A stretch of DNA of 36,279 bases from Akkermansiaceae bacterium. GTDB lineage: Bacteria; Verrucomicrobiota; Verrucomicrobiia; Verrucomicrobiales; Akkermansiaceae. Below are positions 1-36,279 of the stretch, in pieces. Below the pieces are notes generated by a model. The model had not been told where the DNA came from. It worked only from the letters and a program-made list of their open reading frames with translations, and searched no databases. Both the position numbers and the translations under genes were made by a program. Where the stretch lies: positions 1-36,279 of the forward strand of contig JAKMGP010000041.1 of the NCBI GenBank assembly GCA_022424905.1. The letters are read 5' to 3'. The stretch's first letter is position 1. Each line of letters begins with the position of its first letter.

Positions 1-251
1 CCAAACCTCATTTTTGAATAGAGCGTGAAATGGTCCCGGTGTTTTTTAAGAGGCTCCATGTGGTCGCTGAATTCGTAGTCCGCACCATCAGTCTGCGGAA
101 GGACGTCCGTGAATAGACCGTAGCCCATGCTCACACAGAAAAGTCGTTTCACATCAGCTTCATCCGGCGTAGATCGATTCGTCCCGAAGCTCTCAAGAGA
201 CGGCAGGAAAAGTGTGCAACCAGCGGTTTTTAAAATCTCGCGACGTTTCAT
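1..251 (-). CDS. DUF1552 family secreted protein, N-terminal fragment
   Basis: This is an open frame of 83 codons that begins with ATG at 251 and runs off the left edge, so only the N-terminus is present. It starts MKRREILKTAGCTLFLPSLE, a short twin-arginine-like leader, followed by 'VKRLFCVSMGYG' and, after about 20 residues, 'GADYEFSDHMEPLKKHRDHF'. That order (leader, KRL-hydrophobic-G, then a 'total/limit of charges' segment ending in 'ltlySkm') is the pattern of DUF1552 proteins, which are abundant in Planctomycetes and Verrucomicrobia and often paired with cytochrome-type DUF1592/1587 proteins. The biochemical function of the family is not established. It is followed on the same strand by nothing visible, and the oxidoreductase gene lies 70 bases upstream in the same orientation. 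Family call is by pattern only. Confidence 0.75.
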   Translation of the reverse strand, partial: MKRREILKTAGCTLFLPSLESFGTNRSTPDEADVKRLFCVSMGYGLFTDVLPQTDGADYEFSDHMEPLKKHRDHFTLYSKMRF

Positions 252-321
252 GAATTGCTAGGGTTTTACTTGTGATTGAGTCTTTTGGAGCTCGGTTGGG
301 AGGGCTGCTTAGAAGTTTGTC

Positions 322-1632
322 TCACAAGCCCTCGATTTCCCAGCCCTTTCGGTAGGCCTGTCGTATAAGGGTATTCGCCTCAGGGCTGTTTGAAAATTTA
401 AGATTGGCGCTATCCCAGCGCAAATCCTGTCCTGGAAAACGGCAAGCAATCGTGCCTAGGAGCACAGTTTCGGTCATCGGGCCCGAGTAGTCGAAGTTTG
501 AGGTGGGAGTTCCTTCGCCTCGAATTGCTGAAACCCACTGACCGTAGTGATCATCCCCCTCGGGTTTTTCGAGTGGGTAAGTGAGCTTCTTTCCGTCGAC
601 ATAAAAGTCCGGGAGGTGACCACTTCCGTGTTTTGTTATCAGGCTGGCCTTTTCTCCGACCAAAATAACTCCGTTATCCGGAATTTTGGTCTTCGGTGGG
701 AAGCCTGCCTCTTCGGCTGTTGGCTTCTTTTTTCCATCATACCAAATCATTTGAAAGTTCTTACCCGATGTATGCTTCGTGCCAGCAAAATCGTAGTGGA
801 TACGCTCCCACTCGGGAAAGGTCTCCTTCATCGGCCTGGGGCCTTCATGTTTCACGCTTCGTGCCGGTCCAAGCTCAAGCGCCCAGACCACGGGATCGAT
901 GATGTGACATCCCATGTCGCCGAGCGCACCTGCCCCAAAATCATACCAGCCACGCCATGCGAAGGGATGATAGATTTTCTCTTGAAAAGGACGCTCCGGG
1001 GCTACGCCAAGCCAAAGATCCCAATGGAGGCCATCCGGAATCTTGCCGGAGCCATTCGGGCGTTGGTGACCCTGGGGCCAAATTGGACGATTTGACCAAG
1101 TATATGCCCGCTTAATTTTCCCGAGAAGGCCAGTGCGAACTAGGTCTACGAGGCCCTTGTAGTTCACCCCGCTGTGATTTTGGTTGCCCATCTGAGTCGC
1201 CACTTTCGCCTCGCGCGCCGCCAAGGTGAGAGAGCGCGCTTCGTGCACCGTGCGAGTGAGGGGCTTCTGTGTGTAGGGCGAGATTCCGAGCTTCAGTGCG
1301 GTCATCGTAACCGGCGCGTGCATATGATCAGGCGTCGATACAGTGACTCCATCGAGTTTCTCCTTCTCTAGCATTTCGCGCCAGTCGGTGTAGCGTTTCG
1401 CTCTCGGCCACTTTTTTGCCGCCTCAATGAAACCTCCTTTTCGGTTCTTTCCGAGTTCATCGACGTCACAAAAGGCTACGATTTCTCCGTGCCTCGATGC
1501 CCCGAGTGAATCGGCCCACCCCTTTCCTCCAACCCCAACCGCGCCGAGGGTTGGTCGTTCGTTCGGTCCGCCCTTAGCGCCAGGTAGACTCAGGACTCCG
1601 GCGCCATATCCCAGAAAAACTCTCCGTTTCAT
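322..1632 (-). CDS. Gfo/Idh/MocA family oxidoreductase, secreted (Tat)
   Basis: A 436-residue NAD(P)-dependent oxidoreductase of the Gfo/Idh/MocA family, the usual length for the exported planctomycete/verrucomicrobial branch. The N-terminus MKRRVFLGYGAG carries an RR-x-F-L twin-arginine motif, pointing to periplasmic export. A Rossmann segment 'LGAVGVGGKG' sits near residue 30, 'VAFCDVD' near 54, and 'VTVSTPDHMHAPVTMTAL' near 96-113. The conserved lysine motif reads 'QKPLT' rather than the textbook 'EKP'; this Q variant is common in this branch, so it is not taken as inactivation. A second lysine-associated segment 'GDMGCHIIDPVVWAL' (about 237-251) is the usual substrate-side helix with the active-site His. 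The substrate is unknown; relatives act on sugars or inositols. The downstream DUF1552 gene lies 70 bases away on the same strand. Confidence 0.93.
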   Translation of the reverse strand: MKRRVFLGYGAGVLSLPGAKGGPNERPTLGAVGVGGKGWADSLGASRHGEIVAFCDVDELGKNRKGGFIEAAKKWPRAKRYTDWREMLEKEKLDGVTVSTPDHMHAPVTMTALKLGISPYTQKPLTRTVHEARSLTLAAREAKVATQMGNQNHSGVNYKGLVDLVRTGLLGKIKRAYTWSNRPIWPQGHQRPNGSGKIPDGLHWDLWLGVAPERPFQEKIYHPFAWRGWYDFGAGALGDMGCHIIDPVVWALELGPARSVKHEGPRPMKETFPEWERIHYDFAGTKHTSGKNFQMIWYDGKKKPTAEEAGFPPKTKIPDNGVILVGEKASLITKHGSGHLPDFYVDGKKLTYPLEKPEGDDHYGQWVSAIRGEGTPTSNFDYSGPMTETVLLGTIACRFPGQDLRWDSANLKFSNSPEANTLIRQAYRKGWEIEGL

Positions 1633-1751
1633 AATCCAAGTAAACGATCTCGCCGGCGTGATCCTTTCGCCCCGATAGCTTGGAATTTACTTTTGGTGAG
1701 ATGGATTTGAAAATGGCTTGAGGTTGAATCAGAAAAGGAAGAGAGAGAGGC

Positions 1752-2354
1752 TTAGTCAAAAGCTTTCCATCCACCGCCGATGAATAGCAATCGGCACTCA
1801 GGCATTTGGAGGTTACCTTCGGCGATTCTAAGAGTGACCTTGTAGGATTTCCCGCTTTCCGGTGTGAATTTGGTCTTGGCAGTATAAAGGTCACTTTGGG
1901 AAGCTCCGACCGAGCCCGACCAAGTCCAGTTTTTCAGAGGAGCCTTCTCCGAAAAGATTTCTTTGCCGTCGCTTTCATCCAAGGAAATTTCGACTATCAC
2001 ATCACCCGCGTTAAACTCCTGGGGTCTTCCTGAAGCTGGAAGGGGATGTTCGATCCGCAAATAAGAAACGAATCCAACCTCTGGAAGTCCTTCCAACTCG
2101 TATCTCCGTGCGCTGGCTTCCTTTAAATCAACCGCACCAAGATCCAAGGCGAATCGTTGAATGCCAGACTTTCTTCCACGATCCGTAAATTTTCCATCTC
2201 CGGTGTAATTTAGGGTTGGAAACTCGCGGTCCATACCAAAACGGGCGACTTTATCATTTGGTATGAATTGTTTGATTTCTTGACAACCAAAGGTGAAAAA
2301 ACAGCCGAGGAAGCATGCAGCAAACAAACTTTTCTTCTTCCCAACAAATCGCAT
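1752..2354 (-). CDS. Hypothetical lipoprotein
   Basis: I do not recognise this family. From ATG at 2354 the product is about 200 residues and begins MRFVGKKKSLFAACFLGCFF, a basic n-region and hydrophobic core ending in a lipobox-like 'FTFGC', so it is probably a lipid-anchored envelope protein. An ATG at 2399 would add 15 residues (MINLILKRKS...) in front of the leader; the internal start gives the better signal peptide. The mature part is rich in beta-forming residues, with 'ALDLGAVDLKEASARRYEL' and a closing 'PECRLLFIGGGWKAFD'. It stands alone, with more than 100 bases on each side. A perfect 13-bp hairpin (2394-2423) covers the 2399 ATG and would sit in the leader of the shorter form. Confidence 0.7.
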   Translation of the reverse strand: MRFVGKKKSLFAACFLGCFFTFGCQEIKQFIPNDKVARFGMDREFPTLNYTGDGKFTDRGRKSGIQRFALDLGAVDLKEASARRYELEGLPEVGFVSYLRIEHPLPASGRPQEFNAGDVIVEISLDESDGKEIFSEKAPLKNWTWSGSVGASQSDLYTAKTKFTPESGKSYKVTLRIAEGNLQMPECRLLFIGGGWKAFD

Positions 2355-2393
2355 GAGGGGGAACCTGTAGGATTTCCTTTTTAGGATCAAATT

Positions 2394-2423
2394 GATCATT
2401 TTGATGCTACCATCAAAATGATC
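2394..2423. repeat. Perfect 13-bp inverted repeat upstream of lipoprotein gene
   Basis: The arm GATCATTTTGATG (2394-2406) is followed by a 4-base loop (2407-2410, ctac) and the exact reverse complement CATCAAAATGATC (2411-2423). It overlaps the alternative ATG at 2399 and lies 40 bases before the preferred start at 2354. There is no T-tract immediately after it on either strand, so it looks more like a leader hairpin or operator than an intrinsic terminator. Confidence 0.7.
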
Positions 2424-2557
2424 GATGTTTTTTAGACGAACGCTAGGCGACTTTCTTTAGCGCCCTCCGTTCTGGTTTAATCAATATTTGAAAAAAACCG
2501 TCTCAAGATTAGAAATGATAGGGATTTCAGGTCTTTTGAAATTAGGATCATTTCTCA

Positions 2558-3334
2558 TTATTTAAATTTTCTTTCACGCATTAAGTCGCTTTTTTCGTTT
2601 TTGCCTTCTTTGTCTGCATCGGATTTTAATCGTGTGATCTTTGCTTCGTCTAACCTCACGTCAAAAACAGGGTTAGGATTACCTTCTAAATAGTAGATCG
2701 CGACGAGTCCTGTAGCTTTGCTATATCCTTTTTTAAAACGAGAAAAATCGTCAATCGAAGCTTGGAGCCTGATCCGATCGCCGGCTTTGAAAGGGCCAGC
2801 ATCTGTTTCTGCAATATTGATGACGAATCGAAATTGTTCACGCTTTTCTTTATTGTCATTGTTGATGACAGCAACCTTAGGGACGAGTGTCATTGAATCA
2901 TTCCAGGAGGCTTTAGCACCCTTTGGAAGTTCGAATTCCCAGTCGATATACGGCCCACCGGATCCTATCAACTTGTTGGCTTCATACTGGATTGTGCCTG
3001 GTGCAGCATTAAAATCGACTACGCCGCCATAGCCGTCGGTAATCACCTCAAGCCAATCAGATTTGCTCTCAATTCGCCTTTTTAAATCGTCTTCTTGAGG
3101 AAGATTTGCCGTCTTGGCTAGCGTCTCAAGCATGCCATTGAAATGGACAATGTTCTTTTGCCACTTATTCCATACAGCAACGTATTTGGTTGTTTTGTTT
3201 TTGTTCTCCTCAAGTGGTGTCTTGGTTAGGGGTTTGCTAGGCTCCGGTTCAGCACCAGTAACGTCAAGATATCCCGCCCCGAGGAGTGTTATTGTAGCAA
3301 GCGCAAATTGGTGAATTGCCTTCTTTGTATGCAT
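2558..3334 (-). CDS. Hypothetical secreted protein
   Basis: A 258-residue protein that I cannot assign to a family. The N-terminus MHTKKAIHQFALATITLLGA followed by 'GYLDVTGAEPEP' is a signal peptide, probably cleaved after an Ala near residue 28. A charged, Lys/Thr-rich linker follows (about 30-55). The body has 'PKGAKASWNDSMTLVPKVAV' and 'FKAGDRIRLQASIDDFSRFK', alternating hydrophobic strands typical of an extracytoplasmic beta domain, then a very charged C-terminal tail 'KSDADKEGKNEKSDLMRERK'. The ATG at 3334 is preceded by no clear ribosome binding site. It lies between two other minus-strand secreted proteins with gaps over 100 bases, so it is probably its own unit. Confidence 0.7.
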   Translation of the reverse strand: MHTKKAIHQFALATITLLGAGYLDVTGAEPEPSKPLTKTPLEENKNKTTKYVAVWNKWQKNIVHFNGMLETLAKTANLPQEDDLKRRIESKSDWLEVITDGYGGVVDFNAAPGTIQYEANKLIGSGGPYIDWEFELPKGAKASWNDSMTLVPKVAVINNDNKEKREQFRFVINIAETDAGPFKAGDRIRLQASIDDFSRFKKGYSKATGLVAIYYLEGNPNPVFDVRLDEAKITRLKSDADKEGKNEKSDLMRERKFK

Positions 3335-3439
3335 GGGAACACTTAAACTTTTTTGAGGAGTCAGGGAGAACTCTTTTATGAGGTGAATTACTTTGGTAGT
3401 AATAATTCGAGTATGTGAGTTTACTTGTGTGACTATCTC

Positions 3440-4465
3440 TTAGTTGGGTGTTCTTTCCACTCGAAAGAAAATTCTGCCATCAGGGCTTGCGATATCGCCG
3501 ATGGGGAAGATCCGGGTGGTGGATTCTCCGGCGTCCGCTGAGATAGAGTCGTCGAGATCACCACTCCAGTCTATGAGATCGGTTGAGTAGACAATCGAAT
3601 AGTTCCGCCCTTCGCGTGAATCCCAAGTGAGGGAAAGTGAGTTGTCTGTGGGGGAGTATTCGATTTGGGTGATCTGAAATGTCTGCGGGGATCCCGGGAA
3701 AGAGCCAGTCTGAAGCCTGACATCATCGAAGGCGACCCATCCGGCGAGTGAGTCGTCTTCTGGATTCACGGGTGTTTCGAGGGCGCAAAGGCGAATTTGA
3801 AGGGGCTGACCGTCGTGGATGCGGTCTTCCGGATTCGGGTTATAGATTACCGTTGAGGTGACAAATTCGTTTTCGGGAATCTCCAGACTGTTATCATCTT
3901 CCGCCAAAACTATTCCTTCAGAAACCTGTCCGGCGAAGGTGGCGCCATCAATGTTTGTTCCGCCGACGACAAACTGGACTTTGTAGCCAAACCACTGGGG
4001 TGTGTAGTTGGGGCTCCCGCCTTGATCTGGTTGGGGAAGGCGCCCGACTTGTGCTGATAGCGTGTAGGCCTTGGTCGAATCGAAGGTTTCCGTGAGGATT
4101 TGGGCGACTGCTTCAAATTTTCGAGAGGGGTCGTTTTCTCGACTTCTGACGAGCATCACATATTTGCCTTCAGGAGCGTTACCATCAAAAGCGACATCTA
4201 GAGCTCCCTGACCGGTCTCATCGGCTCCCGGCGCCCCGGGGTTCCAGATCCTTAGTGGGCCGCCATTAGCTGAAATCTCAAAGTGCCTCCAAAATTCCCT
4301 CCTCCACTGAGGATACTTGTCGGTGGATTCAGGGAAGGAGTCGAAGGTTTCTCTCTCTTCAAACCCGGCGTTGGGGACTGCGATGGGTTCTGCTTGGATG
4401 TTTGGAAATGGGGTCGTTATGGCTAGGAGCAATGGGAACGTTTTGTTCAGAGTGATTTTTTGCAT
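3440..4465 (-). CDS. Hypothetical secreted beta-rich protein with verrucomicrobial C-terminal domain
   Basis: About 341 residues from ATG at 4465. A GTG at 4501 would add 12 residues ahead of the signal peptide MQKITLNKTFPLLLAITTPF and is rejected for that reason. After an Ala-Glu cleavage region the mature protein opens 'PIAVPNAGFEERETFDSFPE', the 'N-x-GFE' start seen in carbohydrate-binding-like jelly-roll domains of secreted proteins, and continues with 'VAQILTETFDSTKAYTLSAQ' and 'GWVAFDDVRLQTG', also typical of that fold. The last 80 residues ('YSPTDNSLSLTWDSREGRNY', 'VYSTDLIDWSGDLDDSI', 'RIFFRVER') match the small C-terminal beta domain often appended to secreted proteins in this phylum. 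No catalytic motif is visible. Role probably surface binding or structural; this is inference. Confidence 0.75.
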   Translation of the reverse strand: MQKITLNKTFPLLLAITTPFPNIQAEPIAVPNAGFEERETFDSFPESTDKYPQWRREFWRHFEISANGGPLRIWNPGAPGADETGQGALDVAFDGNAPEGKYVMLVRSRENDPSRKFEAVAQILTETFDSTKAYTLSAQVGRLPQPDQGGSPNYTPQWFGYKVQFVVGGTNIDGATFAGQVSEGIVLAEDDNSLEIPENEFVTSTVIYNPNPEDRIHDGQPLQIRLCALETPVNPEDDSLAGWVAFDDVRLQTGSFPGSPQTFQITQIEYSPTDNSLSLTWDSREGRNYSIVYSTDLIDWSGDLDDSISADAGESTTRIFPIGDIASPDGRIFFRVERTPN

Positions 4466-4920
4466 GAATTTTTTACGTAGGTGCACGGGACTTGATTTCA
4501 CCGTGACTTAAATCCGCACTACCCGCGATGGGGAAGGTTGGTTAGAAGATACCGGTAGGGGATAGAGGCTCAACCGTCTTCGATCCGGTAGGAATGAGAG
4601 CTTTCCCAAAAATAGAAATTCACCGATTTAACGGAAGAGGCTCAAAGCCATCTCAGAGCTCAAGTGGAGTGCGCTGAAGTTCTGTTGAACACAAAGTGTT
4701 TTTGGGGTGAGCTCGCCGTAGATGATGAGATTTTCTATGATGGAAGGCTTAGAAAAAACCCTCGTAATTCGAGTGATGAAAAAATCACAAACTCCGAAAC
4801 ACCCTGGTATTCAGTTTGTGAACAACACGCGGGCTCTTATTTGAAAAAAGATTCACCTATGTATACTTGTAACCAAAAGGATCAAAAACCCATAAACCAA
4901 GGTCGCCAGCGAGTTTTGGA
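4466..4920. other. Intergenic stretch, no confident gene
   Basis: About 455 bases between the beta-rich protein and the possible small membrane protein. The only open frame of note is on the plus strand (GTG at 4664 to TGA at 4924, 86 codons). Its product is unlike any protein I know, has no ribosome binding site and no recognisable composition, so I do not call it. Its stop does overlap the next start as GTGA. No terminator, tRNA or repeat was seen. Confidence 0.5.
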
Positions 4921-5097
4921 GTGATTATACTATTGATAGTTATTTCTTTGAAAATTACAGCCTTGGTTGTGGGTGAATTGATGGGGTTCATTTTATTTGG
5001 GCTGCTGAGCGTTATGCTCTGGGCGATTTTATTGTCTACTGTGAGGGGGAGATGGAATTTAAACACTGGGGAAGACAAGGATGATAAGCACATTTGA
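4921..5097 (+). CDS. Possible small membrane protein (58 residues)
   Basis: An open plus-strand frame from GTG at 4921 to TGA at 5095-5097. The product starts MIILLIVISLKITALVVGEL, continues with a second hydrophobic stretch 'GFILFGLLSVMLWAILL' and ends in a hydrophilic tail 'RGRWNLNTGEDKDDKHI'. Two transmembrane helices with a basic (R-G-R-W) then acidic exit are unusual for a random frame. A GGAG sits directly against the start (4918-4921), too close to be a good ribosome binding site, and the GTG overlaps the stop of an upstream frame (GTGA). In-frame upstream there is a stop at 4870-4872 and no other start. No family is recognised. It may be a real small protein, the end of a decayed longer gene, or chance. 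Confidence 0.35.
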   Translation: MIILLIVISLKITALVVGELMGFILFGLLSVMLWAILLSTVRGRWNLNTGEDKDDKHI

Positions 5098-5148
5098 TGT
5101 CGTTTCTAGAACGTCATGGCGCGGGAGGTGAAGAAAGATGGATAATCG

Positions 5149-6096
5149 CTAATCTTTCAAAATAATCTTTCTCCGATTGCCGTGCTGTTGATGCTTGCGA
5201 TTCTTACATTGTAATTTCAAGTCAGCGAATGTTTCCGTAAGCTTCATGTCGAGCCAGCCGTGGGCATGACCTTTCCCAAAATAATAACTAACGGCTGGTT
5301 GGTTTACGAGATGAAGGTGTTCTTTTTGATGGTGCTGCCATTCGTGAGTGTGGCCATAGAGATAGGCCCGAGCGTGTTTTCTTTCGGTAAGTAGTTTTAA
5401 GAGAGATGGTCCATCGCTCATTCCCCTAATGGGACGTATGCCACGATTGGGAGATGGATTGTAGTGACCGAAGACTAGAGCTGGCTTATCGGCTCTCTTG
5501 TCGAGTTGTTTAGCAAGCCAGTTTAACTGCCTTTCTCCTAAAGAGCCCCTTTTTCCTGAATCCAATAGAATGAAGTTCGCATGAGGCAATTCAATGACAC
5601 TCGCCTGAACACCCAGCTGTTCTTTTTTTAGAAAGGGGAGTAAGCTCCACAGGTTTTTCCGGTTGTCGTGATTTCCAATCGTCACATGAACGGTGATACC
5701 GACAAGACGAATTGGTTCAAGGAGCTTGATGAGCTCATGGTATTCGGCCTCTGTCCCTCTGCTGTGAGTGCAGTCGCCGTTGATGATCAAGTTGGCAGGT
5801 CTGGGATTGAGTGCGATGACGTCTTCAACTACCTTTGCAAGAGATTGTGCCATATTTACACCTTCGTGTTCGTCCTCGCTGACTGGTGACCCCGGCCATT
5901 TTGTTCCTGGGTATACAAGATTTGGATTAGCACTGATATGGGTGTCCGCAAGCAGTGCGACGCGGCTCTGATCTAACTTAGGGGTAATACTCTCAGCGGC
6001 GTTTAATCTCCGCGCTGCCATCATTGCGCTCCCTCCAAGAGCGAGGGAACCCTTTATAAATTCACGACGTGCGATGGGCGGTAGTGCTATCGGCAT
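5149..6096 (-). CDS. Calcineurin-like metallophosphoesterase, Tat-exported
   Basis: A 315-residue phosphoesterase with the complete two-metal motif set: 'ALLADTHI' (D51, H53), 'INGDCTH' (D108), 'GNHDNR' (N142, H143, D144), 'FGHYNP' (H211) and 'YGHTHEW' (H249, H251). This is the arrangement of the 3',5'-cyclic-nucleotide phosphodiesterase/CpdA-like group, which hydrolyses phosphodiesters or phosphomonoesters with Fe/Mn/Zn. The N-terminus 'IARREFIKGSLALGGSAMM' is a twin-arginine leader, so it acts outside the cytoplasm and a cytosolic cAMP role is unlikely. The tail is basic (KHQQHGNRRKIILKD). It follows the MscS gene by 23 bases on the same strand, suggesting co-transcription. Substrate unknown. 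Confidence 0.92.
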   Translation of the reverse strand: MPIALPPIARREFIKGSLALGGSAMMAARRLNAAESITPKLDQSRVALLADTHISANPNLVYPGTKWPGSPVSEDEHEGVNMAQSLAKVVEDVIALNPRPANLIINGDCTHSRGTEAEYHELIKLLEPIRLVGITVHVTIGNHDNRKNLWSLLPFLKKEQLGVQASVIELPHANFILLDSGKRGSLGERQLNWLAKQLDKRADKPALVFGHYNPSPNRGIRPIRGMSDGPSLLKLLTERKHARAYLYGHTHEWQHHQKEHLHLVNQPAVSYYFGKGHAHGWLDMKLTETFADLKLQCKNRKHQQHGNRRKIILKD

Positions 6097-6119
6097 TGTG
6101 AACTAATTATTCTGTTTTC

Positions 6120-6953
6120 TTACTCAGGAGCGCTTCCTTTTAAGTGCACGGTTCTCTGAGGGTAAGGAATTGAGATTCCAGCTTCGTCGAGTGCAAGTTT
6201 GACGTTCTTTGTAAAATCTAACTTGGCCTGCCACCAGTCTTCGCGCTTATACCAAGCCTGTATGATAATATTTACTGAGCTGTCGCCAAGCGACACGACA
6301 TCGACGCGGGTTGGCTCGTCCTTGAGAACACGGATGTCACCGTCGATGACCGATTGTATCGTTTTAAATGCCCTTTCGATGTCGTCTTCGTAAGCGATTC
6401 CGACTGTTTCGTTGAGACGGCGCATGTCTCTATCGGTCACCGTATAGTTAATGATTTCGCTTCCCCAGATTTTGCTGTTGGGGATCATGACGGATGGTCC
6501 ATCCGCTTCGTGTGCCTGAGTAACGAATAATCCGAGTTCGTCGATGATGATGACCTTACCCCCGATGTTTACTGAATGTCCTACGCTAAAAGGCCGTAAA
6601 GCCAGAAGCATGATGCCGGAGGCTACGTTACTGAGGGTGCCTTGGAGGGCCAAGCCAACTGCGATTCCCGAGGCGCCAAGCAGTGCGATAAAGCTGGTTG
6701 TTTCAACACCGAACTGCCCAAGGACGGTGATGATTGTAAGGGCGATAACGAGAAGATAAACACATCGGACCATTACTTTTTCAATAAGAGGATCGAGATT
6801 AACTTTGGTCTCCATCAGTTTCGCAGTCGCACGTGATAGGATTTTCGCCAGCCAGAAGCCGATGATGAGAATTAGGACTGCACCCAAAACCCCCATGCCG
6901 TGTTCGACGGTGTAGTCGGTGAGCTTCTCTAAAAGTGCCTCTTTCGTAATCAT
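6120..6953 (-). CDS. mscS: Small-conductance mechanosensitive channel (MscS family)
   Basis: A 277-residue inner-membrane channel close to the length of E. coli MscS (286). It has three transmembrane segments at about 20-40, 60-80 and 88-118. The third is the pore helix: 'LLGASGIAVGLALQGTLSNV' followed by 'ASGIMLLALRPFSVGHSVNI', with the Gly/Ala packing pattern of MscS and the beta-domain entry. The cytoplasmic part contains 'PNSKIWGSEIINYT' and ends near 'ISIPYPQRTVHL', the standard C-terminal signature. It releases solutes during hypo-osmotic shock. The metallophosphoesterase gene follows 23 bases downstream. Upstream lies a 398-base gap that probably holds its promoter, although no clear one was picked out. 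Confidence 0.93.
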   Translation of the reverse strand: MITKEALLEKLTDYTVEHGMGVLGAVLILIIGFWLAKILSRATAKLMETKVNLDPLIEKVMVRCVYLLVIALTIITVLGQFGVETTSFIALLGASGIAVGLALQGTLSNVASGIMLLALRPFSVGHSVNIGGKVIIIDELGLFVTQAHEADGPSVMIPNSKIWGSEIINYTVTDRDMRRLNETVGIAYEDDIERAFKTIQSVIDGDIRVLKDEPTRVDVVSLGDSSVNIIIQAWYKREDWWQAKLDFTKNVKLALDEAGISIPYPQRTVHLKGSAPE

Positions 6954-7351
6954 ACTTGTTTTTACTTACTGGAATTTTCTTTTAACGGATTGAGGAAAAC
7001 GAGCTTGTTAGCTGGAGAGACGTTTGGAGAGATGACAAGAAATTGCCGAAGTCAATATCTCCCCTTTGCGGTTTTCGATTTGATGACTGTTCATTTTTCT
7101 CCGCGGCACTTCAGTCTACTTGATTGATTGCCTTGACTACAACAACTAATCAGGGCTCTTTGAAGAGGAATCCGTGAATTTAATTCATACGATTTGTAAT
7201 AGTATTTAGGAGAGTTCACAGGGAATCTGAGATAATAGTGGCGATCCGTAGAGCTAATTTGAGAGCCCTTAGATGGCAAGATTTCGACCTTATGTCATCG
7301 AGGTAGTGCTTTCGATGATGTTTGGATCTCCGGAGGCGCCGCTGCTGTCAA
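6954..7351. other. Intergenic stretch between symporter and MscS genes
   Basis: 398 bases without a supported gene. A 62-codon minus-strand frame (7091-7279) has no recognisable composition and is left out. The right part (7290-7351) remains open in the -1/+1 frame of the symporter gene and would encode 'ALTLIDSSGASGDPNIIEST' and a stop at 7290-7292 if the A7 run of the coding strand at 7370-7376 were one base longer. No repeat or terminator was recognised. Confidence 0.5.
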
Positions 7352-8854
7352 TTAAGGTGAGTGCGGCGGTTTTTTTCTTGAGATCATAAACGTACTTACA
7401 AACAACCCGGCCAGAAAAATGGTTAAGGTTCCGACGACAATCGTGAGGTTGCTGTGAATCATGGGTTGAAGCTTTTTAGGAATCCACGAGGAGCTAAGCC
7501 AGAAAATTATGATGATACCTAGGGTCACTCCGGTGGCTGCGGCTGCGTTTCCTGCCCTCTTCACAATGAGTCCGAGCAGAAATAGACCCAGCATGCCACC
7601 GGCGAAGATACCTGACAGTTGCCACCAGATATCGAGGATATTCTTGGTCTTGCTGGTGAGGAGCAGAGCTGTGCTGGTTCCGATGATGCCCCAGAAGACG
7701 GTTGAAACTCTCAAGACCAGTATCGCCTGTCTTTCAGTGACGGCTTGCCTACGGCGAAATAGCCGAGTCCAAAGATCTTTGAGTGTGATTGTAGCCGAGC
7801 TGTTCAGGCTTGTGTCGATTGTGCTCATGGCTGCGGCAGCAAGTGCGGCGATGATGAGCCCGCCAAGACCGGTTGGCAAGTGGTGAGCCATGAAGTGGGG
7901 TAGGATTGAGTCTTCAAACTTGCCTTCTCCGGCCATTTTCTGGATGGCTGCGATCTCCTCGGGCATGGACTGGTAAAAGCTGAAGAGTAGGGATCCAATC
8001 AGGAAGAATAAGAGTGAAACTGGGAGGTAAAGCATCGCACCGATCCACAGCGAACGGTTTGCGTCGTCGTCGTTTTGGGCGGTATGGTAGCGCTGGATGT
8101 AGTTTTGATCGATGCCGAAATTTGTCAGGTTGATGAAAAGTCCGTATACTAAAACAATCCAAATAGTGGAGCTGGCTAGGTCGGTTATATTCCAGCTGCC
8201 GAGTGAGAATTTTTCGTTGTCGATGGCGATCGCAAACGCGCTTGATGCACCATCTGGATGCTTGGCGAGGATAGTGACAATTACCAATATCGCTCCCAGC
8301 GTGAGAACGATTGATTGGATGGCATCGGTCCAGATCACCGCTTCGATTCCTCCGATCAAGGTATAGGCGGTGACTAGTATTCCGGAAACAAGGATGATGC
8401 TGGTGAGATCCCAGCCGGTGATTTGCTGTAAGCCGATAGCTACTCCAAGCATGATGGTTGCGGTGCGCGCGATTTGGGTCAGGAGATAGCAGATTACGGC
8501 ATAGACCCGAGCCCAGACGCCAAAGCGTTTTTCGAGGTGCTCGTAGGCCGAAATTTCACCGGTGTCGCGGTAGAATTTCACGAACCACTTCGTAGCGATG
8601 AGAATCGCGATCGGAATGGAGAGTGAAAACACGAAGGCGTTCCAGTTTCCGGCATAGGCTTTGCCAGGTACGCCGATGAATGTATTCGAAGAGAGATAGG
8701 TTCCGAAGAGGCTGAGCCCGATGACCCATCCGGGTAAGCGTCCGCCTGCCTTCATAAAACCCTCAGAAGTTTTGCTGCGGCGAGCGAAATAGAACCCAAT
8801 GCCTAAGACGATGGCGAGATAGGCAGTGAGGACGATGATGTCGGCTGTCTTCAT
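7352..8854 (-). CDS. Sodium/solute symporter (SSS family), sialidase-linked
   Basis: A 500-residue SSS-family Na+-coupled symporter with about 13-14 hydrophobic segments. Typical landmarks are 'GFMKAGGRLPGWVIGLSLFG' (family N-terminal motif), 'GGIEAVIWTDAIQSIVL' (helix 5 region) and 'ALAAAAMSTIDTSLNSSATI', the conserved Na+-site Ser/Thr-rich helix 8. The start at ATG 8854 is chosen because it has AGGAGG 10 bases upstream (8865-8870) and forms an ATGA overlap with the stop of the sialidase-like gene. A GTG at 8863 lies only one base from that AGGAGG. Translational coupling to a glycan-active protein suggests transport of a released sugar, perhaps a sialic-acid-like one; the substrate is inference. 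The C-terminus ends at an A7 run, with an open frame continuing on the other side (see findings). Confidence 0.93.
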   Translation of the reverse strand: MKTADIIVLTAYLAIVLGIGFYFARRSKTSEGFMKAGGRLPGWVIGLSLFGTYLSSNTFIGVPGKAYAGNWNAFVFSLSIPIAILIATKWFVKFYRDTGEISAYEHLEKRFGVWARVYAVICYLLTQIARTATIMLGVAIGLQQITGWDLTSIILVSGILVTAYTLIGGIEAVIWTDAIQSIVLTLGAILVIVTILAKHPDGASSAFAIAIDNEKFSLGSWNITDLASSTIWIVLVYGLFINLTNFGIDQNYIQRYHTAQNDDDANRSLWIGAMLYLPVSLLFFLIGSLLFSFYQSMPEEIAAIQKMAGEGKFEDSILPHFMAHHLPTGLGGLIIAALAAAAMSTIDTSLNSSATITLKDLWTRLFRRRQAVTERQAILVLRVSTVFWGIIGTSTALLLTSKTKNILDIWWQLSGIFAGGMLGLFLLGLIVKRAGNAAAATGVTLGIIIIFWLSSSWIPKKLQPMIHSNLTIVVGTLTIFLAGLFVSTFMISRKKPPHSP

Positions 8855-11787
8855 TCCGGCCACGCCTCCTCATTCAGGACCATGCCAGGCTGCAGATTTT
8901 CAGGATTAATGATCACGTGCTTTACCCGCTTGCGGTTCCAGGTGTAAGTCATGTGAACAAGCCCATCCTTAGTTTGAATCATCGCCGGGTAGGAAAATTC
9001 TCCTTCTTTTGCTTTTTCGATCACTGCCAGAGCTTTCCACACGATTCCGTCCTCGCTGACTGCTAGATGGATGGCATGCCGTTTGCCCCAGCCATTGTTG
9101 CCTTGCCCGCCGAGGTGATTATACAGGAGGAGATGCCGGCCGTCTGCCAGAGTCAGAGCCTCGATGCCAGAGTTGTTGTTGGGAAGGCCGAGCTTTTTAA
9201 GGGGGCTCCAGCTTTCTCCGCCGTTCTTTGATTCATTCGTGATGATGGCCCCATGTTTAGAGCGATAAAGGGCCTGGATCCTTTGGCCGGGGTGGGTGAG
9301 TAGGGTTGGTTGAATGACCTGAAAGAGCTGCTGTTGTGGCTCAAAGCGGGACCATTTACCGTCGTTTAGTTTCTCAAAGTGAAAACGCCACTCATCATCG
9401 TGCTCTGTGGATGAGGGGCAGAGCAGCGTGCCATCTTTAAGTCGTATTGGTTTTGATCGAACTGGCCCATCAATCTCTTCGGGAAGGCGTTGCGCGGGTT
9501 GGAAAGAGCGGCCGCGGTCGTAGCTAAGCATCAGTTCACCCCACCATTCTCGTGGATTGGGGCCGACCTTGAAAAAGAGCATGAGCGGCTGATTGGCTTC
9601 CGGTTGGTAAAGGACAGGATTCCAGCAAGGGTAGCGAAGGTTTTTGTGCTGCAAGCCGTCAGCCCATTGGCGAGGGGAGGACCAGCGCTTCCCGTCGTGG
9701 TAACTCGACCAGATACCGACATCCGGGTTTTTTTCTTTGGTGCCTCCGAACCAAGCGGCAACTAGACCGCGCGAGGTTTGTGCGAGTGTTGAGGCATGGC
9801 ATTCCTTGTGGGGGGCATTTTGGAAGATAAATTCTTCGCTGATAAGCCCTGAGAAACGTGGGGGAGTGACTTCTTTCGGCTTGCGAGGTTTCAGTGTTGA
9901 GGGTGGATAAGATACGCAGTCTTCATGCTTGATAAAATAAAGTCGCCCGTTCTCCGATCCGATGATCAGGTCCGGTTTCCCGTTCCTATCAAAGTCGCAA
10001 ACCGTCGGGCTGCTGGTATGGCCGGACACATCTCGTTTTGCGAGATTACCGATCTTTTTAAGTATGACCTTCCCGTCTCCGGCATCCTCGCAATTTCTCC
10101 ACCAAGTCGTATTTTGGGAATTCGTTAGGATGTCGAGTCGCCCGTCTCTGTCCCAGTCGACCACCGCAAGTTTTACCCGGCCGGAGCCTCCTGCTGTGAT
10201 GGCGTTGAGTCTCACCGGTTGAAGATCTTCATCAAGAAAGAGGCGGGTTTCCTTTCGAGCCCGGCTCTGGCAGGTGAGGAACCCCTCTTGGTCGAGTATG
10301 ACGAGATCGAGCTTTCCGTCCCCATCAAAATCCGTTGCGAGTGGGGTTGTTCTCCATTGAGTCTGCAGGTTTTCAGCAAGGTTTTGCCACCAGTAGAAGG
10401 CCGGTGGTGCCTCCTTTGACCAAAAGGAAAGAGGTTCTTGAGTAAGGCCGCTTCCAGTGTTGCGTAGCAACTGAAGCTTGGGCCAGATGGAGTTGACTAG
10501 GATATCGTCGTGATCGTCATCATTCCAGTCTGCAACCGATAGGGTGGTGTAGCCCCACTTTGCTTCGGCAGGCCCCTGGATCGAACCATTTGCCCCCGCC
10601 ATAATCCGAAACACCTTATTGTCAGCTTTTAGTAATTCCGGAGCCGACCATTTCGTGCCTTTGCCATCGAGGTTAGTAAAGAGAGCAATATTGCCGGCGG
10701 TGTTTCCGCAAAGAATATCTTCGTCACCGTCTTTATCCCAATCGTGGGCAAATGGTGTGGCGAGTGCGCCGAACTTCAACTCGTTTGCTTCTTGTTGGAA
10801 GTAGACCGGTTGCTTGAAGACTGGAAGACTCGCGCCTTTTGGGGAGACATTTTCCACCAAGGCGACGCGTCCGTCTTCGTCACCGACAATAAGATCAAAG
10901 TCGCCGTCTTTGTCCCAATCGAGCGCAGTGGGCGTGATCATTTGCAAGTGCATGGCGAGAGCCTGTCCATCTGCGCCCACTAGTTTTAAGCCGGCGCCGT
11001 ATTCCGGGTTGGTGGCGGAGCCGATATTTTGGAAATAGGTGAAGCGATCAAGGAACTCTCCGCATAGCAAGTCAAGGTCACCGTCTCCATCAAAGTCCGC
11101 GAAGTTCGGGCTTGGCCAGCCATAGACGTCAATTGGTGCGCCACCAGCCTCGATTTTCACGGGATTCTTTGTGTATTTGCCACCCTCGTTCTTGATCAAG
11201 TAGACCCAACCGTGCAGTGGGCCATTCTGCCAGCGGCCTTGTGCATCATGGGCGTGATCCCATTCGTAGTCCGACCAGTCGCCGATCCCCACGATGAGGT
11301 CTTGATCACCATCCTGCTCCCAATCGATATAACGCCACATGTTCGCGCGGGTGCGGCCTTCGCCTTCGTGAATTTTTGAAGAGGGATAGATCTTGTCGAG
11401 TCGGCTGAATTGGTTGGTGCGGAAGTCGACATATTCCTGGTTTTCGCGCAGGATACGTGCTTCACCTTCGACATAGCTGATCTGAATATTATGACCGGTT
11501 TTTGCGATGTGAACGCCCGGTTTAAAAACCGGCATTTTGACTGAGGGATCTTGCGTTGGGTTTTCAAAAAAATAGAGGCCGTTGCTGGGCTTATCTGGGC
11601 ATGAGACGACTAAATCTAAGTCGCCATCTCCATCGTAGTCCATCGGTAGGGGCCAGGCCCAAAGCCCGACGCCGAGATCGACGATGAGATCGGCATTATT
11701 ATACTTCAGAGGCTGGAGTTTCCAGTTTTCGGCAAGTAATGAGCCAGAGATTAGGACGAGTAAGATGGGGGCGAGAATAAAATTCAT
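8851..11787 (-). CDS. Secreted FG-GAP/VCBS propeller fused to a sialidase-like (BNR) domain
   Basis: A 978-residue exported protein in two parts. After the signal peptide (MNFILAPILLVLISGSLLA) residues 45-620 hold nine calcium-loop FG-GAP/VCBS motifs: DYDGDGDLDLVV (50), DWEQDGDQDLIV (155), DFDGDGDLDLLC (231), DWDKDGDFDLIV (290), DWDKDGDEDILC (349), DWNDDDHDDILV (420), DFDGDGKLDLVI (486), DWDRDGRLDILT (544) and DFDRNGKPDLII (598). These form a beta-propeller like integrin-type adhesion domains. Residues about 645-970 resemble the predicted-neuraminidase group (COG4692/BNR_2), with 'HASTLAQTSRGLVAAWFGGT', the arginine-bearing 'GPVRSKPIRLKDGTLLCPSS' and Asp-box-like 'SKNGGESWSP' and 'SYDRGRSFQP'. 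Established: sialidase-type propellers cleave terminal sialic or related sugars. Inferred: the N-terminal propeller tethers or binds polysaccharide. The symporter overlaps its stop; the thioredoxin-like gene lies 98 bases upstream. Substrate not shown. Confidence 0.88.
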   Translation of the reverse strand: MNFILAPILLVLISGSLLAENWKLQPLKYNNADLIVDLGVGLWAWPLPMDYDGDGDLDLVVSCPDKPSNGLYFFENPTQDPSVKMPVFKPGVHIAKTGHNIQISYVEGEARILRENQEYVDFRTNQFSRLDKIYPSSKIHEGEGRTRANMWRYIDWEQDGDQDLIVGIGDWSDYEWDHAHDAQGRWQNGPLHGWVYLIKNEGGKYTKNPVKIEAGGAPIDVYGWPSPNFADFDGDGDLDLLCGEFLDRFTYFQNIGSATNPEYGAGLKLVGADGQALAMHLQMITPTALDWDKDGDFDLIVGDEDGRVALVENVSPKGASLPVFKQPVYFQQEANELKFGALATPFAHDWDKDGDEDILCGNTAGNIALFTNLDGKGTKWSAPELLKADNKVFRIMAGANGSIQGPAEAKWGYTTLSVADWNDDDHDDILVNSIWPKLQLLRNTGSGLTQEPLSFWSKEAPPAFYWWQNLAENLQTQWRTTPLATDFDGDGKLDLVILDQEGFLTCQSRARKETRLFLDEDLQPVRLNAITAGGSGRVKLAVVDWDRDGRLDILTNSQNTTWWRNCEDAGDGKVILKKIGNLAKRDVSGHTSSPTVCDFDRNGKPDLIIGSENGRLYFIKHEDCVSYPPSTLKPRKPKEVTPPRFSGLISEEFIFQNAPHKECHASTLAQTSRGLVAAWFGGTKEKNPDVGIWSSYHDGKRWSSPRQWADGLQHKNLRYPCWNPVLYQPEANQPLMLFFKVGPNPREWWGELMLSYDRGRSFQPAQRLPEEIDGPVRSKPIRLKDGTLLCPSSTEHDDEWRFHFEKLNDGKWSRFEPQQQLFQVIQPTLLTHPGQRIQALYRSKHGAIITNESKNGGESWSPLKKLGLPNNNSGIEALTLADGRHLLLYNHLGGQGNNGWGKRHAIHLAVSEDGIVWKALAVIEKAKEGEFSYPAMIQTKDGLVHMTYTWNRKRVKHVIINPENLQPGMVLNEEAWPE
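8865..8870 (-). promoter_or_regulatory. Shine-Dalgarno for the symporter, inside the sialidase-like gene
   Basis: On the minus strand AGGAGG lies 10 bases before ATG 8854 and only one base before the alternative GTG at 8863. It sits within the last codons of the sialidase-like gene and supports the ATG/ATGA start. Confidence 0.7.
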
Positions 11788-11885
11788 TGCGCAATATTGT
11801 GCTCAAAGAGTGCCAATCATCGCAGCCTGAGATCCGCAATAATTTTGGGCTTACGATCGGGGGATTTGATAAATATTTTTTCCGG

Positions 11886-12854
11886 TCAGTTCTTCTTAGC
11901 CTCACTGATGAGCTTCGTTAAAGTCTTATCTAAATCTTCTTTTAACTGCCCCACATGTCTGATTATTCCGTTATGATCCAATACGTAGATGGTTGGCCAG
12001 CCCACGATGTCCCATTTGCTTGAAATCGGCCCCCCTGCTTTCCCATCTCGAAAATTACGCCAAGTAATCGTGCCATTTTTGACATACTTTGAGAGCCGCT
12101 CTGGAGGATCAGTGTTTACACCGACCAAAGCAAAAGGTTCGTCTTCCCACTTTTCAACGAGCGACCGCTCGTAGGGAAACATCGATCTGCAGGGCCCTCA
12201 CCAGATACCCCAAAACGGCAGGAGAACTACTTTTCCCCGATAATCGCTCAGGCGAAATCTCTTTCCGTCTTGATCCAACCCTTCAATCTCTGGCGCTTCA
12301 CAACCCACCACCAAGTGGGTGACCTTATATCTTAAATCCTTGATCCACCTCTGGAGAATTTCATCTAAATCATCCTCTTTTTCCAGCTTATCCAAAATGG
12401 TCACGACTGTCTGATTCTCCTTGGCACGTTCCGTATCTGTAAGCGTTAAGTCTCTTTGCGCGTCCTCTGCTACTAATAAGGCGAGTCGAAATTTGGCCCT
12501 TTGGTGAACGTTCCCACTCGGCAATTTCTTTATCACTGCTTCTAGTTGCTCCCTTTCCCCATAAAACCCCAAGATTTTTACATACTTCACCATCAATTGA
12601 TCATTCTCGGGGATCGACCAGATGAGATCTCCGACCTTCTTCCTTTCTTGGGCGTAGCCATTCTCGATCACCCACTCGATGACCTTAGTTACTCCTTCCT
12701 CCTTTAAATCACCCACCACTAGGTCAAGGACTGCCATAGCCTCCACCTCATTTTTCCTAGATTGATTGATGAGTTTGTTCGCCTCCGCCACGCCATCTCC
12801 AAGAGCCAGCCTTGTCAATAGGGTCATGATTAATATCGCCAATCGTGAAGTCAT
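11886..12854 (-). CDS. Thioredoxin-like (TlpA-type) protein, probable selenoprotein with in-frame UGA
   Basis: Read as one gene of 322 codons. The first 218 residues begin with a signal peptide (MTSRLAILIMTLLTRLALG), continue as a helical region to about 170, then enter a TlpA/AhpC-like fold: 'GCEAPEIEGLDQDGKRFRLS', 'DYRGKVVLLPFWGIW'. UGA (12198-12200) follows, and the same frame goes straight on with 'GPCRSMFPYERSLVEKW', 'FALVGVNTDPPERL' and the cis-proline segment 'GWPTIYVLDHNGII' (P287) to a second TGA at 11886. The redox motif is therefore W-UGA-G-P-C-R, where family members have W-C-G-P-C, so UGA stands at the more reactive cysteine, the classic selenocysteine site. Everything else is intact, and a hairpin suited to selenocysteine insertion follows. 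Alternatives are a recent nonsense mutation, a base error, or two separate genes from ATG 12182, which would lack the first half of the fold. TGA is an ordinary stop elsewhere here, so recoding of the whole genome is not the explanation. It probably acts in the periplasm as a thiol reductase. Confidence 0.72.
12157..12197 (-). promoter_or_regulatory. Candidate bacterial SECIS downstream of UGA
   Basis: Right after the UGA (12198-12200, minus strand) come 25 bases and then a perfect 6-bp stem ACGAGC/GCTCGT (12172-12167 with 12162-12157) closed by a GGUC loop (12166-12163). The loop starts 31 nt after the UGA. GGUC is also the core of the E. coli fdhF SECIS loop. The bacterial SECIS model, as I know it, requires an apical loop about 16-37 nt after UGA with a G in its first two positions; both hold. 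A weaker lower stem UUCCC/GGGAA flanks it. The hairpin also encodes conserved-looking residues (YERSLV), so coincidence is possible. Confidence 0.55.
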
Positions 12855-12881
12855 TCAGGGACGATACCAATTGTTCCCTGA
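12855..12881. repeat. Inverted repeat abutting the thioredoxin-like start codon
   Basis: TCAGGGA (12855-12861) and its exact complement TCCCTGA (12875-12881) flank a 13-base loop and directly touch the ATG at 12854. In the messenger this 7-bp stem would sit against the start codon and could hinder ribosome access. There is no Shine-Dalgarno sequence in the region. Whether it is functional is unknown. Confidence 0.4.
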
Positions 12882-13052
12882 TAAAGAAACATCCAAGTCC
12901 ACGAGATATATTTTTCTTTTTTAGATTTTTTTGAGTGGTGATTCTAAAAATTAAGCTTGGGGAAGAATGCAGGATTAAGTTTTCGTCACGCCTGAGATCT
13001 AAAGAGGAGAACAAGACACCTTCCCAATTATAAAAGGGAAGGGAATCCTCCT

Positions 13053-13820
13053 TTATTTGCCCATCATTTCTTTGAGCTTGGGGATAATTGACTGGGCCCA
13101 GATTTCGTGTGCCTTTTCACTTGGATGGGTTGTGTCGGGCATCATCTCCCTTGAAAGAACTCCTTTCTCATCGAGAAATTCGGCCCCAATATCCATGAAG
13201 CTGACGTTTGGGATATCTTTGAGTAAGTCGGGGAGGTAGGAGTTGAGTTCTATAATCTGCTTGCGGTGCGGGTGATTGGGTTGTTCTCGGCGAGGGAAAA
13301 CCCCCAAGACGAGTATCTTCATCTCGGGATACATAGCGTTGAGTTTTTGGGTGATTTCTTGGACTCCTTCGGCAGCTTGCTTGGGCTTGTCGCTACCCCA
13401 GCAAATGTTGTTGGTGCCAATCATCAATGAGGCAGCCAAAGGGGCGGGCTTTATTTTGGGAAGGTGGTCGAGGCGCCAAAGAACATGATTGGTGCGATCT
13501 CCTCCAAAGCCCAAGTTTAGTGCGTTGAGCGGAGCGAAGTGTTTTTTCCAGACCGGCTCGCCGGGGCCCTTTTTGTCAAAGTTGTTTGTGATAGAATCAC
13601 CTACCATGAGCAACTCGATCTTTCGTTCGTCTTTTGGATTATTGGACTTCTCAATCTCGGCGATCTTCTCCGCGTGACGGTTGAACCACCAGGAGGCTAG
13701 GCGAACCTCTGGAGTGGTGGATGGATGCACCATTGCTTGCTCTTCTGCCGCTACAGCTTGAAAGCCTAACGTAAAAGAGGCGGTAAATGTGGCTACAAAG
13801 CAAGTCGACAACGTTTTCAT
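13053..13820 (-). CDS. Secreted SGNH/GDSL hydrolase (PAF-acetylhydrolase-like esterase)
   Basis: A 255-residue esterase/lipase-type enzyme from ATG 13820, which gives the signal peptide MKTLSTCFVATFTASFTLGF with cleavage after 'QAVAA'. An ATG at 13844 would add eight hydrophilic residues before the leader and is less likely. All four SGNH blocks are present: block I 'LLMVGDSITNNF' (S76), block II 'LNLGFGGDRTNH' (G107), block III 'MIGTNNI' (N137) and block V 'MMPDTTHPSEKAH' (D229, H232). The 'GDSITNN' and 'GFGGDRTNHVLWRL' wording is close to the PAF-acetylhydrolase alpha-like and sialate/acetylxylan esterase branches. It likely removes acetyl groups from exported carbohydrates, an inference that fits the glycan-active neighbour at 8.8-11.8 kb. 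Minus strand, single unit. Confidence 0.92.
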   Translation of the reverse strand: MKTLSTCFVATFTASFTLGFQAVAAEEQAMVHPSTTPEVRLASWWFNRHAEKIAEIEKSNNPKDERKIELLMVGDSITNNFDKKGPGEPVWKKHFAPLNALNLGFGGDRTNHVLWRLDHLPKIKPAPLAASLMIGTNNICWGSDKPKQAAEGVQEITQKLNAMYPEMKILVLGVFPRREQPNHPHRKQIIELNSYLPDLLKDIPNVSFMDIGAEFLDEKGVLSREMMPDTTHPSEKAHEIWAQSIIPKLKEMMGK

Positions 13821-13884
13821 TTGGTCAATGTGAGGGTTTTGCAATGTCTCACAAGCTTAAGATTCAGAGCACTTATGAGGTCGT

Positions 13885-13925
13885 ATTTCAGATCTTTCTC
13901 GATTTCAGATCGGCACTATCTGAAA
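13885..13925. promoter_or_regulatory. Triple TTTCAGAT motif, possible operator
   Basis: ATTTCAGATC occurs at 13885-13894 and again at 13902-13911, 17 bases apart, and the second copy forms a perfect inverted pair with ATCTGAAA at 13918-13925 (TTTCAGAT, 7-base spacer, ATCTGAAA). The cluster is 65-105 bases upstream of the SGNH hydrolase start at 13820. There is no T-tract, so it resembles a protein-binding site more than a terminator of the upstream serine hydrolase gene (stop at 14109). Confidence 0.35.
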
Positions 13926-14108
13926 CTAGAGGACTTTAAAAGAGTCGATCCTCCTTTGGTTGTTGGCGTAGTGTTGGGATCCGCTCTGTTTTACCTGAAT
14001 TTCTGGGAGGTATGGTTTTTACGATAGACCTGTAAACTCCAATCAGATCAGTAGTGAAGAGGGTATTTACGCATCCCAAAAAATAGTCTGCGAGCTTGCT
14101 GTGCGGGA

Positions 14109-15119
14109 TTAGCGGTATTGCTCGCTGCCGCTGGCGGGTGAGTAGGGTTGTTGTGGTTCGAAGTAATCCCAAAGGATCTTGGATATGTCTCTTAGGAGTG
14201 CAAAGCCCTGGTTGTCATGTTTCCATGACTGATCTTTTTGGTTTTTGGTTATAATACAAAACACGTAGTCACCGTGTGGAGCATGGACCAATACAACCTC
14301 GCTACGCGATGCATTGATTGCACCCTGCTTACTTATCGTTGCGATCGATGGTGGAATTGATGAAAGAGCTTCGCCGTCCCAGTAGATTCGGCCCATAACG
14401 CGTGCCATCTCCTCGTCAGCCGCGGCCGAAATAAGCTTACGGTTGCGAATGCGTATCAGTAGCCGTGCCATTTCACGCGGAGTTGTTTGCCCCCATCCGT
14501 AGCGGTCCCGTGCGTCTGCACGTCCGGGCGTGCGAGAGTTGAGGCGTGTGCGCGAGAATCCTTTTTCCTTAAGCCAGGTGTTGATGGTCGTGCCAGTCCC
14601 TGCTAATTCCTGACACCAGGCTGCTGCGGTGTTGTCGCTGGTTGTGATCATAAGGAAAACTAACTTTTCGAGCGTCAAATTTTCGTTGTTAGCGAATGAG
14701 CCAAGTAAATCTTCACCGGGGTAGAGGCGGTCTTTGGTGTAGGTCAATTTGTCTTGGTAGCCAAGTTTGTCGCGCTCTACCTTGTCGAGGATTGAGGCTA
14801 GGATGGGGATCTTTATCATACTGGCGGCGGGGAATACCTCGTCCGCATTTATGAGGACCGATTGATTCGTCTGCAGGTGGTGGACGTAAAGTCCAACCTC
14901 ACCATCTAGCTTGGCGACCCTTGTTTCTATCTTAGTTGCTAGTGTCACTGGTCCAGGTGGACCGTGGCATGATATTAGGAGTAGATTTCCCAATATTCCT
15001 ATGAGGGACAGTAATATCTTTTGAGTGGGGAGGAAAAAGAAGTCAGAGTCGTGAGGATTGGGAGAGGGGCTTATTGAGAAAGTGGAGGGACTGCTATTGC
15101 TGTTGGTATCGGACATCAT
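14109..15119 (-). CDS. Class A beta-lactamase-like serine hydrolase, lipoprotein
   Basis: About 336 residues from ATG 15119 (MMSDTN...). ATG 15176 or TTG 15185 would give a longer, untypical N-terminus, and no start has a good ribosome binding site. A hydrophobic segment 'LLSLIGILGNLLLISCHG' with lipobox L-I-S-C follows an unusually long 30-residue Ser/Pro-rich n-region. The penicillin-recognising fold shows the SxxK motif in 'PAASMIKIPILAS' and SDN in 'TTSDNTAAAW'. The third box reads 'ISKQGAINAS' (K-Q-G instead of K-T/S-G), and the omega-loop region 'RTRLNSRTPGRADARDR' lacks the deacylating E-x-x-L-N glutamate. Without that Glu it may bind or slowly hydrolyse peptidoglycan-type or ester substrates and not confer resistance; this is inference. 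It lies between two glycan/ester hydrolase genes. Confidence 0.85.
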   Translation of the reverse strand: MMSDTNSNSSPSTFSISPSPNPHDSDFFFLPTQKILLSLIGILGNLLLISCHGPPGPVTLATKIETRVAKLDGEVGLYVHHLQTNQSVLINADEVFPAASMIKIPILASILDKVERDKLGYQDKLTYTKDRLYPGEDLLGSFANNENLTLEKLVFLMITTSDNTAAAWCQELAGTGTTINTWLKEKGFSRTRLNSRTPGRADARDRYGWGQTTPREMARLLIRIRNRKLISAAADEEMARVMGRIYWDGEALSSIPPSIATISKQGAINASRSEVVLVHAPHGDYVFCIITKNQKDQSWKHDNQGFALLRDISKILWDYFEPQQPYSPASGSEQYR

Positions 15120-15363
15120 AGGACAAGGCCATTCCCTCGTTTTTCGAGGAATGATAGGGTTTCGAGGGTTATGCATGACCAACAAATATAAATACCGGGG
15201 ATCGTCGCCCTTCGTATACTTTTTCGATTGGCTTATAATGCGAACAAAACCCTACAGTAAGGGTAGTCCCGCGAAGATAGCATCAGTCCGAAAAACTCTC
15301 TTGATAAAGTGATTGATTTTCTTCCGGAGAGGCCGCGTTAAAGAGTTATTGCAAACTAAAATC

Positions 15364-16494
15364 TCAACTGATGTGAGCGCCTTTTGTCTCTGTATACATC
15401 GCGTAAACCGAGGTGCTGGCGGTCATAAAGAGCCGGTTTCGCTTGGTTCCGCCGAAGCAGACGTTTGAGCAAATTTCTGGAAGCAAAATTTGTCCAATTC
15501 GCTGTCCGTCCTCATTCGCGAAGATGTGGACACCATCGTAACCGTCTCCCACCCAGCCGGCGCTTGCCCAAATATTGCCGTATTCGTCGGCGCGGATTCC
15601 GTCGGCAAAACCAGCTTTTTCCTCGCCGTCGACTTCCAGCTTCATGGAGGCAAACTCGCGGCCGTTCTTCAGTCTCTTGGTGCTTTCGATATCCCAAACT
15701 TTAATATTTTTCGGAGCATCTGCATAATGACTTGCACCAGTGTCAGCGACGTAGAGCTTTTTGTAGTCTGGTGAAAAACAGAGGCCATTTGGCTTGAAGA
15801 TTTCGTCGGTTAGCTTTGTGATTTTTCCGTCTTTGGCGTCAATACGATAGACTGCTTCCTTTTGATAAGGACGAACTGACCCGTTCGTTGCGCGAGTGCC
15901 TTCGTAATTCATGAGGCCGCCATAACCTGGGTCAGTGAACCAAATTGAGCCATCTTCCGGATGGACGATTGCGTCATTCGGTGCGTTGAGTGATTTGCCT
16001 TCGAATTTCTCAGCTAAGACCGTGATGCTGCCATCGTATTCATAGCGAACGACCTTTCGCGGCCCGTGTTGACAAGAAATCTGCCGTCCTTGGAAATCAA
16101 AGGTATTGCCGTTGCTATTGCCGCTCGGGTAACGAAATTGCTTCGTGACATGACCGTCTTCTTCTAGCCAACGGTGCTGAACATTATTCGGGATATCGCT
16201 CCACAAGAGATAACGGCCCACGCCGTTCCAAGCTGGCCCTTCGGCCCAGAGCATATCGGGTGAATGGTAAATACGTTGAATCGGAGTGTTGCCAAGCTTG
16301 AGTTTATTGAAGCGATCGTCGAGTGAAACAATGTCAGGGTCAGGGTAGCGCGTCGGGATAATGCCCGTCCAATCGCGCGGCGTTTCGGCAGCGGTTTTTT
16401 TGGCGGTGATCGCGGCAGCCATCGCGGCGGTCGCTCCGGTAATAAAATTACGGCGGCCTGTTGAGGAAATGCTCGAATCTGTTTTTTCGTTCAT
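15364..16494 (-). CDS. SMP-30/gluconolactonase/LRE family protein, Tat-exported
   Basis: A 376-residue lactonase-type propeller from ATG 16494; a TTG at 16530 would add residues ahead of the leader. The N-terminus contains the twin-arginine motif 'GRRNFITGATAAMAAA', so it is exported. The six-bladed fold shows the metal and substrate landmarks of the family: 'EGPAWNGVGRYLLWSDIPNN' (the catalytic Glu and W-S-D), 'SLNAPNDAIVHPEDGSIWFT' with N-D-x-x-V and 'DPGYG', 'KPNGLCFSPDYKKLYVADT' (N and D metal ligands) and 'GFADGIRADEYGNIWAS' (D-G-x-x-x-D). Known relatives hydrolyse gluconolactone and other sugar lactones with Ca2+ or Zn2+. The next gene on the minus strand is the beta-lactamase-like protein, 178 bases downstream, so it is probably separately transcribed. 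Confidence 0.93.
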   Translation of the reverse strand: MNEKTDSSISSTGRRNFITGATAAMAAAITAKKTAAETPRDWTGIIPTRYPDPDIVSLDDRFNKLKLGNTPIQRIYHSPDMLWAEGPAWNGVGRYLLWSDIPNNVQHRWLEEDGHVTKQFRYPSGNSNGNTFDFQGRQISCQHGPRKVVRYEYDGSITVLAEKFEGKSLNAPNDAIVHPEDGSIWFTDPGYGGLMNYEGTRATNGSVRPYQKEAVYRIDAKDGKITKLTDEIFKPNGLCFSPDYKKLYVADTGASHYADAPKNIKVWDIESTKRLKNGREFASMKLEVDGEEKAGFADGIRADEYGNIWASAGWVGDGYDGVHIFANEDGQRIGQILLPEICSNVCFGGTKRNRLFMTASTSVYAMYTETKGAHIS

Positions 16495-16657
16495 GATCTC
16501 AATAGTAGAAAACGCATCGCTAAACTCCAAGAATTTTGAATGTGCTTTGTGTAGGAACTTTGAGTGACTCTTAGGAGGCTGCTTTTAGAGGGGAGGTCGA
16601 GGTAGGTTACCCTGAACTTACTAGGGGAAGGGTATGATTTTGGCTGGAGAATCTCAT

Positions 16658-16675
16658 AAAAGATAGAGATCTTTT
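16658..16675. repeat. Inverted repeat in a divergent intergenic region
   Basis: AAAAGAT (16658-16664), a 4-base spacer AGAG, then ATCTTTT (16669-16675): a perfect 7-bp inverted repeat. It lies between the divergent SMP-30-like gene (start 16494, minus) and the secreted protein gene (start 16768, plus) and could be an operator or a hairpin. No other support. Confidence 0.3.
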
Positions 16676-16767
16676 GTTTTGAGACATCTTGATGACACAA
16701 AATTGATCATACCTACGCATAAACAAATAAGACACCGTTGAAATTATTTCTCAAAAAATAAAACGTA

Positions 16768-17337
16768 ATGAACAAAATAAAAAAGTTGCTTCTTTCGGCG
16801 CTTCTGAGCGTGACTTTCATGAGTCCTGTTTTTGCTGATCCTCACGAAAAATTATCGGTGAAGACTTCGACTCTTAAAGAGTTCAGGGAACTGTGTGGGC
16901 TCCTCGAGGGGCGTTGGAATACAGATATCCTTTGGATAAACGAGTGGCCAGGTGCAAATGCGGTTCGAGGAGAGACTGTCAAGGGTCACGCCAAGGTTAC
17001 TCGTATCCTAGATGGGGCTGCTTTGGAGATGAAATCGATGCAGGGGGCAGAGGAAAGCGCTTGGAGGTTGTATTACCATTCGTCCACATCTCAGATCCGA
17101 AGTCTATACCTTACGAGTGGCGGAACGGTTGGCTATGGGACGCTCTTTAAGATAAGCGCTACGGAGTATGGCGAGAAAGTTGATGGTGCCCAGAAAGGTG
17201 GTGGGGTGATTACTGGTGATATAAAATGGGTTTTTTCAAAAGATGGGAGATCGTTCATGCTAAGATCGAAAAATATTAAGCTGGATGGGAAACCACTTGG
17301 TGAGCTCAAAGATCTCTACAAGAAGGTGTCTCCCTGA
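16768..17337 (+). CDS. Hypothetical secreted protein (lipocalin/DUF1579-like pattern)
   Basis: A 189-residue plus-strand protein. The leader MNKIKKLLLSALLSVTFMSP is a clear signal peptide with cleavage after 'VFA'. The mature part begins with 'ELCGLLEGRWNTDIL' and 'LEMKSMQGAEESAWRLYYHS', followed by short beta strands and 'YGTLFKISATEYGEKVDGAQ'. The 'LxG-x-W' opening and repeated strands resemble the small barrel of lipocalin-like or DUF1579 proteins, but the resemblance is weak and no ligand can be named. It is preceded by an AT-rich region and followed by a possible terminator that overlaps its stop. Divergent from the SMP-30-like gene. Confidence 0.7.
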   Translation: MNKIKKLLLSALLSVTFMSPVFADPHEKLSVKTSTLKEFRELCGLLEGRWNTDILWINEWPGANAVRGETVKGHAKVTRILDGAALEMKSMQGAEESAWRLYYHSSTSQIRSLYLTSGGTVGYGTLFKISATEYGEKVDGAQKGGGVITGDIKWVFSKDGRSFMLRSKNIKLDGKPLGELKDLYKKVSP

Positions 17338-17358
17338 TCCTTCTGCTTTCTTTTTTAT
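17321..17358 (+). terminator. Possible intrinsic terminator overlapping the stop codon
   Basis: AGAAGG (17321-17326) pairs with CCTTCT (17339-17344) around a 12-base loop that contains the stop codon TGA (17335-17337). A T-rich tract with six consecutive Ts follows (17346-17358). The stem is short, so the strength is doubtful. Confidence 0.35.
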
Positions 17359-17687
17359 TGTCGATTGCGCGCGCGGCTGGGCTCGGCAGTGCTCTTGACC
17401 ATGCCTTTGGTTTGCCGTGATGCGCTGATAGAGGTAAAGCAGCGGGAGCGATCCGAGGGATGAGAGTCGTAGCCAATCCGCTCGCTCCTCACAGTTTAGG
17501 CGAGTGTTTTTTGATCTGGTTCGTGGATCCTGTGAGGAGAGAAATCATTAGATCTAGGAGTTTGTGCGCGGTTAGCGAGAATGCTTTCTGAAGTTACGCT
17601 CTCGGGATTTTCTTTTGGTGGAATAGACCTAGTTCAAGACTGGTGACCAAATTGGTGTGGATTGTCAGGAATCAAAAACTATTTTGA
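17359..17687. other. Intergenic stretch, nothing identified
   Basis: About 330 bases between convergent genes. Both strands were read. No start-initiated frame of useful length, tRNA or known RNA was seen. The segment around 17445-17505 is GC-richer and contains complementary pieces GGAGCG and CGCTCC about 35 bases apart, which could fold, but no family could be named. Confidence 0.4.
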
Positions 17688-18098
17688 TCACCAGTGTTCG
17701 TAGAGATTGAATAGCTTCAATGATCCTTTTTTGGTGACAATATCGACCGTAATATCGACGTAATTCTGATCTTCAATACCGATCGCGTCATCCAAGCTAT
17801 GAATGCGGAAATTTGGGCCGCTTCGTTTCCATACTCCAGAAAGTGTCCCCTGTATTGAACCGCCGTCATTAATAATAGTCCTAGCGAACCCTGTAAAGCT
17901 ACCCTTTGTTTCTCGTGAATCGGAGGGGGTCAATTTATGATTAAAATAGACATGTCCATATTTACCGATCTCCCCTTCATAATTGAGGGTGATTCGGTCT
18001 TTTTCCATAAACACCCCCGTAAGGGTAACATCTGCTTCAATTGCAAGTCTCATAAGCTCAATGGTTAAACGGTTTTGCTCCACGACGCTGTTGGACAA
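17688..18098 (-). CDS. Hypothetical protein
   Basis: An unrecognised 136-residue product if the TTG at 18098 is used; an ATG at 18053 would give 121 residues (MRLAIEADVTLTGVFMEKDR). There is no signal peptide or membrane segment. The sequence alternates hydrophobic and polar residues in short strands ('DRITLNYEGEIGKYGHVYFN', 'GSIQGTLSGVWKR', 'YVDITVDIVTKKGSLKLFNL'), suggesting a small beta-sandwich or barrel. The C-terminus ends YEHW. The I78-like gene is 74 bases upstream on the same strand, so the two may be co-transcribed. An in-frame TAA lies just upstream of the TTG, so the gene cannot extend further. Confidence 0.5.
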   Translation of the reverse strand: MSNSVVEQNRLTIELMRLAIEADVTLTGVFMEKDRITLNYEGEIGKYGHVYFNHKLTPSDSRETKGSFTGFARTIINDGGSIQGTLSGVWKRSGPNFRIHSLDDAIGIEDQNYVDITVDIVTKKGSLKLFNLYEHW

Positions 18099-18172
18099 CC
18101 TCTCATTGAGTTAAAGCGAAAAGCGAATGAGCTTTGTGTCACTCAAATTTGAATCACGATAGCAGTGGTCGG

Positions 18173-18745
18173 CTAACCTTTGTTAACTCGAATAATCTTT
18201 CCATTTTTGATAGAAAAATTGAGGCGCTCTGGGCGATAATCTGCCGTTACGCCTTGCGGTTCCCCGTCGATTTCGATCACTCGAGATCGTAGCTTGTTTA
18301 TCTTCGCAAGATCTTGAGCTTCCTTTAGAGTTAGCCCAATAAAAGATTTTTCATTAAGTTGTTTGGGAGACGAATAAACTTTAGACGCAGTAATAAGTAA
18401 TTTTGCTAACTCCTCATCTGTAACAACCTTATAGCCTTCACTATAATTCCAGGTCTGACCTGTGACATAGACTTCACGGGGAAGTTTTTGGAACTTTCTT
18501 GGGATATTTACGGATGTTTTAGCCTTTGACATTACAGCTGCAGCTAAACCTTCTTTTCTTCGAGCTTCGCACACGACAAGTAGCGTGTTCGCTTTTTTGT
18601 AGATCCTGCTGATCTTGATCGTCCAAGCTGGGCTGGGAACATCAATAGAAACTGCTACGGGCGTTGATGAAGGCACCTTGGAGCCAAAAGAAAGTGAAGC
18701 TAGTCCTATGCTTAAAGAACAAAGAATGATTTTAGGTTGAACCAT
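18173..18745 (-). CDS. Secreted protein with C-terminal peptidase-inhibitor I78-like domain
   Basis: A 190-residue exported protein. The leader MVQPKIILCSLSIGLASLSF is a signal peptide. Residues about 25-110 form an unrecognised domain containing 'VPSPAWTIKISRIYKKANTL' and 'LVVCEARRKEGLAAAVMSKA'. The last 60 residues match the I78/elastase-inhibitor pattern in order: 'SFIGLTLKEAQDLAK' (usual [WF][VI]GLxxxxAxxLA), 'RSRVIEIDGEPQGVTADYRP' (R-[IV]-x-x-x-G-x-x-x-T-x-D-Y-x-P) and 'RLNFSIKNGKIIRVNKG' (RLNxxxxxGxIxxxxxG). I78 proteins inhibit serine proteases or adopt the potato-inhibitor-I-like wedge; inhibition by this one is inference. It may form a unit with the hypothetical gene 74 bases downstream. 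Confidence 0.75.
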   Translation of the reverse strand: MVQPKIILCSLSIGLASLSFGSKVPSSTPVAVSIDVPSPAWTIKISRIYKKANTLLVVCEARRKEGLAAAVMSKAKTSVNIPRKFQKLPREVYVTGQTWNYSEGYKVVTDEELAKLLITASKVYSSPKQLNEKSFIGLTLKEAQDLAKINKLRSRVIEIDGEPQGVTADYRPERLNFSIKNGKIIRVNKG

Positions 18746-18968
18746 AAAGTAGATTAGACGAGCGTAGAGGCCTTTGCTAGAACGTTTCTTCCAGCGTAAC
18801 GAGAAGGCGATTCCATTGAAGGTTGTCAGCAGAGTTGGCTGTAATACGGGGGGCTGACTGTCGTTATTAATTGGAAATACTGACGAGCTTGTCTGGTATT
18901 TTAAGGGAACACAATGAGTAGATTGGCATGAGATTGACTTGCGAGAGTCCTCTTAGTATATTTCGACT

Positions 18969-19460
18969 ATGTCACTCACATTTTTAAGCCGACTACTCTG
19001 CGGATCTTTGGTATTTCAACTGTTAAGTTGCGTTCCGGCGACCCAAACTGGCACTAGTTATTCGCGTGGTGAAGCCCGTGTTTTGCAACAGGTAAAAATT
19101 GGTAAAGTCTTAGACGTGGCCGAAGTCGCTATTGAAGGGACAAAAAGTGGTGCAGGAGAGATCGTTGGTGGCGCTGTGGGTGGGATCGCTGGCCGCAATA
19201 CCGGCAGCGGTGCAGGTGGGAAAATTGCGGCCGTGTTGGGCGGGGCTTTGGGTTCAGTTGTGGGTGCGAAAATAGAAGAAGCCAGAACGCGCTCTCGTGG
19301 TCATGAATTCACTATTCGGCTGGATAAAGGTGAGGTGATCTCGGTCGTGCAAGCAATTGATCCCAAGGCGGTTCCAATCGTTGCGGGTGATGAGGTCAAG
19401 TTATTGTCGCAAGGGGCTACCTATCGCGTCACCCGGCTCAACACTGTAGTTCAGCCCTGA
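18969..19460 (+). CDS. Glycine-zipper outer-membrane lipoprotein (SlyB-like)
   Basis: A 163-residue plus-strand lipoprotein. The signal peptide MSLTFLSRLLCGSLVFQLLS ends in a lipobox L-L-S-C. 'YSRGEARVLQQVKIGKVLDV' precedes a glycine zipper of about 45 residues ('GAGEIVGGAVGGIAGRNTGS', 'GAGGKIAAVLGGALGSVVGA') predicted to form a membrane-inserting helical hairpin. The C-terminal segment 'EFTIRLDKGEVISVVQ' and 'AGDEVKLLSQGATYRVTRL' is the small beta domain found in SlyB/Pcp-type proteins. These stabilise the outer membrane and are often stress-responsive. Single gene, flanked by a minus-strand gene on each side. Confidence 0.88.
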   Translation: MSLTFLSRLLCGSLVFQLLSCVPATQTGTSYSRGEARVLQQVKIGKVLDVAEVAIEGTKSGAGEIVGGAVGGIAGRNTGSGAGGKIAAVLGGALGSVVGAKIEEARTRSRGHEFTIRLDKGEVISVVQAIDPKAVPIVAGDEVKLLSQGATYRVTRLNTVVQP

Positions 19461-19533
19461 TTCAATAATTCCCCCTAGAAGAGCCAATGAATTGAGATGA
19501 TCTAGGATATTTTCCGGCCCTAGCCGATCGTTT

Positions 19534-20262
19534 CTAGCGTCTGCGGCGAAGGCCTGCCAAGATTCCTGCAAATCCAATCAAGAGTGCTGAGCCAGTCTCC
19601 GGAATTGCTGTTAGTCCCCAGCTGCTGGTCGCAGGGATAGTAGCTGGAGCAGCTTCGTTAACATAAAGGTTTCCAGCAAGTGAGCCTGCTCCCAAAATAT
19701 CTGTACCAGTTCCTTTGAAGGAAGCTCCATTGAATTGAAGCAGACCGGCATCTTCGTCAATCCCTGCAAGATCAGCCGCCGTCATTCCGAAGCCAGTGTC
19801 GTTCCCTCCAGCAATATTGACAACATCGCCGGGAAGGGTGAATGCATTGGTAACTGTTGATGATCCATCTGTTGCGGTGACCGTTAAAATGTCGATTGGA
19901 GTGGAAAGATCCGCATCGAGTCGAATTGAGATTACGGACCCCAAAAACTCCGAAATATCGACGGAGAACATGGAGTCATCTGCGGGTGAGGCGGCCAAAT
20001 AATCTCCCCGGTCTTGGTAAACTGTTAGGTCGGAACCGATTACGACAAGTGCCACGCCCGTTCCGTCTCCTCCTGCTTCAAAAATCACATCATTGGTTCC
20101 ATCAACCACGTATCCAGCATCAAGTGTCCAATCTGCGACATTAGTTACCGGGTCGTCAGTTCTAGAGGCGCCCGGGACTAGATTGATGATGGCACCCTCC
20201 ACTGGAAGAAGTGCGGATGAGGCTGAAAGAAAAACGAGAACAAATCCAAAGTGACCACTCAT
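19534..20262 (-). CDS. PEP-CTERM-like exported protein
   Basis: A 242-residue secreted protein with signal peptide MSGHFGFVLVFLSASSALLP and a C-terminal sorting region: 'AIPETGSALLIGFAGIL' then 'AGLRRRR'. This is the motif-hydrophobic helix-basic tail architecture of PEP-CTERM proteins, with P-E-T in place of P-E-P, a variant seen in Verrucomicrobia. Between them is a Ala/Asp/Thr/Gly-rich, strand-forming region ('GDGTGVALVVIGSDLTVYQD', 'FLGSVISIRLDADLSTPIDI') with no catalytic signature, low in Lys and Cys as is usual for surface or matrix proteins. Such proteins are cleaved and anchored by exosortase, which is not in this window. Transcribed alone. Confidence 0.85.
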   Translation of the reverse strand: MSGHFGFVLVFLSASSALLPVEGAIINLVPGASRTDDPVTNVADWTLDAGYVVDGTNDVIFEAGGDGTGVALVVIGSDLTVYQDRGDYLAASPADDSMFSVDISEFLGSVISIRLDADLSTPIDILTVTATDGSSTVTNAFTLPGDVVNIAGGNDTGFGMTAADLAGIDEDAGLLQFNGASFKGTGTDILGAGSLAGNLYVNEAAPATIPATSSWGLTAIPETGSALLIGFAGILAGLRRRR

Positions 20263-20351
20263 GAACAGAGCGTAACGTTTTTGCTGTCAGGAGTCAAAGT
20301 TATGTCTTTTTTTTTCGCGAACTCAGGGATTTGGCGGGGGCCGTTGACGAT

Positions 20352-21089
20352 TTAGTTGATGAGGCGGCGGAGGAGAAATGGATCTGATTGATCCTTACTG
20401 TCATAAGCAAAGGGTTCCCAGCCTGCAGGAATCTTCTGTCCATTGGATGTTTTAACTTCCCATTTCTGCTTTAAATCCCAATTTCCTGTCGTGCACCGGC
20501 GGAGAAGAAACGGATCAGATTGATCTTCCCAATCATACCCAAAGGGTTCCCAACCTTCAGGAATCCCTAGCCCGTTTGAAGTCCTTACCTCCCACATTTG
20601 TTTATTGTCCCATTCTCCAGAAGTAGACCGGCGGAGGACAAAGGAATCAGATTGATCCTTACAGTCATAAGTGAAGGGCTCCCAGCCGACTGGAATCTTT
20701 AGCCCCGCTGTCTTGATTTCCCATTTTTGTTTAAGATCCCACTGGGTTGAAGAGCTCTGGCGCAGAAGAATTGGGTCTGATTCATCGTTTCCATCGTAGC
20801 CAAACGGTTCCCACCCTACAGGAATTTTGAATCCTGCTGTCATGACTTTCCAACTGTGTTCTTTATCCCATTTTGATGAAGAGTTGCGACGAAGGAGGAA
20901 GGGATCCTGTTCATCAAAACTATCAAAATTAAAAGGTTCCCAGCCTGCCGGAATCTTTTGACCATTAGATGTTTCTATTTGCCAACTATCGGTCGAGATC
21001 GTTTCTGATTTTGTAAGGTCCTCCTTACATTGAATTCCCAAGGTTGAGAATGCTAGGATGGGCATTAATTTCACAGATGTGACTTTCAT
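20352..21089 (-). CDS. Lipoprotein built from five 43-44-residue repeats
   Basis: A 245-residue protein with a short leader MKVTSVKLMPILAFSTLGIQ-C (lipobox-like, I-Q-C at residue 21), then five tandem repeats from residue 36 to the end. Each contains a core 'KIPxGWEPFxYDxxDQSDPF' followed by 'LLRR', a variable Ser/Thr-rich link, then W-D-x-K-Q-x-W. Two subtypes alternate: 44 residues opening T-S-N-G-Q-K-I-P-A and 43 residues opening T-A-G-x-K-I-P-V. The fifth ends after 'LLRRLIN'. The aromatic/acidic repeats look like a binding or adhesive beta structure. I know of no family with this unit, so function is not assigned. No enzymatic motif is present. Transcribed alone, 126 bases after the GH3 gene stop. 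Confidence 0.75.
   Translation of the reverse strand: MKVTSVKLMPILAFSTLGIQCKEDLTKSETISTDSWQIETSNGQKIPAGWEPFNFDSFDEQDPFLLRRNSSSKWDKEHSWKVMTAGFKIPVGWEPFGYDGNDESDPILLRQSSSTQWDLKQKWEIKTAGLKIPVGWEPFTYDCKDQSDSFVLRRSTSGEWDNKQMWEVRTSNGLGIPEGWEPFGYDWEDQSDPFLLRRCTTGNWDLKQKWEVKTSNGQKIPAGWEPFAYDSKDQSDPFLLRRLIN
20355..20984 (-). repeat. Five tandem coding repeats of about 130 bases
   Basis: The last 210 codons of the lipoprotein gene are five units of 129-132 bases. Copies are recognisable directly in the DNA by the recurring block encoding GWEPF and the block encoding DPFLLRR. Copies 1, 4 and 5 (the T-S-N-G subtype) resemble each other most, as do copies 2 and 3 (the T-A-G subtype). Confidence 0.8.
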
Positions 21090-21214
21090 ATTAAAGTTGC
21101 ATATACCATGCCGAATTGATTTGGGATATCTTTTTTTAATAGCGACGAGATCAAAATCGGGCCTAAAAATGACGCCGTTAATAGCCTGCTGAATTTTATT
21201 GGATGGCAGGCCCT

Positions 21215-22282
21215 CTAGTATTCTTCGACGGGGCTTTGGCTGGGCCGATCTAGCTCAAAGCGTTCTTTTCCGATAACTTCACGAGTCAATTGGGTCATTT
21301 TCTCGTTTAAATCCTTCCACTTTGAGGGAGTGAAATCTGTTGGGCTCCGTAGGTTGAAACGTTGGTTTTCGATACGGAGAAGAGAATCGGGATCCTCAGC
21401 AATCTGAAGACCATTTAGAACCTCAAGGAGATTGGCCATATTATGACAGACTAGGGCAATATCAGCTCCGGCTTCGAGGGCCAATTTGATATCGTTGCCT
21501 CGTCCGTAATGATTCACGATGGCACCCATATCGAGGTCGTCGGTGAGGATGAGTCCATTATAACCAAGTTGATCTCGAAGCAATCCTGTGAGGATGATTC
21601 GGCTGAGTGAGGCCGGCATTTCTGGATCTATTTTGGGAAAGTGGAGGTGGCATGCCATGATTGCGTCCAACTCTGGCATGAGAGCGGTGTATGGAAGAAG
21701 ATCTGCTTCTAATAAATCTTCTTTGCTCGCATGAGCTACTGGGAGGTCATGGTGAGGGTCGCTCAGAGCAAGTCCGTTTGTGGGGAAGTGTTTGCCGCAG
21801 GAGAGAATAGACTGCTTTCGCATCCAGCGATTAAAAATGCCTGCGTTATTGATGACAGTCTGTGAGTGATTTCCCCAACATCTTCCACGGAGTCCATTGT
21901 TTTGCTCCGGGAAATGATCAAGATCAAGGACAGGAGCGAAATTTAGATTGATGCCGAGAATTTCGAGGAGCTGGCCGGTGAGAGCTCCAAATTGTGCAAT
22001 TTGATGGGACGTCGCGTTTTTAGAAAAGGTTGCGGCGTCCGGTGGTGCACAGCTAAATTCGCGGGTGCGCCAGACACGTCCACCTTCCTGGTCGATCGAG
22101 ATGAAAGGGCGGTGTCGTGAGATCGAATTGAGCGAGTCGGTAAGTCTTCGAATCTGCTCTGCGGAGACTAGATTACGCGAGAAGAGGATGTAGCCAGCCG
22201 GTTGGATCTCACAAAAAAGCGATTTTTCTTCCGAGGTGAGTTCAGGACCGGAAAGCCCGACAATCAAGCGGGATGCGTTCAT
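21215..22282 (-). CDS. nagZ: Glycoside hydrolase family 3 protein, NagZ-like beta-N-acetylglucosaminidase
   Basis: A 355-residue GH3 protein, the length of cytoplasmic NagZ (about 340). Motifs are 'ISIDQEGGRVWR' (D64-E-x-G-G substrate loop), 'INLNFAPVLDL', 'GKHFPTNGLALSDPHHDLPV' (164-182) and 'ILTDDLDMGAI' with nucleophile D248. NagZ normally has K-H-F-P-G-H-G-x-x-x-x-D-S-H. Here the first part is K-H-F-P-T-N-G while the D-x-H dyad is retained as D-P-H, so activity is likely but not certain. It removes GlcNAc from muropeptides during wall recycling. The start ATG overlaps the pyrG stop as ATGA, the third gene of kdsB-pyrG-GH3. No signal peptide, consistent with a cytoplasmic enzyme. Confidence 0.9.
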   Translation of the reverse strand: MNASRLIVGLSGPELTSEEKSLFCEIQPAGYILFSRNLVSAEQIRRLTDSLNSISRHRPFISIDQEGGRVWRTREFSCAPPDAATFSKNATSHQIAQFGALTGQLLEILGINLNFAPVLDLDHFPEQNNGLRGRCWGNHSQTVINNAGIFNRWMRKQSILSCGKHFPTNGLALSDPHHDLPVAHASKEDLLEADLLPYTALMPELDAIMACHLHFPKIDPEMPASLSRIILTGLLRDQLGYNGLILTDDLDMGAIVNHYGRGNDIKLALEAGADIALVCHNMANLLEVLNGLQIAEDPDSLLRIENQRFNLRSPTDFTPSKWKDLNEKMTQLTREVIGKERFELDRPSQSPVEEY

Positions 22283-23883
22283 GAATTCTCAAGGGAGGCT
22301 GCGATGAGTCCCGAGAAAAGCGGGTGAGGTTGATTTGGTTTAGATTTAAATTCGGGATGAAATTGGGCACCGATAAAGAAAGGATGTTCTGCAATTTCTA
22401 TGATTTCGACAAGGCCCTCGTTTTGCGAAACCGAAGCGATAGTGAGTCCGCATTTCTCGAGTTTTTCACGGTAGGCCGGATTGAATTCCCAGCGATGGCG
22501 ATGGCGTTCGTGGATTGTGTCGGTCTGACCATAAAAATCGAAAGATTTTGTCCCAGGGTAGACGGTCGAAGAGCACGATCCTAGCCGCATGGACGCTCCC
22601 ATGTCGACGACGCCTTGTTGCTCTTCCTGAAGGCTGATCACGGGGTGCTCGGTTTCCTTATTGAATTCGGTCGAATTGGCTTCGGCTAAACCACAAACAT
22701 TTCGGGCGAACTCGATCGTGGCAATCTGCATACCAAGACATATCCCGAGGTAGGGGATTTTATTTTCTCGAGCATATTGCGCGGCCAAAATTTTCCCCTC
22801 GGTGCCCCGTTCTCCAAAGCCGCCCGGAACGAGGATACCATTGACATTGCCAATGATGGTTTGCGCGCTCTCCGTTTCGAGATCTTCAGCATCGATCTTG
22901 ATGATGTTGACTCTAGTGTCGTGCTCGGCACCGGCGATCGTAAGTGATTCGTAAATTGATTTGTAAGCGTCGTTGAGTTCGATGTATTTGCCAACAACCG
23001 CGATTGAAGTCGACTTGGAGGGGCTGACCAAGCGGTCTACAAAGCTCTGCCATTTTGAGAGGTCGGGAGTGTCTGATTGTAGCCCGAGAGAGTCGACAAC
23101 AAGGCGATCAATTTTGTCTTTACGAAGATCGAGAGGGCATTCGTAAATGGTATTTTCGACATCACGAAAAGCGACGACATGTTTCTTGCCAACATTGCAA
23201 AACATCGCAATCTTCCGTCGATTATCATCGTCAAGATGGTGCTCTGTTCGGCAGATAATAATATCTGGTTGAATTCCAATTTCGCGAAGCTTTGCGACCG
23301 ACTGTTGGGTTGGTTTGGTTTTGATTTCTCCCGCGGCTTTCACCATTGGAAGAAGGGTGACGTGAATGAAGCAGACATTTTCATCGCCAACTTCGAGGGC
23401 GAACTGGCGGAGCGCTTCAAGGAAAAGATGGCCCTCGATATCTCCAACCGTTCCACCAATCTCGGTGATGATGACGTCGGAATCACTGTTGCGCTCAGTG
23501 GCCATCTTAAGTCGCCCTTTAATCTCGTCCGTGACATGGGGGATGAATTGAACGGTGGCACCGAGGTATTTACCCGCTCGCTCGTTTTTTATGACGTTTT
23601 CAAAGACCTGCCCAGAACTCAGGCTGTTGACCTGGGAAAGGTTGCCGTGAGTAAATCTTTCATAGTGTCCTAAATCAAGGTCAGTTTCCGCACCGTCATC
23701 AAGCACGTAAACCTCTCCGTGTTGATAGGGTGACATTGTGCCCGGGTCGACGTTGAGGTAAGGATCAAATTTTTGAAGGGTGACGTTCAGCCCCCGGTGT
23801 TCAAGGAGGGTCCCAATGGAGGCTGCAGCGAGCCCTTTTCCAAGTGAGGAGACGACCCCTCCGGTGACGAAGATATATTTCAT
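22279..23883 (-). CDS. pyrG: CTP synthase (glutamine hydrolysing)
   Basis: A 534-residue CTP synthase, typical length (about 545). The synthetase domain begins 'KYIFVTGGVVSSLGKG' and includes 'QKFDPYLNVDPGTMSPYQHG' and 'EIGGTVGDIEGHLFLEALRQ'. The type-1 glutaminase domain has 'LVPGGFGERG', nucleophile C382 in 'GICLGMQIA' and the H509-P-E511 triad 'FHPEFKS'. It converts UTP to CTP with ATP and glutamine, allosterically activated by GTP. It overlaps kdsB by four bases at its start (ATGA) and the GH3 gene by four bases at its end. Pairing with kdsB is meaningful because KdsB consumes CTP. No mark of alteration. Confidence 0.98.
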   Translation of the reverse strand: MKYIFVTGGVVSSLGKGLAAASIGTLLEHRGLNVTLQKFDPYLNVDPGTMSPYQHGEVYVLDDGAETDLDLGHYERFTHGNLSQVNSLSSGQVFENVIKNERAGKYLGATVQFIPHVTDEIKGRLKMATERNSDSDVIITEIGGTVGDIEGHLFLEALRQFALEVGDENVCFIHVTLLPMVKAAGEIKTKPTQQSVAKLREIGIQPDIIICRTEHHLDDDNRRKIAMFCNVGKKHVVAFRDVENTIYECPLDLRKDKIDRLVVDSLGLQSDTPDLSKWQSFVDRLVSPSKSTSIAVVGKYIELNDAYKSIYESLTIAGAEHDTRVNIIKIDAEDLETESAQTIIGNVNGILVPGGFGERGTEGKILAAQYARENKIPYLGICLGMQIATIEFARNVCGLAEANSTEFNKETEHPVISLQEEQQGVVDMGASMRLGSCSSTVYPGTKSFDFYGQTDTIHERHRHRWEFNPAYREKLEKCGLTIASVSQNEGLVEIIEIAEHPFFIGAQFHPEFKSKPNQPHPLFSGLIAASLENS

Positions 23884-24644
23884 TGAGATAAGGCGAGCAG
23901 GGATTCGATGAGCGGGACTTGATCAGGAGAGTCGAGGCCAATGGCTTCGTGTTCGGTGAGGTGGACGCGGATCGTTGCGTTATTTTCGAGGGCACGCAGC
24001 TGTTCTAGTCCTTCGGCCATTTCTAGGGGTGAGGGGGGAAGATTGATGAAGGTCCTAAGGAAGTCGACTCGGTAGCCGTAAATTCCCAAATGGCGGTAGG
24101 TTGGAAGAGAGGGGGTGTCACTTCGGCGAAAGGGAATAGGAGAGCGCGAAAAGTAGAGCGCGTTCTGGTTTCGATCGATGACCAGTTTCACGATGTTTGA
24201 ATCCGCAATGAGCTCAGGATTATCAAGGGGACTGCCGGCAGTAATCATGGGGAGGTCGCAGTTATTACGTAACTCTCTAGCAAGGGTGTCGACTAGCGCC
24301 GGCTCCAATAAAGGTTCGTCGCCCTGAATGTTGATGACATGGGTGGCGGCTTCGCATTGTTCGGCGGCTTCCGCAATACGGTCTGTTCCGGTGGGGTGAT
24401 CGGATCGGGTTTGGATGACCTTGGCTCCAATTGTTTTGCAAAGAGCGGCGATACGATCGTCATCGGTTGCGATAACCAGCTCATCCAGTCCAGTGCAGAG
24501 GGTTGCTCTCTCGAAAACGTGCTGGAGGAGTGGTTTTCCCAAAAGCGGATGAAGCGGCTTTCCGGGGAAGCGGGAGGAGGCCCAGCGGGCCGGGATGATG
24601 CCAACGATTCGTGTTTTTTCGTTGCTGATAATATTCCTCCTCAA
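23880..24644 (-). CDS. kdsB: 3-deoxy-manno-octulosonate cytidylyltransferase (CMP-Kdo synthetase)
   Basis: A 249-254-residue nucleotidyltransferase that activates Kdo with CTP for lipopolysaccharide inner core synthesis, in the cytoplasm. The family motif 'IIPARWASSRFPGKPL' is near the N-terminus, followed by 'ERATLCTGLDELVIATDDDR', 'THVINIQGDEPLL' and 'YFSRSPIPF', all landmarks of KdsB. The start is odd. The only standard start codon upstream of the family motif is TTG 24644, and AGGAGG (24636-24641) lies after it, inside the frame. The same frame has ATT 3 bases and ATC 6 bases after AGGAGG. Beginning at ATC 24629 would give M-S-N-E-K-T-R-I-V-G, a typical KdsB N-terminus. First gene of an operon with pyrG. 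The interval is given to the TTG because it is the standard codon. Confidence 0.96.
   Translation of the reverse strand: MRRNIISNEKTRIVGIIPARWASSRFPGKPLHPLLGKPLLQHVFERATLCTGLDELVIATDDDRIAALCKTIGAKVIQTRSDHPTGTDRIAEAAEQCEAATHVINIQGDEPLLEPALVDTLARELRNNCDLPMITAGSPLDNPELIADSNIVKLVIDRNQNALYFSRSPIPFRRSDTPSLPTYRHLGIYGYRVDFLRTFINLPPSPLEMAEGLEQLRALENNATIRVHLTEHEAIGLDSPDQVPLIESLLALSQ
24636..24641 (-). promoter_or_regulatory. Shine-Dalgarno of kdsB, placed inside the TTG-initiated frame
   Basis: AGGAGG on the minus strand (24641 to 24636) is located just after the TTG at 24644 and six bases before an in-frame ATC at 24629. A Shine-Dalgarno sequence belongs ahead of its start, so it argues for initiation downstream of the TTG. 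Confidence 0.6.
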
Positions 24645-24758
24645 TCGGTTTCTGGAAGCTAGTCAGAGAGGTGTCAGGTCACAAGAGTAATTGGCTAATC
24701 CGAGAAGAAAATTGTCAGAGATGGACAGAATGAGACGAATGGGGCAATCTGACCGCTG

Positions 24759-26366
24759 ATGAATGGATGGTTTACGACAGCTGATTGGATTGTTCTTTTT
24801 GGTTATTTGACCATCACGACCGTGATTGGGCACTTCATGGCTGGCAAGCAGGCAACGATTAAGGACTTCTTTGCTGGGGGGAAATCTCTGCCATGGTGGG
24901 CGGTCTGTGGATCGATCATCGCTACCGAAATAAGTGGGGTTACTTTTATCGGAGTTCCGGGCGGGGTCATGGCAGCGAATGGGAATTTCACTTATATGTT
25001 ATGGGGGATTGGTTCGATCATTGGTCGTGTTATTGTGGGAATGGTTTTTGTGAAGGTTTTCTATGAGGACGAGATCTACAGTCCCTATGACTACATGGGC
25101 CGTCGGATTAAACCTGAGCTCAAAAAGCTGGCGACCTGGTTTTTCACGGTTGGTTCAATTCTAGGCCAGAGTGTGCGGATTCTTGTGGCAGCGCTTCCTC
25201 TTAAGATTGTCACCGGGCTTCCTTTTGAGCTTTGCATTCTGATTATCGGATTGTTCGCCATTGGCTGGACCTTGATGGGAGGAATGAGAACGGTGATCTG
25301 GACAGATGTCATGCAGTTCGTGCTATTTACTTTTGGGGGGGTCTTTGCGCTTGCTTGGATCTCCAACTCAATTGACGGCGGCTGGTCGGCTATTTGGAGT
25401 GCCGCCTCCGAGGCGGGTAAAACAAAGACTTGGGATGGGGCTTTTGGAATTGGCCCGGAATTGCAGTTCACATTTTGGGTAGCGGTCATCGCCGTGCCAT
25501 TTCAAAACCTAACCGCTTTCGGAGTCGATCAACTCAATGCCCAGAGGATGTTTTGTTGTAAAAATGCTGGAGATGCACGAAAGGCGATTATTTGGAGTTC
25601 AGTAGGACAGGCGCTCACATACCTCATGTTGTTGGTTGGCGCTGCGCTTTTTGCTTTTTATTATTTGAATCCTCCTTCTGGTGAGGTTGCCGAAACTTTG
25701 GCTTTTGAAAAGGGTGGTAGACCCACATCTCCTGCGGAAGGGGGCGTTCCCTCCAATGGAGATCTAGTTTTTCCAGTTTGGATTGTTACGCAATTACCGG
25801 CTGGCTTGGCAGGTTTGATCTTAGCGGGAGTTTTTGCTGCAGCCATTTCCAGTTTGGATTCAATCCTTGCTGCGCTCAGCCAGACAACGATCTCACTGAT
25901 TCATAATCCTGAGAATCAGAAGGACTTGGATCAGGCCAAACTTGTTAAGGAATCCCGAAAGTGGGTAATCATCTGGGGGCTATCCCTTACGGTATTCACG
26001 ATTCTTATGAATATTGTTAAGGAAAGGTTACAGGTTCCAATTCTTCCTCTGGCTTTTGGTATGACCAGTTACACGATGGGGCCACTCTTGGGAATGTTCC
26101 TGTGTGCTTTAATTGGCCAGGCTAATTTTCGCGGTATCCTACGCGGCGCTTGTCTTTCCTTCCTCCTTACCATGTTTGTTCGCATGGATGTCTGGATCCT
26201 TGTTGAAATGGTAGCTGGTGGTGTTGATTGGTTGGCATATTTACCAACCTATGAACTTAATGAGGATGGGAAGGTGGTTCCTTTGGTCGGTTATTTTTGG
26301 ATGTGGCCAATCGGAACGCTTTTAACCCTCGGTGGAGGGCTCATTGGGACAAAAATGAAACACTGA
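24759..26366 (+). CDS. Sodium/solute symporter (SSS family)
   Basis: A 535-residue SSS-family Na+-coupled transporter with about 13 transmembrane helices, plus strand. Landmarks are 'DFFAGGKSLPWWAVCGSIIA', 'EISGVTFIGVPGGV' (helix 1), 'GGMRTVIWTDVMQFVLF' and 'AGVFAAAISSLDSILAALSQ' with the Na+-site Ser pair in helix 8. A non-helical insert near residues 305-330 ('NPPSGEVAETLAFEKGGRPT') separates helices 7 and 8. The product is not a duplicate of the symporter at 7352: shared family motifs but different loops. Substrate unknown. It is divergent from kdsB, and its end precedes dnaA by about 215 bases. The ATG at 24759 is preceded by no good ribosome binding site. Confidence 0.93.
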   Translation: MNGWFTTADWIVLFGYLTITTVIGHFMAGKQATIKDFFAGGKSLPWWAVCGSIIATEISGVTFIGVPGGVMAANGNFTYMLWGIGSIIGRVIVGMVFVKVFYEDEIYSPYDYMGRRIKPELKKLATWFFTVGSILGQSVRILVAALPLKIVTGLPFELCILIIGLFAIGWTLMGGMRTVIWTDVMQFVLFTFGGVFALAWISNSIDGGWSAIWSAASEAGKTKTWDGAFGIGPELQFTFWVAVIAVPFQNLTAFGVDQLNAQRMFCCKNAGDARKAIIWSSVGQALTYLMLLVGAALFAFYYLNPPSGEVAETLAFEKGGRPTSPAEGGVPSNGDLVFPVWIVTQLPAGLAGLILAGVFAAAISSLDSILAALSQTTISLIHNPENQKDLDQAKLVKESRKWVIIWGLSLTVFTILMNIVKERLQVPILPLAFGMTSYTMGPLLGMFLCALIGQANFRGILRGACLSFLLTMFVRMDVWILVEMVAGGVDWLAYLPTYELNEDGKVVPLVGYFWMWPIGTLLTLGGGLIGTKMKH

Positions 26367-26405
26367 TTAAGGTGCCTTAAGAAATCAGGATAGAGTATTT
26401 TTTTT
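26363..26405 (+). terminator. Possible terminator after the symporter gene
   Basis: The stop codon is embedded in a hairpin: CTGAT (26363-26367) with ATCAG (26384-26388) and inside it TAAGG (26368-26372) with CCTTA (26375-26379). Four unpaired bases lie between the two helices. Eight Ts follow at 26398-26405, nine bases past the stem, which is further than usual. Confidence 0.3.
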
Positions 26406-26580
26406 CAAAAAACCGTGGATCGCTTGTGGAACAATGGATCTCGTTTTTTTAAAAAAATATCGAAGGTTTTTGATTTTCGAATGGGAGCCTTCGGGACATT
26501 TTTTAACCGGTTGGCAGATTGAAGCGAGGAGTAGCTTAACGCCGATCTAATAAAAGAGAATCTGTTTGAAAGCACACCCA
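26406..26580 (+). promoter_or_regulatory. dnaA upstream region with DnaA-box-like and A/T-rich elements
   Basis: Two sites resemble the DnaA box (TGTGGATAA): CGTGGATCG at 26414-26422 (6 of 9) and TGTGGAACA at 26425-26433 (7 of 9), two bases apart. A T7A7 run lies at 26444-26457. Beyond it, CGAAGG (26461-26466) and CCTTCG (26488-26493) with six Ts at 26499-26504 form a further weak hairpin. dnaA autoregulation or an origin is possible but unproven. No promoter could be picked with confidence. Confidence 0.3.
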
Positions 26581-28065
26581 ATGACTAAGGAAAAGGAAGG
26601 AGGCCAAGAAAATGACAACGAAAATCAAGGCGATCAAAATAATTCCCAAACGTGGAATTTGGTCAGAGACAAATTAAGTGAGTATATTAGCGGTGATGCG
26701 TTTTCCCGCTGGTTTAAAAACGCCGAGTTAGTCGACCCGGAGCAACAGGACGGGCTGGTTGCAGTTCAGTCAGACATGCACCAGATTTGGATCGAAACGA
26801 ACTACATGGACGAATTGCGGGCTGCCTTTGCTGAGGGAGCCGGAATTCACTGTAGCCCGCAGATTGTTGTGAAAGGGGACGTTGAGGCGGATTTACCAGA
26901 AGCCGTTGTAGGAAAGATTCCACTGCAGGAAGACAATCAGAAGATTGCAGTGCGTGGTGCTCGAGCAAACAGTTCGGTAAAGGTTGTTACTCCAAATTTA
27001 GAAGAGAAGACTCAGGCCTTTCAACGGAAGCTAAAACGTCTCGGTATTAATCCGGACTTTGACTTTGAGAGCTTTGTTGTTGGAGATAACAGTCAGTTTG
27101 CTCACGCCGCTTGCTCTGCGGTAGCTCATCAGGAGGGACGTAGTTTCAATCCACTCTTTATTCACGGTCGGGCTGGATTAGGTAAGACTCACTTGATGTC
27201 TGCGGTGGCCCAACAACTTTTGGCAAATGATCCTAAGGCAAAGGTTGTCTTTTTGACTGCCGAACATTTTGCAAATGAGTTTATTGAGGCTGTGCGAAAG
27301 GGGAATTTAGATGCCTTTCGAAAGGCCTATCGGCATGTCGATGCAATGTTGATTGATGATATTCAATTCATCGCGGGGAAAGAACGCACTCAGGACGAAT
27401 TTTTTCATACCTTCAATGCGCTGCTTAATTCTCAAACCCAAGTCATTTTAACCTGTGATTGCCCGGCACCGGAAATCCAGACCCTCGAACCTCGCCTTAT
27501 TAGTCGCTTTGAAAGCGGCCTAACGGTGGAGCTTCAGCCTCCAGGCTTCGAGACGCGAGTCGCCATTTTGCGTCGCAAGATGGAACAGTGGAAGGTGGAC
27601 CTTGAGAATAACATCGTTGTTCACATCGCAAATCAAATCAAAAGTAATGTGAGGCGGCTGGAAGGAGCTCTTACGAGAGTTGCTAGCTACAGCTTTTTAT
27701 CGCCTGAGAATATGTCGATTGAGAAGGTCGACGAACTTTTGGGGGATCTAGTGCGCGACGAGAATACCCATCTTGTTACGATCGAGCAGATCCAAAAAGC
27801 AGTTGCCGACTATTATAATTTAAATCTCTCGGACATGAGTAGCCGCCGTCGTCCCGCTAGCATTGCTTTTCCTCGCCAAATCGCGATGTATTTAGCGCGC
27901 AAGCTAACGAAGCTTTCTTTAGTGGATATTGGAGATGGCTTCGGGAAGCGGGATCACGGGACCGTGATTCATGCCTGTAAGAAGGTGAAATCTGATATTG
28001 AGACTGATCCTGAGGTCAGGGGAGCTGTTGAAAAGCTGAACGCATCGTTAGAGCGACGAAATTAG
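26581..28065 (+). CDS. dnaA: Chromosomal replication initiator protein DnaA
   Basis: 494 residues from ATG 26581; a TTG at 26566 adds five residues ahead of it and is less likely. A charged, Asn/Glu-rich N-terminus precedes domain I (about 20-95, 'WNLVRDKLSEYISGDAFSRW'). A short linker leads to the AAA+ domain: Walker A 'GRAGLGKTHL' (about 196-205), Walker B 'MLIDDIQFIAGKERTQDEFF' (about 256-275) and 'RLISRFESGL' with the arginine finger. Domain IV carries the DnaA signature 'LVDIGDGFGKRDHGTVIHAC' (about 447-466), which contacts the DnaA box; the usual D-H-[ST]-T-V reads D-H-G-T-V here. It melts oriC and recruits DnaB. dnaN follows 85 bases downstream, the ancestral dnaA-dnaN order. Confidence 0.97.
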   Translation: MTKEKEGGQENDNENQGDQNNSQTWNLVRDKLSEYISGDAFSRWFKNAELVDPEQQDGLVAVQSDMHQIWIETNYMDELRAAFAEGAGIHCSPQIVVKGDVEADLPEAVVGKIPLQEDNQKIAVRGARANSSVKVVTPNLEEKTQAFQRKLKRLGINPDFDFESFVVGDNSQFAHAACSAVAHQEGRSFNPLFIHGRAGLGKTHLMSAVAQQLLANDPKAKVVFLTAEHFANEFIEAVRKGNLDAFRKAYRHVDAMLIDDIQFIAGKERTQDEFFHTFNALLNSQTQVILTCDCPAPEIQTLEPRLISRFESGLTVELQPPGFETRVAILRRKMEQWKVDLENNIVVHIANQIKSNVRRLEGALTRVASYSFLSPENMSIEKVDELLGDLVRDENTHLVTIEQIQKAVADYYNLNLSDMSSRRRPASIAFPRQIAMYLARKLTKLSLVDIGDGFGKRDHGTVIHACKKVKSDIETDPEVRGAVEKLNASLERRN

Positions 28066-28150
28066 TTTCTAATTCCTAAGTAAATACTTGCCAAGAATTG
28101 GAACGAGGGGCATTTTCCACCTACGTGGCTCTGACGGGCGCGTTTGCATT

Positions 28151-29248
28151 ATGAAGTTCAGAATCGCAAAGGAAGCCTTTTTAGACGGGTTGCAGCAGGT
28201 CCAGCATGTGGTTAGCAGTCGGACGACTCTCCCTATCCTCTCTAATGTGTTGATTGAAGCCTCGGACGAGGGTCTTCGTTTAACTACTACGGACTTAGAT
28301 GTTGGTGTGAGTGGTACTGCTCAAGCCGAAGTTTCCAAGCCCGGCGCTACGACTCTTCCCGTAAAGCGACTTGTAAATATCATCAGGGAGCTACCATCTG
28401 CTGAAATCGAAGTTTCGGTTGATGGGAAAAACGTGGCTTCCATCAAGAGCGGTCCTAGTTTCTTTAAAATCATCGGGCTTCCTGATGGCGAGTTCCCACC
28501 ACTTGCTGGGTTTAGCGAGGCTAAGGAGTACAAGATTCCACAGGCTATTTTCAGAAATGCACTAAAGAAAACTTCTTACGCAATTTCAACAGATGAAACT
28601 CGTTATGTCTTAAACGGGATCTTTTCTTCTTTCAAAGAGGGCAAGTTGACTCTTGTTGCCACTGATGGTCGGCGCCTCGCAATGGTCGATCATGAGCTTG
28701 AATTTCCGTCAAGCCATGAAACTGATTTCATCATTCCCAGCAAGGCTGTTCAGGAGCTTCAAAGACTGCTCGGCACGGAGGGTGACATGATTCTTAAGCT
28801 ATCGGATAATCAAGTCTGTTTTGAAATTGGTTCTAGCATCATTGTAAGTAAGCTCATCGAGGGTAATTACCCAAATTACCGACAGGTGATCCCTGGCGAC
28901 TCAAAGGAGCGCTTAACGTTAAGTAGGGAGCAACTTCTTGAGACCACCCGGCGTGTTTCACTCTTATCGTCTGAAAAATCAAATTCGGTAAAGCTGACTT
29001 TTGGTCCAAACCAAGTCGATGTGATGGCAAATAGCCCGGATATTGGAGAGGCCAATGAGAGTCTCGACGTCAAATATGAGGGCAAAGAATTTTCAATTGC
29101 CTTTAATCCAGAATTCCTCATGGCTCCGTTAAAGAGCCTCGAGGAGGATGAAGTTCATCTCGACCTGATTGATGAGATGAGCCCAGGGGTGCTGCGCACT
29201 GAGGATGCGTTTCTCTATGTCCTCATGCCAATGCGAGTGACGTCATAA
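28151..29248 (+). CDS. dnaN: DNA polymerase III beta sliding clamp
   Basis: 365 residues, the normal clamp length, from ATG 28151. An upstream start at 28088 would add 21 unrelated residues before the characteristic opening 'MKFRIAKEAFLDGLQQV'. Three similar clamp domains follow, recognisable by 'RTTLPILSNVLIEASDEG' and 'GLRLTTTDLDVGVSG' (domain 1), 'TRYVLNGIFSSFKEGKLTLV' with 'ATDGRRLAMVDHEL' (domain 2) and the C-terminal 'MSPGVLRTEDAFLYVLMPMR', whose ending PMR forms part of the hydrophobic peptide-binding pocket. It forms a homodimeric ring that tethers polymerase III and other clamp-binding proteins. Probably co-transcribed with dnaA. No recF or gyrB follows; the next gene is convergent, ending 27 bases away. 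Confidence 0.98.
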   Translation: MKFRIAKEAFLDGLQQVQHVVSSRTTLPILSNVLIEASDEGLRLTTTDLDVGVSGTAQAEVSKPGATTLPVKRLVNIIRELPSAEIEVSVDGKNVASIKSGPSFFKIIGLPDGEFPPLAGFSEAKEYKIPQAIFRNALKKTSYAISTDETRYVLNGIFSSFKEGKLTLVATDGRRLAMVDHELEFPSSHETDFIIPSKAVQELQRLLGTEGDMILKLSDNQVCFEIGSSIIVSKLIEGNYPNYRQVIPGDSKERLTLSREQLLETTRRVSLLSSEKSNSVKLTFGPNQVDVMANSPDIGEANESLDVKYEGKEFSIAFNPEFLMAPLKSLEEDEVHLDLIDEMSPGVLRTEDAFLYVLMPMRVTS

Positions 29249-29275
29249 AGTTTCCGAGTTTAGAAGAGGTTTCAC

Positions 29276-30151
29276 CTACTTTCCAAGCCTATCCACGAGT
29301 TTCTGATTGAGATCAATCGATTGTCGCAGGAGGCGTGTTTGCTCCTGAATTCCTCTGTGATCTTGGCATGCTTCGCGGCAGTCGATACGCATGGAGTTGA
29401 TGTTTAGAAATCTTCCAACCTCATGGAATAAGGTGGCTTGTTCTTCCTGAACAAGACCAAGGTCCGCTCGGTGTTTCGTAATGTCGCGGTTTGCTTGGCT
29501 AATCGTGGAAAAAACCTCGGATGCTCCGCTCAAAGGGCCAGATGCAAGGTCTATTTTCCCTTTGATTTTATTTAGCTGATCGTTTTGTTGCTCTAATTTC
29601 ACCTCAATGAGGTCTAGTCTAATCTTATCGGTCGCGAAAAACTTTCGGAGAGCTGCAAGCTCATTTCGAGCCTCGTGTATCTCTGAGCTTTCATGAGCTT
29701 CGTCTTCTTCTTGAAGGACTTTGACTTTCATTTTTAGCGCTGAATGTCTTTTCTTGGTTTTAGCGGCCTCGGCTATGATGAGATCTCGGTCCTTACTAAG
29801 CTCTTCAATCGACTCAAAAATTGTCGCCTGCTCGCCGAGGAAGGTCTCGCCTAATTCTATTGAGTGGTCAACTTCTGACGCCCGTTGCTTTTGAGCTGAT
29901 GCCAAAATCTTTTCGGCATCATTGATCTGAGACAGAATACTTTTTTCTGCACGCTTAAGCCGTCGGAGACTCCAATATTGCATCGAAAGTTCCTCAATAT
30001 GTTCAATCTTCTCCCAACAGTATGCGCCTAGGATTTCTTCACCATCTTGCATTAAGTGTGTTTCAAAAGCAGCGTCAGTCATTCGCTTGCTTTTTCGCCT
30101 TACTCCAAAATGCTGAAGAAACGATGAAATAAGATAATAGCCTATGGTCAT
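29276..30151 (-). CDS. Hypothetical coiled-coil protein
   Basis: Up to 291 residues, with ATG at 30151; ATG at 30082 would give 268 residues (MTDAAFETHL...). Nothing enzymatic is seen. The region from about residue 55 to 215 is rich in Glu, Lys, Leu, Ala and Gln and reads as long coiled coil ('LRRLKRAEKSILSQINDAEK', 'KMKVKVLQEEDEAHESSEI', 'EVKLEQQNDQLNKIKGKIDL'). A Cys/His segment 'MRIDCREACQDHRGIQEQ' near 255-272 could bind metal, but this is speculative. It ends 27 bases from the convergent dnaN stop and starts 15 bases after the acs stop, so it is probably the distal gene of an acs unit. Architecture suggests a structural or chromosome/division-associated protein; family unknown. Confidence 0.75.
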   Translation of the reverse strand: MTIGYYLISSFLQHFGVRRKSKRMTDAAFETHLMQDGEEILGAYCWEKIEHIEELSMQYWSLRRLKRAEKSILSQINDAEKILASAQKQRASEVDHSIELGETFLGEQATIFESIEELSKDRDLIIAEAAKTKKRHSALKMKVKVLQEEDEAHESSEIHEARNELAALRKFFATDKIRLDLIEVKLEQQNDQLNKIKGKIDLASGPLSGASEVFSTISQANRDITKHRADLGLVQEEQATLFHEVGRFLNINSMRIDCREACQDHRGIQEQTRLLRQSIDLNQKLVDRLGK

Positions 30152-30166
30152 TCGGAGAGTTGAGTG

Positions 30167-32125
30167 CTACTTCTTAAGCCGAGCCTGAAGATCTGTGATA
30201 ACTTGCTGATCTTCTAGCGTCGTAATATTCCCCGAGACTTCGCCGGTCGCAACTAATTCTTTCAGGAGTCTACGCATAATTTTTCCTGAGCGTGTTTTGG
30301 GAAGGGCGGGGGTAAAATAGACCTCATCGGGCTTAGCGATAGCTCCGATGACTTTTCCAACATGGTTTCTGAGTTCCTTCGCAAGAGAGTCAGAGGTTTT
30401 GGAATCACCTTTGACTGTTACAAATGCTACCACTCCCTGACCTTTGATCTCGTGAGGTCTTCCAACGACTGCCGCTTCAGCAACAATTTTGTGGGCAACA
30501 AGAGCGCTCTCGACTTCGGCTGTTCCAAGACGATGTCCCGATACGTTAAGCACGTCGTCTAGGCGGCCCACTATCCAGAAGTTGCCTTCTTTGTCGGTCC
30601 GGGCTCCATCACCAGCGGTATACATCCCTGAATAGTCGTTCCAGTAGGTGTCGCGGTAGCGTTTTTTATCACCATAAATGGTTCTCAGCATGGATGGCCA
30701 CGGCTTGCGAATCACTAATTTCCCTCCCTCATTGGGCCCACATTCTTGTCCAGTTTCGTCTAGAATAGAGGCGTCGACACCGAAAAATGGAAGAGTTGCC
30801 GTGCCGGGCTTCGTCGGAGTGCAACCAGGAAGGGGTGAAATCATAATGGCACCAGTTTCGGTCTGCCACCAAGTGTCTACGATGGGGCATCTGCTGCCAC
30901 CGATTGTTTCGTGATACCACATCCAAGCTTCTGGATTGATTGGTTCTCCTACGGTCCCAAGGAGTCGGAGCGAGGAAAGGTCGCGGGATTCTGGGAAATG
31001 ATTGCCAGCCTTGATGAAGGCTCGGATTGCCGTTGGTGCCGTATAGAAAATGCTAACACTGTATTTTTCAACGATGTCCCAGAAACGTCCAAAATCGGGG
31101 TAATTGGGCGCCCCTTCATACATGACTTGAGTCACACCATTGGCGAGGGGGCCATAAGTAATATAGGAATGTCCCGTGATCCAGCCGACATCAGCAGTGC
31201 ACCAGTAGACATCGTCTTCCTGCATATCAAAAATGTATTTGCAGGTGGTGTAGGTTCCGGTGAGGTAGCCTCCTGTTGTGTGAAGAATTCCTTTTGGTTT
31301 TCCCGTTGAGCCGGAGGTGTAAAGAATGAACAGCGGGTGCTCGCTGTCGAATGCCTTTGCTTCGTGGGTTGAGGAGACCTTGGCGGCTTCCTCATGCCAC
31401 CAAAAATCGCGGCCCCGTCTCATCTTCACTGGCGCCTCTTCTTTGCCAATTCTTTGGTTAACGATAACTGTTTCAACTTCTTTATACTTTTTAAGTGCGT
31501 CATCGACATTCTTCTTTAGGTGGACAACTCCGCCTCGCCGGTAACCTCCATCGCTTGTAATGATGGCTTTGGCTTTACAGTCTTCAAGCCGATCAACAAT
31601 CGAATCTGCTGAGAAACCTCCAAAAATCACGGAGTGAACAGCTCCTATACGCGCGCAGGCAAGCATCGCAATGACAGCTTCCGGAGTCATCGGCATATAG
31701 ATCATGACACGATCTTTTGGCTTGATTCCCTTTGCGAGAAGTACATTAGAAAAATTGCAAATCTCACGGTGAAGCTGACGATAAGTAAGGGTGCGATTTT
31801 CGCCCGGTTCACCCTCCCAGATAATGGCGGCTTTATTGGCACGGCCGTTCTCGACGTGCTGATCCACGCAGCTTTCGCAGACATTGAGTTTGCCTCCCAC
31901 AAACCACTTAGCGTAAGGAGCTTTCCAGTCGAGAACCTTAGTCCATTTTTTTTGCCAGACGAGCTCTTTTGCTTCGCGCGCCCAGAAGACGCCGGGTTTG
32001 TCTATAGACTCCCGATACATACGCTTGTATTGCGCCATGGTCTTGACACGGGATTTTTTTGAAAACTCCTTGGATGGTTTGAAGACGCGGTCTTCGCTGA
32101 GGTGGCTTTCGATGTTCTTGCTCAT
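30167..32125 (-). CDS. acs: Acetyl-CoA synthetase
   Basis: 652 residues from ATG 32125, exactly the length of the E. coli enzyme. A start at 32164 would add 13 residues outside the family boundary. ANL-superfamily motifs appear in order: '[20 protein letters not shown]' (P-loop-like AMP motif), '[20 protein letters not shown]', '[16 protein letters not shown]', '[20 protein letters not shown]' with '[15 protein letters not shown]', and '[14 protein letters not shown]' with the regulatory acetylatable lysine near residue 610. It makes acetyl-CoA from acetate, ATP and CoA through acetyl-AMP in the cytoplasm. Upstream on the same strand is a pseudouridine synthase (82-base gap); downstream a coiled-coil gene follows by 15 bases. 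No promoter is recognised. Confidence 0.97.
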
Positions 32126-32207
32126 TACGATCTTGAAGTAACAAATTCGTGGCCCAATCGACAATGACTGATTGAGCTCATTGTTAGGGGAATTTCGTCC
32201 GCGCGCG

Positions 32208-32942
32208 CTATTTTCTAGGTCCTTGCTTCCTTTCGGAAAGAGCCATGAGGGCGTCTCGCTCGGACTTTCCCAAAATGCGCCATTTTCCGGGCTTCAGGGT
32301 GTCGAGCGTAAGTTCACCGATTTTGAGCCTAACAAGGCGTTTCACCCGATGTCCGACAGCTTGAATCATGTAGCGAATTTGACGTTTCAGTCCGGTATTG
32401 AGAATCATTTCGAGTCGACGTGATGAGATTCGCTTTACTGATACGGCGCGCGCTTTACCGACCTCTGTAAAGACACCTTTCTCCAGCTGATTGAGGATGG
32501 AGTTTTCGAAGGCGTTTTCGGTTGTTACTTGGTAAACTTTCTCAATTTTGTGACTCGGGTGAGTGAGGGCTTGGGTGAGTTCGCCGTCATTGCTAAGAAT
32601 CAAAAGGCCTTCGGAATCAAGATCAAGGCGACCAACGTGGGCGAGATGATGGAGACGCGGAGGAAGTAATTCGTAAATTGTCGCTCGATTATTTTCGTCG
32701 CTCCGAGTGCAGACCAGTCCGGCTGGTTTGTGTAAAACGATTGATTGAATCTCCAAAGGCTCGATCCTACGGCCGTTGACTTTAATGAAATCCTCGGGTT
32801 GGACTCGGTAGCCTGGGGACAAGCAGGTTTCGCCATTAATGACCACTTCACCGTGTTGGACCATCGTGTCGCATGCCCTGCGTGAGCCTATACCCGCTGA
32901 AGCGAGGTATTTATTTAGCCGGATTCCTTTGGGTTGGTTCAT
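32208..32942 (-). CDS. rRNA pseudouridine synthase (RsuA/RluB/RluF family)
   Basis: 244 residues, the usual length. An S4 RNA-binding domain opens the protein ('[19 protein letters not shown]', '[13 protein letters not shown]'). The catalytic domain holds the family motif '[20 protein letters not shown]' with catalytic Asp near residue 107, preceded by '[20 protein letters not shown]' and followed by '[20 protein letters not shown]' and '[20 protein letters not shown]'. The family isomerises uridine to pseudouridine in 16S (U516, RsuA) or 23S (U2605, RluB; U2604, RluF) rRNA. The C-terminal wording is nearest RluB, but the subtype is not certain. Its start lies only a few bases after the terminator-like hairpin of the upstream small-basic-protein gene. 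Confidence 0.93.
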
Positions 32943-32944
32943 GG

Positions 32945-32979
32945 CAAGAAAAAAGGCGGAACCAAAAAATGGCCCCGCC
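32945..32979 (-). terminator. Strong intrinsic terminator/attenuator, small basic protein to pseudouridine synthase
   Basis: On the minus strand GGCGGGGCCA pairs with TGGTTCCGCC (32979-32955; eight Watson-Crick pairs and two G-U pairs) around a 5-base T loop. It is followed by TTTTTTCTT (32954-32946). This is a textbook intrinsic terminator for the small-basic-protein gene, ending three bases before the ATG of the pseudouridine synthase gene at 32942. Confidence 0.75.
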
Positions 32980-33014
32980 AGAAATTAGATTGGTTTACCC
33001 GCGGTGGGCGGGAT

Positions 33015-33170
33015 TTATCCTTCGGCCTTAGTCTTTGGAAGACCGATGGCGCTTTGTCCTTCTTTCCAATCGCCACGCTCTTTCATGAGCTTGACGCGCT
33101 CAAAGCGCTTCATGACTGAGCGTTTACCGGTTGCGCCGCCTTTGCGTTTTAGAGAGTTGTGCTTGGACAT
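33015..33170 (-). CDS. Small basic protein (Chlamydiae/Verrucomicrobia family)
   Basis: A 51-residue protein, too short for routine ORF finding, from ATG 33170 to TAA 33015. It starts MSKHNSLKRKGGATGKRSVM, continues 'KRFERVKLMKERGDWKEGQS' and ends 'AIGLPKTKAEG'. About 16 of 51 residues are Lys or Arg. This matches the conserved pattern of the small basic protein shared by Chlamydiae, Verrucomicrobia and neighbouring phyla (M-S-x-H-x-S-L, K-R-x-E-R-x-x-x-L/M-K-E-x-G-x-W-x-E-G, G-L-P-K). The function is not established; its basicity and ubiquity suggest a ribosome- or RNA-associated protein. Its terminator is at 32945-32979. It is one of the best taxonomic markers here. Confidence 0.9.
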   Translation of the reverse strand: MSKHNSLKRKGGATGKRSVMKRFERVKLMKERGDWKEGQSAIGLPKTKAEG

Positions 33171-33366
33171 AAATTCGGGATTTGGGTTTCCGAGGCGGAA
33201 GCTAGGAGTCGGTCAACGCTTTGGCAAGGATGAACTTTGCCTTAATTGCTGGTTTTTAGGGAAATTGTCGTATGGCGCCCAAAAGTCAGCCTGCTTTAGT
33301 AAATTACCCTTTTGTCATGCTATCCGTGAAGGATCGCGGCTCGAAAGCTGTTCTTGCGGGGGCTGC

Positions 33367-34755
33367 TTAAATTTCGGGAAGGCTGGCAGCAGCGATGGCT
33401 TGCCCATGACGCTTCATCTTTTCATCAGGTGTGCTCAAAGAAATCTTTTTTCCTAGTTCGGGAAACTCGTCACGGAGCACTTCCTCGGCTTTTGAAATAA
33501 TGAGTTCACCACCTTTTCCAGTCAGGACGCGTCCCAACAAAAGCATGTGCTTAATATCGTAAAATCTCGCGAATTGAGGAATTGCGTAGCCAAGATAAGT
33601 CCCGATGGTTCTGTAAATTGCAGCTGCTTTATCGTCGCCAGCCTCCATCGCTTCTTGAACAAGGATCAATTTTTCGGGCTTTCCAAGAGCTGGATCGATT
33701 TTAAGTCCGGATGGTTCAATGAGTCTGGAAACGGCTTGCTGGCTGAAATAATTAACGGCGCAACCGATGTCCCCGGACCATTCGTCTTGGGCGGCGTTTT
33801 CGCTCAAATCGATGGGCACGAAGGCGAGTTCGGAAATCCAAGGAGTGATTCGAGAATTGGTATCAGCGTATCCGGCAGCGGCGCTCGTTCCCATTGCAAG
33901 CCCTAGGACACATCCGTCATTCAGCGAGATTGCGCCAGCCAGGGCCGTAACGTCTCCGTCATTCACGACTCGGATTGGGACATTCCATTCTTCGGCAATT
34001 TCAAAGAAAATGTTCTCAACATGTTCACTGAAAAGCTCATCGGGTACACCTCGGAAGAGTGAAGCAGCGCGAACCTTGCTATCGACATAGACTCCGGCAG
34101 CTGATCCGCCAATAGCATCGACTTTTGGAAGATGCGCAGCAGCAAGCCGGATACTATCGATAATCCCTTCTCGATGGTATGCGGGGTCACTTTCAAAGTA
34201 AGGATCCCAGGTGACCTCTTCAGAAAAGACGACTTCGCCATCGATAACGGCCGCACATTTGCGATCGGATCCACCGAGATCGAAGCCAATCCGATTTCCT
34301 TTCAGTCCGATCTGGCTCTCAGACTTCTCAGTGACCCGTGGGATGGGGAATGTTTCGGTTGATTCCGATGAAAAAGTCAAAGTGTCGCCAAAAAAACGAT
34401 TTGAGTAATCAACGTCGAAGTCACGCTTCCCCCCTTTACAATACTGATCCGAGAGAGCTTGAGCTAGGGAAGGGGCGTCTTCGAGAACGATTCGTGTCCC
34501 GCCGCAGCTCCAGAGGAGGAATTTCACAACACGTTCAATGAGTCGGAAGTTGAGGGTGGCGGATTCGTCGTCCGTCAAGATGCGCTCGGTGTGGATCGTC
34601 CCCGTTCCATCAGGGCGAAGTATCGCAATCCTGATCTCGCGACTATTCTCGTCGGAACATTTCGCTCTAAATGCCTGGTTCCAAAGTGAGGCCGGCATAA
34701 ACTTAGGATCAAGCTCAGGAATATGTTTTAGGGCGGGAACCGTAAGATTAAACAT
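33367..34755 (-). CDS. ROK-family-like sugar kinase/ASKHA protein with N-terminal extension
   Basis: 462 residues, about 150 longer than a single-domain ROK kinase. Residues 153-172 form the phosphate-1 loop 'IGFDLGGSDRKCAAVIDG', followed by 'VDAIGGSAAGVYVDSKVRAA' and 'RVVNDGDVTALAGAI' with the catalytic Asp. 'LGLAMGTSAAAGYAD' is the phosphate-2 loop. 'GDIGCAVNYFSQQAV' sits where ROK proteins have C-x-C-G-x-x-G-C and keeps only the final Gly-Cys, so the zinc site is incomplete. The first 150 residues ('HIPELDPKFMPASLWNQAFR', 'ILRPDGTGTIHTERIL') are unrecognised but appear real because the start is far from any other start-like site. Such proteins phosphorylate hexoses. No operon partner; a 196-base gap separates it from the small basic protein. 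Confidence 0.85.
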   Translation of the reverse strand: MFNLTVPALKHIPELDPKFMPASLWNQAFRAKCSDENSREIRIAILRPDGTGTIHTERILTDDESATLNFRLIERVVKFLLWSCGGTRIVLEDAPSLAQALSDQYCKGGKRDFDVDYSNRFFGDTLTFSSESTETFPIPRVTEKSESQIGLKGNRIGFDLGGSDRKCAAVIDGEVVFSEEVTWDPYFESDPAYHREGIIDSIRLAAAHLPKVDAIGGSAAGVYVDSKVRAASLFRGVPDELFSEHVENIFFEIAEEWNVPIRVVNDGDVTALAGAISLNDGCVLGLAMGTSAAAGYADTNSRITPWISELAFVPIDLSENAAQDEWSGDIGCAVNYFSQQAVSRLIEPSGLKIDPALGKPEKLILVQEAMEAGDDKAAAIYRTIGTYLGYAIPQFARFYDIKHMLLLGRVLTGKGGELIISKAEEVLRDEFPELGKKISLSTPDEKMKRHGQAIAAASLPEI

Positions 34756-34920
34756 AAGAATTAAGGGATGGCGTCTAGGTGACAGACAATTTTTGAGGGC
34801 TTTACCAAAGTTATCAATAAGGATTTTGGAGAATTTGTTGTTTTTGGTTTGGATTCAGCGAAAACGACTCATTTTACATTTGAGTGGGAGAGAACGGTTA
34901 GAAGGGGCGTAGAAGCTAAA

Positions 34921-35721
34921 ATGAGGATTTTCGTTATTTTGACCCTTATTTTACCAACCTTACTCGCTGAGGAACTCCGATTGGTGGCCTACAATATCCA
35001 TCATGGCGAAGGAATGGATGGGAAGTTGGACTTGGCGCGAATCGCAAAGGTGATTGCAGCGGAGAAGCCGGATCTCGTGGCGCTTCAGGAAGTCGATAAG
35101 GGATGTAAGCGTAGTGGCGGAGTCGATCAAGCCGTAGAGCTAGCCAAATTACTTAAAATGGAGCAACGGTTTGGTAAATTTATGGATTACCAAGGTGGGG
35201 AATATGGCATGGCAGTCCTTTCGCGATTGCCCATTGCGGAGACGATTATTCACAAGCTACCCAAAGGTGCTGAGCCGCGGATTGCCCTCGAGGTTGTGGT
35301 GAAGTCACCGACGTGGCCTGGGAAATTTTCGTTTATAAGTATTCACAATGATTGGATTAAAGAACCCCTTCGTGTGAAGCAAATTAAGGTTCTACAGGCA
35401 GGCCTTAAGAATTGTAAGCATCCGGTGATTCTTGCCGGAGATTTTAATGCCGAACCCAAAAGCGATTCACTCATGGCGCTAGAAGAAAATGGATGGAAGA
35501 TGCTCCGTGAAGGTCGTAAGAACACTTGGTCAGCTTCGAAACCGAAAGTTGAGATTGATTTCTTTTTTGCCAAAGGTCTCCCGGTTTCTCAATTTCAGGA
35601 CACCGTGATCGCGGAGAAGGTCGCTTCGGACCACCGTCCAATCGCGGTCGTGATTACCGCAAATGCAGAGAGAAATGCTAAGCCAGAATCGGCCTTACCA
35701 CTTGACCATGGACATCAGTAA
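34921..35721 (+). CDS. Secreted endonuclease/exonuclease/phosphatase family protein
   Basis: 266 residues from ATG 34921; an earlier TTG at 34849 would add 24 residues before the signal peptide [20 protein letters not shown] and is rejected. It has the complete metal-dependent EEP motif set: '[10 protein letters not shown]' (N25), 'ALQEVD' (E57), 'LAGDFNAEP' (D174, N176) and '[10 protein letters not shown]' (D237, H238). Family members hydrolyse phosphodiester or phosphate bonds in nucleic acids, sphingomyelin or inositol phosphates with Mg2+. With the exported form the target is extracellular and unknown. Its 3' end overlaps the convergent DUF1501 gene by 44 bases, so its last 14 or so residues share DNA with that gene's C-terminal codons. 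Confidence 0.93.
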
Positions 35722-36279
35722 GTCGGTAGTGACGCCCTTGAAATTTATAGGTGAGAGCGGTGTGATCGATGCCTAGGAGATGCAGGATCGTAGCTTGTAG
35801 GTCATGGACATGAACCGCATTCTCATCGTATTTGTGTTTGTCCGGCGAGATGGGCGTTCCTGATTTATCGACAATGTTGTAGCCGTAATCGTCGGTTTTA
35901 CCAAAGGAGAACCCGGGCTTGATGCCGCCGCCGGCCATCCACAGGGAGAAGCAGCGCGGGTGGTGGTCGCGACCAAATCCGCTTGTGCTGAGTTTCCCCT
36001 GAGAGTAGTTAGTTCTTCCGAATTCTCCGCCCCAAACAACGAGGGTGTCATCGAGCATCCCACGTTGTTTGAGATCCTTAATGAGAGCGGCCGAAGCTTG
36101 ATCTGTTTCCTTACACTGACGACTGATCCCGCCTTTCAGCCCGCCATGTTGATCCCAGCCTTGGTGATAGAGTTGGATAAATTTAACCCCGCGCTCGGCG
36201 AGTCGTCGGGCCATAAGACAATTCGCGGCAAATGAACCGGGGTTTTTAGCTTCCTTACCGTAAAGGTCGTAAATCGACT
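35678..36279 (-). CDS. DUF1501 family secreted protein, C-terminal fragment
   Basis: The frame runs off the right edge, so only the last 200 residues are present. It opens in the window with '[20 protein letters not shown]', continues '[20 protein letters not shown]' and '[20 protein letters not shown]', then '[19 protein letters not shown]' and '[20 protein letters not shown]', and ends '[12 protein letters not shown]'. This is the C-terminus of DUF1501 proteins, alkaline-phosphatase/sulfatase-fold members abundant in Planctomycetes and Verrucomicrobia; the conserved D-x-H, E-F-G-R-T and D-H-H metal-binding residues are visible. In known genomes they pair with cytochrome-domain DUF1549/1553 proteins. 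The stop TAG (35678-35680) lies inside the convergent EEP gene. Confidence 0.93.

Follow-up and report, generated by a model that had tools for sequence, protein, structure and literature searches.

A probable selenocysteine codon in a ResA/TlpA-like thioredoxin-fold gene from an Akkermansiaceae bacterium, followed by a nearly invariant hairpin

The stretch of DNA analyzed here (the window; 36,279 nucleotides of contig JAKMGP010000041.1 from an Akkermansiaceae bacterium) carries on its minus strand a gene, at 11886..12854, whose product is almost certainly a ResA/TlpA-like thiol-disulfide oxidoreductase with selenocysteine (Sec) as the attacking residue, probably secreted or anchored in the membrane, as judged from sequence comparisons and a structural model. 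The in-frame UGA of this gene (12198..12200, minus strand) is very likely decoded as Sec, because the codon is conserved among homologs, the genome has the sel genes, the downstream part of the protein is under purifying selection, and the UGA is followed by a hairpin with nearly fixed codons. Standard gene calling splits or truncates the gene at this active-site residue, and dozens of relatives from Verrucomicrobiota and Planctomycetota would suffer the same miscalling.

Under translation table 11, the gene appears as two open reading frames on the minus strand, 12854-12198 (218 amino acids) and 12182-11886 (98 amino acids), that have a common frame; between them lie one TGA (12200-12198) and a run of five codons, GGG CCC TGC AGA TCG. 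This arrangement had been described in an initial annotation made from the sequence, and a check of the reading frames and their translations bore it out. The selenoprotein frame runs from the ATG at 12854 to the final stop, TGA at 11888-11886, and the TGA at 12200-12198 is its sole interruption. When this codon is translated as U, the product has 322 residues, with Sec219 (the U of W-U-G-P-C) located within FWGIWUGPCR and Pro287 located within GWPT, the place of the cis-proline in this family. The N-terminal part (residues 1-183; 12306..12854) begins with a hydrophobic segment, MTSRLAILIMTLLTRLALG, which by eye is a probable signal peptide or anchor and which is conserved in the alignment of orthologs; it continues as an all-helical domain in the AlphaFold2 model. 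The C-terminal part (residues 184-322; 11889..12305) is a ResA/TlpA-like thioredoxin domain that contains Sec219, Cys222, and Pro287.

The assignment of the C-terminal domain rests on several comparisons. Pfam detects AhpC-TSA (PF00578) at residues 183-300 with 71.5 bits (cut-off 26) and also assigns Redoxin. The TlpA-like thioredoxin fold, the W-UGA-G-P-C-R motif, and Pro287 proposed in the initial annotation agree with this match and with the alignment. The AlphaFold2 model, built with 22 sequences, has a mean pLDDT of 85, and nearly the entire thioredoxin domain exceeds 90; ahead of this domain it shows only helices (residues 2 to 180), with low confidence before residue 40. Both Foldseek and sequence profiles placed ResA first, and TlpA, CcmG/DsbE, and StoA were among the further matches. 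ResA chains are the closest solved structures, with TM-scores of 0.82-0.86 (normalized by the ResA chains). None of the NCBIfam models scored above its curated cut-off: ResA (NF002854) reached 67.2 of 170, TlpA (NF047696) 49.8 of 230, and the ResA-like WAxxUGC model (NF041054) 35.8 of 300. Downstream of the gene, positions 8851-11787 of the window encode a 978-amino-acid protein that, by eye, resembles an array of FG-GAP/VCBS-like repeats with a sialidase-like part behind it. In a gene-order comparison, as far as the loci reach, this gene adjoins the selenoprotein gene in a related genome (G014) too, and the SGNH-hydrolase-like gene on the other side is common to G014 and two further genomes (G025 and G017).

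We searched for homologs in 193 related genomes and, in addition, in named genomes. Eleven orthologs, all from the same genus and with 64-95% identity, each contain exactly one in-frame TGA, at the identical codon, and no other frame damage, which is more than chance would give; in the window gene, too, the initial annotation had described the rest of the frame as undamaged. Approximately 30 further homologs in the genus, family, and order have TGA in the same W-U-G-P-C context; most of the nearer homologs keep it, and their frame is undamaged before and after it. Besides the 11 orthologs, about 50 more distant homologs from Verrucomicrobiota and Planctomycetota show UGA at precisely the Sec219 codon, which brings the total to about 60 loci in many genomes of two phyla. 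Other more distant homologs carry Cys (TGC or TGT) at this place, and one homolog of the family (L038, in G037) has WCGPC. Among the named genomes, Akkermansiaceae bacterium UBA5688 has the closest homolog (86%); Planctomycetota, too, often carry Sec forms. U219-G-P-C222 and P287 are invariant in an alignment of 18 sequences. A more distant Sec form (L035, G091:C1) has UGPS: Ser takes the place of the resolving Cys, and both the UGA and the hairpin are kept. On a tree of 84 thioredoxin domains, whose root is arbitrary and many of whose inner branches are weak, four changes between Sec and Cys are needed.

Strong purifying selection acts on the part of the protein that follows the UGA, as estimated from aligned coding sequences: in four ortholog pairs, dN/dS after the UGA was 0.075, 0.041, 0.049, and 0.050 (Nei-Gojobori; the values are rough in two pairs, where dS exceeds 1). 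In each of these pairs, dN/dS was higher before the UGA than after it.

The genome from which the window comes (G000) is a 4.05-Mb draft in 347 contigs, 92.8% complete and with 5.3% contamination, and it contains the full set of decoding components: SelA (488 bits, cut-off 268), SelB (a 652-codon frame; 312 bits, cut-off 242), SelD (381 bits, cut-off 125), and a tRNA-Sec whose anticodon is UCA (54.4 bits against a gathering score of 47), the last also reported by ARAGORN as tRNA-SeC(tca). The initial annotation had pointed to orthologs and to the decoding genes of the source genome as the places where its Sec reading could be checked. Both support it: orthologs have UGA at the expected position in intact frames, more distant homologs have Cys there, and selA, selB, selD, and tRNA-Sec were all found. 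The selD gene (L010, G000:C8:22286-23209) is itself interrupted by a single in-frame TGA (SCGGUASK). This is a second Sec site, of the type known from selenophosphate synthetases that contain Sec. Across the related genomes, selA is present in 26 of 27 that have the UGA form vs 64 of 166 that do not (Fisher p 4e-9, a test that ignores kinship). The single relative with the UGA form in which selA was not found (G001) has an 86% complete genome, in which selB is present.

The Sec reading is further strengthened by an element absent from the initial annotation, a nearly invariant SECIS hairpin. This hairpin, ACGAGC-GGUC-GCUCGU (12157..12172, minus strand), has a 6-bp stem and a 4-nt loop that starts 31 nt past the UGA; its folding energy is -7.9 kcal/mol alone and -8.4 kcal/mol with one more base on each side. 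The bacterial SECIS model described in PMC13188914 allows loops of 3-9 nt, upper stems of 4-16 bp, and spacings of 16-37 nt; it calls for a G in the first two loop positions and for a minimum free energy of at most -7.5 kcal/mol. The GGUC-loop hairpin lies within all of these constraints. Codons +11 to +13 are almost fixed in a set of 45 non-redundant Sec forms drawn from Verrucomicrobiota and Planctomycetota, as Arg CGG (45/45), Ser TCG (44/45), and Leu CTC (42/45), and most synonymous sites that neighbor these codons are variable. In the window genes, CGG accounts for 12% of Arg codons and TCG for 14% of Ser codons. Each of the six stem pairs is held in at least 43 of the 45 forms; covariation in the stem (L030 has A-U for G-C, and L034 has U-A for C-G) is thin because the hairpin sequence hardly varies. 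In ten Cys homologs that share the local protein motif, the Arg codon is CGC or CGG and the next codon is GAG, GAA, GAC, AAG, or GCG. The CGG-TCG pair is absent from them and Ser is replaced, mostly by Glu, Asp, or Lys; therefore, the hairpin appears to dictate an amino acid, Ser, in the protein.

The 71-nt region around the hairpin folds no more stably than shuffled sequence (z -0.11), so the case for the hairpin rests on its conservation and its fit to the model, not on stability. Scanning the surroundings of the UGA against Rfam with cmscan produced no hit. A search of the genome with the Rfam SECIS_1 model was empty as well but says little, because the controls also gave nothing. In one planctomycetotal locus (L084, JACRIO010000326.1), the UGA stands at the corresponding position, but the loop is GGGA and the Ser is replaced by Glu, as in the Cys forms; this locus may use a different SECIS, or it may be a gene losing Sec.

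Four exact occurrences of the pattern GAGCGGTCGCTC were found in the window's genome, the window gene among them. Two of the matches are at the ends of contigs C139 and C44 (L051, G000:C139:1-2500, and L052, G000:C44:39500-41094) and belong to a second such selenoprotein; because both contig ends carry the hairpin sequence, these loci are apparently two pieces of a single gene that the assembly has broken. The fourth match, on C173, is antisense to a long unrelated frame, and we took it as a chance occurrence. In four relatives (L064, L091, L095, and L097), two UGA codons are located nine bases apart, giving ULTU or ULAU instead of UGPC. These relatives have the same single hairpin downstream and form one supported branch of the tree. 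Another TlpA-like frame (L069, G010:C14) has an in-frame UGA in a WURGC motif and lacks the GGUC hairpin; it probably represents a separate selenoprotein subfamily.

Other explanations for the interrupted frame were considered. The UGA could be a true stop in a pseudogene or the product of a sequencing error that changed TGC or TGT to TGA, and one codon alone does depart from the normal reading. However, the same TGA recurs in all of the roughly 60 loci described above, independent assemblies carry it, and dN/dS after the UGA is 0.04-0.075, which makes this reading extremely improbable. It is also very unlikely that the locus encodes two proteins, a truncated one of 218 amino acids and one of 98 amino acids starting at the Met codon at 12182. 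Both frames are formally open, and this Met codon is ATG in 39 of the 45 non-redundant Sec forms, but the break would cut through the active-site motif, Cys homologs are one continuous chain, and the conservation of the hairpin would be left unexplained. Finally, continuation of the frame past the UGA would be expected if UGA were reassigned throughout the genome (e.g., to Trp) or read through by a near-cognate tRNA; yet TGA is the stop codon of 8 of the 27 confident window genes, the Sec machinery is complete, and the UGA aligns with the redox Cys rather than with Trp, so we give this possibility almost no credence. On this evidence, we rejected all three alternatives.

With UGA read as Sec, the GGUC-loop hairpin would bind SelB carrying Sec-tRNA(UCA), and the ribosome would then insert Sec219 rather than end translation. 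The 322-residue protein would be exported, Sec219 would attack a disulfide of an envelope substrate, and Cys222 would resolve the mixed selenenyl-sulfide. The protein would most likely act as a disulfide reductase of the ResA/TlpA type, either in the periplasm or anchored in the membrane; cytochrome c maturation or the repair of oxidized envelope proteins are candidate roles solely by analogy with ResA and TlpA. Relatives can be sought by a sequence signature, ERSLV encoded by GAG CGG TCG CTC GTN. Pairs of Sec and Cys forms with and without the hairpin offer a clean natural test of the bases that SelB needs, and the double-UGA forms could show whether a single SECIS is enough for two codons.

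Selenoproteins of this kind are already known in outline, as both TlpA-like UxxC and Prx-like UxxC/UxxU proteins have been inventoried. The relevant entries of one inventory list thiol-disulfide isomerase-like (cd02966, UxxC) and Redoxin family (PF08534, UxxC) selenoproteins (PMC13188914), and a Prx-like thiol:disulfide oxidoreductase selenoprotein (PF00578, UxxC or UxxU) is listed as well (PMC13188914, PMC1088965). In the main texts of open-licence papers, we found no description of the PVC-wide subfamily, its Ser-fixing hairpin, or the ULTU/ULAU variants. We are inclined to see in these loci an envelope selenoprotein subfamily that spans Verrucomicrobiota and Planctomycetota and is defined by a nearly fixed, protein-constraining SECIS (Ser in 44/45 Sec forms but Glu, Asp, Lys, or Ala among the Cys homologs), with a single hairpin serving two UGA codons nine bases apart in the ULTU/ULAU branch.

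Compared by description only, the cd02966 and PF08534 selenoproteins likewise have a TlpA-like thioredoxin fold with Sec first in UxxC, whereas their entries, as worded in that inventory (PMC13188914), include neither the helical N-terminal domain nor the near-invariant hairpin of the present protein. The Prx-like PF00578 selenoprotein, by its description in the inventories, has the Pfam domain and UxxC in common with it, and its UxxU form is as in the four double-UGA relatives. NF041054 is by its name a selenoprotein relative of ResA, but its motif is UGC rather than UGPC and, as noted, the present protein scores 35.8 against its cut-off of 300. With Bacillus ResA and rhizobial TlpA, the protein has in common the thioredoxin-domain fold, the W-x-x-C motif, and the place of the cis-proline, and it is expected to be located in the envelope, as they are; it differs from them in having Sec for the attacking Cys and about 180 additional residues that form a helical domain at the N-terminus.
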